A stretch of DNA of 64,000 bases from Bacillota bacterium (GTDB lineage: Bacteria > Bacillota > Dethiobacteria > Dethiobacterales > Dethiobacteraceae): contig JAAZIQ010000053.1 in assembly GCA_012800795.1 (NCBI GenBank), forward strand, positions 1 through 64,000. Direction: 5' to 3'. A program made the position numbers and the translations under genes. Under the pieces are notes generated by a model. The model was not told the DNA's origin. It saw nothing but the letters and a program-made list of their open reading frames with translations, and did not search any database. Of this stretch, positions 1 through 64,000 are shown piece after piece; positions within the stretch are counted from its first letter, which is position 1; every line of letters starts with the position of its first letter.

Positions 1-14
1 CGAATTACATCCAT

Positions 15-71
15 GAGGAACCTCCGCCTCCTTTTAGGGGGTATTCATTCTGCTAGAATGTGAGGTTCCTC
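15..71. repeat. Inverted-repeat element with two internal hairpins
   Basis: Ten-base arms (GAGGAACCTC at 15-24 and GAGGTTCCTC at 62-71) are exact reverse complements. They enclose a C-rich/G-rich hairpin (about 26-42) and a second perfect hairpin (CATTCT-GCT-AGAATG, 46-60), so a transcript could fold as a three-way junction. It lies downstream of rluB in the minus direction. A T-rich run follows only on the plus strand, so it is a poor terminator for rluB. It could be a small structured RNA, a plus-strand terminator or the end of a small repeat. Bases 1-144 hold no convincing gene. Confidence 0.4.
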
Positions 72-144
72 TTTCTATTTTAAATAGATTTTTCCTTCAA
101 AAACCTATAGTAATTTTACACTAACTCCCTTAGTTAGTTTAGGG

Positions 145-870
145 TTACTTCAATCCCACTTCCTTTTTCAAAGCCTTGACCTCAGCTGCTGTCAGACGGC
201 GCCACTGACCACTTTTTAAACCCTTAAGCGTTAAGGGACCAAAGCGAATACGTTTTAGCGACAACACAGGATGATTCACTGCTTCCAACATTCGACGCAC
301 CTGACGATTACGACCCTCCTTTAAAACCAGGGACAGCACCGAAGTGGGGCGACCGGCCTTTATCAGACGCACTTTGGCCGGCATGGTCAAACCGTCATCT
401 AATAAAACACCCTTTGCCAATTTCTCTAACGCTTCAGGACCGGGCAAGCCATCTACACGAACCAAATACTCTTTTTCCACACCAAAGGATGGGTGCATCA
501 ATCGGTTAGCCAACTCACCGTCATTGGTCATTACTAAAAGTCCACTGCTATTCAAATCCAGCCTGCCTACGGGGAAAATTCTTCTTTTTATGCCTTGTAG
601 TAAATCTCTGACAGTGGGACGCCCGAAAGGGTCATTCATTGTCGTAACAAAACCTACAGGTTTATGTAAAATAATATATTCCTTTTGTTTCACCGGTTTC
701 ACAGGGCGATTGTCCACTTCCACCAGATCAACGGCCGGATCAACAGTAAAACCCATTTGTGTGATGATCCTGCCATTAACTTTAACACGGCCCTCACGGA
801 TTAATTTTTCGCCGGCACGCCGTGAGGAAACACCGGCTTTAGCCAAAAATTTTTGCAATCTTTCAGCCAT
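145..870 (-). CDS. rluB: 23S rRNA pseudouridine synthase, RluB/RsuA family
   Basis: Converts a uridine in ribosomal RNA to pseudouridine in the cytoplasm. Residues 1-55 form an S4 RNA-binding domain and the rest is the RsuA/RluB catalytic domain. The motif GRLDLNSSG carries the expected catalytic aspartate (Asp105). The length of 241 aa is normal for the family. I start at the ATG at 870 behind a GAGGGAG site; an in-frame GTG four codons upstream is possible. It is the last gene of the dacB-spmA-spmB-rluB run, a common order in Firmicutes. RluB rather than RsuA is inferred from the neighbourhood; the target position cannot be read from the sequence. Confidence 0.9.
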   Translation of the reverse strand: MAERLQKFLAKAGVSSRRAGEKLIREGRVKVNGRIITQMGFTVDPAVDLVEVDNRPVKPVKQKEYIILHKPVGFVTTMNDPFGRPTVRDLLQGIKRRIFPVGRLDLNSSGLLVMTNDGELANRLMHPSFGVEKEYLVRVDGLPGPEALEKLAKGVLLDDGLTMPAKVRLIKAGRPTSVLSLVLKEGRNRQVRRMLEAVNHPVLSLKRIRFGPLTLKGLKSGQWRRLTAAEVKALKKEVGLK

Positions 871-945
871 TATCTCCCTCACATCAAAATCTTTTGCTTA
901 TCCTGTTTTCCTCCATCATAGCGAAAGAACGTCGCAGTTGCAAGT

Positions 946-1482
946 TTAGTGAAAAACGAGTGAACAAATTATAACGGAAGCGATGAAAGCAGCCAAATCA
1001 GCTAACAAACCCACAGCCAGGGCATGGCGAGTGCGGCGAATTCCGACTGAACCAAAATAGACTGTTAAAATAAAAAAGGTTGTATCGGTACTACCCTGCA
1101 TGGTAGATGCGAGACGCCCAATAAAAGAGTCGGGACCAAAGGAATTAAGAATTTCTGCAGTAATCCCTAATGCTCCGCTGCCGGAAAGGGGACGCATAAT
1201 GGCTAAAGGAATAATTTCACCCGGAATATTAAAAGTGGTCAACACAGGTAACAGAATCTTAGTCAACAGATCCAATGCGCCTGAAGCACGCAGTAAACCA
1301 ATGGCTGTCAGCATGGCAACTAAATATGGTATTAAAGATATTGAAGTGGTAAAGCCCTCCTTTGCTCCTTCCACAAAGCTATCAAAAACATCAACTTTTT
1401 TTATTACGGCGTAAACAAGAGTAATAAAAATGAAGACCGGAATAACCCATGCTGCCGCAGTCTGCACAATTAATTGCAGCAA
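946..1482 (-). CDS. spmB: Spore maturation protein B
   Basis: Integral membrane protein with nucleoside-transporter-type gate (Gate) domain. In Bacillus subtilis, SpmA and SpmB are needed for full dehydration of the spore core. The 178-residue product starts at a TTG (1482-1480) six bases behind a perfect AGGAGGT. This gives the same length as B. subtilis SpmB; a longer reading frame upstream has no ribosome site. Several hydrophobic segments alternate with the conserved MRPLSGSGALG stretch. The start lies five bases from the spmA stop, so the two are co-translated. Confidence 0.9.
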   Translation of the reverse strand: MLQLIVQTAAAWVIPVFIFITLVYAVIKKVDVFDSFVEGAKEGFTTSISLIPYLVAMLTAIGLLRASGALDLLTKILLPVLTTFNIPGEIIPLAIMRPLSGSGALGITAEILNSFGPDSFIGRLASTMQGSTDTTFFILTVYFGSVGIRRTRHALAVGLLADLAAFIASVIICSLVFH

Positions 1483-1486
1483 CCGT

Positions 1487-2074
1487 CTACCTCCTTTTTT
1501 GCGTAAAAGAGCGCAATACTCTATCGAGCACAACGGCTGCAGCCGTTGCACAAAAAGTGGCTATAATGGTAGTCCCCACAATCTCCGTAGGGTAGAGCGA
1601 TCCACTCGCCGCCCTTAAAGCAACAACAGTGGTGGGAATTAGAGTTAAAGCAGAAGTGTTAACGGCAAGAAAGGTGCACATTTCATCGCTGGCGGTTGAG
1701 GGATCATCATTAATTTTTTGTAATTCCTGCATCGCTTTTAAACCAAAGGGCGTTGCTGCATTTCCCATCCCCAGCAAATTTGCACTCATATTCATGAGGA
1801 TGGCATGCATAGCAGGGTGATTGCGCGGTAGACGCGGAAACAAAAGTAATGATAGTGGTCGCAGCAATTTTACAATCCATTTTATTAAACCGCTTCTTTC
1901 AATTATCTTCATCATTCCCAACCAAAAAGTCATGACACTGATCATGGAAAAAGCAACGCTAACGGCCTGCTGTGCCGAGGAAAACAGAGCATCTGTTGCT
2001 GCTTCCACCCTGCCTGTGGCAGCAGATACCACAAGCCCGATTATGATCATGGCAAACCAAATTAAATTAATCAT
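1487..2074 (-). CDS. spmA: Spore maturation protein A
   Basis: Membrane protein of the Gate-domain family, partner of SpmB in spore-core dehydration. It is 195 aa, matching the usual length of about 196. Family features visible here are the NMSANLLGMGNAATPFGL segment and the later NTSALTLIPTT segment. The ATG at 2074 is preferred over an in-frame GTG at 2092 because GGAGG lies 11 bases before the ATG. It is flanked by dacB upstream and spmB downstream, the same operon order as in B. subtilis, which supports expression in the mother cell during sporulation. Confidence 0.9.
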   Translation of the reverse strand: MINLIWFAMIIIGLVVSAATGRVEAATDALFSSAQQAVSVAFSMISVMTFWLGMMKIIERSGLIKWIVKLLRPLSLLLFPRLPRNHPAMHAILMNMSANLLGMGNAATPFGLKAMQELQKINDDPSTASDEMCTFLAVNTSALTLIPTTVVALRAASGSLYPTEIVGTTIIATFCATAAAVVLDRVLRSFTQKRR

Positions 2075-2107
2075 CTTCCTGCCATCCTCCACCTAGTAAA
2101 TGTACCC

Positions 2108-3223
2108 TTAGAAAATACGATGCCACAAATTTCTTAAGCCGGCCCAAAAACCTGTGCCCTCCACCTCAGCTGCGGCTGCAAGTGGTGCTTTATGTACTAA
2201 CTGTTTACCAAAATAAATATATAGTAACCCCAGTTCCTGTCCTTCTTTTACAGGAGCATTAACTTCAGCAGGAACTTTAAATTCAAAGCGCAGCAGCTCT
2301 TCTTCATTATCTTTTAACGGCAAACAAATATCATTTTTTACAACCACTGCCACTTTATCGCGCGTGCCTTTTTTTACGGCAATTGTTTTGAGTGGGGTGT
2401 CTGCTTCAATCACAGTCTTCCATTGATAGCGCCCAAAACCAAAGTCCAAAAGGGCGATAGTATCCTCCCACATCTGGGGAGCATTGAGAACAACGCTAAT
2501 TAAACGCCAACCGTTGCGGGAAGCGGCACCTACAAAACAGCGTCCCGCGGGAGTAGTCCAACCTGTTTTAATACCTTCAGCACCTTCATACATGGTTAGT
2601 AGTTTATTTTGATTGCGTAAGATACGGTCATATGGCCTCCCCGTCCAGGATATTTTGTGTTCAAGTGTAGCGGCTATTTCCTTGAATTTAGGCAGCGTCA
2701 TGGCATGAGCAGCAATTAAAGCTAAATCATAAGCGGTTGTATAGTGCTCTTCATGATCCAGCCCATGGGGATTCATAAATTTTGTATGCATCGCTCCCAA
2801 CTGGTGTGCCCTTTCCGTCATCTGGCGAGCAAAATCTTCCACTGATCCGGCCAGGTGTTCAGCCAGGGCTACAGCTGCGTCATTTCCGGAGCGTAAAATT
2901 AAACCATAAAGCAATTCTTCCACGGTTTTTGTTTCGCCGGCTTCCAAATCTATACTGGAGCCCTCTACCAACGCTGCATTCTCACTTACTTTGACAAGAT
3001 CGGTAAGTTTCCCGGACTCAATGGCCATGATTGCTGTCATGATTTTCGTGGTACTGGCCATTGGCAGCTTTTCATGTGCATTTTTACTAAATAAAATCCG
3101 CCCTGTCGCCTGGTCCAGAACAATAGCCGCACGGGCTGTCACAACGGGAGGATCCATTGCCCAGACAGTGCCTGTCTGCAATAATAAAATTAATATTAAG
3201 AATGAAATTATCTTTTTGCGCAT
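2108..3223 (-). CDS. dacB: Sporulation D-alanyl-D-alanine carboxypeptidase (PBP5* type)
   Basis: Serine carboxypeptidase (peptidase S11) that trims the pentapeptide of peptidoglycan and, as the first gene of the dacB-spmA-spmB operon, probably limits crosslinking of spore cortex. The 371-aa protein has an N-terminal signal segment (residues 3-22) and the three active-site motifs STTK (Ser57), SGN (Ser112) and KTG (Lys219), followed by a C-terminal beta-rich domain. The start at 3223 follows GGAGGG with seven bases spacing. A much longer open frame exists, but it would read through the ytfJ terminator. The spoIIA-linked paralogue dacF is at 16.8 kb. Confidence 0.9.
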   Translation of the reverse strand: MRKKIISFLILILLLQTGTVWAMDPPVVTARAAIVLDQATGRILFSKNAHEKLPMASTTKIMTAIMAIESGKLTDLVKVSENAALVEGSSIDLEAGETKTVEELLYGLILRSGNDAAVALAEHLAGSVEDFARQMTERAHQLGAMHTKFMNPHGLDHEEHYTTAYDLALIAAHAMTLPKFKEIAATLEHKISWTGRPYDRILRNQNKLLTMYEGAEGIKTGWTTPAGRCFVGAASRNGWRLISVVLNAPQMWEDTIALLDFGFGRYQWKTVIEADTPLKTIAVKKGTRDKVAVVVKNDICLPLKDNEEELLRFEFKVPAEVNAPVKEGQELGLLYIYFGKQLVHKAPLAAAAEVEGTGFWAGLRNLWHRIF

Positions 3224-3301
3224 TTTTGGCCCTCCAATCATGCAAAAACTTCCTTTGCTTATTAGTGATGAAAGATGTATCTGCCGATCTTTTCTGCCAA
3301 T

Positions 3302-3335
3302 AAAAAATGCCATGCTTATTGTTATTCGCATGGCA
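3302..3335 (-). terminator. Intrinsic terminator after ytfJ
   Basis: On the minus strand an eight-pair stem TGCCATGC/GCATGGCA closes a loop of about 12 bases and runs into TTTTTT. It separates ytfJ from dacB and supports the shorter dacB start. Confidence 0.8.
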
Positions 3336-3365
3336 GAAAGAATATGAACTTGTCTTGTTTTTTCC

Positions 3366-3797
3366 TTAAATCTGGTAATTATTTGTTGTAAGGGGCGATT
3401 CATTCTGACGCAGCAAGCTTTGGATTTGGTTTAGTAAACTTGGAGCCAAATCCATTAAGCGGTCAAGCATGGCATGCCGGTCTACAGGCAGCATGCGTAC
3501 CTGTCCATTACTACTGACAACCAGAAATGCTACCGGCTGCACCGAAACGCCACCGCCACTGCCGCCGCCGAAAGGTAAAGATGATGATTCTTCTTCCTTT
3601 TTATTTTTCTTTTCCACATCTTCATTTTCAAACTCGCTGCCACCGGCGGCAAAGCCAAAAGAAACGCGGGAAATGGGTATGATGGTAGTACCATCCGGCG
3701 TTTCCACAGGATCACCCACAATGGTGTTTACATCCACCATTTCCTTTATATTCTCCATTGCTGTTTTCATTAATCCTTGTATTGGATGTTCCTGCAT
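3366..3797 (-). CDS. ytfJ: GerW family sporulation protein YtfJ
   Basis: Small soluble protein of the YtfJ/GerW family, found in almost all endospore formers; in Bacillus it is forespore-expressed and linked to germination. The 143-aa product shows the family pattern: the N-terminal DVNTIVGDP and GTTIIPISRVSFGFAAGG segments, a charged Lys/Glu-rich linker (about residues 57-72), a Gly-rich patch and then VSVQPVAFLVV. The biochemical function is not established. It overlaps the end of the upstream DUF2953 gene by 28 bases, the same ytfI-ytfJ pairing as in B. subtilis, and is followed by a strong terminator. Confidence 0.9.
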   Translation of the reverse strand: MQEHPIQGLMKTAMENIKEMVDVNTIVGDPVETPDGTTIIPISRVSFGFAAGGSEFENEDVEKKNKKEEESSSLPFGGGSGGGVSVQPVAFLVVSSNGQVRMLPVDRHAMLDRLMDLAPSLLNQIQSLLRQNESPLTTNNYQI

Positions 3798-4444
3798 TTA
3801 AACGTTCCTCCTCGAATTATGTTTGACAAGAAAAGTATACCCCCAAGCATAAAATGTCCAATCCGAAACGAAACAACTGAATCAAAATATAGCTTAAACT
3901 GAGCTTGGCCATTGAAATCGGGCTGCATTATCAGCACCGGTTTCTTCTTTAAGCGAAAACGTTTTTGCATAAAAACACTCAATATGCCGGCCGCATTCCA
4001 AAAAAAACCTGTTAACATACCTGTTGCTGCAGCATCTGTCAGGCCTGCCTGAAATGTTAAATTAAGTCTTTCTACAGTCATGGCCTGCAGATAGTAATTG
4101 GAAAGATACTTTAGGAAATGTCGGTTTCGCTGCACCCAGCGTAAAAAACGAAATATTTTGCTCCAATCCAGTGTTAAGGCCGACAATTTATCTTTTTCTT
4201 CACGCAAGAGCTTATCCTGCCCCGCTTTTAATTCTGCTTCCCAGCTGAGTTCCAGCGGTGCTTCCTGCTGCAGCAGCGGCACCTCTAAGTTTAAACGCAA
4301 AAGTGAAAAAAAAGTGTTAATACGGATACTAATAAAGTCATCTTTATTTTCCCTTAGGTAAAAAATATTTATACGTACCGGCACTAGCAACACTAACAGC
4401 ATAATTACAGTATAAAAAGGTAATATAGTTAAAAATAATTTCAT
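3770..4444 (-). CDS. DUF2953 protein (YtfI-like)
   Basis: 224-aa protein with one N-terminal membrane segment (about residues 4-24) followed by a mostly soluble domain containing a long charged helical stretch around residues 65-115 and a second hydrophobic segment near the C-terminus (GHFMLGGILFLSNII). This layout and its coupling to ytfJ fit the DUF2953 family, whose role is unknown beyond its presence in spore formers. The start codon overlaps nothing upstream; 164 bases separate it from the foldase gene terminator. The family call rests on context and architecture, so it is moderately sure. Confidence 0.75.
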   Translation of the reverse strand: MKLFLTILPFYTVIMLLVLLVPVRINIFYLRENKDDFISIRINTFFSLLRLNLEVPLLQQEAPLELSWEAELKAGQDKLLREEKDKLSALTLDWSKIFRFLRWVQRNRHFLKYLSNYYLQAMTVERLNLTFQAGLTDAAATGMLTGFFWNAAGILSVFMQKRFRLKKKPVLIMQPDFNGQAQFKLYFDSVVSFRIGHFMLGGILFLSNIIRGGTFKCRNIQYKD

Positions 4445-4555
4445 GCGCCACCACGCTGCTCTGCTGCACAGTTTCTTTTACTTTATCCTAATCAGAGGGA
4501 AAAAATGCATTTTTAGAACCATACTTAAGATCGCAAATTGCCAAACGAAAAGATC

Positions 4556-4603
4556 AAAAAAAATGCCGCCCAAAGTAGGCACTATACCCCTCTTTTGGCG
4601 GCT
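4556..4603 (-). terminator. Intrinsic terminator after the foldase gene
   Basis: Minus-strand GCCGCC pairs with GGGCGGC around an imperfect inner stem and is followed by a run of eight T. It ends the foldase transcript before ytfI. Confidence 0.8.
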
Positions 4604-4608
4604 TACTG

Positions 4609-5481
4609 CTATAGTCTGGTTTCCACCTCGGCGGCTTCACGCAGCGCATTATATTCTTCCACAATTTTTTCCTTTACTTTTTCTTCTATCAGCGTCTTTT
4701 TCACATCTTCCGCCACTTCACTAAACTCAACCTCGCGAGCTTCTTGTCTCTCCAGCACCTCAATAATATGATAACCATATTCAGATTTTACCGGTTTGCT
4801 ATATTGGCCTACCTCTAAGGCAAAGGCCGCATCCTCAAATTCCTGCACAAATTGACCTCTTCCGACAAAACCCAAAGCGCCGCCCTCAGCAGCAGAACCT
4901 GGGTCAAGGGAATGTTCTTTAGCTAACTCGGCAAAGTCTTCCCCTTCATTTAATAGTGTCAGAATTTCTTTCGCTTCCTCTTCTGATTCTACTAAAATAT
5001 GACGCACATTTATTTTTTCAGGAATATTAAAATCCTCTTGATTTTCACGGAAGTAATCTTCCACTTCTTGATCCGTGACTTCAATTTTATTGCGTACAAT
5101 AGCTGTTAGCAGTAATTCTGTTCGAATGCTGTTTTTTAAAGCATCTTCTGTTATGCCGTATTGAGTCAAAACTTGTTGGTAGTATTCCTCATTACCATAG
5201 TAATTTTCCTGAATCAATTTTTCAATTTCTGCTTCCACTTCCGTATTTGTAACTTTTAAACCTAATTTTGCAGCTTCCTGCTGAATAATGCGGTCACTGA
5301 TCAGTTGTTCGAGTACGGTATTGCCGCCATTAGCTAAAAAGGCTTCATACAATTGATCTTTAGTTATTTTTTCCCCATTAACAATTGCCACCACTTCACT
5401 GCGTTGATTAATTACTATTGCAGCCGCAGCTGTAATTACCAATAAGACAGCAAGGATTACCAATATTGTTTTATTTTGCAT
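4609..5481 (-). CDS. Membrane-anchored peptidylprolyl isomerase (PrsA/SurA-like foldase)
   Basis: Extracytoplasmic folding factor: a parvulin-type rotamase that assists exported proteins. Residues 1-26 form an uncleaved signal anchor; no lipobox cysteine is present, so unlike classical PrsA it is not a lipoprotein. A SurA-like N-terminal helical region (about 30-150) precedes a PpiC domain (about 157-250) with the usual INVRHILV opening and GGALGFVGRG and YGYHIIEV motifs. A charged helix ends the 290-aa protein. It has its own terminator and stands alone between scpB and ytfI. Substrate and exact name are not determinable. Confidence 0.85.
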   Translation of the reverse strand: MQNKTILVILAVLLVITAAAAIVINQRSEVVAIVNGEKITKDQLYEAFLANGGNTVLEQLISDRIIQQEAAKLGLKVTNTEVEAEIEKLIQENYYGNEEYYQQVLTQYGITEDALKNSIRTELLLTAIVRNKIEVTDQEVEDYFRENQEDFNIPEKINVRHILVESEEEAKEILTLLNEGEDFAELAKEHSLDPGSAAEGGALGFVGRGQFVQEFEDAAFALEVGQYSKPVKSEYGYHIIEVLERQEAREVEFSEVAEDVKKTLIEEKVKEKIVEEYNALREAAEVETRL

Positions 5482-5625
5482 AATCCACCTCTTAATTATT
5501 TTAGCCTTTTAAAAAATGCTTTTAATAAACAAGTTTTATTGTAACAAAAAAATGTTACAAGATTATGTACTTTTTTTTGCAAAATTAACGACGGACAAAT
5601 ATTATGTCCGCCAAACAAATGTCAA

Positions 5626-6135
5626 TTATTCATTAACGGAAGGTAAGCGGGGAAGCTCATTTAAATCTTTTAAGCCGAAATATCTTAAAAACTCTTTTGT
5701 CGTACCGTATAGAATTGGCCGCCCTGGAGCATCTTTTCTCCCCATAGTGCGAATAAAACGGCGTTTCTCCAAAGTATTCAATACAGCATCTACTTTAACA
5801 CCGCGAATATTTTCTATGTCTATCTTTGTAACCGGCTGGCGGTAAGCAATAATGGCTAATGTTTCCAAAGCTGCCTGTGATAAGGAAAAGCTCTTTTCAT
5901 CTTTAAATAGTTTTTCTATGATGGGAGCCGCGGCCGGTTTGGTGCCGAACTGGAAACCTTTAGCTATTTCCATTACCTGTATGCCATGTTCCGGCGCAGC
6001 ATATTCCTGCTGCAATTCACGCAGCGCTTTGCGCACATCTTTAGTTTTTGCTCCCAATGTTTCTGCAATTTTATCCGGTGGCAGCGGCTCTTCAGCCATA
6101 AAAAGCAAAGCTTCCACCAGCGGTTTTATCTCCAT
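5626..6135 (-). CDS. scpB: Segregation and condensation protein B
   Basis: Winged-helix kleisin-associated subunit of the SMC-ScpAB condensin complex, which organises and segregates the chromosome. The 169-aa product is of typical length and carries two winged-helix domains; the segment LETLAIIAYRQPVTKIDIENIRGV is a family hallmark (positions about 101-124). It lies 15 bases downstream of scpA with which it forms an operon, as in most Firmicutes. A hairpin at about 5589-5612 (CGGACA/TGTCCG) follows the stop and may act as a weak terminator. Confidence 0.93.
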   Translation of the reverse strand: MEIKPLVEALLFMAEEPLPPDKIAETLGAKTKDVRKALRELQQEYAAPEHGIQVMEIAKGFQFGTKPAAAPIIEKLFKDEKSFSLSQAALETLAIIAYRQPVTKIDIENIRGVKVDAVLNTLEKRRFIRTMGRKDAPGRPILYGTTKEFLRYFGLKDLNELPRLPSVNE

Positions 6136-6150
6136 TTTTTCACCTCCGGT

Positions 6151-6885
6151 TTACCTTTTCATAACTATCAAATCACCGAAAGGCTGAGACTGCCAAACAA
6201 CTATTTTGCGCAACCGCACAAGTTCCAGTATTGCCACAAAGCTAGCAATAATTTCACCCAGATGGGCAGAAGGTGAAAACAAAGCGGTAAACTCCAAGCC
6301 TCCTTTTTTTTGCCACAAAACTCGCAAAATATAATCCATCTGTTCTACTACGGAAAAATCATCCGGCGCCACTTCCTGCGGCTGTCTTTGATATGCTGCC
6401 AAAACCTTTTCAAAGGCTGCCGCCAAGCCTGAAAGGGTGATACCGGTATGGCTAAAATCAGGCTGATTAGGATTAATTAGGACCACTTTTTTTCCTGCAA
6501 GTGAACGCACAAAAACACGTTTTTGTTCCTGCTCATAACGGCGCAGTTCTTCAGCAACATTACGAAAATAGCGATACTCTAGCAAGCGCTGCACTAATTC
6601 TTCTTGGGACTCAATAGCCAGCAGCTCATCATCATCCTCATCATCTATGCCAACACTTTCGGGCAACAATTTCTTTGATTTAATTTTTAATAAGGTTGCT
6701 GCCATGACCATGAATTCTGAAGCAAGGTCTAAATTTAGCTCTTGCATCATTTGCAAGGTCTCCAAATATTGGGCTGTTATCTCTGCGATGGAAATTTCGT
6801 AAATATCTACTTCCGCTTTCTCGATAAGGTGAAAAAGCAAAGCAAAAGGACCTTCAAACGTTGGTAGGCTGACCTGATACTCCAC
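6151..6885 (-). CDS. scpA: Segregation and condensation protein A (kleisin)
   Basis: Kleisin subunit that bridges the heads of the SMC dimer. The N-terminal domain shows the family signature FEGPFALLFHLIEKAEVDIYEI at about residues 9-30, followed by an acidic central linker (EDDDELL) and a C-terminal winged helix. 244 aa is the normal length. It is 42 bases from trpS on the upstream side and 15 bases from scpB on the downstream side, so the three may be read together. Confidence 0.93.
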   Translation of the reverse strand: MEYQVSLPTFEGPFALLFHLIEKAEVDIYEISIAEITAQYLETLQMMQELNLDLASEFMVMAATLLKIKSKKLLPESVGIDDEDDDELLAIESQEELVQRLLEYRYFRNVAEELRRYEQEQKRVFVRSLAGKKVVLINPNQPDFSHTGITLSGLAAAFEKVLAAYQRQPQEVAPDDFSVVEQMDYILRVLWQKKGGLEFTALFSPSAHLGEIIASFVAILELVRLRKIVVWQSQPFGDLIVMKR

Positions 6886-6927
6886 CGGCCGCTCTTCTCC
6901 CCTCCTAACTATCAGTGAAAAACAATT

Positions 6928-7920
6928 CTAAAGCTGACCCAAATTCATCAATTCGCGTACTTTGGCCATATTTTCGGCAGCCAAAGCGGAAGCACGTTTA
7001 GCTCCGTCTGTCAGTATTGCGCGAATATAATCTTTTTTATTTTCTAAAGCTTGTCTTCTTTCGTAGATGGGTTCAAGAAAGGACACAATGCGTTCTGCCA
7101 ACTGCTTCTTACACTGCACACAGCCTATTTCTCCCCGACGACAAACTTGCTCAACATTAGCCACTTCCTCAGTATTAAAAACTCCATGAAAAACAAAGGC
7201 TGTACAGACATCTGGGTTGCCGGGATCATTTTTGCGTATACGTCCTGGATCGGTAACCATCTTCCTAACTTTCTTCCTTATCTCATCAGGATGATCTGAC
7301 ATGTCAATAGTATTGCCGTAGGATTTACTCATTTTCCTCCCATCTATCCCCGGCAGGATTTTAACTTTATTAAGAATTGCTTCCGGCTCAGGGAAAAATT
7401 GTTGACGGTAAAGATAATTAAAACGACGAGCAATTTCCCTGGTAATTTCCAAATGTGGAATTTGGTCCTCGCCCACAGGCACGGCCTCCGCCCGATAAAG
7501 CAGAATATCCGCTGCCATTAGCAAAGGATAACCAAGGAAACCGTATGTGTGCAAATCTTTCCCCTTCAGCTGCTGCAGTTGATCTTTATAAGTAGGTACA
7601 CGTTCTAACCAAGAGAGGGGAGTAAACATAGAAAGCAGCAAATGCAGCTCTGCATGCTCCTTCACATCAGATTGGCGAAAAATAATACTTTTTTCCGGAT
7701 CTAGACCGGCTGCTAACCAGTTTATAACCATATCATATGTGTTTTCCTTTAACTGCGTAGGATCTTCATAAGCGGTAGTAAGGGCATGCCAGTCAACAAC
7801 ACAGAAGAGACAGCGATACTTGTCCTGCAATTTTATCCAGCTGTCAAGTGCACCAGTTAAATTACCTAGCTGCAGTCGCCCCGTGGGGCGCATCCCACTA
7901 AACACAGTTTTTTTCTCCAT
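6928..7920 (-). CDS. trpS: Tryptophan--tRNA ligase
   Basis: Class I aminoacyl-tRNA synthetase charging tRNA-Trp. The 330-aa protein has the bacterial TrpRS layout: the HIGH-equivalent PTGRLQLGN at residues 12-20 and KMSKS at 196-200. The ADILLYRAEAVPVGEDQ stretch that shapes the tryptophan pocket is intact. Two CxxC-like cysteine pairs near GEIGCVQCK (about 265-275) may be structural. No T-box leader is seen; only 14 bases separate it from the M50 protease stop upstream, so it is probably transcribed with the genes above it. Confidence 0.95.
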   Translation of the reverse strand: MEKKTVFSGMRPTGRLQLGNLTGALDSWIKLQDKYRCLFCVVDWHALTTAYEDPTQLKENTYDMVINWLAAGLDPEKSIIFRQSDVKEHAELHLLLSMFTPLSWLERVPTYKDQLQQLKGKDLHTYGFLGYPLLMAADILLYRAEAVPVGEDQIPHLEITREIARRFNYLYRQQFFPEPEAILNKVKILPGIDGRKMSKSYGNTIDMSDHPDEIRKKVRKMVTDPGRIRKNDPGNPDVCTAFVFHGVFNTEEVANVEQVCRRGEIGCVQCKKQLAERIVSFLEPIYERRQALENKKDYIRAILTDGAKRASALAAENMAKVRELMNLGQL

Positions 7921-7934
7921 TTGTTATGCTCCTT

Positions 7935-8582
7935 TCAAAAGCCGCCCGTCAGCAGCACGACAATTGTTGTAATAATATTTGCCGCTATCCCTGCCAACGG
8001 ATATAGTATTCTCGACAAAGTCCTGGTAAAAACCAACAGCATTAAAATTAACGGCCCGTATTGCTCTAATTGAGAATATTGATATGCAGTGCTGGGAGGT
8101 AGAAAATATTGCAGCACTTTCGAACCGTCCAGAGGCGGAATGGGCAATAAATTAAACACACCAAAAAATATATTATAGATAAAAAGAAGCCGCATGAAAG
8201 GCAAAAAAATGCCGGTACGTAAAGATGGAAACACCATTAACAATAAAGCAGTTATAAATGCCAAAAGGAAATTAGCTAAGGGCCCTGCCAAACTAACAAG
8301 CAGCAGGCCACGCCGACGGTCACCACGGAAATAAAGAGGATTAACGGGTACCGGTTTAGCCCAGCCAAAACCTACCAACCAGAGAGCCAATAGACCCAAT
8401 GGATCAATATGTTTTAAAGGATTTAAAGTTAAGCGCCCCTGCAGTTTTGCCGTTGGATCCCCCAATCTATAGGCAACATAACCATGTGCCAGTTCATGGA
8501 AGGTCAACGCCAAAAGTAGTGCCGGAACCCGAAAAAGAAGACCACTGGAAAGAAAATGTGAAATTAAATTGTTTAACGGCAA
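7935..8582 (-). CDS. Site-2 protease family M50 membrane metalloprotease
   Basis: Multi-pass membrane zinc protease of the YwhC-like M50 subfamily. The HELAH zinc motif is at residues 29-33 and the second metal-binding region LPIPPLDGSKVL is present, with at least four hydrophobic segments. I place the start at a TTG (8582) seven bases behind AAAGGAG; this removes 16 residues from the longest frame and makes the gene begin one base after the upstream stop, a typical coupled arrangement. The substrate is unknown. This subfamily is commonly found beside trpS-scpAB in Clostridia and Bacilli. Confidence 0.88.
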   Translation of the reverse strand: MPLNNLISHFLSSGLLFRVPALLLALTFHELAHGYVAYRLGDPTAKLQGRLTLNPLKHIDPLGLLALWLVGFGWAKPVPVNPLYFRGDRRRGLLLVSLAGPLANFLLAFITALLLMVFPSLRTGIFLPFMRLLFIYNIFFGVFNLLPIPPLDGSKVLQYFLPPSTAYQYSQLEQYGPLILMLLVFTRTLSRILYPLAGIAANIITTIVVLLTGGF

Positions 8583-8583
8583 A

Positions 8584-11202
8584 CTAATTCTCCTTTCCCC
8601 AAGCTGCACTTTGTAAGCGTTCACGGGCAAAAGCTAGTTCTTCCTCACGGTTTTTTACGAGTCCATCGAGCCTTGCCGCACGAACAGCAGCCAATACTTC
8701 CTGAAATATAGGGCCGGGTGTAAATCCCATTTGCTCCAAATCATGTCCGCTTATATCCGTCTTGACCAGTCTTATTTTTTCCCAATACTGCCTTACATAA
8801 CTGCTTATCTGCTCCTCATTTTCTACCGTCAAGAGCAAAAGCAGAACTTCCACCGGCTGCCCGCGAAAGAAACGATCTAAATCACTGGCTACCGGCTTTG
8901 TGTTCCAACATAAATTATTCTGTATTGTAGGCAGCGCTGTTAAAACTGCTAAAACCTTCCGCATTTTTTCGCGCGGCAAACGCAGACGACGGCAGAGATG
9001 ACGAGCTTCTTGGAAAGGTATATCCAGCATTAAAGCTGATAAATACATTACTTCCACTGAAGGATCGGCATCATGCCAATTTTCCTTTGCCCAAGTCAAA
9101 ATGTCGCGTACAGCGTAAAGCCGCTGTGCCAGCTCCTCACTATAGTTTACTTTAGGAAAAAGAAAAGCGTCAATACCAAGGGAAAATAAGCGCAGTAAAA
9201 GCTCGGGAATTTTTTCTTCCTGGAAAAATAAGGCGAATTCTCCGTATAAGCGTTCTTTACTTACCTTTTCCAACACACGCATTTGTACTGCGTTTTCTAG
9301 TAAGGCTTGCGTATTTTCCTCCAGACGGAAATTAAAACGCTGTTCAAAGCGGATAGCCCGTAAAATTCTTAACGGATCCTCGACAAAGCTTAAATTATAT
9401 AATACACGAATCTGCTGATTCTGTAAGTCAGCCAAACCCTGAAAGTAGTCAATCAACTGGCCGTAATGCGGCGCATTAAGGCTGATAGCCATTGTATTAA
9501 TTGTAAAATCCCTGCGGAAAAGATCAATTTTTAGACTGCTCTGCTCAACTTCAGGCATTGCGGCAGGTCTGGCATAAAATTCCTGCCGGGCCGTAACAAA
9601 ATCTATTTGCGTGCCATCCAGAAGTGTGAGGGTAGCAGTACCAAACTGCTCATGGGTAAGAAGTTTGCCGCCTAATAAATGCCTAACTTTTTCAGCAAAA
9701 GGTATGGCTGCAGGCTCAACCACAAGATCAATGTCGTGCGTAGGCCTTCCTAGTAACAAATCACGCACAAAGCCACCTACAGCATACACTTTAACCTCTT
9801 CACGATCTGCCGCTTGCCCGATAAGGTATAATAAACTTTGCTGTTTTTTTGAGAGACGTTCATTTAATAATGCCGTTATATCATCATCAGGAGCAGGAAA
9901 AGCATTATCTTCCCTTTTTTGCTTACCACCTTCTAAATGACGTAAAATATCAGTGCGGGTGATAATGCCCAGCATCTTTTTGCCTTCAACCACAGGTAAA
10001 CGTCCTATATCTTTTGTTACCATTATACGCTGTACTTCGCGCAAAGGAGTCTCCGGGGCAACGGTAATGGGCTTACGACTCATATATCCTTTCACGGGAG
10101 CATGTCCTAATTGATGATGAACCGCTTTTTCCACATCACGGCGAGAAATAATACCCACTAATTGTTCTGACTCCAACACAGGAAAACCACTGTGTCCATA
10201 GCGCAGCATCATTTCCTGTGCTTCAGCGACTGTTGTTGTGGGACCAATGCTGCGTACGGGTACAGACATTATATCGGCAGCAGTTTTTGCCACCACAACT
10301 TTTTCCAGTATTTGCAGCAACTCATCTTTAATTTTAGCCACTTTATCTCCCCTCAGCATAGCAGAAGCCGCTCCTCTATGGCCTTTACCCCCAAAAACTG
10401 CCACTGCTTCAGCCACATCAACTGCTTCTGATCTGCTGCGGGCAACAAGATATGTTTTATCTGACATCAAAACTACTGCAAACATTACATCAATATTTTC
10501 CACTTCTAATAATCTTTGCGTAATCTTACCCAAACCCTGTATAAAACTCTCACAAACAGTACTGGCAATCCCAATACGTACACCTTTTATTTCATGATGC
10601 TTTACAGCAGCCAATAAAGCATCATACACAGACCTTTGCTCAACAGTTAAGGGAAGGCTGATAAATTCATTTACAACCCGTAAGTTTACACCAATTTGCC
10701 ATAAACGATGCATCGCCGCCACATCGCGTACCGTGGTCTGCTCATACATTAAACCGCCAGTGTCTTCATAAATGCCCAAAGCAAAAAGTGTAGCTTCAAA
10801 CTGTGTTATTTTTATCCCTTTGGCAAAAATCTCTTCCAGCAGAAGGGTTGTGGTGGCACCTACATTATCGACCACAGAATGTGAAGAAATTATATCTGCC
10901 TCCGCTGCAGGATGATGATCAAAAAGATAGATTTTCTTAATTTGATTTAAATATTCAGCAAAGATACCAATACGCTTGGGTTGGCGGGTATCAGTTATTA
11001 TTAACTCTTTAATATTAGCCAAATTAATCTCTTTTATGGTTTTTATCGGTAATCTTTCTTTATAAAGGGATACATATGCATCCACATTACTGCTGAGGCT
11101 GTTAGGATAGACAGCTTGTGCCTGCGGAAAAAGTTTAGCAGCCGCCACCATGGAAGCTATGGCATCAAAATCAGCATTTAGATGTGTAGTAATGACCTGC
11201 AA
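8584..11202 (-). CDS. DHH phosphoesterase-CBS-tRNA nucleotidyltransferase fusion
   Basis: An 872-aa three-module protein. Residues 1-300 are a DHH/DHHA1 phosphoesterase (HLNADFDAIAS at the start, DTRQP and DHH at 95-97, GGKGHRGAAS in DHHA1). Residues about 305-425 are two CBS domains that usually sense adenine nucleotides. Residues about 470-870 are a class II nucleotidyltransferase/poly(A)-polymerase head (GGFVRD at 476, catalytic HDID at 489-492) with the RNA-binding tail. Such fusions occur in Clostridia and Aquifex, where some add only part of CCA. It starts at TTG 11202 with GGAGG six bases before it. Whether it adds CC, A or CCA cannot be read from sequence. Confidence 0.9.
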   Translation of the reverse strand: MQVITTHLNADFDAIASMVAAAKLFPQAQAVYPNSLSSNVDAYVSLYKERLPIKTIKEINLANIKELIITDTRQPKRIGIFAEYLNQIKKIYLFDHHPAAEADIISSHSVVDNVGATTTLLLEEIFAKGIKITQFEATLFALGIYEDTGGLMYEQTTVRDVAAMHRLWQIGVNLRVVNEFISLPLTVEQRSVYDALLAAVKHHEIKGVRIGIASTVCESFIQGLGKITQRLLEVENIDVMFAVVLMSDKTYLVARSRSEAVDVAEAVAVFGGKGHRGAASAMLRGDKVAKIKDELLQILEKVVVAKTAADIMSVPVRSIGPTTTVAEAQEMMLRYGHSGFPVLESEQLVGIISRRDVEKAVHHQLGHAPVKGYMSRKPITVAPETPLREVQRIMVTKDIGRLPVVEGKKMLGIITRTDILRHLEGGKQKREDNAFPAPDDDITALLNERLSKKQQSLLYLIGQAADREEVKVYAVGGFVRDLLLGRPTHDIDLVVEPAAIPFAEKVRHLLGGKLLTHEQFGTATLTLLDGTQIDFVTARQEFYARPAAMPEVEQSSLKIDLFRRDFTINTMAISLNAPHYGQLIDYFQGLADLQNQQIRVLYNLSFVEDPLRILRAIRFEQRFNFRLEENTQALLENAVQMRVLEKVSKERLYGEFALFFQEEKIPELLLRLFSLGIDAFLFPKVNYSEELAQRLYAVRDILTWAKENWHDADPSVEVMYLSALMLDIPFQEARHLCRRLRLPREKMRKVLAVLTALPTIQNNLCWNTKPVASDLDRFFRGQPVEVLLLLLTVENEEQISSYVRQYWEKIRLVKTDISGHDLEQMGFTPGPIFQEVLAAVRAARLDGLVKNREEELAFARERLQSAAWGKEN

Positions 11203-11285
11203 AGCTGTCCCTCCTTTTTTAAACCTTTCCTTATTATACCACAGATCCAAAGCGTACGGTAAACCTAAGACAAATTCATCGACAA

Positions 11286-11320
11286 AAAAATGTGCCAGGG
11301 GACAGTTCCCTGGCACAAGT
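11286..11320 (-). terminator. Terminator formed by a perfect GTGCCAGGG palindrome
   Basis: TGTGCCAGGG and CCCTGGCACA arms around a short loop, followed on the minus strand by seven T. It follows the stop of the upstream dehydratase-like gene. The GTGCCAGGGGAC-type palindrome resembles dispersed repeat sequences I recall from thermophilic Clostridia. Confidence 0.8.
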
Positions 11321-11325
11321 TTGTT

Positions 11326-12408
11326 TTAGTTTACTAAAGTAGTCCCTGCCAAAAGATCAATGAAAGCCTCGAGACGGGTTCTAAAACCTGCCTCGCCTGT
11401 TTGTTCATCCAACGAAAAAGATAATACCGGAATTCCCTGTTCACGACTTACCGTGGGCAGGATACTTTTGGCCACAATTTCCGGTGTGCAGGTAAAAGGG
11501 AGAATATGAATGACACCGTCGTATCCGCGGCGGGCATACCGCACCGTATCCCCCACCGATTCCCAGCCATGGCCGCCAACAAAATGGTTTAAGTATGGTG
11601 CTGCTGCTCTTTTTGTTTTTAACCCTCCCGGAAAATGCAGTGTGTTTAAGATTAAATGCTCTTTAATCCAGTCACTCAAATAAACTGAACGCTCAACTTC
11701 TACCCCCATTTCCCCCAATGTCCTTTCCAGCTGCAAATTGGCGTATGGCTCCAGTAACATATAAATTTCCCCTACCAAGCCTATGCGCAGAACTTTTTTC
11801 TGCCAATCACAAGCTACGGAATTTAAAAGCTGCATTCCTTTTTTTAGCTGCACCGTTACAGCCTGAGGAGTATGAGCTTCAGAAATTAGTGCCAAGCTTT
11901 GCTGGTAAGCCGCCGTAGTTGCTCCGCATTCCAATTCACGGGGTCGGATCTGCAATGAACGGGCATGCAATTTATCCAAAGCTTTAACTTTGCGCCAAAC
12001 GGTATGGATAGCCTGTAAGACTTTGAAGCTGCTGCAATTGGTAGTGATTGTCTTTATCTCATTAATTAATTTGTTTAACTGTCCTTGTGGTGGTTCGAAA
12101 ATAATCATCTTAAAATCATAACCTAAATCGCGCAAAATTTCCTTTTGTACTTGTGCATAATAACCCAGCCGGCAAGGACCGGTTCCGCCAATCATCACCA
12201 AGGTATCGGCACCGGCCTCCAAAGCTTCAATAAAGTTTCCCAAACTAATTTTTAAAGGGAAACAAGCAAATTCCGGAGCATGCAAAACACCCAAACTAAT
12301 GGTTTTTTTAGTAATGGGAGGTGGTGCAATTACTTCTAAGCCCAAATCTGTAAATAACCCTGTCAAGGCAATGGAAAGGGAACCTAAATGTGGGAAAGTA
12401 ACCTTCAT
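11326..12408 (-). CDS. 2-hydroxyacyl-CoA dehydratase-like protein (COG3581 type)
   Basis: 360-aa protein of the acyl-CoA dehydratase activase-related family. Conserved cysteines appear in the ACFPLKI (near residue 34) and GTGPCRLGYY (near 75-84) motifs; in relatives such cysteines can hold an iron-sulfur cluster. The C-terminal FSLDEQTGEAGFRTRLEAF motif is shared with the next gene (LDEHTGEAGLVTRLEAF), showing that the two are related. In many Clostridia these domains are fused to a BadF/HgdC ATPase; here no ATPase is nearby. It overlaps the upstream gene by four bases (ATGA) and ends in a terminator. Substrate unknown. Confidence 0.8.
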   Translation of the reverse strand: MKVTFPHLGSLSIALTGLFTDLGLEVIAPPPITKKTISLGVLHAPEFACFPLKISLGNFIEALEAGADTLVMIGGTGPCRLGYYAQVQKEILRDLGYDFKMIIFEPPQGQLNKLINEIKTITTNCSSFKVLQAIHTVWRKVKALDKLHARSLQIRPRELECGATTAAYQQSLALISEAHTPQAVTVQLKKGMQLLNSVACDWQKKVLRIGLVGEIYMLLEPYANLQLERTLGEMGVEVERSVYLSDWIKEHLILNTLHFPGGLKTKRAAAPYLNHFVGGHGWESVGDTVRYARRGYDGVIHILPFTCTPEIVAKSILPTVSREQGIPVLSFSLDEQTGEAGFRTRLEAFIDLLAGTTLVN

Positions 12409-13367
12409 ACGGCTTTCCTCCAGCGTAACATATCAACAAATGCTTCCAAACGGGTCACCAGACCTGCTTCTCCCGTATGCTCATCCAGTGTGACCAGCAG
12501 CACCGGAATAGATCTACGTCTTTTATAAAAGCGCTCCACCAGTTCACAAGTCAATGAGTCCGGTCCACAGCCAAAGGCTGCCACAAGTATCAGTCCGACA
12601 ATTTCCTGCTGCTGCAGAAAATGCAAACCGGCACCCATCAAAAGATGGCCAAAAGTCCAAAATATACCTTTCTCAAGCTTATCTGCCCCTGTATTAATTT
12701 CTTCAGACCGCAGCATTTCGGAGGTAACAATTTCAACTCCCATTGCCCGCAGTTTTTCAATAATTCCCAAACTGATGAAAGGATCGTTAACATTGTAAGC
12801 ATGCCCCAGCACAGCCACCTTCATAGAGCCATGCTTTTTAACCAATCCTTTCCCGGATAAAACATCATATGGTGTTAGACCTTCTTTTAACCTTTTCTCA
12901 TAGCACTCCTGTGCCCTTTCTGCCGCCCGTAGCGCCAGCCGAGCTTTCCAAGGCCGGCGGTCAAAACGAGCCGCCAATTGATACAAACCGGAAATTGTTC
13001 TTCTGTATTGTTGATGCACATTAATTTCCACAGTTAAAAGTTCCGGTAAATCGGGTACACAAAAACGAGCTATTTCCGGTAGCCCCAAAAACTTTGGACA
13101 TAAGTATTTTCTTTCTTCCACTGACACCACACGCGGCGCAAAGATATAGTCAACACCTTTATCACGCAGGTTGACCAGATGTCCTAAATATAGCTTCACC
13201 GGCAGACAAGTCTCATCTACCGCTAAATGAACCCCTGCATCTAAAATGGCTTTAGTTGTTTCATCTGACAAAACAACTTCTGCACCTAAACTGCGAAAAA
13301 AAGCCTCCCAGGCAGGATAATAGTGATAGTATAGCAAAGCTCGCGGAATACCTACTGTTATTTTCAT
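12405..13367 (-). CDS. 2-hydroxyacyl-CoA dehydratase-like protein (COG3580 type)
   Basis: 320-aa partner of the gene at 11326. Cysteines lie in VDETCLPVKLYLGH (about 51-64), KYLCPKF and GCGPDSLTCELVERF (about 270-284), a pattern typical of COG3580. Both proteins form the split version of the large activase-dehydratase polypeptides of Clostridia whose reaction is not known. The ATG at 13367 follows AAGGAAGGTG and is preferred to an ATG seven codons upstream. It is linked to spoVAF upstream by a gap of 17 bases, so it may be expressed in sporulating cells; this is inference. Confidence 0.8.
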   Translation of the reverse strand: MKITVGIPRALLYYHYYPAWEAFFRSLGAEVVLSDETTKAILDAGVHLAVDETCLPVKLYLGHLVNLRDKGVDYIFAPRVVSVEERKYLCPKFLGLPEIARFCVPDLPELLTVEINVHQQYRRTISGLYQLAARFDRRPWKARLALRAAERAQECYEKRLKEGLTPYDVLSGKGLVKKHGSMKVAVLGHAYNVNDPFISLGIIEKLRAMGVEIVTSEMLRSEEINTGADKLEKGIFWTFGHLLMGAGLHFLQQQEIVGLILVAAFGCGPDSLTCELVERFYKRRRSIPVLLVTLDEHTGEAGLVTRLEAFVDMLRWRKAV

Positions 13368-13384
13368 ATGACACCTTCCTTGAT

Positions 13385-14890
13385 TCATTTACGATTCTTT
13401 TCGTTTTCAGTTTTTGCCGGCACGCGATCCGGATCCTGTGCCTTAAGAATTGCCGGTCGCGTCCTTTCAATCGGAGTTGGTTGACGCAAAATAATACTGG
13501 CAATGCCACGAAAGTTAGGGGGAATAAATGGCCATAAGTAGGGTACACCAAAAGACTTATTGGTAGCCAGCCTAATCAGCACAATTACCAAGCCGGCAAT
13601 AAAACCGGGCAATTTGAAAAATCCTGTCAGCAGCAGCATCAGAAGGTGAACTAAACGATTCGCCTGACTTAATTCAAAACTGGGTGTAGCAAACATTCCT
13701 ACGGCAACAAGACCGCCGTACAGCAGCACTTCGGCCGTAAAAAGTCCCACATCAATGGCTATTTGACCTATTAAAAGAGCAGCTATTAAGCTTAGCGCAG
13801 TAGCAAGCGGCGTCGGGGTATGAATACCGGCTATACGAATTAAATCAATACCAAAGTGAACAAGTATAAACTGCACAAGTATGGGAATGGTCCCCGCTTC
13901 TTTTGGACCGATAAAGCGTAATTTTTCCGGCAGCAGCTCTGGTTGTAGAGAAAATAACAAATAAAGCGGTGCTAAATAGATAGACATAAAAACTGCCAGA
14001 AAGCGAATCCAACGCACATAGATACCGGTAAAAACATTTTGTCGATATTCTTCAGGATGCTGTAAATGATGAAAGTAAGTAACGGGTAAAATCATTACTG
14101 ACGGAGATGTATCTACAAACAGCAGAATATGTCCCTCAAAAAGATGTTGAGCGGCCACATCAGGTCTTTCTGTATAACGCACAAGGGGGAAAATACTCCA
14201 ACGTGCCTCAGTGATGAATTCTTCCAGGGATTTTTCTGCCATAGGTAGACCATCTATTTTAATCTTTTGCAGCCTTTTTCTGATTCTTTCTACCAACTGG
14301 GGATTTGTAATGTCCTGCACATACATGAGAGCTACGTCTGTTTTGGAACGCTTTCCCAGGCGGAATCCTTCTACCCGCAAGCCAGGATCGCGTACCCGGC
14401 GGCGTGTCAGGGCTATATTAAACATCATTGTTTCCACAAAACCGTCCCGCGCTCCTCGAGTTAAACGTTCCGTATCCGGTTCTTCCGGATTGCGGATGGG
14501 ATATGTGCGCGTATCAATAAGAATTGCTTCTTTTTCGCCCTCCAGTAAAAGCAGCATCTGGCCGGAAAGCATTTCATCAATTAAGAAAGGCATACTACTG
14601 CTGCTTTCCATTTCCATATAGGGAATTTTTTGCGTCATTAATTTTTGTATTGGGTTTGGGTATAAATCTTCACGTTCTATTTTTGCTAAAGTCTGCAACA
14701 GCAGTGCCACAACTTCACCGTTTGTCAGGCCGTCAATATAAACAAGTACGCCCTTCTTCCCACCCAGGTTTAGCTCTTTTGACAAAACGTCAATACTGAC
14801 ACCTATTCCCAGCTTAGCAGTTAAGTAGTCTATATTTTCCTTAAGGTTTGGACTGACCTGTGCCGGTGGGCCAACCTGTTTACGCGGCAT
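13385..14890 (-). CDS. spoVAF: Spore germination protein, GerA/SpoVAF family
   Basis: 501-aa protein with a cytosolic N-terminal GerA domain (about 1-290, including DGLTNGEVV and a conserved RRVRDPGLRVE segment) and a membrane part of about five helices (about 290-470), ending in a basic tail. Germinant-receptor A subunits and SpoVAF share this layout. SpoVAF is preferred because the gene follows sigF, as in the spoVA operon of Bacillus; however spoVAA-AE are absent from this site. A separate terminator precedes it, so it has its own promoter or relies on read-through. In Bacillus SpoVAF localises to the spore inner membrane. Confidence 0.82.
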   Translation of the reverse strand: MPRKQVGPPAQVSPNLKENIDYLTAKLGIGVSIDVLSKELNLGGKKGVLVYIDGLTNGEVVALLLQTLAKIEREDLYPNPIQKLMTQKIPYMEMESSSSMPFLIDEMLSGQMLLLLEGEKEAILIDTRTYPIRNPEEPDTERLTRGARDGFVETMMFNIALTRRRVRDPGLRVEGFRLGKRSKTDVALMYVQDITNPQLVERIRKRLQKIKIDGLPMAEKSLEEFITEARWSIFPLVRYTERPDVAAQHLFEGHILLFVDTSPSVMILPVTYFHHLQHPEEYRQNVFTGIYVRWIRFLAVFMSIYLAPLYLLFSLQPELLPEKLRFIGPKEAGTIPILVQFILVHFGIDLIRIAGIHTPTPLATALSLIAALLIGQIAIDVGLFTAEVLLYGGLVAVGMFATPSFELSQANRLVHLLMLLLTGFFKLPGFIAGLVIVLIRLATNKSFGVPYLWPFIPPNFRGIASIILRQPTPIERTRPAILKAQDPDRVPAKTENEKNRK

Positions 14891-14910
14891 CTACACCATC
14901 CCTTTTTTAC

Positions 14911-14944
14911 TAAAAACCCTCCATTTTTAGAGGAGGGTTTAAAA
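14911..14944 (-). terminator. Intrinsic terminator after dodecin
   Basis: AAACCCTCC pairs with GGAGGGTTT on the minus strand with an A-rich loop and a following T run. It separates dodecin from spoVAF. Confidence 0.8.
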
Positions 14945-14969
14945 TCAAATACAAAACAAAAATTAAATT

Positions 14970-15173
14970 TTATCTCTTAACCCCAAAAGCAAGTTTGATG
15001 TTTACTTTATATTCCACTATCTCTCCATCTTTAATTTGGGCTGTCCAATTAGTAACTTCTACGCCGGTAATATTGTCAATTGTTTTAGCGGCATCACTAA
15101 CTGCATTTTTTACCGCATTCTCCCAGCTAACTTCTGACTGACCTACCAGCTCCACTACCTTTGCAACTGCCAT
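14970..15173 (-). CDS. Dodecin family flavin-binding protein
   Basis: 67-aa protein with a beta-alpha-beta-beta layout typical of dodecins, which assemble into hollow dodecamers that bind flavins or, in some families, other ligands. The signature is visible: VAKVVELVGQS, then SWENAVKNAVSDAAKT, then the central tryptophan segment VTNWTAQIKDGEIVEYKVNIKLAF that stacks on isoalloxazine rings in characterised members. A GGAGGTGATG site precedes the ATG. It lies between sigF and spoVAF with terminators on both sides, so it is a single-gene unit. Confidence 0.9.
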   Translation of the reverse strand: MAVAKVVELVGQSEVSWENAVKNAVSDAAKTIDNITGVEVTNWTAQIKDGEIVEYKVNIKLAFGVKR

Positions 15174-15211
15174 AACATCACCTCCTAGCTTTATCTAGTT
15201 TTCCCCATCCC

Positions 15212-15259
15212 TAAAAAAATAAACAAACGGTTAGTATTGTAATTAAACCGTTTGTTTTT
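15212..15259 (-). terminator. Intrinsic terminator after the spoIIA operon
   Basis: AACAAACGGTT and AACCGTTTGTT form an eleven-pair stem on the minus strand followed by TTTATTTTTTT. It begins at the sigF stop codon and closes the spoIIAA-spoIIAB-sigF transcript. Confidence 0.85.
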
Positions 15260-15893
15260 AACTTAATTGTTTTTTTAATTCATTTAAAACCTTGCGTTCC
15301 AAGCGCGAAACATGCATTTGCGACAAACCTAAAAGATCGGCAACTTCCTGTTGAGACTTGTGGCGAAAGAAACGGTAAAGCATAATATGACGTTCCCGCT
15401 CCGGCAAATTGTCCATTGCCTGCCGTAAAGCCACCCGTTCAATTATTTTGTCTGTCTCGGGAGGAACAGCAGCATGTGACTCCACTGCCGCCTGTTCATC
15501 TAAAGATAAGGGAAAGCGGCTGGCCTCTAGTGCTGCCAATATTTCTTCCCTTTCCAATCCACAAGCCTGAGATAATTCATTAATGCTAGGCTGGCGTCCC
15601 AGGCGTTGTTCCAAATCATTGCGCACCTTTTTGACCCGCCCGGCCAATTGTTTTACTGCCCGACTGTATTTGATGCTCCCTTGTCCCCGCAGATACATTT
15701 TTATCTCTCCGGCAATAACAGGGACAGCATAAGTAGTAAAAGATGTGCCTCTGCCGGGATCAAAATTTTTTAAGGCTTTAAGCAAACCTATACAAGCTAC
15801 CTGAAACAGGTCGTCTCCTTCCGCATACTCTCCGCGGTAACGTTTTACCAAACTATGAACTAAGGGCAGATGTTTTTTAAAAGAATCATCCAT
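15258..15893 (-). CDS. sigF: RNA polymerase sporulation sigma factor sigma-F
   Basis: First forespore-specific sigma factor, held inactive by SpoIIAB before septation. The 211-aa product shows sigma-70 region 2 (GDDLFQVACIGLLKALKNFDP and FTTYAVPVIAGEIKMYLR), region 3 (LGRQPSINELS) and region 4 with its helix-turn-helix (SQQEVADLLGLSQMHVSRLERK). Three in-frame starts are possible; I chose the ATG at 15893, which aligns best with known starts and has GGAGG 12 bases upstream. A longer start at 15917 would overlap spoIIAB. It is the last gene of the spoIIA operon. Confidence 0.95.
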   Translation of the reverse strand: MDDSFKKHLPLVHSLVKRYRGEYAEGDDLFQVACIGLLKALKNFDPGRGTSFTTYAVPVIAGEIKMYLRGQGSIKYSRAVKQLAGRVKKVRNDLEQRLGRQPSINELSQACGLEREEILAALEASRFPLSLDEQAAVESHAAVPPETDKIIERVALRQAMDNLPERERHIMLYRFFRHKSQQEVADLLGLSQMHVSRLERKVLNELKKQLS

Positions 15894-15900
15894 CGGCGTA

Positions 15901-16338
15901 CTACGCCTCCGTCTCATCCGCCCGGCCAAAAGTTTTCACCATTTTCACCGTTGTACCCTTTCCAGGTTCAGAAATAACTTCGCAAGAATCCATGAAATTT
16001 TCCATAATTGTAAAACCCATACCTGAGCGGTCCAATTCCGGTTTTGAGGTATATAGAGGCATCCTTGCCTGTTCCAGGTCTTCAATCCCAACGCCATAGT
16101 CAACTACTGTAACCTCCAAACGAGGTCCAGTAAGTTTTGCAGTTATCACAATGGTACCAATTTTATTCTCATAGCCGTGAATAACAGCATTAGTTACAGC
16201 TTCCGATACTGCCGTTTTAACATCAGAGATTTCTTCAATAGTTGGATCAGCTTGCGCGGCAAAAGCAGCAACTACCGCACGGGCAAAGGCTTCGTTTTGT
16301 GATTTACTGGGAATTTCCAATTTCATATAATTTTCCAT
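15901..16338 (-). CDS. spoIIAB: Anti-sigma-F factor and SpoIIAA kinase
   Basis: GHKL-type serine kinase that binds sigma-F and phosphorylates SpoIIAA. The 145-aa protein has the N box [11 protein letters not shown] (46-56), the G1 box DYGVGI (80-85) and the G2 box SGMGFTIM (106-113). The SQNEAFAR opening matches other SpoIIAB proteins and supports the ATG at 16338, which has GGGGGAG five bases before it. It lies 11 bases after spoIIAA and just before sigF. Confidence 0.95.
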
Positions 16339-16349
16339 CTGCACTCCCC

Positions 16350-16685
16350 CTATGCGCCTGTCAGTGCATCACGTTCAGAATTAAAAACTGCAATTTTAGT
16401 TAATAACCCCGACATCTCAAAAATTCGCCTTAACCTGGGACTTAAATTACAGGCCAAAATTTTACCGCTTTTAAGCGAAACAATTTTATAGCGTCCAAGA
16501 ATCATTCCTATCCCGGAACTATCCATAAAATTAACACCCTCAAAGTCGAAGAGAATATTTTTTATGTCGCTGCGGTTTAATTTTGCATCAATTTTTGCGC
16601 GTAAAAAACTGGCAGCATGATGGTCCAGCTCGCCAAACATTTTTACTACCAAGGTGCTGCCTGTTTTTTTAAATTTTACATCCAC
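16350..16685 (-). CDS. spoIIAA: Anti-anti-sigma-F factor
   Basis: STAS-domain protein that, when dephosphorylated, binds SpoIIAB and frees sigma-F in the forespore. The 111-aa product contains the phosphorylation motif MDSSGIG with Ser57 in the position of the phosphorylated serine. It starts at a GTG (16685) eight bases behind AAGGAG; a longer frame extends through the promoter and is rejected on that ground. First gene of the spoIIAA-spoIIAB-sigF operon, with a sigma-H-type promoter upstream. Confidence 0.93.
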
Positions 16686-16722
16686 AGGCTTCTCTCCTTT
16701 GTCGATTAATTCCTTGCTATCT

Positions 16723-16750
16723 ATTCTACCAGTCTTATGGTAACTCCTGC
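16723..16750 (-). promoter_or_regulatory. Sigma-H-type promoter of the spoIIA operon
   Basis: Minus strand reads GCAGGAGTT, a 12-base spacer, then GTAGAAT. This fits the sigma-H consensus RnAGGAwww-N11-12-RnnGAAT at all but one specified base. It lies about 40 bases before the spoIIAA GTG and downstream of the dacF terminator, so spoIIA is transcribed separately from dacF. Confidence 0.7.
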
Positions 16751-16794
16751 TTTTATTGAAAAAATATGCATATTCCATACATATAATGTAATTT

Positions 16795-16823
16795 CAAAAA
16801 AATTGGCAGGGTTAATCCCTGCC
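16795..16823 (-). terminator. Intrinsic terminator after dacF
   Basis: GGCAGGGATTAACCCTGCC on the minus strand folds as a seven-pair stem with a short loop and is followed by AATTTTTTT. Confidence 0.85.
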
Positions 16824-16835
16824 ATCAATGCAATC

Positions 16836-18005
16836 CTATTTAAGTTTAAATTTCAGCCATTGTTTTAGATAGCGCTGCAAAAATGTTAGCAGCTTTGCCC
16901 TTGGCACATCACTTGCCGGTACCAGCGGCAGACTACCCAATTCTTCCCCGGAGGAGGACTTAATAATCAACTTACCTACTTCATCTGTCACAGCAAGCGG
17001 TGCAGCTAAACGGGGCGGCAGCTCCAATTCTTTTTCAAATTCTTTTTCCGCTCCTTTTTGCAGCAGCAGGGCAAAATCTTCTTTAGCCACAACTTCAACT
17101 TGGTTTTTTTCCCCTTTGTCAACAACAAGCTTTCCTAAAGTTTCTCCGCCTTTTACAATAGGTATACTTTCGTAATTGGCAAATCCCCAATTGAGCAGTA
17201 CACGCGCTTCATCAAAGAGGGAAGAAAGTCCGGGTGCTTTCATAATCACTGCCAAAAGGCGCGTATCACCTCGTTTGGCTGTGGCGGAAATACAATTACC
17301 GGCTTCGTTAGTAAACCCGGTTTTAAGTCCGTCACAGCCATCATAATATCGGATTAGCCTATTAGAATTACTGAGATAAACTCCCTCTTCCTTTTTAATT
17401 TTACCTTTTAGAAATTCCTGATCCATCCAAATTGTAAGCCATTCATGAATTTGAGGATACTTTAGCAATTCTAAAGACATCAGTGATATATCATAAGCAG
17501 TGGTATAATGGTTTTCATCATGCAGGCCATGAGGATTAACAAAATTAGTATTTTTCATGCCCAATTCCCTGGCTTTGGCATTCATCTGCTCAACAAATGC
17601 ATCAACGGAACCGGCCAAATATTCCGCCATTGCCCAGGCACCGTCATTGGCAGAACCAACGCCAATACCAATCATTAAATCCTTGAAAGATACTTTGTCT
17701 CCCGGTGAAAGAAAAAGTTGCGAGCCTCCGTGAGCGGCAGCTGCTTCACTAATGGGAACCATGTCTGTCAGCGCCACTTTCCCGCTTTCCAGCGCTTCCA
17801 TAGCCAGCAGCATAGTCATAATTTTTGTCACACTGGCCGGATATAATTTCTCATGCGCATTATTTTCATAAAGAATCTGTCTACTGTTAACATCTATTAA
17901 TAATTGTGCACTGGATTGAAAATCAAACTCAACTGCAAAAGCTACGCTAAAGTTCAGCAGCGATAACGCCAGCGCCAACATTAACATGAGGAGCTTTTTA
18001 TTCAT
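16836..18005 (-). CDS. dacF: D-alanyl-D-alanine carboxypeptidase DacF
   Basis: Peptidase S11 penicillin-binding protein, in Bacillus forespore-expressed and acting with DacB on cortex crosslinking. The 389-aa protein has a signal peptide (1-24, ending AFA), the active-site SVTK (Ser58), a SAN motif (GSANDGAW) and KTG (LKTGFT), then a beta-rich C-terminal domain and a basic tail with hydrophobic face that may anchor it. The ATG at 18005 has AGGAGG seven bases upstream; nine upstream residues of the longest frame are discarded. Placement directly before spoIIAA is the classical dacF position. Confidence 0.92.
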   Translation of the reverse strand: MNKKLLMLMLALALSLLNFSVAFAVEFDFQSSAQLLIDVNSRQILYENNAHEKLYPASVTKIMTMLLAMEALESGKVALTDMVPISEAAAAHGGSQLFLSPGDKVSFKDLMIGIGVGSANDGAWAMAEYLAGSVDAFVEQMNAKARELGMKNTNFVNPHGLHDENHYTTAYDISLMSLELLKYPQIHEWLTIWMDQEFLKGKIKKEEGVYLSNSNRLIRYYDGCDGLKTGFTNEAGNCISATAKRGDTRLLAVIMKAPGLSSLFDEARVLLNWGFANYESIPIVKGGETLGKLVVDKGEKNQVEVVAKEDFALLLQKGAEKEFEKELELPPRLAAPLAVTDEVGKLIIKSSSGEELGSLPLVPASDVPRAKLLTFLQRYLKQWLKFKLK

Positions 18006-18055
18006 TGTTTTTCCTCCTAGCATAAATTTCACTGTATCACTATTTTTTAGCGTAA

Positions 18056-18088
18056 TAAAAAAAATATACCGGTCACAGCCGATATATC
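18056..18088 (-). terminator. Intrinsic terminator after pyn
   Basis: ATATATCGG/CCGGTATAT stem on the minus strand (one G-T pair) followed by eight T. It ends the xerD-deoB-pyn transcript before dacF. Confidence 0.8.
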
Positions 18089-19405
18089 TTACAATTTTTC
18101 ACTTGACACACGTTCTATAATAAGCGGCGCCGGAATCGGTTTTTGCGGCGCAAAGCCGTAAGCAGCCGCTAGTTTCTCTGTCGCCGCAGCGATTTTATCT
18201 TTATCATTAGTATAGATTTCGGCCAGCACTTCTCCCTTACTGACATAATCACCTGTTTTTTTATACAATCTAATGCCCGCGGTAAGATCAATTTCCGCAT
18301 CTTTTGTCTGGCGCCCGGCACCTAATAATACTGCTGCCTGTCCCACTTTCAGGGCAGCCAAAGACACCAGATACCCACTGGTATGTGCGTATATTTTCTC
18401 GCCATAGGCGGCATTTTCCAGCCTTTGGGGCTCTTCTACCACTTTGGGGTCACCGCCTTGAGCCGCAATTATGCGCTGAAACATTTCAAATGCTTTGCCA
18501 CTAGTAAGCAAATCAGATAAAACTACCTTTGCCTCAGCAATTGATGCGGCTTTTTGACTGGCCACCAACAGTTCTGCCCCTAAAGATAAAGCCAGCTCCG
18601 TTAAATCATTAGGACCGTTCCCCTGCAGTGTCTCTATCGCTTCCACCACTTCCACCGCATTGCCTACGGTAAAACCCAACGGTTGTTCCATGTTTGTCAG
18701 AAGCGCCGTCGTTTTTCGCCCCAGGGAGCTGCCTATCTCCACCATCATTTGCGCCAGCTGACGGGCACTTGCTAGGTCCTTCATAAACGCACCGCTGCCC
18801 ACTTTGACATCTAAAACAATACTCTGGGCCCCCGCAGCTATCTTTTTACTCATGACAGATGAAGCAATAAGGGGAATACTCTCCACCGTTGCCGTCACAT
18901 CACGCAAAGCATACAGTTTTCCGTCTGCCGGAGCCAGCTGTGCTGTTTGCCCGTTAATGGCAGCTCCCAACTGATGCACTTGCTGCATAAATTCTTCTTT
19001 GGAAAGATCCGTACGAAAGCCGGGTATACAGGAAAGTTTATCAATGGTTCCACCGGTATGTCCAAGCCCACGGCCGGACATTTTTGCCATGGTTACCCCA
19101 GCTGCCGCCACCAGTGGTAAGAGAACAAGTGTAGTTTTATCGCCCACACCGCCCGTCGAATGTTTATCGACAACAGGTCTGCCTAGAGCTGAAAAATCAA
19201 GAGTTTCACCGGAATTAGCCAGGGCCTGTGTCAGTGCGGCAGTTTCTGCAATGGTCATGCCATTAAAGTAAATGGCCATCAATAAAGCAGAAACCTGGTA
19301 ATCAGGAATTTTATCCTGTAAATAGTCAGCAATAAATTTATTTATTTCCTCAGCTGACAAGGCACTGCCGTTTCGCTTTTTATAGATGAGCTCCAGGATG
19401 CTCAT
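18089..19405 (-). CDS. pyn: Pyrimidine-nucleoside phosphorylase
   Basis: Phosphorolysis of uridine, deoxyuridine and thymidine to base and (deoxy)ribose-1-phosphate. The 438-aa length is typical of Firmicute Pyn. Visible motifs are the phosphate-binding [11 protein letters not shown] (about 81-91) and the family signature [15 protein letters not shown] (about 110-124), with the C-terminal PYNP domain. Its start overlaps the deoB stop by four bases, so pentose phosphate made here passes directly to the DeoB mutase. Specificity for pyrimidines in general rather than thymidine alone is a family-level inference. Confidence 0.95.
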
Positions 19406-20583
19406 TTTTCTCCAAACCCCAAATCTTTAGCAAATGATTTCCCCGCTTCCATTGGTGTTAAGTTAAATAATGAGGCGATTGTTTGTCCTACATCGGCAAA
19501 AGTCTCTCTGATGCCTAAATTCACCGGTTTCACCTGCTTACCATATACAAGCAGCGGAACATATTCCCTGGTATGATCGGTATGCGGGTAAGTAGGATCA
19601 CAGCCATGATCTGCCAGAATTATTAAAAGATCAACATCCTCCATTTCCCGGCTAACCGCCTCCAATTGTTTATCAACACGCTCCAATGCCTGAGCATAAC
19701 CCTGGACGTTATTCCGATGGCCATAAAGCATATCAAAGTCAACCAGATTAACAAAAATTAGCCCCTGTTTAAAACTTTTCATCAACTCCAGTAGCTTGCT
19801 CATGCCATCATCATTATCTTTAGTTTTTACAGCTGCCGTAAGCCCTCGCCCGGCAAAAATATCTTTGATTTTTCCAACCCCAACCACCTCGTAACCAGCA
19901 GCAACCAATTTATCTAAAACGGTCTCACGCGGAGGTGCTAAGGAATAATCCCGGCGATTTGCCGTACGTATAAAATTACCCGGAGTGCCAATAAAGGGAC
20001 GGGCAATAACACGCCCAACGGCAAAATCGCCTTTTAAAAGCTGACGGGCAATTTCGCACCACTTATAAAGTGTTTTAAGCGGCACAACCTCCTCATGGGC
20101 AGCTATTTGAAAAACACTATCCGCCGAAGTATAAACAATGGGGTTGCCGGTCTGTAAGTGTTTTTCTCCTAAAACCTCAATAATTTCTGTACCCGAAGCT
20201 TTAATATTCCCCAGGACAGGACGACCAATGGCGGCACTGAAAGGCTCAATAACTTCCGGAGGAAAACCATTTTCAAAAACAGGAAAAGGTTTGTCCAAAA
20301 TAAGGCCGCTAATTTCCCAATGGCCGGTTGTGGTATCTTTCCCGGCGGAACGTTCATTCATTTTCCCGTAAGCGGCCAGCGGCTGCTCGGGACAAGCTGC
20401 ACCGGTAACCGTTGTCAGGCAACCTATACCCAGCGACTGCAAAAAAGGAATATTGATACCGCCTACAGTTTGCGCAAGATGACCCAAAGTATTACTGCCT
20501 GCATCTCCATATTGCGCTGCATCAGGCAGTTCACCTACACCCAAACCATCCAAAACCACCATAATTATACGTTTTATTCTCAT
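19402..20583 (-). CDS. deoB: Phosphopentomutase
   Basis: Interconverts (deoxy)ribose-1-phosphate and -5-phosphate, feeding nucleoside sugars into central metabolism. The 393-aa protein belongs to the alkaline phosphatase superfamily: the N-terminal [13 protein letters not shown] metal site, a phosphorylated-threonine region [10 protein letters not shown], and the C-terminal [21 protein letters not shown] metal motif are all present. It lies 12 bases after xerD and overlaps pyn, the same xerD-deoB order as in Bacillus. Confidence 0.95.
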
Positions 20584-20595
20584 AAACTCAACTCC

Positions 20596-21483
20596 TTAAG
20601 CTCGGGGATGAGTTTTTTTATAAATATCACGCAATTTACTTTTTGTAAGCTGTGTATATATCTGTGTAGTCGAAATATCTGCATGTCCCAACATTTCCTG
20701 TACAGAACGTAAATCCGCCCCATTTTCCAACAGATGCGTGGCAAAAGAATGCCGGAGAGTATGTGGTGTAATATCTTTTTTAATACCCGCCTGACGGGCA
20801 TATTTTTTCAGTATTTTCCAGAAACCCTGACGAGTCAAGCGTTTGCCATGCTGATTAACAAACATGGCAGGCTCATCTTTGTTGCGAATTAATTTAGGTC
20901 GACCGCGTCTTAAGTACTCACTCACAAAGTGGATAGCCACAGAACCCATAGGAACAATTCGCTCCTTTGCACCTTTACCTGTACAACGAATGAAGCCTGC
21001 TTCCAAGTTAACATCCAACACATCCAAAGACATTAACTCGGAAACACGAATTCCTGTGGCGTAAATAACTTCCAGCATAGCCTTATCCCGTAACCCTGCC
21101 ACTTGCTGCAAATCAGGTTGTTCAAGCAGCAATTCAACTTCCTGTGTAGTTAAAACGCGTGGTAACTTCTTTTCCAATTTAGGCGATTCTAAATCAGCAG
21201 TAGGATTGTCCACTATCAGTCTTTCTTGAAAAAGATAATTATAAAAAGAACGGATAGAAGCCATATTGCGGGATAATGTAGAAGTGGCTTTACCGCTTTT
21301 TCTCAGAGCTTGTAAATAAGCTGTTATGCTATTACGTGTTACCTCTCGAAAATCATTAATATTTTCTTTTTTTAGATAGGAACAAAAGGCATGCAAATCC
21401 CGGTTATAGGCTTCCAGTGTATTAGCAGCCAGACCTTTTTCCACAGATATGTAATGAATAAAATCCCTGATAGTGCTTTCCAT
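20596..21483 (-). CDS. xerD: Tyrosine recombinase XerD
   Basis: Site-specific recombinase that resolves chromosome dimers at dif. The 295-aa protein has the SAM-like N-terminal core-binding domain (about 1-90) and the catalytic domain with ATGIRVSEL, the lysine in TGKGAKERIVP, HTLRHSFATHLLENG and the nucleophile tyrosine in ISTTQIYTQL. Arg, Lys, His-x-x-Arg, His and Tyr of the active site are all in place. The name XerD rather than XerC rests on location beside deoB and spoIIM. No dif-like site was identified in the window. Confidence 0.92.
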   Translation of the reverse strand: MESTIRDFIHYISVEKGLAANTLEAYNRDLHAFCSYLKKENINDFREVTRNSITAYLQALRKSGKATSTLSRNMASIRSFYNYLFQERLIVDNPTADLESPKLEKKLPRVLTTQEVELLLEQPDLQQVAGLRDKAMLEVIYATGIRVSELMSLDVLDVNLEAGFIRCTGKGAKERIVPMGSVAIHFVSEYLRRGRPKLIRNKDEPAMFVNQHGKRLTRQGFWKILKKYARQAGIKKDITPHTLRHSFATHLLENGADLRSVQEMLGHADISTTQIYTQLTKSKLRDIYKKTHPRA

Positions 21484-21574
21484 AACTGCTCTCCTTCTTA
21501 AACAACACCGATATGCTTCCTTTATTCGGAAATATTCTTCATCTAAGGAAGTATTTCCTTTTCATTTAGCAAAA

Positions 21575-21811
21575 TCATAACCCGTTTTGATAAAAATCAT
21601 GTAAATAAGAGAGAAAACTTGTCAGAATATATGATTTTCCGCTTTGCTGCGAACCGGACATAACCTTTATTGCCCTACCACGAGGTTCACGAAAAACAAC
21701 CATTTCCGGCTGCAAGAAACGCAAAGCATAATAATGTAGCAGGGGAAAAACTAACAGCAAAAGCAAAAATATAAGCAGAAAGCGCTTTAATTTTTTGCTG
21801 TAGAAAAACAT
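21575..21811 (-). CDS. DUF4227 small membrane protein (YqzK-like)
   Basis: 78-aa protein with one membrane segment (about residues 10-32), followed by the short motif FREPRGRAIKVM that matches the EPxGxAIKV pattern of the YqzK/DUF4227 family. In B. subtilis yqzK lies in the same place, between the spoIIM region and xerD. Function unknown. The basic N-terminus suggests that the C-terminal half is outside the cell. Confidence 0.7.
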   Translation of the reverse strand: MFFYSKKLKRFLLIFLLLLLVFPLLHYYALRFLQPEMVVFREPRGRAIKVMSGSQQSGKSYILTSFLSYLHDFYQNGL

Positions 21812-21872
21812 GGCATTCCTCCAGATTAAATTTTTACCACCGCGCTTTTATGGAAATATTAAAGAGGGCTTC

Positions 21873-22499
21873 TTAAAGAAAAGATACCATAACACGCATA
21901 CAAACAGGCGTAACCATTGCTTCTATCAAGCTGCCTACGGCAAAAGTCAGAGCAATGATAAAAATAAGGGCACTATAGCGCATAAATATTGCCGCCGGTG
22001 ATTTTTTATGCAGGCGAGACCGCAACAAAAAAAGCGAAGAAGAGACGGAAACAGCGCCTGCCACAATAATGGCAGGAACATAGATCAAATTCTGCGGCAA
22101 AATCGCTGCCAGGGAAAACAAAATGCCGCGCAAAGCACCCTGCTGTGCCAAAAATCCCACCGTAAAACCAATGGTAAAACCACGATAACAGATACCTACC
22201 AAAATTAAAATAAAGCCAAAAAAGATACTGCCGCAAAACCAGATTAAAAGCAAAAATATGCCGTTTTGCATCAGTGAACGCTGTAGAATAAAAGTTTGGT
22301 TTAAAGGCTCATCCAAAGTGAGGTAATCTAAAAAATTAAAAAAAATCTGATTTAATTCCGTCAGCTGTTCTGCTGTCAATAAGCTGACCGCTAAAGAACC
22401 AGCGATAATTCCTACTGTAAAAACTGCTGTGACAAACAGATAAATGCCGATATTTTCTTCCAGATGGGCCAATGCACCATTTCGTCTTCCTTGACGCAA
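21873..22499 (-). CDS. spoIIM: Stage II sporulation protein M
   Basis: Polytopic membrane subunit of the SpoIID-SpoIIM-SpoIIP machine that thins septal peptidoglycan and drives engulfment. The 208-aa protein has about five membrane spans, and the family segments VTAVFTVGIIAGSLAV, GFTVGFLAQQGALRGI and ILPQNLIYVPAI are present. A sigma-E-type promoter lies immediately upstream (22527-22555). No spoIID or spoIIP is found in the window. Confidence 0.92.
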   Translation of the reverse strand: MRQGRRNGALAHLEENIGIYLFVTAVFTVGIIAGSLAVSLLTAEQLTELNQIFFNFLDYLTLDEPLNQTFILQRSLMQNGIFLLLIWFCGSIFFGFILILVGICYRGFTIGFTVGFLAQQGALRGILFSLAAILPQNLIYVPAIIVAGAVSVSSSLFLLRSRLHKKSPAAIFMRYSALIFIIALTFAVGSLIEAMVTPVCMRVMVSFL

Positions 22500-22526
22500 A
22501 CCGGTTCCCCCCTGTCCATCTGGATC

Positions 22527-22555
22527 ATTATATGCGACTCATCTTTACGATATGC
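22527..22555 (-). promoter_or_regulatory. Sigma-E-type promoter of spoIIM
   Basis: Minus strand: GCATATC, a 14-base spacer, then CATATAAT. Consensus for the mother-cell factor sigma-E is KMATATT-N14-CATACAnT; each half differs at one base. The position, about 28 bases before the spoIIM start codon, fits known mother-cell expression of spoIIM. Confidence 0.7.
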
Positions 22556-22559
22556 TTGC

Positions 22560-23108
22560 CTACTGACCTAAACCCAATCCGGCAGCCAGCAGGAGGGCTA
22601 AACATGTCTTTGCATCTGTAATTTCACCGCTTTGCACCATCTGTAAAGCATGATTAAAGGGAATTTTTTGTACAGTGAGTAATTCTCCTTCGTCAGGATG
22701 AGCTGCTCCGGCTGTTTTTAAACCGGTCGCAAGAAATATTGATATTTTTTCTGAAGTAAAACCCGGCGAAGTATAAACAGTTGTCAGCAGCCTCATTTCC
22801 TTGGCCACCAGGCCGGTTTCTTCAGCCAATTCACGCTCTGCGCAGGCAAGAGCTGTTTCACCGGGGTCCAATTTCCCCGCCGGTATCTCCAGTAACTCTT
22901 TTTCAACTGCTTTACTGTACTGCCGTACAAAATAAACTTCTCTATTTTTATTAACGGCCAGAACAGCAGCTGCACCAGCATGAACAACCACTTCACGGCT
23001 AGCAGTTGAACCATCAGCCAAGGCAACTTGATCTACGCGCAGTGTAACCACTTTACCCTGATAAATAATATCTGAAGAAATTGTTTTTTCTTCAAATTGA
23101 TTTGTCAT
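22560..23108 (-). CDS. Nudix hydrolase, ADP-ribose pyrophosphatase type
   Basis: Hydrolyses ADP-ribose (likely) to AMP and ribose-5-phosphate. The Nudix box is complete, starting GKLDPGETALA and ending RELAEETGL (about residues 79-101), with the family's fixed glycine, glutamates and arginine. The upstream QYSKAVEKELLEIPAGKLD and downstream TTVYTSPGFTSEKI segments match the NudF/YqkG subgroup, which also sits near spoIIM in Bacillus. 182 aa is typical. Substrate is inferred from subgroup. Confidence 0.88.
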   Translation of the reverse strand: MTNQFEEKTISSDIIYQGKVVTLRVDQVALADGSTASREVVVHAGAAAVLAVNKNREVYFVRQYSKAVEKELLEIPAGKLDPGETALACAERELAEETGLVAKEMRLLTTVYTSPGFTSEKISIFLATGLKTAGAAHPDEGELLTVQKIPFNHALQMVQSGEITDAKTCLALLLAAGLGLGQ

Positions 23109-23176
23109 ATCTACATCACCTCAGACATATAAGATTTAGGACTAATAAAGTGTCAATTTTTTAAAAGGAGAATTTT

Positions 23177-23302
23177 ATGCAAACCATAGCACAAAAAAAA
23201 CACTTTATTTTTATTGGCACCATCCAGGAATTACGTTTCTTTTTGCGTACCTTACCGCCAAATTTAACACTGGCTGCCTTTATTGCTCAGCAAATTCATT
23301 AA
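23177..23302 (+). CDS. Possible 41-aa protein
   Basis: A plus-strand frame of 41 codons begins with ATG seven bases after AAAAGGAG, a strong ribosome site, in the gap between two minus-strand genes. The predicted peptide starts MQTIAQKKHFIFIGTIQEL and continues with a mixed basic and hydrophobic sequence ending QQIH. Its last 23 bases overlap the 3' end of the DUF3866 gene. No homologue is recognised and no clear promoter is seen, so this is a candidate only. Confidence 0.35.
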   Translation: MQTIAQKKHFIFIGTIQELRFFLRTLPPNLTLAAFIAQQIH

Positions 23303-24374
23303 TGTTGGTTTGTATAGTAATAAGATGTTTAGCTGCTGCCACAGCAGCCAAAAAAAAGGCGGGATCTTCATCAAGTGTACGCCCCATGGTTCTACATAAT
23401 TGTGCCTCGGTAGCTAAATGAGCTAAACTAAGATTATCATAAAAAAACAAACGATGTTTTTTATTGATTTGATGTTTTTTTATTTGTTCCTGCAGCAATT
23501 GCTGTTCTTCCGGCTTTAAAACCGGCAGGGGCAAATCAACGGACACCAGGACGGCATGTTTTAAAGCAGTAATGGTATGGTGCGATAAACCGTAGTGCCG
23601 AGGACGTGAATCGGCAAAACTGATACGGGGCAGTACCACAGCCCTGCCCCGTAGGCTATAAACACGATTAAGATTATCAGCCAGTTCGATACCGCTGAAA
23701 CCAAAAGGGGTGGCAGTTCCCACAACTCCTGGACCCATGCAGACTATTGTAATATCCGCCTGCAGTACATGGCGGGCAGCCAATAAGCCGCTGTAAACAT
23801 TGATGGCTTCCAAATCTCCGCCAAAAGCATGTCCGGCTGTGATTACACCACATAATAAGCCGCGTTCCCTTAGAATCCGTACAGTATTACTGAAAAAAGC
23901 AGGTAGTGCGCCGCCATCTGTCATTAAATAGGCGATGCGCCAGGCCGGCTTTTCTTTTTTTAAGGTTAATACTGCCGGTGCCAACATACTATGTAATTCA
24001 GCGACCAGGACAGGCATTCCCGCCAGGGTCATAGCGTCAGCAATAACTTTATGGACAGGCGAAGCTTCCTCTTCAACGGCTAAGACGCGCATTTGAAGCG
24101 GTGTATAACGGAGCTTCATGATATGGCCTTTTCCCTTACTGCAATGTTTTAAACGTCTAAAATTTAATATGACAAAATGGTAACTGCCACTACCTAGATT
24201 TAACTCAACGGCCATAGTATTTAAAACCACATAATCTCCTATAGCTGCCGATCCTGTGAGTGGGACATAATTTATAGCGCGGGCAAGCTGTCCGTTAATT
24301 TGCACAGTTAAAATTTCACAGTCCGGTGACTGAATTTCCACCGTTTCTACTTTGGCAATATTGTGGCTATACAT
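23280..24374 (-). CDS. DUF3866 family protein
   Basis: 364-aa soluble protein. The N-terminal third resembles a small beta barrel; the rest contains Gly-rich segments such as TDGGALPAFFSNTVR, TAGHAFGGDLEAINVYSGL and GPGVVGTATPFGFSGIE that are typical of DUF3866, a family of unknown function usually found near spoIIM and the Nudix gene in Clostridia. The last motifs suggest a nucleotide or sugar-phosphate binding fold, but no catalytic assignment is possible. It lies 33 bases downstream of a glycosyl-phosphate transferase gene. Confidence 0.8.
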   Translation of the reverse strand: MYSHNIAKVETVEIQSPDCEILTVQINGQLARAINYVPLTGSAAIGDYVVLNTMAVELNLGSGSYHFVILNFRRLKHCSKGKGHIMKLRYTPLQMRVLAVEEEASPVHKVIADAMTLAGMPVLVAELHSMLAPAVLTLKKEKPAWRIAYLMTDGGALPAFFSNTVRILRERGLLCGVITAGHAFGGDLEAINVYSGLLAARHVLQADITIVCMGPGVVGTATPFGFSGIELADNLNRVYSLRGRAVVLPRISFADSRPRHYGLSHHTITALKHAVLVSVDLPLPVLKPEEQQLLQEQIKKHQINKKHRLFFYDNLSLAHLATEAQLCRTMGRTLDEDPAFFLAAVAAAKHLITIQTNINEFAEQ

Positions 24375-24406
24375 TAATCATCACCATGTAATTCTGCATT
24401 AAGACT

Positions 24407-25246
24407 TTAATCCTCCTGAAATCTGCCTTTGTGCTGCCTGCCTAAATTATCAAGAAAAGATAAAAGCCGATTGCGTTTAATCATTTGTGTGAGAGAAACT
24501 TTCTCTGTTAAAAAATGTACAAATAATAATAAACAGAAAAAACTAAACTGCAACCAAAAGGATGTGCTTTCCAGCGCCATCAGACCTAAAACACCACCCA
24601 GAAGATTGGCTCCGGAATCCCCTAGCATCCCTTTTCCGGCCAAATCCCAGGGAAAAAAAACAAGCGCAGTAAACAAAAAGGGAAAGAGCAATAAGATCAT
24701 TTCTTCTGACTGTATCTGCTGTAAAAAAAGTATGGACAGCAAAAAAAATACTTTTAGGGCACGTCCGGGACGTAAATCAAAAAGATTCAATAAGTTGGCC
24801 GTTAGCGCCACCAAGGCCGCACGCCAGATGTTTAGTGGCAAATTACTGTCCGGCAGACTTTTCACGGCCAAAAAACAAATAATATAACCGCCTATTGCTT
24901 TTAACAGTCCTGTAGTAATTTTCCCTTTCAATAAACTGGAAAAATGCCCCCTTAATCCTTTTACCTGGCTGGCACCCCAAAAATCATCTATAAATCCTAA
25001 AATACCCAAACCTATGGTTATCATAAATGTCCGCCGGATCAGACCGGAAGTTATCAGCTGCGAAATTAAAGCCCAAAGCGCTGCAGGCAAATAAGTAAAA
25101 ATAAAAATTAACCCCATACTTTGCGGGATTGCCTGTCCACGATAGTTCCTGGCAATTAGGCCTGCATGACGAGCAAATTTGCTCCAGCAGGGCACCACTA
25201 CGGCAGCGCTCATAACGATAAGAAATAAATAAAACAATTTGCTCAT
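24407..25246 (-). CDS. MraY/WecA-like phospho-sugar transferase
   Basis: Polyprenyl-phosphate sugar-1-phosphate transferase family (COG0472), with about nine membrane helices in 279 aa. Conserved acidic loops are present: FIDDFWGA (the DDxxG-type site), LLNLFDLRPGRALK and GDSGANLLGG. The second loop lacks the usual NxxNxxDG, reading NLLNLFDLRPG, so the exact substrate is uncertain. ATG at 25246 overlaps the upstream glycosyltransferase stop (ATGA). Together the two probably act on a lipid-linked envelope sugar next to SteA/SteB-like proteins. Confidence 0.78.
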   Translation of the reverse strand: MSKLFYLFLIVMSAAVVVPCWSKFARHAGLIARNYRGQAIPQSMGLIFIFTYLPAALWALISQLITSGLIRRTFMITIGLGILGFIDDFWGASQVKGLRGHFSSLLKGKITTGLLKAIGGYIICFLAVKSLPDSNLPLNIWRAALVALTANLLNLFDLRPGRALKVFFLLSILFLQQIQSEEMILLLFPFLFTALVFFPWDLAGKGMLGDSGANLLGGVLGLMALESTSFWLQFSFFCLLLFVHFLTEKVSLTQMIKRNRLLSFLDNLGRQHKGRFQED

Positions 25247-25926
25247 GACATTCTCACCCGCTGACGATACCAAAGTTCCACCAAGGTGCGTAAAACATGA
25301 AAAAACTGTCTGCCCCGGTGCCAGAAGCCCTTAAAATCCCGTCCCGTTTCCCGGTGTGTCATCTGTACCGCAATTTCCTGCAGACGATAACCATTGCGTA
25401 GACATTCCACAGTCAAACCCACTTCTACACCAAAACCACGCGCTGAACAATTAAGCCCATTCCAAACACTACGCCGTAGTACACGCTGTCCGGATAAAGG
25501 AGAATGGGGCCGATAACCACACAGCTTGATAATGCCATAAGCCGCTAATGACTTAACTAAACCAAATCCACCACGGCGCTTGGCGGGAGAAAAGGCTGCA
25601 ATCGTCATCTCAGCTTCTTTATTCAGCACCGGAGGTATTAGTCGGGCAAATTCCTTGGCACTACTGCCTAAATCTGCATCAACAAAACACAATATATCCG
25701 CCTCTGTTAACCTCACGCCCATGGCCAGCGCAGTACCTTTACCTCTGTTTTGCGGCAATTTATACACACTGGCACCTGCAGCTGCTGCCTTCTCTGCCGT
25801 TCTATCGGTTGAGCCGTCATCTATTACCAAAATCTCATCAATTAAGCGCAGCGACTTTAGAGCATTTATAGTTTGAGCTATTGTCTTTTCTTCATTGAAA
25901 GCAGGAATAATGGCTGCAATTGACAT
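25243..25926 (-). CDS. Family 2 glycosyltransferase
   Basis: 227-aa GT-A fold enzyme of the dolichyl-phosphate-mannose synthase/UgtP-like GT2 group: AIIPAFNEE at the N-terminus, the nucleotide-binding DDGSTDRT (about 37-44) and the metal site DADLGSS (about 83-89). No membrane segment is seen, so it is cytoplasmic. It is translationally coupled to the downstream MraY-like gene, and the pair is followed by DUF3866. Donor and acceptor are unknown. Confidence 0.85.
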   Translation of the reverse strand: MSIAAIIPAFNEEKTIAQTINALKSLRLIDEILVIDDGSTDRTAEKAAAAGASVYKLPQNRGKGTALAMGVRLTEADILCFVDADLGSSAKEFARLIPPVLNKEAEMTIAAFSPAKRRGGFGLVKSLAAYGIIKLCGYRPHSPLSGQRVLRRSVWNGLNCSARGFGVEVGLTVECLRNGYRLQEIAVQMTHRETGRDFKGFWHRGRQFFHVLRTLVELWYRQRVRMS

Positions 25927-25943
25927 TATCTGCTCCTTTAGAA

Positions 25944-26750
25944 TTAGAATGTGGCTATTAATTCATCAGCCGCTTCTTTGATGCCGAAATTACCGGCACA
26001 TCCTCGTAAAACTGACAGAAGCGAATACTGCCCAAAAATTGTTTCCACATTATCAATTGTGGAGATCCCCAATGCTTTTAGTTCCCCTAAACAAGACTTC
26101 TTAACATCACTTTGTTCCAAACCAATCACCGTAATCGCCTCGCCATGCAAAAAAACAGCCAATTCTTTTACCAGTTTTCTGTCAATTTGCTCCTGCTCAC
26201 CACAGAACAACAAAACTGTTTCCGGTCTTTCCTGCGCCCCTTTTTCAATCTGAACCTCCTGCCGCTCCAGAAAGGTCCTCAGTTGATTATTCATTTCTTC
26301 ACTCATCTCTTTTTGTGTCAGCATAAAAGCTAGTATTTTCCCCAAGCCGCTTGTTTTTCCGCTTAAAGCTGACGTCTCTTCAATAGAAATAACATTACAA
26401 AGCATTGCTCCTGCATCCTGCAGTAATGAAATAACCCCCTGGGGAATACTGCTGCCATGGCAAATGATGGCGATTTTTTTTTCTTTTAATGTATCTTTCA
26501 CTAGACTAGGATAAAGAGACTCCTGAAATTTTTCCCAGAGGTATAAATCACGCGTCAGAGACTGCAGCTGTGCCTTCAACTGTAATCTTTCTTCATGCAG
26601 GCTTCTGTAATTTTCCGTCATTTGCTCTATTAATAAACGCTGTTGTGTTACCAGCATATTTTCACTGATGCTGGTTCCTATAATAATGCCAAGGCCTAAA
26701 GCTAAAAATACTGCTACCAGGGAAATGACATGATCTCTCATTCTAAACAA
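25944..26750 (-). CDS. SteB/MctB-like membrane protein
   Basis: 268-aa protein with one N-terminal membrane segment (about 8-28), a coiled-coil (about 35-75) and a soluble Rossmann-like domain. This is the DUF3186 copper-transporter MctB family; its actinobacterial members include SteB (a cell-division partner of SteA) and Rv1698. Here it directly follows a SteA homologue, the same pairing as in Corynebacterium and Mycobacterium. I favour a role in envelope or division over copper export, by context; the family name alone does not prove transport. Confidence 0.78.
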   Translation of the reverse strand: MFRMRDHVISLVAVFLALGLGIIIGTSISENMLVTQQRLLIEQMTENYRSLHEERLQLKAQLQSLTRDLYLWEKFQESLYPSLVKDTLKEKKIAIICHGSSIPQGVISLLQDAGAMLCNVISIEETSALSGKTSGLGKILAFMLTQKEMSEEMNNQLRTFLERQEVQIEKGAQERPETVLLFCGEQEQIDRKLVKELAVFLHGEAITVIGLEQSDVKKSCLGELKALGISTIDNVETIFGQYSLLSVLRGCAGNFGIKEAADELIATF

Positions 26751-26765
26751 ATGGCTTACCTCCTG

Positions 26766-27902
26766 CTACAATGCCAGACGTAGACGCAGAGCTATTAAGC
26801 GAAAAAGATGGCGAACCATAGAGTTGGTAAAAGCAAGTACCAACACCGGAATGGCTGCTGCCAGTGCCAATAATAAGACAGAACGGCCTGAAATCTGCGA
26901 TCGGTATAATTGGCTTACGCCCCGTGCATCTACCAAACGGTTCCCTACTTTTAGGCGAACTAGAAAAGTGCTGGCCATGCCTTTTCTGCCCTTTTCCAAA
27001 AAATCAATCATATTTGAATGGGTGCCTATGGCTGCAATAAGCTTGGCGCCATTTTCATAGGCCAGTAAAAGTGCAATATCTTCACTGGTACCCGGAGCTT
27101 TCATTACTTTAGCCGTCAGGCCAAGCTGATTAATCCTTGCCATTCCCGGTGCAGAACCATTGGGATAAGCATGAACAACCAATTCTTTGGCTTTGCGCAG
27201 AGCCATATCGCTGACACTGTCCATATCCCCCACCACTAAATCAGGAATATAACCGTATTCCAGCAAAGCATCGGCTCCGCCATCAACACCTACCAGCACG
27301 GGCTTAACCTCATCAATATACTGCTTAATAGCCTTTAAATCTTCTCGGTAGGATTGACCGCGAACGACTACAAGTGTATGTTTATCAGTAAAAACTGTGT
27401 CAAGGGAGGGCATTTTTAAACCGCCCAGGATTAATTCTTTTTCTTTGCGGGCATAATCCAGCGTGTTTTGCACAAAAGCATCAAGGAGATTTCCTAAATT
27501 TTGTTCAGCTGCTTCCATTTGTTTTTGTATTTCTTCTTGGTCTAACAGGCGGGCACTGCCTAGATACTCACCACCCCGCCATATTTTACCTTCTACAATT
27601 GTCAGCACTTCATCATCATGCAGCTTTGCCATTAAATCTTTACCTGCTAAATCAAAATGTGGAATATTAGCTTTCCACAAGACTAGAGGTCCCTGATTGG
27701 GATAAAGCCCGGAAATAGAACAGCTGGCATTAATTACAGCACGAACTTTATGCTCACACAACTCCTTTGCCGCCAGTTCATCTAAATCATGGTGGTCTAT
27801 GAGCGCAATGTCACCCGGCTTCAGTCGTGCTGTTAAAAGTTTTGTTTTTTTCCCTATCTTAACGGGGCCTTGAATCGCCATATTCTTAGCAAAATTTTTC
27901 AT
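26766..27902 (-). CDS. steA: SteA-like cytokinetic ring protein
   Basis: 378-aa protein with a soluble N-terminal region carrying a thiamine-pyrophosphokinase-like fold (VGVDGGADALLEYGYIPDLVVGDMDS, about 200-225) and a C-terminal membrane segment (about 338-360). This matches SteA of Corynebacterium, which together with SteB regulates cell-wall hydrolysis at division. The catalytic-like GGAD and GDMDS motifs are intact. ATG 27902 has GGAAAG upstream; an ATG 11 codons earlier lacks one. It heads the run that leads into SteB and the sugar transferases. Confidence 0.8.
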   Translation of the reverse strand: MKNFAKNMAIQGPVKIGKKTKLLTARLKPGDIALIDHHDLDELAAKELCEHKVRAVINASCSISGLYPNQGPLVLWKANIPHFDLAGKDLMAKLHDDEVLTIVEGKIWRGGEYLGSARLLDQEEIQKQMEAAEQNLGNLLDAFVQNTLDYARKEKELILGGLKMPSLDTVFTDKHTLVVVRGQSYREDLKAIKQYIDEVKPVLVGVDGGADALLEYGYIPDLVVGDMDSVSDMALRKAKELVVHAYPNGSAPGMARINQLGLTAKVMKAPGTSEDIALLLAYENGAKLIAAIGTHSNMIDFLEKGRKGMASTFLVRLKVGNRLVDARGVSQLYRSQISGRSVLLLALAAAIPVLVLAFTNSMVRHLFRLIALRLRLAL

Positions 27903-28007
27903 TAATAGCTTTCCTTTTTTATTATGTGCCGGCAATATAAAGTAACCATCGTTATTATAGCCAATAAAGAGAAAAGAAAAACATTACCGCCGGATTGCGG
28001 TAAAAAA

Positions 28008-28048
28008 CAAAAAAAATCGTCTGCACTCTTTGGGCAAACGATTTTTCA
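28008..28048 (-). terminator. Intrinsic terminator after spo0A
   Basis: AAAATCGTTTGC and GCAGACGATTTT pair on the minus strand (with a G-T pair) and lead into eight T. It isolates spo0A from steA. Confidence 0.8.
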
Positions 28049-28073
28049 AATACCATCTGCAATTAATTTTGCA

Positions 28074-28853
28074 CTAGTGTACATTTTTCCCATAAAGCCT
28101 TAGTCGGTCTGCCACTAAAGCAATAAATTCAGAGTTGGTTGGTTTACCACGTTCTGTATTAATAGTGTAACCGAAAAATTTTTTTATTGTATCTATATTA
28201 TTACGTGACCAGGCTACCTCTATGGCATGGCGGATAGCACGCTCCACGCGTGAACTGGTGGTATCAAATTTTTCTGCAATCCGCGGATAAAGTACCTTTG
28301 TTACAGAACCCAAAAGATCCACGTCTTCTACCACCATGATAATGGCTTCCCTTAAATACTGATATCCTTTAATATGAGCGGGGATTCCGATCTCATGAAT
28401 AATATTTGTAACATCTGCTTCCAGGCTGTTGCCGGTGCGTCTTACGGGACGTGTCAATGATGCTACCGAAGGCGTCGGACTGCTGCTGTCGCCCAGCTGC
28501 CGGATTCTATCCACCAAAACATCCATATTAAACGGTTTCAATATATAATAAGATGCACCTAATTCAACTGCTTTACAGGTTATATCTTCCTGGCCGAAGG
28601 CAGTGAGCATAATTACTTTTGGCTTTTGCTCTATTTCCATTTTATTGAGCTCTTCCAGAACTCCCAATCCGTCTAAATGAGGCATAATTATATCCAAAAG
28701 CAGCACATCGGGAGGATTCCCGGTAATTAGTTCCAAAGTTTCTTTTCCGTTATAAGCCCTGCCTACTATGTCGATATCCGGTTGCTGTTCAAGGTACTCC
28801 ACTAATAGATCACTGAATTCTCTGTTGTCATCAGCTACAAAAACTCTTAACAT
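28074..28853 (-). CDS. spo0A: Sporulation transcription factor Spo0A
   Basis: Response regulator that, once phosphorylated, commits the cell to sporulation. The 259-aa product has a receiver domain (acidic pocket Asp8-Asp9, phospho-acceptor Asp54 in LLLDIIMP, Lys in ILKPF) and the Spo0A C-terminal DNA-binding domain with EVAWSRNN and the [20 protein letters not shown] recognition region. The ATG at 28853 follows GGAAGGAG. A sigma-H promoter with an overlapping 0A-box lies 50 bases upstream. Gene order spoIVB-spo0A is universal in spore formers. Confidence 0.97.
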
Positions 28854-28901
28854 TAACAATCTCCTTCCCATCTCTATATAGTTTGTTGCTCCGTAAAATT
28901 T

Positions 28902-28928
28902 ATTCGACATTTGGCTAAATATTCCTTT
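28902..28928 (-). promoter_or_regulatory. Sigma-H promoter of spo0A with overlapping 0A-box
   Basis: Minus strand: AAAGGAATA, an 11-base spacer, then GTCGAAT, a full match to the sigma-H consensus RnAGGAwww-N11-12-RnnGAAT. The sequence TGTCGAA (28909-28903), identical to the 0A-box core, overlaps the -10 element, so active Spo0A could bind its own promoter. Confidence 0.75.
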
Positions 28929-28998
28929 CTGATTATTACAACAATTTTAAAAACTTTTCTACTACATTTGCTTATTCTAGATATTAGATTCATAAAAT

Positions 28999-29048
28999 AC
29001 TAAAAAACACGCCTAACCGCCAGACGTGTTGTTAAGACGTGTTTTTTA
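28999..29048 (-). terminator. Intrinsic terminator after spoIVB
   Basis: AAAAAACACG and CGTGTTTTTT form a ten-pair stem on the minus strand with an inner hairpin ACGTCT/AGACGT-like loop. The spoIVB stop codon lies within the ascending arm. Confidence 0.75.
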
Positions 29049-30356
29049 GATATTTGAATCCAGCAAACCAGATTCCCTAACCATCCACTCAAGATAAATT
29101 CCATAGCCTCGTGTCGGATCATTGACGAAAACATGGGTTACAGCTCCCACTAAATAACCATCCTGAATGATTGGGCTGCCGCTCATACCCTGCACAATAC
29201 CGCCCGTTGCTTCCAGTAAGCGTTCATCTGTAATTCTGATAATCATCCCTTTATCACTGGGGCGTGTTTGCCTATAAACACGCTCTATTTCAATATCAAA
29301 ACATTCTATGGTTGTACCTTCCAAAACCGTTAGAATTTGCGCCGGTCCGGGTTTAACCTGAGACATTAAAGCCATGGGCATGGCTTCATTAATATTACCC
29401 TGCACCGGTTCAATTTTAGTAAGCCTGCCAAAAATTCCAAATTGGCAGTTTTTTTCAATGCTACCTAGTAAATCATCACCCTCTTGGAAAACACCCGTTT
29501 TTTCACCGGGATAGCCGCGCTGAGCAGTTTTGATATTAACGATGTTGGCTTTAACAATCTCCCCATCCCTGACATTAATGGGCTGGTTCGTATCTACATC
29601 AGTAATTACATGGCCTAAAGCGCCATAAATTCTTGTTTTCGGGTCATAAAAGGTTAATGTTCCTACACCGGCCGCTGTATCTCGTACATATAGCCCTACC
29701 CGGGGACGCTTTGTTTCTTGACATATTTTTGGTTCAACATCAACAGTAAAAACATTTTCTCCCCTTTGGATTTGAAATTTTAGTACTTTCTTACCGCTCT
29801 CTGCCATGATAATTTCCGCCACTTCATTAGCATCCTGCAGCTTTTTTCCCTCTATGGCCAAAATAACATCGCCTATTTCAATTCCTGCTTCTTTAGCCGG
29901 AGATATGGCTTGATTTCCAGTTTGCACAGCATGGTGCCCCACGACTAAAACGCCTTCACTGTGTAATTTTATACCGATAGAGTGGCCGCCCGGAATAAAT
30001 TTTTTTACCGGCAAAACATTTACAGTTAACTGGTGCAAGGGAATTACACCAAACAAACGAAATTCCAGATTGACCGAGCCGAGGCTTTCAGCGCTAAACT
30101 GCAGTGGAGAACGTAAATTCAGTTTGCTCTCCTGCGTAGAAACCGGAACACCATTGAGAGTTAAAACTCCATCTTTATCAGCTTTAACATAGATGGAAAA
30201 CGGACTGGCGATGTTTACATAACATTCGCCACCTTCAAGTAAACGCAGTTCGTTTTGCAGAGTTACCCAAATCCGCCAGGGGAAAAACATTATCAGCAAA
30301 AGCAAGAAACATAAGCAGGAAAAAGACAAATATTGTCGAATGCGCTTTTTTTTCAC
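29046..30356 (-). CDS. spoIVB: SpoIVB serine peptidase
   Basis: Forespore-secreted S55 protease that cleaves SpoIVFA and triggers pro-sigma-K processing in the mother cell. One N-terminal membrane segment (about 10-30), a PDZ domain (about 115-210) and the S55 domain (about 215-420) with catalytic His in ALGHVITD and Ser in GIVQGMSGSPI are visible. I start at the GTG 30356, ten bases after AAGGAG; a longer ATG start at 30401 has no ribosome site. An 8-codon leader frame (ATG at about 30381) ends on the GTG itself. A sigma-F/G-type promoter precedes it. Confidence 0.93.
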   Translation of the reverse strand: MKKKRIRQYLSFSCLCFLLLLIMFFPWRIWVTLQNELRLLEGGECYVNIASPFSIYVKADKDGVLTLNGVPVSTQESKLNLRSPLQFSAESLGSVNLEFRLFGVIPLHQLTVNVLPVKKFIPGGHSIGIKLHSEGVLVVGHHAVQTGNQAISPAKEAGIEIGDVILAIEGKKLQDANEVAEIIMAESGKKVLKFQIQRGENVFTVDVEPKICQETKRPRVGLYVRDTAAGVGTLTFYDPKTRIYGALGHVITDVDTNQPINVRDGEIVKANIVNIKTAQRGYPGEKTGVFQEGDDLLGSIEKNCQFGIFGRLTKIEPVQGNINEAMPMALMSQVKPGPAQILTVLEGTTIECFDIEIERVYRQTRPSDKGMIIRITDERLLEATGGIVQGMSGSPIIQDGYLVGAVTHVFVNDPTRGYGIYLEWMVRESGLLDSNI

Positions 30357-30425
30357 GCGGTTATCACTCCTTGCTGCATCTTTAGGAGAAATCACCTCCA
30401 TAAAAAAACGAGATGAACGTAATTT

Positions 30426-30455
30426 TAAGATAACCGCGCACTTATTTTTTTATAC
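30426..30455 (-). promoter_or_regulatory. Sigma-F/sigma-G-type promoter of spoIVB
   Basis: Minus strand: GTATA, a 15-base spacer, then GGTTATCTTA. This fits the sigma-F pattern GYATA-N15-16-GGnnAnAnTR at all but one base. Read as sigma-G (GHATR-N18-CATnnTA), TATCTTA also matches six of seven positions. spoIVB is a known sigma-F and sigma-G target in Bacillus. Confidence 0.65.
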
Positions 30456-30504
30456 GATTTTAGTTTACATAAAAACTTGCATCATTTGGGATTATTGACA
30501 CAAA

Positions 30505-30540
30505 AAAATAGCAATTTATTTTTTGCTATTTTTTATCATA
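30505..30540 (-). terminator. Intrinsic terminator after recN
   Basis: AAAAATAGCAA/TTGCTATTTTTTT on the minus strand, A-T rich but with a clear T tract; it separates recN from spoIVB. Confidence 0.65.
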
Positions 30541-30549
30541 TAATTTGGT

Positions 30550-32196
30550 TTATAACATTTCCGTCAAAAGCTTTTGGGCATGCTGTAAGGCCACTTCATC
30601 TTTACCTCCTAACATCCTAGCCAATTCAACTTCCCTTTCCGCCAGTGTTAAATCTTTTATGCGCGTAACAGTTCTCTTTCCTTTCTCTTCTTTATAAATT
30701 AAAAAATGCTTATCGGCAGCGGCAGCTATTAAAGGCTGGTGCGTTACACAAATGACCTGCCGATGCCTGGCCAGCTGTTTTAACTTTTCCGCCACATTAC
30801 GGACGGTAAGTCCGCCAATTCCTGCATCAATTTCATCAAAAATCAAAGTAGGAACAGCATCCTGTTCTGCCAAAACACTTTTAATGGCCAACATTACACG
30901 TGAGATTTCACCACCAGAGGCAGTTTTAGCCAAAGAACGAAGGGGCTCGCCGGCATTGGCCGCCAACTGAAATTCTATTCTGTCACATCCTGTTGGGCCG
31001 TATTGTGCTTCCTGTTGTACTGAAATGGCAAAACAAGCACCGGACAGGGCCAAACTCTGCAATGCTTCATTAATCTTCTCCGCCAGCAAAACGGCTGTTT
31101 CCTGCCGCTTTTGCGATAATCTCCGGGCAGCCTGCTGCAGAGCTTCTTCCGTCAGGGTAATTTGCACCTCTATTTCCTCTCGCTTGCTGCTGCGGTTTAG
31201 TAATTCTTCTAGCTCCGCCTGCAGCTGTGTTCTTAATTGCTCCACATCAGCAAGAGTTGGTCCATATTTTTTTTTAATATTTCGATATGTTTCCAAGCGG
31301 TCGCTGACACGCTGCAGTTCCATTTCATCCAGTTGCAGTTCATCCTGATAATTGCGCAGTTCCCGTGCAGCCTCTGTTATTTGCTCCTCCGCCATAATCA
31401 ATTGCTGCAAAATGGCTGAGAGCTTTTCGTCCAAAGCAGCAGCAGCAGCAAGTTCTTTTTCCGCTAGTCCCAACTGTTCAATAATGGCTTCGTTGTAACC
31501 GCCCTCATATAAAGCAGCATATACTTTAGCCGTACGCTCCCATAGCTGTTGGGCATTGGACAAACGGCGGAATTTTCTCTGCAGATCTTCTTCTTCCTCT
31601 GCCGATAAAGCCGCCGCATTAATTTCCTCTAGCTGAAAACGTAAAAAATCTGCTTGTCTGGCAACCGCTGCGTCATCGCCACCCATAGCTTCTAAATCTG
31701 CCAATAGTTTTTTACGAGTTTGGTAAAGATTAAAAACCTTATTTTTTAACTGTGCCAACTCCTCACCGCCGTATGCATCAAGTAAATCGCGCTGTGTGGT
31801 TGACACAAGTAATGACTGCTGTTTATTTTGTCCATGTAAATCAACAAGCTGCCGACCCCAGAATGCCAACTGGGTTAATGGCTCTATCCGGCCATTGATA
31901 CGACAGACATTGGGACCGCTAGTACGGATTTCCCTGCTAAAAATAATCTCGTCGGTTTCCAGTGCTGCCGGCCAGACTGTTTTACCACGAGTAAAAACAG
32001 CCTGGATTAAAGCGCTCTCTTCCCCAGTGCGAATAACTTCACTGCTGGCTCTCTCACCCAGCAGCAAGCCGAGGGCGTCAAGCAGCATTGATTTACCGGC
32101 TCCAGTTTCACCAGTAATAACGTTTAAACCGCTGCCCGGATAAAAAGTTAAATTGTCTATTAAAGCCAGATTGCGCACTTCCAAGACATGTAACAT
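30550..32196 (-). CDS. recN: DNA repair protein RecN
   Basis: SMC-like ATPase acting early in double-strand break repair. The 548-aa protein has Walker A TGETGAGKSMLLDALG (about 29-44), two coiled-coil arms (about 145-365, many Glu/Gln/Leu) flanking the ends, the ABC signature ASGGEISR (about 425-432) and Walker B TLIFDEIDAGI (about 448-458). Its neighbours nadK upstream and spoIVB-spo0A downstream are standard for Firmicutes, except that argR, usually just before recN, is absent here. Confidence 0.96.
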   Translation of the reverse strand: MLHVLEVRNLALIDNLTFYPGSGLNVITGETGAGKSMLLDALGLLLGERASSEVIRTGEESALIQAVFTRGKTVWPAALETDEIIFSREIRTSGPNVCRINGRIEPLTQLAFWGRQLVDLHGQNKQQSLLVSTTQRDLLDAYGGEELAQLKNKVFNLYQTRKKLLADLEAMGGDDAAVARQADFLRFQLEEINAAALSAEEEEDLQRKFRRLSNAQQLWERTAKVYAALYEGGYNEAIIEQLGLAEKELAAAAALDEKLSAILQQLIMAEEQITEAARELRNYQDELQLDEMELQRVSDRLETYRNIKKKYGPTLADVEQLRTQLQAELEELLNRSSKREEIEVQITLTEEALQQAARRLSQKRQETAVLLAEKINEALQSLALSGACFAISVQQEAQYGPTGCDRIEFQLAANAGEPLRSLAKTASGGEISRVMLAIKSVLAEQDAVPTLIFDEIDAGIGGLTVRNVAEKLKQLARHRQVICVTHQPLIAAAADKHFLIYKEEKGKRTVTRIKDLTLAEREVELARMLGGKDEVALQHAQKLLTEML

Positions 32197-32200
32197 CTTT

Positions 32201-33079
32201 TTACATCCTTTCCGGCTGCCGGCTTATTACCTTTTTGAGCTTATGATGCAATAAAGTATAGAAATCAGTACCATGCAGTTGAATAATAGGTGTAGTAAGG
32301 GGGGCTCGTGTTATCTGCACTATATCACTGTCCTGCAGCAAACAACCCGTCTGTCCGTCCACTGTAATCATTACTTCTGTCTGCCGCGTCCAGGGGTGTA
32401 CTGTAATTCTTTCATTGCTGGCTACAATAACAGAACGATGATGCAAAAGATGAGGACAGATGGGAGTAATAATCATTACATCCAAAGCTGGATTTACTAT
32501 GGGCCCGCCGGCTGACAGTGAATAGCCGGTTGAGCCAGTAGGCGTGGAAATTATAATCCCGTCACAGGGATATGTTTCCAACATTTTATCATTGACATAT
32601 GTATCCAGATAAATGATGCGGGAAGAATATCCTTTACTAATTACAATATCGTTAAGAGCCACAAATTCCTTAACCTGTTTATCTTCACGATAAACACGTG
32701 CCCAAAGCATTAAACGGTGGTGAATCTCATAGCGTCCAGCCAACAATATCTCCAAGGCCTTTTCTAATTGCGGCGGCTCTACTTCCGCTAAGAAGCCCAT
32801 TTGCCCCAAATTTACACCCAATAGCGGCAAATTAGTACCAGTAAACTGGTGGGCCGCCCGCAAAATCGTTCCGTCACCACCAAGTACCACCACCGCATCC
32901 ACCTGCCCAGGGAATTCTGCAGGTGACAACATAGGAATATCCGCCAGGGCGACAGCATCAGGGGCGTCTGCTAAATACACCTGCACACCGTGTTGGCGGC
33001 AAAAAACCGCAATGCGCTCTGCCATTTCTTTTACCTGCTTATGTTTTTGCCAATTGGGAACTATACCTAACGCTTTCAT
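32201..33079 (-). CDS. nadK: NAD kinase
   Basis: Phosphorylates NAD to NADP. The 292-aa protein has the diacylglycerol-kinase-like catalytic motif VVLGGDGTILRAA (about 68-80), the NE/D motif LNDIVISKG and the NAD-binding TPTGSTGYSLSAGGP (about 178-192). The N-terminal KALGIVPNWQK opening is typical. Four bases separate it from recN. Confidence 0.95.
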   Translation of the reverse strand: MKALGIVPNWQKHKQVKEMAERIAVFCRQHGVQVYLADAPDAVALADIPMLSPAEFPGQVDAVVVLGGDGTILRAAHQFTGTNLPLLGVNLGQMGFLAEVEPPQLEKALEILLAGRYEIHHRLMLWARVYREDKQVKEFVALNDIVISKGYSSRIIYLDTYVNDKMLETYPCDGIIISTPTGSTGYSLSAGGPIVNPALDVMIITPICPHLLHHRSVIVASNERITVHPWTRQTEVMITVDGQTGCLLQDSDIVQITRAPLTTPIIQLHGTDFYTLLHHKLKKVISRQPERM

Positions 33080-33092
33080 TCCTTCACTCCTG

Positions 33093-33506
33093 TCAGATGC
33101 GAAAACGCACTTCCTGCAGCGTTCCCCTCTCCAAATGCAGTATCAACATACCGCTAACCCGGAAGGCCAAGGTATCACGCAGCAAGCTGCTTCGCCACAA
33201 TTTTGATTGTAGACGTACCGTTTTTTTATCACGCCTAATCTGCACAAGATAGCTTCTGCCATCTTTTTTTACCAAAAAATCATTTTTTAAAGCAAAAGTA
33301 TGCTGCTGCCCGTTTATTTCCATTTTCACCGTTAGGGTTGGCTTAACAGTGACCACTTCATATCCTGCTTCTTCCAGAATTTGTGCCGCCTTACCCTGGC
33401 TTTTCCCTGGTTTTTTTCCCTTTATTCTGCTTGATCGTGCTGCCAACCAACGTATAAAGAAAATCAGGACAAGTAGGCCCAGTATGATCCAGTCCTTTTT
33501 TCCCAT
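33093..33506 (-). CDS. Hypothetical membrane-anchored protein
   Basis: 137-aa protein with one N-terminal membrane segment (about 6-22), a very basic linker rich in Lys (KGKKPGKSQGK) and a C-terminal domain of about 95 residues with alternating short beta strands. The C-terminal pattern (AAQILEEAGYEVV ... FLVKKDGRSYLVQIRR) resembles a restriction-endonuclease-like or winged nuclease fold used by several small Clostridia proteins, but no catalytic set is complete, so I do not assign a function. It lies between tlyA and nadK, where Clostridia often have an unnamed gene. ATG 33506 follows GGTGG. Confidence 0.7.
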   Translation of the reverse strand: MGKKDWIILGLLVLIFFIRWLAARSSRIKGKKPGKSQGKAAQILEEAGYEVVTVKPTLTVKMEINGQQHTFALKNDFLVKKDGRSYLVQIRRDKKTVRLQSKLWRSSLLRDTLAFRVSGMLILHLERGTLQEVRFRI

Positions 33507-33558
33507 CCTTTCCACCTGCCCAAATTATCTATTCGTCAGATGCGGCAGGTTTCCTTTT

Positions 33559-34359
33559 TTACGATAAAGTCTGATGTGCCACAGCTACCGTTTCACGTAT
33601 GGTTTGTACAGCAACTGCTTTAGGTTCAGATTCAGCCAATAAATGCAGCAAGTATTCTATGTTGCCTTCAGGCCCGCGAATGGGAGAAAAGTCGACTCCA
33701 ACCACGCTGTAACCCAATTCTACCGCGATGGCAGCAATCTTTTTCAAAACTTCCAAATGTGCGGCAGGATCGCGAACTACTCCTTTTTTACCTACACGTC
33801 CCTTCCCCACTTCAAATTGCGGTTTAACCAGTGTTACTATTTCAGGAATCTTTAAATTTTTTAAGGCTGGCAAAACTAAAGCTAGTGAAATAAAAGAAAC
33901 ATCTACAGCAGCAAACTGTACTGCTTCTACCAGGGATGCAGGATCAAAATGGCGAATATTGGTTCTCTCCAGGACAACTACACGATTATCCTGACGCAGA
34001 CGCCAATCTAACTGACCATAACCCACATCAATACTATATACTTTACTTGCGCCCTTTTGTAACATGCAGTCTGTAAAGCCGCCTGTTGAGGCACCGACAT
34101 CCATTGCCACGCGTCCCCGCAAATCAATCTCAAAAACTTTTAAAGCTTTTTCCAGCTTCAAACCTCCGCGCGATACATAGCGCGGCAGCTCTGTCACTTG
34201 AATAGCGGCATCACTTGGAATTTGTGTGCCGGGCTTGTCTATTTTCTTCCCGTCCACTGTAACTAAACCTGCCATTATGGCCGCCCGCGCAGTAGATCGG
34301 CTCACAAAAAGACCGCGTTCTACCAACAGCAAATCTAATCGTTTCCGCTCTGTGCCCAT
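33559..34359 (-). CDS. tlyA: TlyA family rRNA (cytidine-2'-O)-methyltransferase
   Basis: S4 RNA-binding domain (about 1-65: RKRLDLLLVERGLFVSRSTARAAI) followed by an FtsJ-like methyltransferase domain with the SAM-binding DVGASTGGFTDCMLQKGA (about 86-103) and the later LVKPQFEVGKG. Members methylate 2'-OH of cytidines in 16S and 23S rRNA. 266 aa is typical. It overlaps the end of dxs by 25 bases, as in the Bacillus yqxC-dxs pair. Confidence 0.92.
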   Translation of the reverse strand: MGTERKRLDLLLVERGLFVSRSTARAAIMAGLVTVDGKKIDKPGTQIPSDAAIQVTELPRYVSRGGLKLEKALKVFEIDLRGRVAMDVGASTGGFTDCMLQKGASKVYSIDVGYGQLDWRLRQDNRVVVLERTNIRHFDPASLVEAVQFAAVDVSFISLALVLPALKNLKIPEIVTLVKPQFEVGKGRVGKKGVVRDPAAHLEVLKKIAAIAVELGYSVVGVDFSPIRGPEGNIEYLLHLLAESEPKAVAVQTIRETVAVAHQTLS

Positions 34360-36251
34360 GGCAAAGCCCTCTTCCCTTTATTCAACAGCTCCAAGCACAC
34401 GGCAGCAGTATTTTCTACCGTCAATCCCAGATCTTGCAGTAACAATGAACGGTCACCATGTTGGACGAAATTGTCCGGAATACCCAGGCATTTAACCGGC
34501 AGGTGCTGAAAATCATTTACTGCCAAGTACTCAAGCACTGCTGAACCAAAACCGCCGGCCAAAGCATTTTCTTCCAGTGTTACCAATCCATAGCGGGCAG
34601 ATAATGCCGCTTTGCTAATTAATTTACCATCTAAAGGTTTAACAAAAATAGGATCTATTACCCCAACAGAGAAACCTTTTTTCTCTAAAATTTCTGCAGC
34701 CGCCAGCGCCACTGCCACCATAGTGCCAACGGCAAGAATAATAACATCACTCCCCGGCTTTAATATTTCTCCCCGTCCCCATGGCAGACAGCACGGCTTT
34801 TCTCTTTTTACCCCCAGGGCTCTACCGCGCGGATAGCGCACAGCAACCGGTCCTGCATGTTTTAGTCCCGTCAACAGAGCATGCTGCAAATAATTTTCAT
34901 CCCTGGGGCAGATAATTGACATCTGCGGTAGATGCCTTAAATATGAAAGATCAAAAACGCCATGGTGCGTTTCACCATCTTCCCCCACTACACCTGCTCG
35001 GTCCACAGCAAACAATACGGGTAGATTCTGTAGGCAAACATCATGCACTATCTGGTCATATGCTCTCTGTAAAAAGGTAGAATATATTGCCACTACAGGT
35101 CGGAAGCCTTTCCGTGCCATGCCGGCGGCAAATGTTACTGCATGTTGTTCCGCAATCCCTACGTCAAAAAAACGCTCCGGGTAATGTTCGGCAAAAGAAT
35201 CTAAACCGGTTCCGGTTGCCATGGCTGCCGTAATGGCCACTATTTTTTTGTTTTGAGCCGCCAAATTAATTATGGTATCACTAAAAACATCAGTATAAGT
35301 AGGTATACTACCTTTTTTGCCCTGCTCGGGGGGCGAGTTTAAATCAAAAGGACCAACCCCATGGTAAAAATCAGGGTTAGCCTCGGCAAAAGAAAAACCT
35401 TTACCTTTTTTCGTTATGACATGCACTAAAACAGGTCCCCTTACCTGCTTAGAACTGCGCAGAACGGGAAGCAAAGCTTCCAGGTTATGCCCATTAACCG
35501 GCCCTAGATAAGTAAAGCCCAATTCTTCAAAGAGCATACCGGGAACAATTAAAGTTTTTACTGCATCTTTAAAACGATCAACTGATTTAATTACCTTACC
35601 ACCTATGGCAGGAATTTTGCGCATTAACTCCTGCACATCTTCTTTAAGGCGAAAATACTTGGGATCTGTGCGTATACGGCCCAAATATGCCGCCAGTCCG
35701 CCCACATTATGGGAAATAGACATTTCATTATCATTTAGGATCACAATTAAATTGGTTCGCATATCACCGGCGTGGTTTAAAGCTTCAAATGCCATGCCGC
35801 CGCCCATGGAACCATCGCCGATAACAGCCAGCACGTGATATTGATCACCATTCAAATCGCGAGCTTTTGCCAACCCAAGAGCTGCTGAAATAGAAGTTGA
35901 ACTATGTCCCGTTTGAAAAACATCATGTTCACTTTCCTTTATTTTAGGGAAGCCGCTCAGCCCACCGTATTGACGCAAAGAATCAAAACGATCACGCCGT
36001 CCTGTTAAGATCTTATGAACATAGCTTTGGTGCCCGACATCCCAGATTATCTCATCACGAGGACTATCAAAAACTGTATGTATAGCTATTGTTAATTCCA
36101 CCACACCAAGATTTGGTGCCAGATGGCCTCCGGTACGGGAAACTTTCTCCAACAAAAAAGAGCGAATTTCAGCTGCCAGTTGTGTCAATTCTCTAGTATT
36201 CAATTTTTTTAGGTCAGTCGGCCCATTAATGGCTGACAATAACTTACCCAT
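34335..36251 (-). CDS. dxs: 1-deoxy-D-xylulose-5-phosphate synthase
   Basis: Thiamine diphosphate enzyme that condenses pyruvate and glyceraldehyde-3-phosphate, the first step of the MEP isoprenoid pathway. The 638-aa protein has the transketolase N-terminal domain with GHQSYVHK and the ThDP motif GDGSMGGGMAFEALNHAG-type stretch (about 150-180), the pyrimidine domain with DVGIAEQHAVTFAAGMA (about 360) and the C-terminal transketolase domain. It works with ispA at 40.7 kb; OLE RNA and oapA lie between them. Confidence 0.96.
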   Translation of the reverse strand: MGKLLSAINGPTDLKKLNTRELTQLAAEIRSFLLEKVSRTGGHLAPNLGVVELTIAIHTVFDSPRDEIIWDVGHQSYVHKILTGRRDRFDSLRQYGGLSGFPKIKESEHDVFQTGHSSTSISAALGLAKARDLNGDQYHVLAVIGDGSMGGGMAFEALNHAGDMRTNLIVILNDNEMSISHNVGGLAAYLGRIRTDPKYFRLKEDVQELMRKIPAIGGKVIKSVDRFKDAVKTLIVPGMLFEELGFTYLGPVNGHNLEALLPVLRSSKQVRGPVLVHVITKKGKGFSFAEANPDFYHGVGPFDLNSPPEQGKKGSIPTYTDVFSDTIINLAAQNKKIVAITAAMATGTGLDSFAEHYPERFFDVGIAEQHAVTFAAGMARKGFRPVVAIYSTFLQRAYDQIVHDVCLQNLPVLFAVDRAGVVGEDGETHHGVFDLSYLRHLPQMSIICPRDENYLQHALLTGLKHAGPVAVRYPRGRALGVKREKPCCLPWGRGEILKPGSDVIILAVGTMVAVALAAAEILEKKGFSVGVIDPIFVKPLDGKLISKAALSARYGLVTLEENALAGGFGSAVLEYLAVNDFQHLPVKCLGIPDNFVQHGDRSLLLQDLGLTVENTAAVCLELLNKGKRALPWAQSGND

Positions 36252-36263
36252 ACTGTTATTACC

Positions 36264-36860
36264 TCACTTTCGCTTCGGAGGAAGGGTGTTGCGAAAAAAA
36301 ACCTTCCCGGGCAAAACGGCTTCAATTTTTGTTAAAAATCTGGCAAACAATAAAATTATATCGGCAGCACGACTCAGAGCCAGCCTTTTCCCCAGCGCTT
36401 TACCACCGACTGTAATGGCTGAGACAATGCCGGTGGCAACAATACTCACTGTGGGATTTTGGGCAATAAAATTGCTACCGAATAAGCGCAAAACCAGCAA
36501 AGCGTTTAAAACGCCGCTGACAATACCGGCAATATCACCTACCACATCGTTGCAAAAATTGGAAAAGCGATCTGCATTGCGGACAAGGTACAGAGCTTCC
36601 CGCGCGCCGGGAATTTTTTTGGCGGCTTTAGCCAAAAGGGGGACTTCATCTGCAGCGGCAGCGGCAATACCAATCATATCAAATAGTATTCCTGTTATCA
36701 CAATAAATAAAAGCACAGCTAGTGCCACTGCAAAAGATTGGATACTGTTAAAAATGATCTGTGAAACCAAACTAACTATCACAGAAAGAATAAATGTCCA
36801 GATCGTAATAGTAACAACCCAGCGCAGCGAACTTTCATTCTTATCTGTATTTTGCCCCAT
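36264..36860 (-). CDS. oapA: OLE RNA-associated membrane protein OapA
   Basis: 198-aa integral membrane protein with about four helices: roughly 12-36 and 43-66, then two at about 105-130 and 135-160, with a conserved FDMIGIAAAAADE segment after helix 2 and basic ends. In Bacillus halodurans and many anaerobic extremophiles this protein binds OLE RNA and holds it at the membrane; the complex matters for tolerance to cold, alcohols and Mg2+. It is the gene immediately after the OLE RNA, between OLE and dxs, which is the classical arrangement. ATG 36860 has GAGGTG six bases before it. Confidence 0.85.
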   Translation of the reverse strand: MGQNTDKNESSLRWVVTITIWTFILSVIVSLVSQIIFNSIQSFAVALAVLLFIVITGILFDMIGIAAAAADEVPLLAKAAKKIPGAREALYLVRNADRFSNFCNDVVGDIAGIVSGVLNALLVLRLFGSNFIAQNPTVSIVATGIVSAITVGGKALGKRLALSRAADIILLFARFLTKIEAVLPGKVFFRNTLPPKRK

Positions 36861-36909
36861 TATTTGCACCTCATGGTCAAAAAATAAAAAATAAATTTAT
36901 ATAAACTAC

Positions 36910-36937
36910 AAAAAAGAGTTTGCATGGAAACTCTTTA
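36910..36937 (-). terminator. Intrinsic terminator of OLE RNA
   Basis: AAAGAGTTT and AAACTCTTT form a nine-pair stem (loop CCATGC) on the minus strand followed by six T. It defines the 3' end of OLE RNA about 50 bases before oapA. Confidence 0.85.
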
Positions 36938-37542
36938 ACCTTTCAGACCTATCGGTCAGAGCTTATAACATTATATAACAATAAGCCGTAGGTGAGCAAC
37001 CCATCAGGTAAACGTTACGGCTTAGGTCCAGCAGGTTTTCCCAATTAGTCACCAGGTCGTCGCCGTCCCTGGCAGTTCCCAATTAAGACTAATTTCATTG
37101 TGTTGCCAACAATGAGGCTGGATTACCACTAAGTCCATACTTTAATCCCTGACGAGTCTCCGTTTGGAACAGTCTAGGAGTTTTCCTCAATAACGTGGGA
37201 TCATTTTCTAGCCTCTTTTGCAGTGACGGTTTCATCCAACGCCTCCACCGCCACCACTCAAGGCAGGCTACACTGTACACAGCGCGTACCGCATACAGGT
37301 TCTTCCCAAGCCATAGTCATTTACCCACTACGGTAATTCACCACGCACTTGAGTCTCCACGGGACTAGGGTCAACGCCTGCATGCCTTTGCAGATCGCCC
37401 CAATCCCTTAACTCCCAGCACCAACCCCCGACTGGGCGTCGGCAGCCAGCACCAGGAACTTCATCGATGTGCCCTTTACGGATTTTTAGGCCCGTCTTCG
37501 AAAATGAACACGCTAACTAGAATACTGCGCCACCTACGGAGT
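36910..37542 (-). ncRNA. ole: OLE RNA (ornate large extremophilic RNA)
   Basis: No protein-coding frame explains this 633-base stretch, which is bounded by a sigma-A-like promoter and a strong terminator. Length (about 610 nt is typical), position directly before oapA in a run with dxs, tlyA, recN, xseAB and ispA, and a highly structured GC-richer sequence with several long-range complementary segments (for example AAGCCGTA/TACGGCTT near 36983-37024) all match OLE RNA. OLE forms a membrane ribonucleoprotein with OapA and the L7Ae-like OapB. A covariance search is needed to confirm; context and length make this likely. Confidence 0.85.
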
Positions 37543-37548
37543 ATTTAT

Positions 37549-37577
37549 ATTGTAACATATCTGAAAATTTCTCACAA
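37549..37577 (-). promoter_or_regulatory. Sigma-A-like promoter of OLE RNA
   Basis: Minus strand: TTGTGA, a 17-base spacer, then TACAAT. Four of six and five of six bases match sigma-A consensus. A start about seven bases beyond the -10 gives an OLE transcript of about 633 nt. Confidence 0.65.
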
Positions 37578-37824
37578 ATTCTTTTGCGAACTGCATTAGC
37601 CTTATTTCCTGCAATTTAGCACTTCCCTGCCCTTTAGCAGGCAAGCGGTGAATAACTCTCACCCCCCTTACAGTTAGCGAAGTTATAGTCAGTTAAGAAA
37701 CAATTTTATTCTTAGTTTATTAGTTACACAAAAGAATAATGAAAAAAATCTTTACTTGTTTTATTGCGTCATTGCTATAACAAATATCATACTATGTAGC
37801 AGAATGTCAGGGGGGTGAAAGTAT
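37578..37824. other. Divergent intergenic region
   Basis: About 250 bases between the OLE promoter and the first gene of the small-protein cluster. It contains a small hairpin (CCTGC/GCAGG near 37629-37645) and A-T-rich sequence. CATACTAT near 37789-37796, about 30 bases before the first start codon, resembles a sigma-E or sigma-K -10 element, but no convincing -35 stands at the right distance. No gene is seen here. Confidence 0.35.
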
Positions 37825-38004
37825 ATGTCTCGACAATTTAACGGCGATTTGTTTTCCGCCAGCGTAATTAACCAAAAAGCTGTTAACCAAAACACACAAC
37901 AAATTCTTGTGCTGGTTGCGGCACAAGTTGCTAACTTAATTGAGGCCCAATTTGGCTTTGCTGAAAATGATGATAGTGATACCATTGAAGGCTTTACTGT
38001 GTAG
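37825..38004 (+). CDS. Small module protein A of the 37.8-40.6 kb cluster
   Basis: 59-aa protein, first gene of the plus-strand cluster, with GGGGGGTG seven bases before its ATG. Residues 12-45 form the shared module: an Asn/Gln-rich stretch (VINQKAVNQNTQQ) that runs into a hydrophobic helix-like stretch (ILVLVAAQVANLIE) and ends AQFGF; an acidic tail follows. The module is 31 of 34 identical to that of the next gene while the DNA differs at many third codon positions, so the protein is under selection. I do not recognise the family. The hydrophobic stretch is too polar for a clear membrane span, so self-assembly is more likely than insertion; that is inference. Confidence 0.8.
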   Translation: MSRQFNGDLFSASVINQKAVNQNTQQILVLVAAQVANLIEAQFGFAENDDSDTIEGFTV

Positions 38005-38029
38005 TTAAACTGATGAAAGGGGTCCGCCA

Positions 38030-38251
38030 ATGAAAAAATTTGCCTACCAATATGCAACAGGTACAATGCCGGCAAATATAAAAAGGAGATTTGGCAATGC
38101 CGATATTTTTACTGCAAGTGTTATTAATCAAAAAGCTGTAAATCAAAACGCACAACAAATTTTAGTACTTGTTGCCGCCCAAGTAATTAGCCTCATTGAA
38201 GCACAATTTGGTTTTGCTACTAATGAGGACCAGGATGAAATTAATGAATAA
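38030..38251 (+). CDS. Small module protein B
   Basis: 73-aa protein 25 bases after protein A, with AAAGGGG before its ATG. The N-terminal 27 residues are unique and basic-aromatic (starting MKKFAYQYATGTMPANIKRR). Residues 29-62 are the shared module (VINQKAVNQNAQQ followed by ILVLVAAQVISLIE and AQFGF), and the tail is acidic. Against protein A only three of 34 module residues change. Function unknown; the different N-termini of the three module proteins suggest a common assembly core with different surface ends. Confidence 0.8.
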   Translation: MKKFAYQYATGTMPANIKRRFGNADIFTASVINQKAVNQNAQQILVLVAAQVISLIEAQFGFATNEDQDEINE

Positions 38252-38276
38252 TCCTATGTAGAAAGGAGTAGAAACC

Positions 38277-38486
38277 TTGAAAATAGGCTTTACAAGAAAT
38301 GGTTTAACACTCGATTCCAAGCCTTTTAACCCTCTCAATCTTTCCGTTAAAGGGCATGGTATTGAAACAAAGGAATTACCCAAAATTGATGCTTTTGAAA
38401 TACTAGAGAAACTTGCCAGTGCAAGGGCGGAAGGTGCCACCCGGTTTGATCAAGTTAAAGCATTGCAGTCAATTTTGCCCAAATAA
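38277..38486 (+). CDS. Hypothetical protein of the small-gene cluster
   Basis: 69-aa soluble protein starting at TTG 38277, eight bases behind AAAGGAG and 25 bases after gene B. The N-terminal half (GFTRNGLTLDSKPFNPLNLSV) looks beta-rich; the C-terminal half (DAFEILEKLASARAEG onward) is a probable amphipathic helix ending ILPK. It does not contain the shared module. Not recognised. It is followed by an 82-base gap with only a weak hairpin before the third module gene. Confidence 0.75.
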   Translation: MKIGFTRNGLTLDSKPFNPLNLSVKGHGIETKELPKIDAFEILEKLASARAEGATRFDQVKALQSILPK

Positions 38487-38568
38487 GCCAGCACCTGCTA
38501 CACTGGAGTTTTTTCATTAATTATATCGCTTATAAAAAGCATAATTACCACACAGTAGGAGGGTTAAA

Positions 38569-38724
38569 ATGCCAGACGTATTATTAGCCAGTGTTGTGAA
38601 TCAGAAAGTTGTTAACCAAAACACACAGCAAATCTTAGTTCTGATCGCCGCACAAATTGTTAATGTTTTAGAAGCCCAGTTCGGTTTTTCCACTAACTTG
38701 GATAATGATACCATCAACTCATAG
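38569..38724 (+). CDS. Small module protein C
   Basis: 51-aa protein with AGGAGG six bases before ATG. It is almost nothing but the shared module: after MPDVLL comes VVNQKVVNQNTQQ, ILVLIAAQIVNVLE and AQFGF (residues 7-40), then a short acidic tail. 27 of 34 module residues are identical to protein A and the differences are conservative. This minimal copy defines the domain limits. Function unknown. A strong ten-pair RNA hairpin follows the stop. Confidence 0.8.
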   Translation: MPDVLLASVVNQKVVNQNTQQILVLIAAQIVNVLEAQFGFSTNLDNDTINS

Positions 38725-38736
38725 AACATTAGCCGG

Positions 38737-38763
38737 GGCCCCTTTTTACAGCTAAAAGGGGCC
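38737..38763 (+). promoter_or_regulatory. RNA hairpin inside the small-gene cluster
   Basis: GGCCCCTTTT (38737-38746) and AAAAGGGGCC (38754-38763) pair perfectly over ten bases with a seven-base loop. No T run follows, so it is more likely a 3' stabiliser, processing site or partial attenuator separating the module genes from the second half of the cluster. Confidence 0.6.
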
Positions 38764-38832
38764 TACTAATGAACAACTGTCATTCTTTTCACATATTATA
38801 GTTTAGCAAATTGCCTGCGAAGGAGGATACTT

Positions 38833-38997
38833 ATGCCTACTGAAAATATGCTGCCTGCACGTCAGGAACAGAATGATGTCTATATGCAGGCTGAAATAAT
38901 TGATCAACTAAATACGAACCAACAATCTAATATGACTCTGTCTACTGGTTCGGTTATTACACAAACAGGTTCGCTTGTAAAAATAAATGTATCTTAA
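38833..38997 (+). CDS. Hypothetical Gln/Asn-rich small protein
   Basis: 54-aa protein with AGGAGG five bases before its ATG. It is polar and rich in Gln, Asn, Thr and Ser; the stretch IIDQLNTNQQSNMTLS weakly echoes the NQxxVNQNxQQ start of the module proteins but lacks the hydrophobic helix. The C-terminal part (TGSVITQTGSLVKINVS) looks like a beta hairpin. Not recognised. It begins about 70 bases beyond the strong hairpin. Confidence 0.65.
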   Translation: MPTENMLPARQEQNDVYMQAEIIDQLNTNQQSNMTLSTGSVITQTGSLVKINVS

Positions 38998-39017
38998 AAG
39001 AAAGGAGTTATATAAAT

Positions 39018-39305
39018 TTGTGCAGTAATCCCTGGATCACAATAAAAGCACGTCGTAAGAAAAAAATACCGGAAATTCGGCTGGATAAAATCGGTCAGGT
39101 GTATATAGACGGCCAACTGTATGATCCGGATGATGATAAATACCGCAATCTATCCATCAATGTAGAAACACACAGCAAGCTAAACACAGGTGAAGAGACA
39201 CAAAAAATGCTGGAGTTGCAAAAAGAAGCAGTTAAAGGTAAGACCTATACTGTGTCCGAGAGTAAAGACAAAGATAAACATGAGTCAACCACAATTAAGT
39301 TTTAA
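39018..39305 (+). CDS. Hypothetical charged protein of the small-gene cluster
   Basis: 95-aa protein starting at TTG 39018 with AAAGGAG ten bases upstream. Highly charged: a basic N-terminus (KARRKKK), then a beta-like segment (EIRLDKIGQVYIDGQLYDPDDD) and a Lys/Glu-rich C-terminus (SESKDKDKHESTTIKF). Two cysteine-poor halves, no signal peptide or membrane span. Not recognised. It stands 20 bases after the preceding gene, so it is part of the same transcript. Confidence 0.7.
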   Translation: MCSNPWITIKARRKKKIPEIRLDKIGQVYIDGQLYDPDDDKYRNLSINVETHSKLNTGEETQKMLELQKEAVKGKTYTVSESKDKDKHESTTIKF

Positions 39306-39317
39306 GGGTGGCTTGAG

Positions 39318-39497
39318 ATGACAGAACGAAAATTTATTACTGATGAACTGGAAGTCTGCCTAAATTTTCAATGCCCACTTCCACCGGATTTATTGACACA
39401 ACTATATTTACTGCGCATAGATGAAACATTAAACAATGAAGAGAAGGCCGCAAAATTACAGGATATTTTAAGGAATGAAAACTATGCAGAAAGGTAA
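39318..39497 (+). CDS. Hypothetical small acidic protein
   Basis: 59-aa protein with GGGTGG before its ATG, overlapping the next start by 14 bases. The second half (IDETLNNEEKAAKLQDILRNEN) is a predicted charged helix; two cysteines lie at residues 14 and 19. Not recognised. Tight overlap with the following gene argues for translational coupling and that the frame is real, although at this length it is not proven. Confidence 0.55.
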   Translation: MTERKFITDELEVCLNFQCPLPPDLLTQLYLLRIDETLNNEEKAAKLQDILRNENYAER

Positions 39498-39768
39498 ATT
39501 AATTTTCCTGGGCAATTTATCAAATGAGGCTAACCTTTGTGTTACTCAAAACACTGAATTGTATCAGTTAAATGTAGCTGTCATCATTGGTGTTAATCAG
39601 CTCCGCGAAAGTGTTTTTTCCCGTACGAAGATACCGCTTGCTATTGAAATTGGAGAAAAAGGAGAAATAGAAATTCAAGGCCTGGATGGCCTAACTGTTA
39701 ACGATGAAAACATTCGCATATACAGTGACCGTAAAATGACGCAAAGCGAAACGAATAATACGGGTTAG
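39484..39768 (+). CDS. Small beta-rich protein, paralogue 1
   Basis: 94-aa protein. I start at ATG 39484, nine bases after AAGGA; an ATG nine bases earlier has no room for a ribosome site. The segment FLGNLSNEANLCVTQNTELYQLN then alternating hydrophobic strands and the acidic IEIGEKGEIEIQGLDG recur in altered form in the next gene (NSANQANLANTKDIKARQVN ... ISIDEHGTLWVNEQ), so the two look paralogous. No signal peptide or membrane segment. Not recognised. Confidence 0.7.
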   Translation: MQKGKLIFLGNLSNEANLCVTQNTELYQLNVAVIIGVNQLRESVFSRTKIPLAIEIGEKGEIEIQGLDGLTVNDENIRIYSDRKMTQSETNNTG

Positions 39769-39782
39769 AAAAGGAGTCGAAC

Positions 39783-40058
39783 ATGATGGAAGACGAAAAC
39801 AGTGTAGTAAAATCATATAATTTTCTCATTAATTCTGCCAACCAGGCTAATTTAGCCAATACAAAAGATATAAAAGCCAGGCAAGTTAATTCTGTCTTTG
39901 TACTGATTACGCCGTACTACATAGACAGATTTAATCTGGCCGGGCTGGATTTAGATATTAGCATTGATGAGCATGGCACTTTGTGGGTTAATGAGCAATC
40001 TTTCGAAGCAATTGAAATTGCTAGAGGAGTTAAGATCATTGGCATCATCCAAAGATAA
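39783..40058 (+). CDS. Small beta-rich protein, paralogue 2
   Basis: 91-aa protein with AAAGGAG six bases before its ATG pair. N-terminal helix-like NFLINSANQANLANTKD is followed by strand-rich FVLITPYYIDRFNLAGLDLDISIDEHGTLWV. Aligns with the preceding protein over about 60 residues with low but patterned identity (NxANL, Q-N, IxIxExG). It overlaps the zinc-ribbon gene by 20 bases. Not recognised; a role together with its paralogue as a heteromeric pair is inference. Confidence 0.7.
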   Translation: MMEDENSVVKSYNFLINSANQANLANTKDIKARQVNSVFVLITPYYIDRFNLAGLDLDISIDEHGTLWVNEQSFEAIEIARGVKIIGIIQR

Positions 40059-40422
40059 GAAAAAACCAGCAACTTGTATTCAATGTGGTGAAGCAGGCCT
40101 TTATATTATCCCTACAGAAAAAGATGTTTATATAGAATGCAAGGGCGGACACGCTTGGCGAGAACAATACATTGACCAGGGGGGAACTTACCCCCGTCCC
40201 AAAACAATTGTTAAACGCCTAGAAGATATGTTCAGCCCGCCGGAAAAAGAACTTTATCTCCGCATCAGCGCAGAACTGGAGAGTAACAGCGCTTATTATA
40301 AAGAAGCTGATACTTGGGAAAAAATAAATCGTTTATGTGAGCAGTGTAATGCTAATGAACAAGAAATTTATACTATTTTTAAAATTATTACCCTTTATCA
40401 TAAGGCCAAGGGAGGATTGTAA
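40039..40422 (+). CDS. Small zinc-ribbon protein
   Basis: 127-aa protein with start at TTG 40039, nine bases behind GAGGAG. Residues 13-38 form a possible zinc site (C13, C16, C34, H38) within an N-terminal ribbon; the remaining 85 residues are helical and charged (DMFSPPEKELYLRISAELE and the C-terminal NEQEIYTIFKIITLYHK). The longer frame starting at 39964 is rejected because it lacks a ribosome site. Such a protein could act as an adaptor or regulator of the cluster; this is inference. Not recognised. Confidence 0.75.
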   Translation: MASSKDKKKPATCIQCGEAGLYIIPTEKDVYIECKGGHAWREQYIDQGGTYPRPKTIVKRLEDMFSPPEKELYLRISAELESNSAYYKEADTWEKINRLCEQCNANEQEIYTIFKIITLYHKAKGGL

Positions 40423-40426
40423 GCAA

Positions 40427-40627
40427 ATGAGCCGCAATACAGAGCAAGTCGCAACGCCTACCGCATCGGAAGAAGAAAATAAAGTTTTTCAAAATACAGT
40501 AAAAATTAAGGGTAATACTAAAAACATTGAACAGACAAATAAACAAAAGTCTGCAGAAAATAAAACTACAGAACAAAAAGTCGGTAATCTGGAAAGACTG
40601 TTTAATATTTATCAAAAAAGGAAGTAA
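40427..40627 (+). CDS. Hypothetical polar protein, last gene of the small-gene cluster
   Basis: 66-aa protein, ATG 40427 with AAGGGAGG before it and four bases after the zinc-ribbon stop. Very hydrophilic and Lys/Glu/Thr/Asn-rich (NTVKIKGNTKNIEQTNKQ...), probably disordered, with a short C-terminal helix (NLERLFNIYQKRK). Its stop codon lies in the ascending arm of the cluster terminator. Not recognised. Confidence 0.65.
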   Translation: MSRNTEQVATPTASEEENKVFQNTVKIKGNTKNIEQTNKQKSAENKTTEQKVGNLERLFNIYQKRK

Positions 40628-40658
40628 CAGACCGGTTCTGTCACTTCCTTTTTTTTGC
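40620..40658. terminator. Bidirectional terminator between the small-gene cluster and ispA
   Basis: GGAAGTAACAGA and TCTGTCACTTCC pair (with a G-T pair) around CCGGT and are followed on the plus strand by eight or more T. The cluster ends here; on the minus strand it sits just after ispA, where the A-rich arm gives a weaker T run. Confidence 0.85.
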
Positions 40659-40659
40659 T

Positions 40660-41541
40660 TTATTGCTGCCGTTTAACAAGCAAATTTGCTAATTGCTTCA
40701 GCTTGCTGGCTCGCTCGCCAAAATATTCCACGGCAGTAAAGGCTTCCGCCAATAATTTATCTGCCATTACTTGTGACTGCTGTACTCCGTAAAGAGCAGG
40801 ATAAGTCATTTTCTTTTTTGAAACATCGGAGCCGGTTTTTTTCCCCAGGCACTTTTCATCTCCCACCACATCAAGGATATCATCAACAATTTGAAAAGCA
40901 AGACCAATTTTTTGGGCAAATGAAGTTAGCAGGCATAATTCCTCTTTCGTTGCCTGCCCCATAATAGCACCGCAACGTACACAGCAGGTAATAAGGGCTC
41001 CTGTTTTGTGCCGGTGAATATATTCCAGGGTTTCCGCCTTTAGCGGCTTGCCTTCCGAGAGAACATCTACCACCTGGCCGCCTATCATGCCCGCCATCCC
41101 GGCAGCTTTGCTTACTTCCTGCTGCAGCGCTACTACAGTTTGGGCAGGGAAAAATGCTGCTGTTTCGGTAGCCAGTATCTCAAAAGCTAAAGTTAGTAAA
41201 GCATCCCCTGCTAAAATGGCCAGTGCCTCACCAAATACTTTATGATTGGCTGGGCGCCCACGCCTAAAATCATCATTATCCAGCGCCGGTAGGTCATCAT
41301 GAATCAGTGAATAAGTATGAATCATTTCTAAGGCGCATGCTGTCGGCAGCGCATGCCGCTCTGGCACATCAAAAACTGCAGCGGTAGCCAAATTCAAAAG
41401 TGGACGCAGACGTTTCCCGCCGGCAAAAATACTATAACGTACAGCTTGATGTATTTCTGGAGGGAAAGTGGTGGCAGGCGGCAAATAGCTGTCCAAAGCC
41501 TCATTAACTGTTTCTATTTCACGCTGCCAGCTTGATTTCAC
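40660..41541 (-). CDS. ispA: Farnesyl/geranyl diphosphate synthase
   Basis: Short-chain trans-prenyltransferase that makes farnesyl diphosphate for cell-wall and quinone lipids. The first Asp-rich motif LIHDDLPALDNDDFRRGRP (about 79-97) and the second FQIVDDILDV (about 218-227) are both complete. 293 aa is typical. It forms an operon with xseB and xseA upstream; dxs follows in the usual Bacillus order, but here the small-gene cluster and OLE RNA intervene. Confidence 0.94.
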   Translation of the reverse strand: MKSSWQREIETVNEALDSYLPPATTFPPEIHQAVRYSIFAGGKRLRPLLNLATAAVFDVPERHALPTACALEMIHTYSLIHDDLPALDNDDFRRGRPANHKVFGEALAILAGDALLTLAFEILATETAAFFPAQTVVALQQEVSKAAGMAGMIGGQVVDVLSEGKPLKAETLEYIHRHKTGALITCCVRCGAIMGQATKEELCLLTSFAQKIGLAFQIVDDILDVVGDEKCLGKKTGSDVSKKKMTYPALYGVQQSQVMADKLLAEAFTAVEYFGERASKLKQLANLLVKRQQ

Positions 41542-41543
41542 CT

Positions 41544-41783
41544 CTATTCCCCCTCACCGCTAAAAGGTACAAATTGCTCCGTATCTTTTAATAAAATAGA
41601 TATTTTATTTTCCACATCATTAAGCTTTTCCTGGCAAAAACGCAGCAGTTCCATACCCTCCTGAAAGAGAGATAAGGCATCTTCCAGAGGACAATCATTG
41701 CTTTCTAACTTTGTTAAAACACTCTCTAATTTCTCCAAGGCCTCATCAAATTTTAAATTTTCTTTTATTTTATTTTCACTCAT
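41544..41783 (-). CDS. xseB: Exodeoxyribonuclease VII small subunit
   Basis: 79-aa helical protein that binds the large subunit XseA; together they degrade single-stranded DNA to short oligonucleotides. FDEALEKLESVLTKLESNDCPLEDALSLFQEGMEL (about 12-46) is the family signature. ATG 41783 lies six bases after GGAGG and overlaps the xseA stop, so the subunits are made in coupled amounts. The longest frame upstream runs into xseA and is discarded. Confidence 0.92.
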   Translation of the reverse strand: MSENKIKENLKFDEALEKLESVLTKLESNDCPLEDALSLFQEGMELLRFCQEKLNDVENKISILLKDTEQFVPFSGEGE

Positions 41784-42996
41784 TGCCATCCTCCAATTTT
41801 GTTGCCAAAATTTTAGCAGCTGCCCTTCCATCGTGCAGCTGGATATTAATTTGCCTGTCGCATTGTAGGCGACTGGCTGAACGGATAACTTTGCCATCTT
41901 CATCATAACAAATGGCATAACCACGCTGCAAAACAGCTTCAGGATTTAATGCCGCTAATTTACCGGCCAGCGTATCTAATCTGGCTTTTTGGGCCTGCAG
42001 ATGATAAGTCATCTGTGTTTCCAGCTGCAGCATTAAAGTATCTAAAGTTTGTTTTGCTTGATCCACCCTTTCAAGAGGACAAGTTAAAACACGCGACGCT
42101 GCCAGTTTTGCCAAATAACGTTTCTCCTGCTCCAGTTTTTGCTTTAATCTAGATACTAAGCGCGCATGACTGGTCTGTAAGATATTTCTAATGGCACGTT
42201 GGTCGGGAACCGCCATTTCTGCCGCTGCCGTAGGGGTGGCAGCCCTGGCATCGGCAACAAAATCAGCAATGGTAAAATCAGTCTCATGGCCAACGGCTGA
42301 AATCACAGGAATTTTTGAAGCAAAAATTGCCCGCGCCACAATTTCTTCATTAAAAGCCCATAATTCCTCAAGGGAGCCTCCACCACGCCCCACAATCACC
42401 ACATCCACATCAGGTACTTCGTTAATAAACTGTAAGGCAGCGGCAATTTGACTCGCTGCCTCCGGCCCCTGCACCAACACGGGAATAATCAACACTTCTA
42501 CCAGCGAAAAACGGCGTTTAATGGTAGTAAGAATATCGCGTACGGCAGCACCGGTGGGTGATGTAATTACACCAATCCGCTGCGGAAATTGTGGCAGAGG
42601 CTGCTTATGCGCCGGGTCAAAAAGTCCCTCCGCTGCCAGTTTTTCTTTTAATAGCTCGAAAGCCGCATAAAGACTGCCTATTCCTTCCGGCTGCATTGAC
42701 TCCACATATAACTGGTACTGCCCGTCCCGTTCATAAATTGATAACTTGCCGCTGGCTACAACCTTCATACCGTGGGCAGGAGTAAAAGTCAGGCGCTGAT
42801 TAGCACTGCGGAACATTACGCAGCGAAGAGCTGCACGCTCATCTTTAAGCGTAAAATACATATGCCCAGAACTATGATGTTTAAAATTAGAGATTTCGCC
42901 GCTCACACGCAGACGGTTTAGCTGCGGATCAGCGGCGAACAAATTTTTTAAATACTGTGTTAACTGTGTGACAGAATAGATTCGAATATCCTGCAT
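41776..42996 (-). CDS. xseA: Exodeoxyribonuclease VII large subunit
   Basis: 406-aa nuclease with an N-terminal OB fold (about 1-100, LRVSGEISNFKHHSSGHMYFTLKD), the catalytic domain containing GRGGGSLEELWAFNEE and SAVGHETDFTIADFVADARAATPTAAAE (about 200-260), and a long C-terminal coiled coil (about 270-350). It acts in mismatch and recombination repair, matching recN and nearby DNA-metabolism genes. Followed by xseB with overlap. Confidence 0.95.
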   Translation of the reverse strand: MQDIRIYSVTQLTQYLKNLFAADPQLNRLRVSGEISNFKHHSSGHMYFTLKDERAALRCVMFRSANQRLTFTPAHGMKVVASGKLSIYERDGQYQLYVESMQPEGIGSLYAAFELLKEKLAAEGLFDPAHKQPLPQFPQRIGVITSPTGAAVRDILTTIKRRFSLVEVLIIPVLVQGPEAASQIAAALQFINEVPDVDVVIVGRGGGSLEELWAFNEEIVARAIFASKIPVISAVGHETDFTIADFVADARAATPTAAAEMAVPDQRAIRNILQTSHARLVSRLKQKLEQEKRYLAKLAASRVLTCPLERVDQAKQTLDTLMLQLETQMTYHLQAQKARLDTLAGKLAALNPEAVLQRGYAICYDEDGKVIRSASRLQCDRQINIQLHDGRAAAKILATKLEDGNE

Positions 42997-43074
42997 AAAT
43001 TTATCTCCATAAAATTTTATTAAACCAGCTGTTCCTATTCGCCATTTACTTTTTGGATTCCTCTTTGCAAAAAT

Positions 43075-44019
43075 TTAATCTGCAGTTTGGAGTAATTTTG
43101 TCTTGTAGAGTGCATATAAAGCAGCACCAACGGCATTATCACCGGCATAATTTGCTTGGGCAAAATTACACTCCAGATTAAGCGTCTGCGTCAGATACTG
43201 TCGGATGTAGTGATTAGCCATAACACCACCAACAAAAAGTACCGGCTTCTTTCCATAGCGCAAAACAGCATTGTCAATAAGCCGGCGCAGTGATTCTGCA
43301 ATACATTGCTCTAGCCCTCGTGCCACAACTGCCGGCTCAATTTTTTCCGTCTGCAAAAGACGCTGTACAAAACTTTCCGGACCGGAAAAAGAAAGACTTA
43401 AACCTTTAACAGCAACAGGTACTTTAATTTGACTGCCGCCGGCATGTTGCGCCAGTTTTTCCAAAGCAGGCCCGGCGGGAAATGGTAAGCCCAGCGCTAC
43501 ACCTACCCGATCAATAAATTGACCGGCATGCAAATCACTTGAACCGCCTAGTTGATTTATTTTTATTCCATCAGACAAATTGACCAGCAGCAGCTCCGTG
43601 GTACCACCGGATACGTGTAGTGCATAAAATTCTTCCCAATCTACTTTAGCAGACCAGGCACCCGCCAGAATATGTCCTTCTTGGTGGGATAATTCACAGC
43701 AAGGTACTGCCAAAATATCAGCAATTGTCTTGGCATAAGATAAACCCGCCACAAATACTGGCATATATGATTCCGGCAAAGGTCGCGGGCTGCGGGATAC
43801 ACCAATGGCTTTTAACTCAAAAGCACCGATATCTTCTTTCAGCTGCGCAGCCAATAGCGGTATGTTTTGCAAATGCTGAAAAACACCGTCAGATTGGCGT
43901 AAGCCGCGCTCTCCTGCCGGAACTTTCAACAGCTGCCTCCGATCAGAAAGCAAACGTCCCTGTGTGTCAACAACAGCCAGGGACGTGGTATAACAGGATG
44001 TATCAATGCCTAAAAACAC
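43075..44019 (-). CDS. TsaD/Kae1-like protein
   Basis: 314-aa ASKHA-fold protein related to TsaD, the tRNA threonylcarbamoyl transferase: the opening FLGIDTSCYTTSLAVVD, LSHQEGHILAG in place of the HxxxH metal motif, SGGTTELLLV and VLFVGGVMANHYIRQYL are visible. The metal-site histidines are spaced as H-x3-H (SHQEGH), but it is shorter and diverged, so it is probably a paralogue rather than true TsaD. It lies between nusB and xseA, where folD usually sits in other Firmicutes. Function unknown. Confidence 0.78.
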   Translation of the reverse strand: MFLGIDTSCYTTSLAVVDTQGRLLSDRRQLLKVPAGERGLRQSDGVFQHLQNIPLLAAQLKEDIGAFELKAIGVSRSPRPLPESYMPVFVAGLSYAKTIADILAVPCCELSHQEGHILAGAWSAKVDWEEFYALHVSGGTTELLLVNLSDGIKINQLGGSSDLHAGQFIDRVGVALGLPFPAGPALEKLAQHAGGSQIKVPVAVKGLSLSFSGPESFVQRLLQTEKIEPAVVARGLEQCIAESLRRLIDNAVLRYGKKPVLFVGGVMANHYIRQYLTQTLNLECNFAQANYAGDNAVGAALYALYKTKLLQTAD

Positions 44020-44438
44020 TAATTTTCCTCCTTGCCGGCAGTTTTTTCTTGGGCAAGTTTATCTAAAACCCCATTGAGAAATTTAGCCGCTTTTTCATCG
44101 TGATAAATTTTACATAACTCCAAAGCTTCGTTAATAGTAACGGCAACGGGAATATTTTTATGATAAATTAACTCATATACCGCCAGACGCAGGATATTTT
44201 TATCAACAGCCGCCAGCCGTTCCAATTGCCAGTTCTTTAAATAAGGACGAATTAATTCATCCAGCTCCTCCAGTTTAGCAATAACCCCTAATGCCAGTTC
44301 CCTGGCAAAGGCAGCCTGGCTGCTGCTTAAGTCACTTTCAGCAATTAAAGAGCTGAGAACCGGCTCAGCCTCGTTTCTTCCTTGATCATATTGAAATACA
44401 GTTTTAAAAGCAATCTCCCTTGCTACACGTCGGCTCAT
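44019..44438 (-). CDS. nusB: Transcription antitermination factor NusB
   Basis: All-helical RNA-binding protein of the rRNA antitermination complex. The 139-aa product opens RRVAREIAFKTVFQYD and includes DKNILRLAVYELIY and INEALELCKIYHDEKAAKFLNGVLDKLA, all standard for NusB. I start at ATG 44438, six bases behind TGGAG, rather than at the longer frame, which runs into the upstream DUF2273 gene. In Firmicutes nusB commonly follows the Asp23-AmaP genes. Confidence 0.93.
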   Translation of the reverse strand: MSRRVAREIAFKTVFQYDQGRNEAEPVLSSLIAESDLSSSQAAFARELALGVIAKLEELDELIRPYLKNWQLERLAAVDKNILRLAVYELIYHKNIPVAVTINEALELCKIYHDEKAAKFLNGVLDKLAQEKTAGKEEN

Positions 44439-44451
44439 CTGTATACTCCAG

Positions 44452-44673
44452 TCAATCTTGATCAGGCCATAATCGCTGCAGTAAGCTCTGCAGCACCTCA
44501 TTTCGATCAAAAAAACGACCTAAATAAATCCCGGCGGCAATACATAAAAAGAGCAATAAACTGCGCCAAAACCCAAAGAGCAGTATTGTCAACCCCACGA
44601 GCAAACCGAAAAAGCCGCCCAACACTTTTCCCCAGTGTGCACCCAAAAACTTTCGCATTAGCTGTTTAGACAC
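44452..44673 (-). CDS. DUF2273 small membrane protein
   Basis: 73-aa protein with two hydrophobic segments (about 15-36 and 37-53) separated by FWRS and ending in the polar stretch FFDRNEVLQSLLQRLWP. This matches DUF2273, which is found between amaP and nusB/folD genes in Firmicutes and is thought to act with Asp23 and AmaP at the membrane. Function is not established. Confidence 0.85.
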   Translation of the reverse strand: MSKQLMRKFLGAHWGKVLGGFFGLLVGLTILLFGFWRSLLLFLCIAAGIYLGRFFDRNEVLQSLLQRLWPDQD

Positions 44674-44691
44674 AGTTTACACCTTCCTCCT

Positions 44692-45228
44692 TTATTTACG
44701 GGCAGCCTGTACCGTATCCGTGGATACGTTTTCAATCAATACCTTGATTTCCGCCACAGTACAGCCGGTTATACTTTCCACGTACTCTTTAACAGCAGTC
44801 TGCAGCTCACCCGCAAGCTGCGGGATCTTTTGTTCCGAGACAGTAATAGCACGTAGATATATGACCAAACCGGCTTCGGTATAAACTATGCGTGTCTTAA
44901 TATCTCTGACTCCATTAATGGTTCTGGCTGCTTTTAAAACTAAACTCTCTACGGCAGCAAAGCTTATACGTAGTTCGCCCAAAAGTCCCTGCTGCGTAAT
45001 TGTTTCTATAGTTTTTTGCCGACGCATGCTGACGATCAGCAAATAAACCGCTAATGCCAGGAATAACACAGCAAGCAGGGCATATTCCCAATGGCCGTAA
45101 ACCGCATTAATGCTTGTCCGTAAAAATTCTAGCGGGTAGAGGGAAAGGGCAGCTCCACCTACCAACACAGCCGCAGCGCCGAAAATTAAGGCAAGTATAA
45201 TTAAATATAGTCTTTCACGGGCACTCAC
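44692..45228 (-). CDS. amaP: Alkaline shock response membrane anchor protein AmaP
   Basis: 178-aa protein with two N-terminal membrane segments (about 6-28 and 45-68) and a soluble C-terminal domain (about 80-178) with GLLGELRISFAAVESLV and EYVESITGCTVAEIKVLIENV. In Staphylococcus AmaP anchors Asp23 to the membrane. The downstream DUF2273 and upstream Asp23 gene make the complete set. The C-terminal domain itself resembles Asp23. Confidence 0.87.
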   Translation of the reverse strand: MSARERLYLIILALIFGAAAVLVGGAALSLYPLEFLRTSINAVYGHWEYALLAVLFLALAVYLLIVSMRRQKTIETITQQGLLGELRISFAAVESLVLKAARTINGVRDIKTRIVYTEAGLVIYLRAITVSEQKIPQLAGELQTAVKEYVESITGCTVAEIKVLIENVSTDTVQAARK

Positions 45229-45267
45229 TAACTATTCCGCTCCTTTCGCGCTACGCTAGCATAATGT

Positions 45268-45300
45268 TTGGCTTTAGAAGCCCCTGCTGGTTACAGGGGC
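45268..45300 (-). terminator. Hairpin between Asp23 and AmaP genes
   Basis: AGCCCCTG and CAGGGGCT pair on the minus strand around TAACCAG. The following sequence (TCTAAAGCC) has no T run, so it may be a partial terminator or 3' stabiliser for the abundant Asp23 message. Confidence 0.5.
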
Positions 45301-45311
45301 TGAATCAAATA

Positions 45312-45710
45312 TTATTCTGTATAATCATCTTCTTCATCTTCGCCCTTAGCAGTGTCAAAGCTCACACCTTGTACATGAACATTGATTTTTGCTGCTTCCA
45401 AGCCGGTCATAGACTCAACGGCTTTTTTCACGCTTTCCTGGATATTCCAGGCCACATCCGGTATACGTGCACCAAATTTAACCGTAATAAACAAATCAAT
45501 GCTTGCTTTATTTCCACTAACCTCCACTTTTACGCCTTTCGAAAGATTACGTTTTCCCAGCATGCCGGCAATATCACCGGCCAGTCCGCCGCTCATGCCC
45601 GCTACACCTTCAATTTCAGTTGCTGCTAGCCCTGCAATAATGGCCACAACTTCATCGGCAATCTTAATAGTACCTAGCTCTGTCGGCATATACTCTTCCT
45701 GCACGGACAA
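45312..45710 (-). CDS. Asp23/Gls24 family envelope stress protein
   Basis: 132-aa soluble protein of the alkaline-shock family. TIKIADEVVAIIAGLAATEIEGVAGM (about 14-39) and the later MTGLEAAKINVHVQGVSF are family segments. It starts at TTG 45710, seven bases after GGAGGTG; the internal ATG is too close to its possible site. Probably anchored by AmaP, it belongs to envelope stress physiology. Acidic tail (GEDEEDDY). Confidence 0.88.
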   Translation of the reverse strand: MSVQEEYMPTELGTIKIADEVVAIIAGLAATEIEGVAGMSGGLAGDIAGMLGKRNLSKGVKVEVSGNKASIDLFITVKFGARIPDVAWNIQESVKKAVESMTGLEAAKINVHVQGVSFDTAKGEDEEDDYTE

Positions 45711-45810
45711 TTAAAAACACCTCCTATATTACAGCTGATGCTGCAATATTCTACATTATACCAAATCCTGTTGTTCAATACAATTCCCTACCAACATTAA
45801 AAAATCCTGC

Positions 45811-46434
45811 TTAGGGGGCATTGTGTTCTACTATAGAAATATCCTCTACGCTCACACCGGTAGCAATGCTTACCATATCAGCAATTTGCATAAACTGTGT
45901 TTCATCCAATTTTGCAGCCTGTACAACAATATTCACTCTACCATCTTTTAAAAAGAAAACGGCATCTTTATACCCTTGGGCTTTGAGCATGTTTTCTACC
46001 ATTAATTCCTTTTCCATTAATTCAAGCAAAGCCAATAACTGTTCTTCCGCTTCTTTTTTTCCTTCTGCCGTGATATTAGGATTATCAATCATTTTATTGA
46101 GCATTTCAATTTCATTACTGCGAATGCGATCACGCTGCAGGCGATACTCCACAAAAAATTCCTCAAAGCTATCCAAGTTCAAGCTTTCCGGATCAGGGTC
46201 ACCGGCAGTAGGTGCTGCAGGATTCTCATCTTCCTGCGGGTCTTCTCCCGTTTTATTTTCCTCATTAGTCTTTTCTTCATCATTTTCCTCATTTCCCGGT
46301 AAAACTTGATTTTTCCCCGGGCTGACAATATCAATTCGATCACTTTGAAAACGTTTGGCATACCAAACAGCAGCCAATGCCAACACCAATAAAACAATGG
46401 TTGTTATTTTTCTTGACATCTCATTATTCATCAT
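45811..46434 (-). CDS. spoIIIAH: Stage III sporulation protein AH
   Basis: Mother-cell membrane protein with one N-terminal span (about 10-27) and an extracytoplasmic YscJ/FliF-like ring domain (about 130-207) that binds SpoIIQ to form the forespore feeding channel. A long acidic linker (about 40-80, many Glu, Asn and Asp) is characteristic. The domain EMLNKMIDNPNITAEGKKEAEEQLLALLELMEKE is the family signature. Last gene of the spoIIIA operon. Confidence 0.92.
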   Translation of the reverse strand: MMNNEMSRKITTIVLLVLALAAVWYAKRFQSDRIDIVSPGKNQVLPGNEENDEEKTNEENKTGEDPQEDENPAAPTAGDPDPESLNLDSFEEFFVEYRLQRDRIRSNEIEMLNKMIDNPNITAEGKKEAEEQLLALLELMEKELMVENMLKAQGYKDAVFFLKDGRVNIVVQAAKLDETQFMQIADMVSIATGVSVEDISIVEHNAP

Positions 46435-46446
46435 CCTCGCCTCCTT

Positions 46447-47043
46447 CTAGTCCATCTCCAAAACCTGAATACGGTGAGCCGGCAAATCTAAAGCTGCACT
46501 TACGGCAGCGGTTATATTCGCCAGCAAGCGCGCTCCACCTTCACCTTTTACTGTCACTAAAACGCCGGCAATTTGCGGTGTTTTTTCCTTGACAACCACA
46601 GCTTCCTGTCCACCACCGTTTTGCTGCATCACAGTTTCTGTGCGCACTCTTTCTTCTGAAATTATACGTCTGCCGCCATCACCATCATCTTCCTGGGTGG
46701 TGCTGATTGCAGTCTCCTGATTTTCTAAATATTCATATTCCACACCGCTGGCTAGCGTAATAAAGACGCGGATATCTTTTACCCCTTTGATAGTTTTTAA
46801 ATCATTAGCTAGTTTGTGCTCTATTTGATCCCTGTAGTCAGGACGGCTTGCCACCACTCCTTGCTTATTAGTACTGCCTGCAATGGGAGCAGGATCAAGA
46901 ATATTTTTGGGCGATGCACTAATGTACATAAAGTAGATACCGACTATTACCGCCACAACAATAAACCAAGTCTGATACTTACCTTTCTTTTCACCTTTAA
47001 CCTGCAACTTCTCAGCAATATGCTGCCATATTTGCTCTCCCAA
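46447..47043 (-). CDS. spoIIIAG: Stage III sporulation protein AG
   Basis: Ring-forming subunit of the SpoIIIA channel. An N-terminal span (about 25-42) precedes a periplasmic domain with the FliF-like motif (LANDLKTIKGVKDIRVFITLASGVEYEYL) and the conserved IAGVLVTVKGEGGA and LPAHRIQVLEM at the end. TTG 47043 follows GGAGG by eight bases; an in-frame GTG three codons earlier is possible. Length about 198 aa. Confidence 0.9.
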   Translation of the reverse strand: MGEQIWQHIAEKLQVKGEKKGKYQTWFIVVAVIVGIYFMYISASPKNILDPAPIAGSTNKQGVVASRPDYRDQIEHKLANDLKTIKGVKDIRVFITLASGVEYEYLENQETAISTTQEDDGDGGRRIISEERVRTETVMQQNGGGQEAVVVKEKTPQIAGVLVTVKGEGGARLLANITAAVSAALDLPAHRIQVLEMD

Positions 47044-47102
47044 ACTTTGCACCTCCTCCTCAAGTCATATTAAAACAGCTGTGTAAAAATGATATGCATT
47101 AT

Positions 47103-47699
47103 TTATGTATCTAGTACATATATTTCCACAATTTCCCTGGAGATCCCCAACATCTCTGCCACCTGCTGTTCCAGATCGCTTTTTCGTACAGCTTGAGGAA
47201 ATTCTTTTTCATCAGAGTTTATTTCTACTTCAATCGGCTTAATAGGCTCAATGGCACCTGCTGCTTTGGCCCTTCGAGCCATCACCTTTATCTGCCGGGG
47301 AACGCCAAATTCTAGATGGTTAATATCCTCTTCCATTTCCAATGTTAAGGATGTAACTTCCAAACCTGCTGCCTGCAATGTATTATTTATTTTTTTTTCC
47401 ACCAGCATCCTATATTGCTTAAGAGTTAAATCCCAATTTAGCTGTTCTAGTATCTGCTGACGCCTAGCCACTTCTTCATCGGTAATGGTTTCGCGCAATT
47501 CCAGCACCGTTTCAATTGCTCCCGGCAGCTGCAGCAGTTTACGTAGTGGCATCAATAACATAAGCATCAAAACTAACCCTATCACCATATTGAGAAAAGG
47601 GCGGAAATCCTTACGCGGCAAAATCATTTCTATAATAGTTACCAGAATAATTAGAAGAACCAGATTGCGCACCACATCAGACAAAACAGCAAGCATCAT
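47103..47699 (-). CDS. spoIIIAF: Stage III sporulation protein AF
   Basis: 198-aa membrane subunit of the SpoIIIA complex: two N-terminal spans (about 6-24 and 35-54), then a soluble domain containing RRQQILEQLNWDLTLKQYRMLVEKKINNTL and a C-terminal MLGISREIVEIYVLDT segment. Its place between spoIIIAE and spoIIIAG and its length fit SpoIIIAF. It is needed for forespore gene expression after engulfment in Bacillus. Confidence 0.88.
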   Translation of the reverse strand: MMLAVLSDVVRNLVLLIILVTIIEMILPRKDFRPFLNMVIGLVLMLMLLMPLRKLLQLPGAIETVLELRETITDEEVARRQQILEQLNWDLTLKQYRMLVEKKINNTLQAAGLEVTSLTLEMEEDINHLEFGVPRQIKVMARRAKAAGAIEPIKPIEVEINSDEKEFPQAVRKSDLEQQVAEMLGISREIVEIYVLDT

Positions 47700-47704
47700 T
47701 TCAC

Positions 47705-48874
47705 CTACCTCAGCATAAAGGAAGCGTTAGCTGCCCCAGCAATAATTGTAATTGCCACATAAAAAATAATACCAACTACGGCAACGGCTGCAAAAACCAA
47801 TGCCAGACAATTCCCAAGCGTATTTAGAGAATCACACAGATTTGTTTCTCCCAAGGGCTGAATAAGGGCTGAAGCAAGCTTATAAATAGAAACAAGGGCC
47901 AGGATTTTAATTAAAGGAAAAGCTACCAGGTAAAAAAGCACAACAATTCCGGCAATATGGACAGTATTTTTTAAAATTAAAGTCGCTCCGGCCACTGTTT
48001 CCATCGCATCCGAGATCATGCCGCCGATCACCGGCAAAAAAGCGCTGCTAACATATTTGGCAGTGCGTAAAGCAACTGCATCACCAACCATTGAAGCAAG
48101 TCCGTTTATAGATAACATACCAATAAAAATTGTCATGGATAAGCCCATTATCCATACCGCAGCATTTTTCAGTAAATCAGCCAGCTTACTTACAGTAACC
48201 CGGGGAGAAAAATAATTTACAACAGAAAGAATGGTGGTTAAAAAAATAAGGGGAAAAACAACGTCTTTTGTTAATGTAGCAAAAAAATTTATGGCAAAAA
48301 TGATTAAAGGCCGGAAAACTACCGAGGAAGCAAAGCTGCCCAGCGATGCTAATAATGCCAATAGTAGAGGAATAAGTGCCAAGATTAACTCCACCATTTT
48401 AGAAACAGTTTCCCGCCCCAAAGCTATTGCCACCGCAAAACTTTGCATCGCTATCGTTATCAGAGCCAAATAGACAACGGCCTGTGATAGCGCAGCAATA
48501 CTATCACTGGCAAATGCCCTTTCTAAATTTTTCAGCAAAGCGGCAATTACCGCCAAAAAAAGCAGCTTTCCCAATAAATTCAAATTAACGTACAGTTCAC
48601 GCCATAAATAACGCCACAGGCCGTTAAATATTTCAGACAAAGAAATGCCTTGTCCCTGACCGGAGCTTATCCAGGCCAAAAAATCCTTCCAAGTAATATC
48701 AGGCAGATATTCGCCGACCTCACGCTGCAGTTCTTGCCAAAAAGCTTCTATTTCCTGCAATTCCAGTTGCCGAACTTGCTCTTGCACCATATCTTCTGTT
48801 GCCTCAGCCTGAGCAGGCACTGCCACAGTCGTTATGATTAACATCAAAAGCAATAAAACTCCAATTTTTTTCAT
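47705..48874 (-). CDS. spoIIIAE: Stage III sporulation protein AE
   Basis: 389-aa polytopic membrane protein with a signal peptide (about 1-22) and roughly eight hydrophobic segments; a permease-like core of the SpoIIIA channel. Family segments such as TILSVVNYFSPRVTVSKLADLLKNAAVWIMGLSMTIFIGML are present (about 230-270). ATG 48874 follows GTGGTGG; ten upstream residues of the longest frame are discarded. Placement in the middle of the operon fits. Confidence 0.9.
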   Translation of the reverse strand: MKKIGVLLLLMLIITTVAVPAQAEATEDMVQEQVRQLELQEIEAFWQELQREVGEYLPDITWKDFLAWISSGQGQGISLSEIFNGLWRYLWRELYVNLNLLGKLLFLAVIAALLKNLERAFASDSIAALSQAVVYLALITIAMQSFAVAIALGRETVSKMVELILALIPLLLALLASLGSFASSVVFRPLIIFAINFFATLTKDVVFPLIFLTTILSVVNYFSPRVTVSKLADLLKNAAVWIMGLSMTIFIGMLSINGLASMVGDAVALRTAKYVSSAFLPVIGGMISDAMETVAGATLILKNTVHIAGIVVLFYLVAFPLIKILALVSIYKLASALIQPLGETNLCDSLNTLGNCLALVFAAVAVVGIIFYVAITIIAGAANASFMLR

Positions 48875-48884
48875 AGCCACCACA

Positions 48885-49271
48885 CTATGGTACAAATTTA
48901 ACAATAGTTTCCAGCACCGCCACCACCAGCGGCATTGCCATCACTAAAATCAGTAACTTTCCGGCAAATTCCACTTTACTGGCAATAATGCCCTCTCCTG
49001 CATCACGACAAATCTGGGCCCCAAATTCAGCCAAGTAAGCAATCCCCAATATTTTTAGTAAAGTATTTAAATATATTAATGAAATATTTGCCTGCAATGT
49101 CATGTCTAAAAGAATATTTATGATGGTAGACAGATAAGCAGCTACCCGCAAAAAAATGATAATTCCTGCCGCCATCGCTATGATCATGGCGTAGAAAGAA
49201 TTTGTTTCACGCACAACTATTACTAAAAAGGTAGCTATAAGAGCAAACGCGACAATCTGGATTATTTCCAA
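48885..49271 (-). CDS. spoIIIAD: Stage III sporulation protein AD
   Basis: 128-aa hydrophobic membrane protein with about four spans; LNTLLKILGIAYLAEFGAQICRDAGEGIIASKVEFAGKLLILVMAMPLV covers the family signature at about 68-116. Component of the SpoIIIA mother-cell complex. Encoded just before spoIIIAE in the typical order. Confidence 0.9.
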   Translation of the reverse strand: MEIIQIVAFALIATFLVIVVRETNSFYAMIIAMAAGIIIFLRVAAYLSTIINILLDMTLQANISLIYLNTLLKILGIAYLAEFGAQICRDAGEGIIASKVEFAGKLLILVMAMPLVVAVLETIVKFVP

Positions 49272-49312
49272 TCTGCCTCTCCCTTTCTGCTGAGACGGAA
49301 GATATCTTTATT

Positions 49313-49519
49313 CTAATAAAGATTAAAAATAGTTTTAATTGTGGAGAAAAGCTCATTAATTAATTGAATCACCATCAATAAAACAACCACCACTCCACCC
49401 AATGTCAGCATTTGAGCCTGCTCCTCTTTTCCGGCTTGTTTTAAAACGATATTGAGAACAGAAATAAAAATACCAATACCGGCAATCCGAAAAATAAGAT
49501 CTATATCAAAATTGCTCAT
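49313..49519 (-). CDS. spoIIIAC: Stage III sporulation protein AC
   Basis: 68-aa membrane protein with two spans (about 8-27 and 38-58) separated by QAGKEEQAQMLTL, typical of SpoIIIAC. Its start has TCTCTCCCTCC-complementary (GGAGGGAGAGA) ribosome site. Small subunit of the SpoIIIA complex. Confidence 0.9.
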   Translation of the reverse strand: MSNFDIDLIFRIAGIGIFISVLNIVLKQAGKEEQAQMLTLGGVVVVLLMVIQLINELFSTIKTIFNLY

Positions 49520-49552
49520 GCATTTCTCTCCCTCCGGAATATATAATCATGG

Positions 49553-50077
49553 CTAGAGAAGCAGAATTACTACGGCCATCCCACACAGCGCACCCAGGTA
49601 GCGCCACATTTTTTCACCACTGGCACACTTTTCTGCAGCATCCGCAGCATGGGAAGCCAACTGCGCTTCTGCCGCCGCAAGCTGTTTTAATTGATCCTCC
49701 CGCCCCAATGTGCCCAGCCCGGCCGCAGCCCGGGACAAAACCGTCCAGTCACGCGGCGTCAAATAAAGATAATGGCGGGCTGTTTGGGCAGCTTTTAACC
49801 AGGCTGTCGCTGCATCTATACCGGTAGACTGCTGTAATTCCTGGCCGATTAAGCTAAAAAAGTTCTGCACCTCACGCAGTGTTAAACGCTCAGCAACTAA
49901 TGACAGTGCACGCGGCAGCGGGGTAGCCGTATATCCAATCTCTGCCGCCAGCAGCCGTAATGCCAGCCTAAATTCCTCTAACTGGCGTGTACGTTCCCTT
50001 AATTTTTCTGCCTGAAAATTTCCCCAGATCATGCTAGCTGTAATTATTAAGGCTGCTCCCAACCATTTTATCCACAT
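49553..50077 (-). CDS. spoIIIAB: Stage III sporulation protein AB
   Basis: 174-aa protein with an N-terminal span (about 3-17) and a helical soluble domain (LEEFRLALRLLAAEIGYTATPLPRAL and LKQLAAAEAQLASHAADAAEKCASGEKMWRYLG), ending in a C-terminal span. Such GspF-like topology fits SpoIIIAB. ATG 50077 lies eight bases after GGAGGAAAGG and overlaps the spoIIIAA end by 44 bases. Confidence 0.9.
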   Translation of the reverse strand: MWIKWLGAALIITASMIWGNFQAEKLRERTRQLEEFRLALRLLAAEIGYTATPLPRALSLVAERLTLREVQNFFSLIGQELQQSTGIDAATAWLKAAQTARHYLYLTPRDWTVLSRAAAGLGTLGREDQLKQLAAAEAQLASHAADAAEKCASGEKMWRYLGALCGMAVVILLL

Positions 50078-51059
50078 CTTCCTTTCCTCCTGTACGCAGC
50101 CACTCTTGAATAAAATCGCCGGAATAAATGCCCTCAATGGTACCAGGTCCTTTCCGTCGAGATAAAAAAATTATTCGTTCAAATATTCCGTTCTCCAATA
50201 AATATGCTAAACTCGGTCTTCTTATGAGTTCCTTTAAATTTTGTCCGTGAGCCGTGGCTAAAACACTTGCTCCTGTATTCACTGCTTCCTCCACAGCACG
50301 CGCGTCTTCAGCACGTCCCAGCTCATCCGTCACCACAACTTGCGGCGACATGGAGCGCACCAGCATCATTAAACCTTCCCCTTTGGGGCAGCCATCCAAA
50401 ACGTCGCTACGGCAACCCACGTCAAGCTGTGGCTTGCCGCGAAAACAACCGGCAATTTCCGAGCGCTCATCAACTATACCCACTTTAAAACCAGGACGTT
50501 TTTCCGCCGCATCACCATCGGAAAGGATTCTTGCCAAGTCGCGCAGCATGGTGGTTTTACCGGCTTGGGGCGGTGATACTATTAATGTATGGCGCACACG
50601 TTGCAGTTTTTCACAGTAAACATGCGGTAAAAGTGGCAGGCCCGCACCTTTAATTTGACGTGCTATGCGAATATTAATGGAACTAATATCCCGCAATAAT
50701 TTTACTCGATTTTCTTCCATTACCACCCGCCCGGCAAAACCGGCACGATGTCCACCAGGTAAAGCTAAATAACCGCGTTTTAATTCCTCATCTCGAGCAT
50801 AAAGGGAATATTCTGTCATTTGCAGCACAATATTTTGCAAGTCATCTGCCGTGGTATAATATGCTTTCTGCTGAACATTAACGGGCCCGTCTGGTCCCAA
50901 CATTACTTCTCCCCAATCTGTATGCAAAATCAGCGGCTGTCCTGAACGAAAACGAATTTCCTCCAGTGATTGACCTAAATGCCCCGTCAGTGAAGCAAAA
51001 AGAGGCTGCAAATGTAACGGTAAAAGCGGTATAATCTGTTTTTTCCAACTATCCTCCAT
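50034..51059 (-). CDS. spoIIIAA: Stage III sporulation protein AA
   Basis: 341-aa AAA-type ATPase homologous to secretion ATPases. Walker A is PPQAGKTTMLRDLAR (about 163-177), a Walker B-like VVTDELGRAEDA follows (about 235-246), and a sensor-type TGASVLATAHG. In Bacillus the complex energises transport into the forespore. A sigma-E-type promoter lies directly upstream. First gene of the spoIIIA operon. Confidence 0.94.
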   Translation of the reverse strand: MEDSWKKQIIPLLPLHLQPLFASLTGHLGQSLEEIRFRSGQPLILHTDWGEVMLGPDGPVNVQQKAYYTTADDLQNIVLQMTEYSLYARDEELKRGYLALPGGHRAGFAGRVVMEENRVKLLRDISSINIRIARQIKGAGLPLLPHVYCEKLQRVRHTLIVSPPQAGKTTMLRDLARILSDGDAAEKRPGFKVGIVDERSEIAGCFRGKPQLDVGCRSDVLDGCPKGEGLMMLVRSMSPQVVVTDELGRAEDARAVEEAVNTGASVLATAHGQNLKELIRRPSLAYLLENGIFERIIFLSRRKGPGTIEGIYSGDFIQEWLRTGGKEDVDKMVGSSLNNYS

Positions 51060-51076
51060 CTCCGTTCACCCAATAC

Positions 51077-51105
51077 ATAATATGTGGACATGCCGTATTA
51101 TATGC
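51077..51105 (-). promoter_or_regulatory. Sigma-E-type promoter of the spoIIIA operon
   Basis: Minus strand: GCATATA, a 14-base spacer, then CATATTAT. Consensus KMATATT-N14-CATACAnT differs at one and two bases. About 18 bases before the spoIIIAA start; spoIIIA is a known sigma-E operon. Confidence 0.65.
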
Positions 51106-51120
51106 CAATTAAGACAAAAG

Positions 51121-51163
51121 AAAGAAAAAGGCTCCCACCGCTTTTACGGTGGAAGCCTTTTGT
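51121..51163 (-). terminator. Intrinsic terminator after the CD1247-like gene
   Basis: AAGGCTTCCACCG and CGGTGGGAGCCTT pair on the minus strand (G-T pair inside) with a TAAAAG loop and a T run. Confidence 0.85.
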
Positions 51164-51173
51164 GTGTAATAAA

Positions 51174-51641
51174 TTAATCGCCCTCTTCGCTATCTTCCGT
51201 AATTTCATCAAAGTCAGCGAAGCTTTTTTCATCATTAACAAAAACAACACGTTCGCAATTTGGGCAGAGAATTTCCACGACATCATCATCTTCCAGCATA
51301 TCATCATCTATGTAGACAATTTCATGGCATTCCGGACATTCAACAGAAAACATATCATCGTCTTCTAGCTCTATATCATAGTCATCATCGTCGTCATAGT
51401 CTTCATCATCTACATAGTCTTCATAAAAATCATCTTCAAGTTCATTGAGATCCTCATCAATGGCCTCAGTATAATCTGCCAGCTCTGCATAATCTTCTTC
51501 TAATTCTGTAATTGCTTCAGCTAGAGCATCGATCACATCAATTATTTCGGTAAAAAGTTTTCCTTCACGACTACTTTCTTCTATGCCCAGACCTGCTGCC
51601 AATCCTCTCAAATAAGCTACACGGGATATTAAGTCGTTCAT
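51174..51641 (-). CDS. CD1247-type protein with acidic linker and zinc ribbon
   Basis: 155-aa protein in three parts: an N-terminal helical domain (about 1-55, MNDLISRVAYLRGLAAGLGI matches the CD1247 N-terminal domain), a long Asp/Glu/Tyr-rich disordered linker (about 56-97) and a zinc ribbon with two CPxC pairs (C102, C105 and C127, C130) and an acidic tail. Found in most Clostridia between spoIIIA and efp. Function unknown; the ribbon may bind protein or RNA. Confidence 0.82.
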   Translation of the reverse strand: MNDLISRVAYLRGLAAGLGIEESSREGKLFTEIIDVIDALAEAITELEEDYAELADYTEAIDEDLNELEDDFYEDYVDDEDYDDDDDYDIELEDDDMFSVECPECHEIVYIDDDMLEDDDVVEILCPNCERVVFVNDEKSFADFDEITEDSEEGD

Positions 51642-51675
51642 TGGATTAGTATCCTCCTTAATAATAGTTTTGTTG

Positions 51676-52233
51676 TTACACTCTTTCTATGTACTCACCT
51701 GTACGAGTGTCTATACGCAGGACATCTCCAACATTGATAAAAAAGGGCACTTGTACAACCAGACCTGTTTCCAGAGTAGCCGGTTTGGAACCTCCCGAAG
51801 CCGTATCTCCCTTAATCCCCGGTTCAGTATCCACAACAGTTAACTCCACAAAATATGGCAACTCTATTCCAATGAGTTGTCCTTGGTAAAAAAGGACATT
51901 GATCAACATATTCTCCTTTAAATACTTAACATCATTTCCCAATTGTTCACGTGATAGCGAAATCTGTTCGTAACTTTCTGTATCCATCATAAAATATTCA
52001 TCACCGGAATTGTACAAATACTGCATCTCTCGACGGTCCATTATGGCCCGCTCCACTTTTTCTCCGGCTCTAAAAGTGCGCTCTGTCGTGGCACCTGATT
52101 TTATATTCTTTAGCTTAGTCCGAACAAAAGCTGCTCCTTTACCTGGTTTAACATGCTGAAAATCAATTATTATATAGACCTCTCCACCCAATTCAATTGT
52201 TAAGCCGGTTCTAAAATCACTGGTAGATATCAT
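51676..52233 (-). CDS. efp: Elongation factor P
   Basis: Three-domain translation factor that relieves ribosome stalling at polyproline. The 185-aa product contains the N-terminal KOW-like domain with [12 protein letters not shown], whose lysine is the modified residue in characterised EF-P, and the C-terminal OB folds ([30 protein letters not shown]). ATG 52233 follows GGAGGGG six bases before; the upstream eight residues of the longest frame are discarded. Modification genes (epmA, ymfI) are not in the window. Confidence 0.95.
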
Positions 52234-52247
52234 GCAGTCCCCTCCAT

Positions 52248-53312
52248 TTATAGGCAAATTAATTCTTTTGTGCTTGCTGTCAGATTTCTGATGCCATTTT
52301 CCTCAACTACAACCATATCTTCAATCCGCACGCCAAACTCTCCTGGCAGGTAAACACCAGGCTCCACAGTTACTACCATTTTAGGCTGCAGAGTATCCTG
52401 CGATGAAACAGACAGACGTGGTGCTTCATGAATTTCACGACCAACGCCATGTCCAAGACCGTGCCCAAAATAATCTCCTAGACCCGCCTTCACTAAAACA
52501 TCACGAGCCAATGCATCACCCTCTCGCCCGCTCATTCCGGCCCGTAGCCCCGCCAGCGCTGTCTGCTGTGCCTCTAAAACAAACTCATATATTCTGCGCT
52601 GTTTATCACTTACTTTGCTCACAAAAACAGTACGTGTCATATCCGAACAATAACCGTCTACAATGCAACCGAAATCCAGCACAACGGCATCGCCTGCCGC
52701 CACCACTTTATCTGAGGCAACGCCGTGCGGTAAAGCAGAACGGCTGCCGGAGCCGACAATCATCGTAAAGGATAAACCGCTGGCACCCTTTTTCCGCATG
52801 ATAAATTCCAGCTCCAGCGCAATATCCCTTTCTCTGACGCCTGGTTTAATTATGGACAAAATTTCCGTAAAGGCCTCATCCGCAATTTTTTGTGCCGACT
52901 CAATGGCTGCAATTTCAGCAGCGCTTTTAACTGCACGCAGCCGCACTACAGGAGAAATTATGGGCTGTACAGTAATACCGTCCACAGCGGCATTGATCTT
53001 ATTGTATGTATCTACCGTCAAATGATCAGCTTCCACTGCCAGCATACTACAGCCAACTGTATGCAAAAGCTCTGCCAGGCGTTTCCAACTATCTCCGGCA
53101 ACATCAACTACTTCATAGGCTGGTGCCTGCTGCGCAGCCTGCTCCAGATAACGGAAGTCCGTCATTAAAGCGGCTTTATCCTCCGTAATAAACAACATTC
53201 CGGCCGTACCGGTAAAACCACTTAAATATGCAACATTGATGGGATTAGTGATTAGTATGGCTTCTCTATTCTCTGCCTGCAGCTGCTGGCGCAGCGCTGC
53301 CAGCCTCTCCAT
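52248..53312 (-). CDS. Xaa-Pro aminopeptidase/dipeptidase (M24B)
   Basis: 354-aa creatinase-fold metallopeptidase. The C-terminal half has the metal motifs [19 protein letters not shown] (about 205-223), [17 protein letters not shown] (about 282-298) and [19 protein letters not shown] (about 316-335); the N-terminal half is the creatinase-type domain. ATG 53312 has GAGGAG eight bases before it. It precedes efp, a frequent pairing in Clostridia (PepQ-like). Confidence 0.9.
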
Positions 53313-53410
53313 ATTCATCTCTCCTCATCCAAAAAAGCATTAACAAATATTCATAGAAATAGTATTTCGCTTTTTCGGTAAAAAAATCCTTCTCCGGAAA
53401 GCCCATATTA

Positions 53411-53932
53411 TTAATTAAGGAATTTTGCCTGTAATGCCAAAATTTCTTCCACCACAACTGACGGTGCTTTCCCTGTAGTATCAATCCGTACTTGAGCCGC
53501 TTGCCGGTAAAAATCTTTTCTTTGTTGATAAAGAGACGACAGGGCACCTTCCTGAGCAAGCAGGGGACGTGACTTATCATTGGCCAAACGCTGCTCGAGA
53601 GCAGCTATGCTAGCGTCAAGCCAAATCATAATACCATGTTTTTGCAGCTCTACTACATTTTGCGGATTCAAAACAGCGCCGCCCCCTGTAGCTATGATTA
53701 AACCATTTTGCCGGCTGACTTCCCGGATAACTTCACTTTCCAATTTACGGAAATAGGCCTCACCCTTTTCTGCAAAAATTTCTGTGATGGGCTTATTTTC
53801 TCTCTGTACAATCAACTCGTCCGTGTCAATAAGTGTACGCTTTAGTTCAGCGGCCAACAACTTGCCCACCTCTGTTTTACCTGTACCCATAAAACCGATT
53901 AGAACAATATTTTTTATGTCCTTTTTTTTCAT
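53411..53932 (-). CDS. aroK: Shikimate kinase
   Basis: Phosphorylates shikimate in aromatic amino acid synthesis. The 173-aa protein has Walker A GFMGTGKTEVGKLLA (about 13-27), the DTDEL shikimate-binding motif (about 37-41), GGGAVL and the lid RPLL (about 120-135). It lies between the pilus operon and the peptidase gene; aroK beside pilus genes is common in Firmicutes. Confidence 0.93.
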   Translation of the reverse strand: MKKKDIKNIVLIGFMGTGKTEVGKLLAAELKRTLIDTDELIVQRENKPITEIFAEKGEAYFRKLESEVIREVSRQNGLIIATGGGAVLNPQNVVELQKHGIMIWLDASIAALEQRLANDKSRPLLAQEGALSSLYQQRKDFYRQAAQVRIDTTGKAPSVVVEEILALQAKFLN

Positions 53933-54017
53933 AAATCAAGTTGCTCCTTCATTTAATTCTATCATTCCTTCGACATTTTATTTGTAAGTCCTGCCAAATA
54001 CAGAGAACAGGCTGCCT

Positions 54018-54461
54018 TTAGGGTGGTGAGCTGTCTATTCGTACACGGCCCGTTACGGGTGTGACAATAATATAGAGTCTTCTGCCTGCACTATCCTGCA
54101 GGCGAATATAACCGCCCTGATTGGGAGCACCTGTATAACGGAAATAAAGTGTAGGGCGGTTATTTACTGTGGGTAAATTGGCAATCATTGTTATTTCTGC
54201 CGGCAGATCAACCCATTGTGTGCCATGGGGGAGATCTAAACGATAACACCCGTTTAAATCATAAAATACCATCGTACAGCTAAGTCCATGGGTTATGGCG
54301 GTTAAGCGGGCTTCCTGCATAGCATTGGCTATTTCGTGCGCAGCTGTCCTTAGCGGCCAGCTGCCTAAATCCTGCACCAGCGGTACCGCCAAGCCGGTGA
54401 GAACTGCCAGCAGTAATAATACTACCAGCAACTCAACAAAAGTTATACCCTTACTGCCCAC
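54018..54461 (-). CDS. Prepilin-like protein (GspH type)
   Basis: 147-aa minor pseudopilin: GTG 54461, seven bases behind GGAGGTG, gives a short leader MGSKG cleaved before ITFVELLVVLLLLAVLTG, the class III prepilin signature with Glu5. The C-terminal domain is beta-rich (TLYFRYTGAPNQGGYIRLQDSAGRRLYI). The longest frame upstream belongs to the preceding gene. Likely one of the minor pilins of the pilus operon. Confidence 0.85.
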   Translation of the reverse strand: MGSKGITFVELLVVLLLLAVLTGLAVPLVQDLGSWPLRTAAHEIANAMQEARLTAITHGLSCTMVFYDLNGCYRLDLPHGTQWVDLPAEITMIANLPTVNNRPTLYFRYTGAPNQGGYIRLQDSAGRRLYIIVTPVTGRVRIDSSPP

Positions 54462-54465
54462 AAAC

Positions 54466-55509
54466 TCACCTCCGCGGCGATACTTCCAGCCATTCCAATG
54501 TAAAGGAGGGATCAGCCAACAATAATTCCCGCGGCACTGCACTTTGCTGCCGTAATATTGCTAAATCATTGTAAGTAATGCTGATGTTTTGTAGTTGTAA
54601 AAGCGGTGACAGTAAACATCCGTTAATCTGAAGCCGTGCAGCATTATGGCGGCTAATACTACCGGCACTGTAAATAAATAAACTGCCTGGCCAAAAGCCA
54701 ACAGCATTATCAAGAATTACATCGCCGGCGGCTACTATTACCACTTGACTATCGCTTGCCCACTCGTTGATAAAAACATCTTTAGCGGCAACTATCAATC
54801 CTTCCCAAGGAGCCTTTAGGGAAATCTTGGCAGAAACCGGCGCATAAATTGGGCCTGTTTGCAGGCCATCTATCAAGCAAAAACCATCAACTAAATCAGG
54901 AATATGCCAGTCATAAAAATATGCCTTCTCCTGCAGCTCAGCAAAATTAATATTTAAATCATAAGGTTTTATTACAGCATGAATATTCCCGGTGCAGTTA
55001 TATGCCGCTCCCTCTTCCACCGTGAGCAAATTTGTCCGCAAATCACCTGTAATCAGGCTTTCTCCCTGAGTGAATACTAGCTCTTTGGCATTAAGATGGC
55101 CCTGTATTTCCATTCCGGCCAGCTCCGCCCTATTAGTATACAGTGCCTGCCTCCCTACGGGCTGCACATAAGCCAATACCTCTGCCGACTGTGTTAAATG
55201 TTTGGCTCTACCCTGGGAAATAATCTTAAAGACACCTTCTTGCCATGAAACAGAAACAGAAAAAGCAGGATCTTCTGCATGTTCATACTGCCACTCTGTA
55301 GATAAATTCTGCTGCCAAAGTGAAGGTAGAACGGCCTCTGCCAAATCTATTCCGGCTTCTGCCGCATATTGTGCCTGTTCAGCCGCAACTAAGTGCCCAC
55401 TAACCCGAAAATTTATCACTGCCAGTTTAAGCAGCGATGCTCCCAACAGGGAAAATAAAAGCAGAATATACAATAGCCACACCAAAGCAGCGCCTTGCTC
55501 GTTTTTCAT
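54466..55509 (-). CDS. PilX-like minor pilin with beta-helix-like domain
   Basis: 347-aa protein: N-terminal membrane segment (about 8-32, ALVWLLYILLLFSLLGASLLK) without a prepilin cleavage motif, a helix with QAQYAAEAGIDLAEAV typical of PilX N-terminal domain, then a long beta-rich region with short repeated strands (for example LAGMEIQGHLNAKELVFTQGESLITGDL and DVILDNAVGFWPGSLFIYSAG) resembling polymer-forming bactofilin-like or right-handed beta-helix folds. It ends four bases before the next prepilin. Adhesive or structural role is inferred. Confidence 0.75.
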   Translation of the reverse strand: MKNEQGAALVWLLYILLLFSLLGASLLKLAVINFRVSGHLVAAEQAQYAAEAGIDLAEAVLPSLWQQNLSTEWQYEHAEDPAFSVSVSWQEGVFKIISQGRAKHLTQSAEVLAYVQPVGRQALYTNRAELAGMEIQGHLNAKELVFTQGESLITGDLRTNLLTVEEGAAYNCTGNIHAVIKPYDLNINFAELQEKAYFYDWHIPDLVDGFCLIDGLQTGPIYAPVSAKISLKAPWEGLIVAAKDVFINEWASDSQVVIVAAGDVILDNAVGFWPGSLFIYSAGSISRHNAARLQINGCLLSPLLQLQNISITYNDLAILRQQSAVPRELLLADPSFTLEWLEVSPRR

Positions 55510-55952
55510 GGCACTACAACCGCAATATTTTTGGCTGCCACCGCGCTGCGCAAAGTAATTGTTTGGGATGCGATACTGACTTCTAAAGTCATAGATAGGA
55601 CATCACCCCGCTGTAGCTGCCCGTTCGGGGCTAGGAATAAAGTTTCTATATGATTTGCCAAAGGTACTGCCGTCCCTTCAGGTAGTCCCAATAACAACTG
55701 GCGGCCCGACACATAAATTTGGTAGCGACGTAAACTGCCGCTCCTTTTTTTATAGTAAGTTAATCTTTGCCTCTCTCCATCCACCTCAATGCGATAAGCA
55801 TATTTTAATTCATTAACCATTTCTTCCATGGCCAGGCGAGCATGCTGCTGGGCTTCAGCCGCAGCTGCATTCTGAAGCCAACTTTTGCCACCCCAAGGCA
55901 TTATTGTTACCACCGCCGTCAAAACTACCACCAGTAGTGCTGCGGCCACCAC
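55506..55952 (-). CDS. Prepilin-like protein with displaced start
   Basis: 148 aa from GTG 55952, but the reading frame continues upstream through GEGGFTLTELVVAAALLVV, an obvious prepilin processing site (about 55977-55935). Upstream of it no ATG, GTG or TTG exists before an in-frame stop at 55991; only ATC (55988) is available, directly after GGAGGTGA. So either a non-AUG start is used, frameshifting from the upstream prepilin gene occurs, or there is a one-base error. The mature domain is helical then beta-rich, a PilW-type minor pilin. Confidence 0.75.
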   Translation of the reverse strand: MVAAALLVVVLTAVVTIMPWGGKSWLQNAAAAEAQQHARLAMEEMVNELKYAYRIEVDGERQRLTYYKKRSGSLRRYQIYVSGRQLLLGLPEGTAVPLANHIETLFLAPNGQLQRGDVLSMTLEVSIASQTITLRSAVAAKNIAVVVP

Positions 55953-55960
55953 CAGTTCCG

Positions 55961-56347
55961 TTAATGTGAATCCGCCTTCCCCATTGATTCACCTCCAGGC
56001 TGCCAGGTTATAAGTGTAAGCTCCCTGTCTCCATCCTGCCAGCTCACCCGCACCAAAATCTGTTTTAATGGTTGAGCTGCCCTATCAACTTTTACCATAG
56101 TAATTTCTATCTGCCGCCTAAAACCGGCAAAACCCTCCACCTCTTCCTGTGCAAAATCAGTGTTACCGCTGCGGAGCTGCTCCAATGCTTCCCTAGCCAA
56201 ATATACAGCTGTTGTCTGCTCCCTGGCTGTTGTTAAGATTTGGGTGCTCGTAAGAATAAGATTAGAAAAAACAGGCAACAAAACCGCCAACAGAGCCAAA
56301 ACAACAAGTAGCTCCAACAGTAAAAATCCGTCTTCTCGCTTTTGCAT
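55961..56347 (-). CDS. Prepilin-like protein (PilV type)
   Basis: 128-aa minor pilin with leader MQKREDG and processing site before FLLLELLVVLALLAVLLPVFSN (Glu5 of mature protein present). The remainder has YLAREALEQLRSG and a beta-rich end. It ends within 12 bases of the next prepilin motif; its last codons (SMGKADSH) read over the next gene's leader in another frame. In the pilus operon after the peptidase gene. Confidence 0.82.
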   Translation of the reverse strand: MQKREDGFLLLELLVVLALLAVLLPVFSNLILTSTQILTTAREQTTAVYLAREALEQLRSGNTDFAQEEVEGFAGFRRQIEITMVKVDRAAQPLKQILVRVSWQDGDRELTLITWQPGGESMGKADSH

Positions 56348-56380
56348 AAACTTCCCTTCTTAAAAGACAAGTGCTGTATT

Positions 56381-57031
56381 TTAAAAATGAAGCCCGCTTA
56401 ACCGGAAATACCACTGTAAAATTTCTTTTCCCCACATTGTAACACTAAAGGCCGCTGCTACTAAAAATGGAGCAAAAGGAATGGTGTCTTTTCGCTTCTT
56501 TACCCCCAGCAATAAAAGAAATGCTGCTATTAATCCTCCAGCTGTAAAAGCCAGAAACATTACCAGCAGCATTTCCCGCCATCCATACCATAAACCTAAA
56601 ACTGCAGCCAACTTAATATCTCCACCACCTAAACCACCTTGGCTTAACAGCGCAAGTAATAAAAAAATACCGCCGCCCAATATTCCGCCCAATATTAATT
56701 TAACAGCCTGGTTGCTGCAGATTTTCAGGATGCCAAAAAATAGCAAAACTATCACCAAATAATCGGGGATTATTTTATGCCGCAGATCAATAAAAAAAAT
56801 CATCACCAGCGGCAGAAAATAGGCTGCATGCAAAAGCATTTGCGGCCAGCCAAAACGATAGCGAAAAGCAAAAAAAACTAAACCGCTTATTATCCCCCCT
56901 AAGAGACAGCACCAAAAACAGGGAATTTCCCCGGCAAAATTACCCCATTTTTTATTGTACATATAATTTTTACAAAAAAAGCTTGTTAAAAGGCCGCAGA
57001 TAAAAGTAATAAAAATATACTTAAAATTCAC
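56381..57031 (-). CDS. pilD: Prepilin peptidase (A24), lacking methyltransferase zinc motif
   Basis: 216-aa aspartic protease with about seven spans. Catalytic aspartates are in FFIDLRHKIIPD (about 80-91) and GLGGGDIKLAAVLG (about 133-146, the GxGD motif). The four-cysteine zinc site of the N-terminal methyltransferase domain found in long PilD is missing; only IPCFWCCL remains, so it probably cleaves but may not methylate. It lies between pilB and the minor pilins. Confidence 0.85.
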   Translation of the reverse strand: MNFKYIFITFICGLLTSFFCKNYMYNKKWGNFAGEIPCFWCCLLGGIISGLVFFAFRYRFGWPQMLLHAAYFLPLVMIFFIDLRHKIIPDYLVIVLLFFGILKICSNQAVKLILGGILGGGIFLLLALLSQGGLGGGDIKLAAVLGLWYGWREMLLVMFLAFTAGGLIAAFLLLLGVKKRKDTIPFAPFLVAAAFSVTMWGKEILQWYFRLSGLHF

Positions 57032-57056
57032 CGGCGCACCTCCTTTAGCAGGCCGA

Positions 57057-58748
57057 TCACACGACTACTCTCATCACTTCTTCCAGAGATGTTAAACCTT
57101 GCTTAACTTTAGACAAACCATCCTCTAGGAGAGTAACCATACCTTCAGCAACGGCCTGACGCTTAATTTCGCCTGACGGTGCCCTCGCAACAGCCAACTT
57201 TTGTATTTTTTCCGAAACCAGTAATAACTCAAAAATCCCTATCCGTCCTGCATAGCCTGTATAGTTACAGTGTAAACAACCGCCGCTGCGCGGCCGAAAG
57301 AGAGTTAGTTTTTCTTCATTGCCTAACCGCATCATGGTACTTTCTGCCTCCTGCCGCGTAAGAGTATATTCTTCCTTGCAATAAGAGCAAAGCAGGCGTG
57401 CCAACCGTTGAGCTAAAATGCCTACAACGGAAGACGCCACAAGATAAGGTTCCACCCCCATCTCAGTTAAGCGGCTGATGGCACTGGCAGCATCATTGGT
57501 ATGCAGCGTAGTAAAAACCAGATGACCGGTTAGAGCCGCTTCAATGGCAATAGCTGCCGTTTCCCGGTCGCGGATTTCTCCCACCATGAGAATATCGGGA
57601 TCATTACGTAAAATAGCACGTAAACCGGAGGCAAAAGTTAAACCGGCTTTAGTATTAATCTGTATTTGGTTAATTCCTTCCAGACGATATTCTACCGGAT
57701 CTTCAATGGTAATGATATTTTTACGTACACTATCTAGTGCCATTAGGCTGGCATATAATGTTGTGCTTTTTCCACTACCTGTGGGGCCGGTCACAGGGAT
57801 AAAGCCATAAGGCAGACTTAGCAACTTCCTATATTGCGCTAGTATTGTGGCAGTTACACCCAGCTGCTCCAACTTAAGCAAATTTTCAGTACGTTCCAAC
57901 AGACGTAAGGTCACTCGCTCTCCTACACCAACGGGCATGGTGGCCACCCGAACATCTATTGTTTTGCCACGCACTTGGATTGACATGCGGCCGTCCTGGG
58001 GAAGACGCCTTTCAGCTATATTGAGATTAGCCATAATTTTAAAGCGCGCCACCAGTGCCCTGTGAAGATACCATGGCGGGTTAAACACATCATGCAGCAC
58101 CCCGTCGATGCGGAAGCGGACACGAATCCTTTGTTCAAAAACTTCAATATGTATATCACTAGCCTTAGCATTTACTGCCTGCAAGAGAATGGTATTAGCC
58201 AACTGTACAGCCGGTTCTTCACTGTCTTCTGGCAGCAGGTATACTGTCGGTTCACTTTCATACTGATTTACTCCTTCTTCCTTTATAGTCAACTTCACAC
58301 CGGCCAGGCCAAAATTTCTCATTGTAGCCTCAAAATCACTGTTTGTTATTAACACAATTTGCAGCTGACAACCGGTTAACAAACGCAAATCTTCAAGCTC
58401 AGGCCTAGCCAATGGTTTGACTGCTGCCACCACCAATGCGCCTGAAGATGTAAAACTTATGGGCAATGCCCGATAACGACGGGCTGCCTCGGGGCTGATG
58501 GTGGCAATCGCATTCGGATCAACAGGATAACTCTCTAAGGAAACAAAAGCTATCCCCGCCAGTTTAGCAAGCACACGACTTACATCTTCTTCCTGACAAA
58601 AACCAAGCTGAACCAATACTTGTGCCAAATCAGCTTGACCTATCTGCAAATCCCGATGCTGTAAAGCAATCTGCAGTTCCTTTTCACTTAACCTCCCCTC
58701 GCGAACAAGACTTTGTCCTAATATTTCCGGCTTCACTACAGCTTGCAC
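57057..58748 (-). CDS. pilB: Type IV pilus/type II secretion assembly ATPase
   Basis: 563-aa hexameric ATPase that powers pilin polymerisation. An N-terminal MshEN/GspE_N domain (about 1-150), Walker A PVTGPTGSGKSTTLYA (about 322-337), Asp and His boxes with Walker B (PDILMVGEIRDRETA, about 388-402) and a four-cysteine zinc knuckle (LLCSYC and GCLHCN, about 450-493) are present. No pilT retraction ATPase occurs in the window. Confidence 0.93.
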   Translation of the reverse strand: MQAVVKPEILGQSLVREGRLSEKELQIALQHRDLQIGQADLAQVLVQLGFCQEEDVSRVLAKLAGIAFVSLESYPVDPNAIATISPEAARRYRALPISFTSSGALVVAAVKPLARPELEDLRLLTGCQLQIVLITNSDFEATMRNFGLAGVKLTIKEEGVNQYESEPTVYLLPEDSEEPAVQLANTILLQAVNAKASDIHIEVFEQRIRVRFRIDGVLHDVFNPPWYLHRALVARFKIMANLNIAERRLPQDGRMSIQVRGKTIDVRVATMPVGVGERVTLRLLERTENLLKLEQLGVTATILAQYRKLLSLPYGFIPVTGPTGSGKSTTLYASLMALDSVRKNIITIEDPVEYRLEGINQIQINTKAGLTFASGLRAILRNDPDILMVGEIRDRETAAIAIEAALTGHLVFTTLHTNDAASAISRLTEMGVEPYLVASSVVGILAQRLARLLCSYCKEEYTLTRQEAESTMMRLGNEEKLTLFRPRSGGCLHCNYTGYAGRIGIFELLLVSEKIQKLAVARAPSGEIKRQAVAEGMVTLLEDGLSKVKQGLTSLEEVMRVVV

Positions 58749-58770
58749 TCTTTTACACTCCTCAAAACAT

Positions 58771-59301
58771 TTACTCTAAAAGAGAGAAAACGCTTGCCTT
58801 TAAACAAAAATAGCCTGTTCCTTTTTCTCCGGACTGTGTAATCTGGAGTTCATCAATGCGCAGCGCCCGATCAAAGCTCTTAAGATACTGCAAAAAAGTT
58901 ATTACTTGCTCAAAACGGCCCAAAAACACCACTTCCAGTGGTATTTCCCACAAGTCATCCAGGGCTATTTTGGGAGCAAAATTTAGCTGCACAAATTTCA
59001 TTCCTGCCATATCAAGGCCTTTTTGTAAGCCCAGCAATAACTGCTCCTCTGCAGTCTCAGCAGGCAGCAATTGTGATAAAACTGCCGCCTCTCTAGCTAA
59101 TTGCTGCTGCCTTTCCCCCAAAGACTTGGCCACCGCTAAACGCTTGCTTGCCGCCTGATATCTTTGTTCTTCCTGCTGCCAAATTTGCTTATAGCCTTGA
59201 AATAACCTGAACTGCCATACAAAACATAGGCCGGCTACCAAGACTATAAATATAAATGAAATTAAATACAGTCGCTGCCTACTTCCCTGCTGATTGTTCA
59301 T
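58771..59301 (-). CDS. PilO-like assembly protein
   Basis: 176-aa inner-membrane protein with one N-terminal span (about 12-28), a coiled coil (about 40-72) and a ferredoxin-like domain (GLQKGLDMAGMKFVQLNFAPKI and FEQVITFLQYLKSFDRALRIDELQI). Fits PilO and lies after pilM and pilN. It overlaps pilN's end by 23 bases. Confidence 0.8.
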   Translation of the reverse strand: MNNQQGSRQRLYLISFIFIVLVAGLCFVWQFRLFQGYKQIWQQEEQRYQAASKRLAVAKSLGERQQQLAREAAVLSQLLPAETAEEQLLLGLQKGLDMAGMKFVQLNFAPKIALDDLWEIPLEVVFLGRFEQVITFLQYLKSFDRALRIDELQITQSGEKGTGYFCLKASVFSLLE

Positions 59302-59857
59302 ACGGTCCTCCGCCCTCCGTGGTAATCCTTACGGCAAAATGCAGCTTCTCTTTCTTTTCCCTTTCCAACATTTTTACGGAATTAACATGCACCTCCAGCA
59401 AAGTATTTTTCTTTTTTAAGGCCGATAGCCATTGTGATAAAGCAATATGCTCTTTAGCTATCCCTTCCGCATCTACTAAAAATTGTTTATTTCCCCAAGC
59501 AGCCGTCAGTTTTGTCAGGCTAATATTATCGGAAGCAGAGCTAAAAATTTCCTGCAAAAGTTGAGCCCAATCAAAACTAGTGGCTATGGCTTGCTGCAAT
59601 AAGATTCTTTTTTGCTTAATTTGCTTATCTAAAGATACAGCTGCTTCATATAATACAATTTCCTTTTCCCAAGCAGCCCTTTGTACAGCCATTAATTTGG
59701 TTTTTTCTTTGATCTGCTCTACCTGCAGCCGCAATAAAAGTGAAGCAACTAGCAGTACAGCAGCCAGCAGCAAAATAATTTTATGGGCGCAAGACTTTGT
59801 CCTTTGTCTTTTTTGCACAGCCTGCAGTTCAGCCGGCATAAGATTAATTTTTAACAT
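59279..59857 (-). CDS. PilN-like assembly protein
   Basis: 192-aa bitopic protein: the cytoplasmic start LKINLMPAELQ matches the PilN INLLP motif that binds PilM; one span at about 26-46, a coiled coil (47-85) and a ferredoxin-like domain follow. Its position between pilM and pilO is standard. Confidence 0.83.
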   Translation of the reverse strand: MLKINLMPAELQAVQKRQRTKSCAHKIILLLAAVLLVASLLLRLQVEQIKEKTKLMAVQRAAWEKEIVLYEAAVSLDKQIKQKRILLQQAIATSFDWAQLLQEIFSSASDNISLTKLTAAWGNKQFLVDAEGIAKEHIALSQWLSALKKKNTLLEVHVNSVKMLEREKKEKLHFAVRITTEGGGPYEQSAGK

Positions 59858-59859
59858 AA

Positions 59860-60858
59860 CTACCCTTCCCAGCCATATAATGCCAAACCGGTACTAACGG
59901 CAAATTCCGGACTATTAACCATTAACTGCAGTTCTTTATTTTTAGCCTTTAAATTAGCTGCCGCTTGCAGTATTTCAACAGCTATGCCGGTTTCTTTTTG
60001 CAAAAACTCCCTAATTCCCGGCATCTGGGCACCGTAGCCGCTTATGCATAATCTATCCACCTTCAAGAAGGTTTGCTGCACCAGAAAGTAATTAATGGCA
60101 GACTGCAATTCTTCCGCCACGGCTTTATACCAAGAGCGTAAAACATCTCTCTCCCCTTGTTTGAAAATAAGGGAACAAACTCCGGAAGGTAAAGTTAAAC
60201 CACACTGCTGAAAATACTGCTGTAAATGCTGAGGAATTATGGCAGCAAAACGCACTTGCCCTTCAGCGACAGCCACCAGACTGTTTAGCCCCACGGCTAA
60301 ATCCAGCATGATAGTTATGCCTTTACGCTGAGCAGGTGAAAGAAGGCGCAATAGTGCCAGCGGTATAACATCAACCGCCCGAATTATTAACTCACTTTGA
60401 TAAAAGGGAGTTATATTGGCCACCAGTTGCGATCTTTTCGCCGCCACCAGCAGAACTTCATAGCTATCCTCCCCTTGCATTTCCCTTATCACAGCCACAT
60501 CCACAACCATTTCCTTACTCGGCAGGGGCAGGTAATTATCAGCCTCCCATAAGATGGCTTTTTTTAGTTTATCTTTTGCTATTTTCCGACGACTAAGAAA
60601 ACGCAGTAAAACATTATGATTAAATACACCAAGCACTACTTGGCGACTCTTAAAATTTGCAGTATACCACAACTTTTGCAGCGCATCTCTTATAACTTCC
60701 GGCTGTTGCACAGAACCGTTTTGCACGGCTTTCCCTGCCACAGCTATTTGCCCTGCCGCTTCAAGAAAAATTGTTTTTCTTACATACTTTAGCTCCACTG
60801 CCCGAATAAAACCGGTATCTAGCTCCACTCCCACAACTCTGTTTCTCAACTTTAGCAT
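59860..60858 (-). CDS. pilM: PilM-like actin-fold protein
   Basis: 332-aa cytoplasmic protein of the FtsA-like PilM family: GVELDTGFIRAVELKY (about 9-24), the ALLRLLSP region and SGYGAQMPGIREFLQKETGIAVEIL (about 258-282) are typical. It binds PilN to link the platform to PilB. Two bases separate it from pilN. Confidence 0.85.
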   Translation of the reverse strand: MLKLRNRVVGVELDTGFIRAVELKYVRKTIFLEAAGQIAVAGKAVQNGSVQQPEVIRDALQKLWYTANFKSRQVVLGVFNHNVLLRFLSRRKIAKDKLKKAILWEADNYLPLPSKEMVVDVAVIREMQGEDSYEVLLVAAKRSQLVANITPFYQSELIIRAVDVIPLALLRLLSPAQRKGITIMLDLAVGLNSLVAVAEGQVRFAAIIPQHLQQYFQQCGLTLPSGVCSLIFKQGERDVLRSWYKAVAEELQSAINYFLVQQTFLKVDRLCISGYGAQMPGIREFLQKETGIAVEILQAAANLKAKNKELQLMVNSPEFAVSTGLALYGWEG

Positions 60859-60870
60859 GCAAAAAGCCTC

Positions 60871-61566
60871 CTAAAACTGCAGTTTTTTGGCTAACTCCCG
60901 TAAACTTTTATGCAAAAGAGCAGAAACCTGTCGCTGACCAATACCCAATTTTTTGCCTGCTTCTGTTTGGGTCAAGTCCCGAAAAAACAATAAATAAATC
61001 ACTTGCTGCTGCAGCTCACTTAAACTATGGATTGCCTCCCGTAGGGCTAATTTATCTGCCAATGATAAATTTTCATTTGCTTTCAATTGCGACAAATCTA
61101 CATCTTCCAGAGATATTAAACCGGCGCGCAAGGTCTGTATAACTTTTGTCTTATTTACCTGCAGCGCCTGCGCCAATTCGTCCGGTTTTGGCATTTCTTC
61201 TCTTACTTTTAGTATCTCTTCCAGATAGCTTTCCAAGCGATAATAAAGGTCAGCGGGTGCTCCCGGACGGTAATACAATGCCTCCTGGCGTAGATAATGG
61301 CGCATTTCACCCCTTATATAGTGAGAAGCATAAGTAGAAAAAGAGGATCCTTTGGTCGGATCAAAGCGTTTAACAGCTTTTATTAATCCAAAACGTCCCG
61401 TTTGCAAAATATCTTCATTATTTTCACAGTTATAAAGACGTGCATAATGGCGTACCAAGCGTTCACCTGCACAGACTAGAGCCGTTAAAGCGGCCTTGCC
61501 ATTTTGACAATATAGCCGATAAAAATAATTAAGATTTTTTTCTTTTGCTGTACGCATCCCGATCAC
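60871..61566 (-). CDS. Sigma-70 family factor in the pilus operon
   Basis: 231-aa sigma factor with region 2 (GRFGLIKAVKRFDPTKGSSFSTYASHYIRGEMRHYLRQ), region 3 (MPKPDELAQALQVNKTKVIQTL) and region 4 with helix-turn-helix (LTQTEAGKKLGIGQRQVSALLHKSLRELAKKL). It is closest to sporulation-type or SigB-type factors in form, but lies inside a pilus operon between pilC and pilM. The start is GTG 61566 or ATG 61557; ribosome site is weak. Target genes are unknown; the divergent pilin is one candidate. Confidence 0.82.
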   Translation of the reverse strand: MIGMRTAKEKNLNYFYRLYCQNGKAALTALVCAGERLVRHYARLYNCENNEDILQTGRFGLIKAVKRFDPTKGSSFSTYASHYIRGEMRHYLRQEALYYRPGAPADLYYRLESYLEEILKVREEMPKPDELAQALQVNKTKVIQTLRAGLISLEDVDLSQLKANENLSLADKLALREAIHSLSELQQQVIYLLFFRDLTQTEAGKKLGIGQRQVSALLHKSLRELAKKLQF

Positions 61567-62763
61567 TTAGAATTGCAAAATTAACGAAAGCATGGGCAGG
61601 TATAAAGCCAACACCATCAAGCCGACGATCCCACCTACACCAATGATCAATAATGGTTCAACTAAAGATGTTAATCCCTTAACAAGCGCCGTAACCTCCG
61701 CTTCATAATAATCAGCTATATATTCTAACATTTTGGGTAAATTACCGGCTTCTTCGCCAACAGCTATCATAACTATTACAGCTTGTGGGAAAAATCCACT
61801 TTCTCCTAAAGAAACGGCAATACTATCGCCGCCTTTAACACGTTCACACGCCCACCGTGTTATCTTTTCGATTTCCAGACTGCCGACTGCAGGACCCGTT
61901 GCTTCCATTGCTTGCAACACCGGAACCCCATTGAAAAGCAGCATCGCTAAAGTTCGTGCAAATCTGGCGGTAAATGTCTTTTTTATTATCCCGCCCCAAA
62001 CGGGCAGACGCAAATTTATGTATTCTCCTGTTTTCTTGCCAATTGCACTCTTTTTCAGTTTCCGGACAGCCCAGCCAAAGATAACTACTGCAGCAAAATA
62101 ATAGTACCAATAATGACGCACTGAATTGCTGAGAGCAATAATTGCACTTACCAGATTTGATAATTCCGTCCCGGACGGATAAAAAGCTTCCACTACCGGC
62201 ACCACATAAATTAAAATTACGATCAGCACAAAAAAGCTAAAAAGCAGTACCGTTAATGGATAAAACATGGCAGAACGAATATTATCCTTTAGAGCTTTTT
62301 CCCTTTCCAGCTGTCTACCCAACTGTTGCAATACAAGCTCCAGCGTTCCCCCTACTTCACCGGCTCTAATTAAGCTAACATAGACAGGGGAGAAAATCTG
62401 AGGAAACCCTTCCAAAGCTTGTGAGAAACTGCTCCCGGCCTCTACATTCTGAGCTATCTCCAGCAAACAACTTTGCAATGACATATTTTCAACCTGCTGA
62501 ACTAATGCCAATAAACTTCGTCTTAAAGGAATGCCTGCAGCTAACAGAGTCCCCATCTGGCGGCTTAAAAGTGCCAACTCACCCAGGCTCACTTTTTTTC
62601 GCCCTTTCAGGAGCGGTGGCAAGCTTATTTGTGTTGAAATTTCCAGTGGTGTGCACCCCTGCTTCTTTAAATATGCAGCTGCTGCAAACTCATTCTCTGC
62701 TTCCAGCTTGCCGTTAATTAATACCCCGTCCTTGTCATAAGCCTGATAACTGAAGAGCGGCAA
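61567..62763 (-). CDS. pilC: Type IV pilus/type II secretion platform protein
   Basis: 398-aa inner-membrane platform of the pilus machine: two GspF domains (about 65-190 and 270-395), each followed by membrane spans (about 165-190, 215-232 and 370-392), with LLSRQMGTLLAAGIPLRRSL and ARTLAMLLFNGVPVLQAMEATG repeated motifs. First gene of the minus-strand pilus operon, divergent from the major pilin. Confidence 0.92.
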   Translation of the reverse strand: MPLFSYQAYDKDGVLINGKLEAENEFAAAAYLKKQGCTPLEISTQISLPPLLKGRKKVSLGELALLSRQMGTLLAAGIPLRRSLLALVQQVENMSLQSCLLEIAQNVEAGSSFSQALEGFPQIFSPVYVSLIRAGEVGGTLELVLQQLGRQLEREKALKDNIRSAMFYPLTVLLFSFFVLIVILIYVVPVVEAFYPSGTELSNLVSAIIALSNSVRHYWYYYFAAVVIFGWAVRKLKKSAIGKKTGEYINLRLPVWGGIIKKTFTARFARTLAMLLFNGVPVLQAMEATGPAVGSLEIEKITRWACERVKGGDSIAVSLGESGFFPQAVIVMIAVGEEAGNLPKMLEYIADYYEAEVTALVKGLTSLVEPLLIIGVGGIVGLMVLALYLPMLSLILQF

Positions 62764-62870
62764 GATCCCTCACCCCCATCAGCAATCTAAAAGTAATTTC
62801 GCCCTTTTCCTGATATTTCCTGCTAAATTTTGCTAATAATTTTATTTTTTTACATTTTCTTGCCTATTTT

Positions 62871-62899
62871 TTGTCACAATTTGGTATAACATAGATAAA
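62871..62899 (+). promoter_or_regulatory. Possible sigma-A-type promoter of the pilin gene
   Basis: TTGTCA (62871-62876), a 17-base spacer, GATAAA (62894-62899): five of six and four of six consensus bases. It lies 21 bases before the pilin GTG. The upstream T-rich region could be a promoter for the divergent operon too. Confidence 0.5.
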
Positions 62900-62920
62900 G
62901 ATTAAAAGGAGGAATAAGTA

Positions 62921-63292
62921 GTGCAAATACTGCTGAGAAGAGTTTTAAATTCTCAGGGGTTTACTCTGGTCGAGCTAATGGTGGTTATCGTAATCATTAG
63001 TGTCCTGGTGGCCATTGCCATTCCTGTTTATGACAGCGTAACAGAAAATGCGCAAAATAAAGCCCATGAAGCAAATGAACGCACCATTTTCGGTGCCGCT
63101 CAAATGTACATAGCCTCTTTGGGTAAAGACCCCAATAACGTTACTGTACCGACTGAAACAATAGGAAAAGGTTCAGTTGTAGACCCATATCTTCATAATC
63201 CACAAGATTTAAAACATCCCAAAACCGGCAATCCCTATACCATCACCATCACAAACGGTAAAGTTGAAATCGGCTGCACAGAAAATCCTTAA
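62921..63292 (+). CDS. Major pilin-like prepilin
   Basis: 123-aa type IV pilin or pseudopilin on the plus strand: leader MQILLRRVLNSQG, then FTLVELMVVIVIISVLVAIAIPVYDSV with Glu5, the classical processing site and helix; a short C-terminal domain with an acidic loop and one cysteine near the end. GTG start 62921, eight bases after GGAGG. The separate unit, own promoter and terminator suggest that it is the abundant major subunit. Confidence 0.88.
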   Translation: MQILLRRVLNSQGFTLVELMVVIVIISVLVAIAIPVYDSVTENAQNKAHEANERTIFGAAQMYIASLGKDPNNVTVPTETIGKGSVVDPYLHNPQDLKHPKTGNPYTITITNGKVEIGCTENP

Positions 63293-63306
63293 TTTCGAAA
63301 AAATTA

Positions 63307-63358
63307 AACGGCAAAGCTTCTTAAACTTTTGAGCTTTGCCGTTCAAGTATTCTTTCTT
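63307..63358. terminator. Bidirectional terminator between pilin and permease genes
   Basis: AACGGCAAAGCT (63307-63318) and AGCTTTGCCGTT (63332-63343) form a twelve-pair stem. On the plus strand TTCTTTCTTAT follows; on the minus strand TTTAATTTTTTC follows, so it can end both convergent transcripts. Confidence 0.8.
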
Positions 63359-64000
63359 ATATTTGTTTATTGAGTCTTGGGTCCAATGTATCCCTGAGGG
63401 CGTCACCAAAAAGATTAAAAGCAAATACTATCGCCATCATGGCTAAACCGGGAGACATGGTAATCCAAGGAGCCTGCATAATATATGCCCTTCCTGCACT
63501 CATAATTGAACCCCAACTAGGGGTGGGAGGAGGAACACCTAAACCCAGGAAACTTAAAGTCGACTCCACAATTATGGCCTTTGGTATCTCTAATGTAGAC
63601 ATTACAATAATGGGAGCAATGGCATTTGGCAAAACATGTTTAAAAATAATTCTTAAATTGCTCGCACCCAGGGCTCTTGCCGCCTCGACAAAGTCCCATT
63701 CTTTTAATGTTAGTACCTGCCCCCTAATTATGCGGGCATAGCCGGCCCAACTAATCATCGAAATAACAATAATTAAATTAACCAAGCTTCGCCCTAATGA
63801 TGCGACCACGGCAATTGCCAGCAAACTGACGGGAAAAGACGAGACAATATCAATAAAACCGGAAATTATTTGATCCACTATGCCGCCATAATAACCGGCC
63901 AAAGCGCCTAAAATAGTACCAATAATAACTGAGATGGCTACCGAGAAAAAACCTACCTGTAGAGAAATACGTGTACCATAAATTACCCTGCTAAAAATGT
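63357..64000 (-). CDS. ABC peptide permease, DppC/OppC type (5' end outside window)
   Basis: The reading frame runs past the end of the window; 214 codons are visible. It carries the EAA loop typical of peptide permeases (KEWDFVEAARALGASNLRIIFKHVLPNA, about 20 residues of the loop) and the LGLGVPPPTPSWGSIMSAGR motif characteristic of DppC/OppC. At least five hydrophobic segments are seen. Probable import of di- or oligopeptides or nickel; partner genes lie beyond 64000. Confidence 0.9.
   Translation of the reverse strand, partial: IFSRVIYGTRISLQVGFFSVAISVIIGTILGALAGYYGGIVDQIISGFIDIVSSFPVSLLAIAVVASLGRSLVNLIIVISMISWAGYARIIRGQVLTLKEWDFVEAARALGASNLRIIFKHVLPNAIAPIIVMSTLEIPKAIIVESTLSFLGLGVPPPTPSWGSIMSAGRAYIMQAPWITMSPGLAMMAIVFAFNLFGDALRDTLDPRLNKQI

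Follow-up and report, generated by a model that had tools for sequence, protein, structure and literature searches.

A cluster of eleven small genes with a probable role in sporulation of Bacillota

The locus and its products

We analysed a 64,000-nucleotide stretch of a Bacillota genome, hereafter the window. Eleven genes occupy positions 37825-40627 of the plus strand, each encoding a protein of 51-127 residues. A first-pass annotation had delimited the same block but counted ten frames; the eleven are named M1, M2, p3, M4 and p5 to p11. Frames broken in related genomes would have spoken against the block. Compared with the nearest relative, all eleven are intact, with substitutions mainly at codon position 3. 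Values of dN/dS range from 0.01 to 0.21 across the eleven genes, indicating purifying selection. Hence, the frames are real genes rather than chance occurrences.

The cluster lies between ispA and the gene for OLE RNA, on the strand opposite to both. The OLE RNA gene (RF01071, 481 bits) is complete, occupies positions 36976-37549 of the minus strand beside the block and had not been reported in the earlier annotation. Between OLE and dxs, also on the minus strand, is a gene for an OapA-like membrane protein (36264-36869; weak CNNM match, Pfam E 6e-5). The block does split ispA from dxs, as originally described, with the OLE RNA and OapA-like genes intervening on the dxs side.

None of the eleven products matches a Pfam or NCBIfam family above cut-off, and neither collection identified an enzyme domain. 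The PHROGs gave no convincing match (best E 0.07). Sequence searches of the PDB with three of the families returned nothing credible. The products were originally described as unrecognised, and searches of Pfam, NCBIfam and PHROGs agree; nor do these searches place all of the products in one well-known system.

M1 (59 aa, 37825-38004, dN/dS 0.02-0.06), M2 (73 aa, 38030-38251, dN/dS 0.14) and M4 (51 aa, 38569-38724, dN/dS 0.01) form one family of module proteins, as first proposed. They have 30 invariant positions in common; M2 differs in carrying an N-terminal extension. Fifteen residues are invariant across 26 sequences of the module family, and each locus encodes two to four near-identical subunits. 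AlphaFold2 predicts one helix in M4, spanning residues 2-38, with moderate confidence (pLDDT 76.5, pTM 0.41). Hydrophobicity reveals no significant amphipathic-helix periodicity in the module. Residues 43-49 of M4 form an acidic tail, N-x-D-x-D-x-I, in which Asp45 and Asp47 are invariant in the 26 sequences; this is a possible metal site. Homology of the module to p5 and p9, an idea raised by shared Asn/Gln motifs, was not supported on testing.

The remaining proteins include two paralogous pairs, where one further pair had been suspected. Profile comparison with hhalign relates p8 (94 aa, 39484-39768, dN/dS 0.10) to p9 (91 aa, 39783-40058, dN/dS 0.14) with a probability of 96.1% (E 3e-9), and p3 (69 aa, TTG start, 38277-38486, dN/dS 0.03) to p7 (59 aa, 39318-39497, dN/dS 0.08) with a probability of 94.5% (E 8e-8). 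In three genomes, the p9 profile also matches, more weakly, the stretch immediately before p9, at the place of p8. The p9 protein contains an NxxNQAN...QxN motif and a predicted beta region. Its structure model is poor (pLDDT 62.8), and a fold search with this model found no match below E 2. One conserved family each is represented by p5 (54 aa, 38833-38997, dN/dS 0.16), with the motif DQxNxNQQSNMxLSxxSxITQ, and p6 (95 aa, TTG start, 39018-39305, dN/dS 0.04).

The last two genes are p10 (127 aa, 40039-40422, dN/dS 0.12), which has a TTG start and overlaps p9, and p11 (66 aa, 40427-40627, dN/dS 0.21). A zinc-ribbon-like site, CxxC...CxxGH, is present in one half of p10 as noted earlier; the C-terminal half is conserved. 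However, three relatives (L024, L025 and L026) are without the zinc-ribbon-like half. Hence, this half is not part of the conserved core, and the earlier idea that it serves as an adaptor is weakened. In p11, a fast-evolving linker precedes a short conserved C-terminus, LExLFNIYQKRK. Profile comparison gave no support for a p3/p7 C-terminal motif in p11.

Promoter-like sites and transcription units

Two sites upstream of genes in the cluster resemble the -10 element of sigma K and sigma E promoters. These are CATACTATG at 37788-37796, ahead of M1, and CATATTATA at 38792-38800, ahead of p5. Both conform to CATANNNTR, and they are the only such matches on the plus strand between 37600 and 40660. 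Of 14 loci, 13 have the motif no more than 100 nt ahead of the first gene (L024 is the exception), against a mean of 1.3 and a maximum of 5 in 1000 shuffles; the loci include close relatives (G000, G001 and G007) and so are not 14 independent events. The extended form, AC-N14-18-CATANNNTR, precedes the first gene in 9 of the 14 loci (0.26 expected). The M1 promoter of the window itself lacks the -35 AC at the proper spacing. Ahead of p5, CATANNNTR is found in 6 of the 14 loci (0.86 expected). As a control, we inspected the regions upstream of 63 window ORFs of at least 150 residues; two contain CATANNNTR and none the extended form.

In Clostridioides difficile, sigma E and sigma K promoters have a similar -10 element and differ at -35, which is ATA for sigma E and AC for sigma K (PMC3789822). 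The promoter evidence favours sigma K, and sigma E is also compatible. A point against assignment to the mother cell is that CATACTA also resembles sigma G sites.

A strong hairpin (38727-38771, plus strand, -24 kcal/mol, z -4.85) follows the module genes and is a candidate terminator or attenuator. Stable hairpins are present in the gap between M4 and p5 in every locus examined. A second hairpin (40614-40654, -19 kcal/mol, z -5.19) is a terminator common to the block and the convergent ispA gene, confirming the strong terminator originally placed at the end of the block. The block had been described as a single operon. Its genes are indeed co-directional, but the hairpin and the promoter-like site at 38792, both between M4 and p5, indicate that it is probably two transcription units, M1-M2-p3-M4 and p5 to p11. 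The succession of module unit, hairpin and second promoter suggests that the module proteins may be made in excess of the rest.

Distribution and genomic setting

Some 14 further genomes have related clusters, mostly with the gene order conserved, in differing neighbourhoods. The carriers are four other members of the window's family, another genome of the same phylum (G181), Alkaliphilus peptidifermentans, A. pronyensis, three divergent genomes of the Alkaliphilus order, MAGs labelled Peptococcaceae, Halanaerobiaceae and Bacillota, and G735. Local order varies: L026 has an extra module copy, modules are grouped at the front in L067 and L068 and reordered in L070, and no module gene was detected after p3 in L025. 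In G571 (L085), only p9 and p10 lie near the match, with no module genes seen; this pair could be either a remnant or a minimal version. The block is rare. In the family, 5 of 20 members have it; the count for the class is 5 of 98 genomes, for a phylum sample 3 of 399 (the window's own genome counted) and for the Alkaliphilus order 5 or 6 of 247.

Adjoining the cluster in four loci, and convergent with it, is a gene for a protein of 340-550 residues (L024 8501-10159, L026 5089-6612, L069 1596-2624 and L086 2243-3781). By visual comparison the four resemble one another; BNR repeats were matched in the L024 copy. Some neighbours in L024, L069 and L086 were considered as spore coat-like proteins (SPOCS/CsxC); Pfam and NCBIfam gave no confirmation for the proteins tested.

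Comparison of ispA-dxs neighbourhoods, proposed as a check in the first-pass annotation, identified seven relatives in which ispA, OLE, oapA and dxs are contiguous. Six of these lack the cluster (G004, G006, G009, G010, G022 and G025). The seventh, G011, carries the cluster elsewhere, with cluster and OLE on different contigs. G007 (L115) has the cluster between ispA and dxs, and the OLE and oapA-like genes are missing at that site. Together, these arrangements indicate that the position of the cluster between ispA and dxs is derived, as had been suspected, and that the cluster has no fixed link to this position. The earlier suggestion of an insertion or lineage-specific accessory system is supported by the seven contiguous relatives and by the presence of the block in only a quarter of the 20 family members.

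A functional tie to the adjacent OLE ribonucleoprotein would be a further reading of this position. OLE correlates with sporulation genes (PMC11332333), and the cluster adjoins OLE in G000 and G001. However, these are the only two linkages among the loci read, the arrangements in G011 and G007 separate the two elements, and the flanks of most other loci fetched contain no ispA or dxs. We regard such a tie as highly improbable.

A predicted role in the spore outer layers

All but one of the 14 carriers possess the spore-former gene spoIVA, and the one without it is an incomplete MAG (91% complete). In the Alkaliphilus order, spoIVA is found in 116 of 247 genomes and in all five that bear the module. 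Taken alone, this association is a modest link to sporulation. In G531 (L067), a distant relative, a manganese catalase gene is directly upstream of the cluster; catalases of this type are coat proteins controlled by sigma K in C. difficile (PMC3789822). The CATANNNTR promoters, the distribution among spore-formers and the manganese catalase neighbour together make it very probable that the cluster has a role in sporulation. Most spore-formers in the family are without the block. Hence, it is not required for sporulation.

Our preferred interpretation, which we consider reasonably probable, is a mother-cell cluster of two units, of sigma K type or possibly sigma E, with products that would become part of the spore coat or exosporium. 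Gene order kept in scattered spore-formers and mother-cell promoters make parts of the spore outer layers likely products. A structural role fits the small proteins, the paralogous subunits and the lack of recognised enzyme domains. Gene conservation, paralogy, the promoter motif and confinement to spore-formers are direct observations, whereas we infer the identity of the sigma factor and the location, assembly and individual roles of the proteins. Briefly, the cluster would be switched on in the mother cell as two co-directional units. The first, ending at the hairpin, would provide three near-identical module proteins and p3. The second, from p5 to p11, would supply the minor components. 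Together the proteins would build up on the spore as it develops, within the coat or exosporium; the module proteins would be its main repeating subunits, and the p3/p7 and p8/p9 pairs would act as matched minor ones. In this scheme p10 would be an accessory protein and p11 a disordered tether.

A self-assembling multi-subunit structure, as originally envisaged, is plausible. Its boldest form would be a new spore-surface nanostructure with no relation to any coat, exosporium or appendage family so far described. Here, module proteins some 51 residues long, overproduced from a separate unit, would self-assemble into a fibre or lattice, together with a tether and two matched pairs of minor subunits. 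We offer this only tentatively.

The main rival to assembly of a distinct structure is a role like that of gerPABCDEF in Bacillus, in which small non-enzymatic proteins, expressed from one mother-cell operon, let germinants pass through the coat. The gerP locus is a sigma K operon; its six products are non-enzymatic, relate to the coat and include paralogues (PMC2817736). The window cluster is alike in type of regulation, in the small size of its products, in its internal paralogy and, likely, in acting at the outer layers. However, it comprises eleven genes in two apparent units in Clostridia-like lineages, without detectable protein homology to gerP. No product matches the Pfam families GerPA/F, GerPB, GerPC, GerPD or GerPE, even at the looser limits of E 1 or E 10, and presence is patchy, most spore-forming relatives lacking the cluster. 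We consider a permeability role unlikely. Polymerisation of the 51-residue module proteins into filaments anchored by minor proteins, as a spore appendage, seems less probable again. In favour of such a fibre, the near-identical subunits, two to four at each locus, are encoded in their own unit ending in a hairpin, and spore-surface fibres exist in Clostridia (F-ENA; PMC11952670). As in F-ENA and S-ENA, an abundant repeating subunit may be exposed on the spore. Against this, there is no match to DUF4183 or DUF3992 or, in the PDB sequence searches with three families, to any solved fibre, and the module proteins are 51-73 residues long and predicted to be helical, not beta.

Many tiny genes for unrecognised products and a patchy distribution might also describe a bacteriocin, phage-derived or defence system. 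Searches of phage, plasmid and IMG/VR collections found no match to the cluster, the best PHROG hit is not convincing, no transporter or modification enzyme was recognised, and the promoters upstream are of spore type. A system outside sporulation is thus very unlikely. Besides gerP, close parallels to a mother-cell cluster for the outer layers are the sigma K coat operons of Clostridia, such as those of manganese catalase and C. difficile cotD and cotCB. They have the same type of promoter, and manganese catalase adjoins the G531 cluster; in contrast, the eleven products are unrelated to known Cot proteins by Pfam and NCBIfam. The novelty would lie in unrelated protein families that perform a familiar type of task.

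The outer layers of the spore are less well described in Clostridia than in Bacillus. The cluster contributes a small syntenic group of unnamed protein families, whose time and place of action are strongly predicted. Since named Alkaliphilus strains carry the cluster, the claim can be tested directly. Its occurrence in distant lineages, yet in only a minority of genomes, suggests that the cluster is a lineage-variable module of the spore surface.
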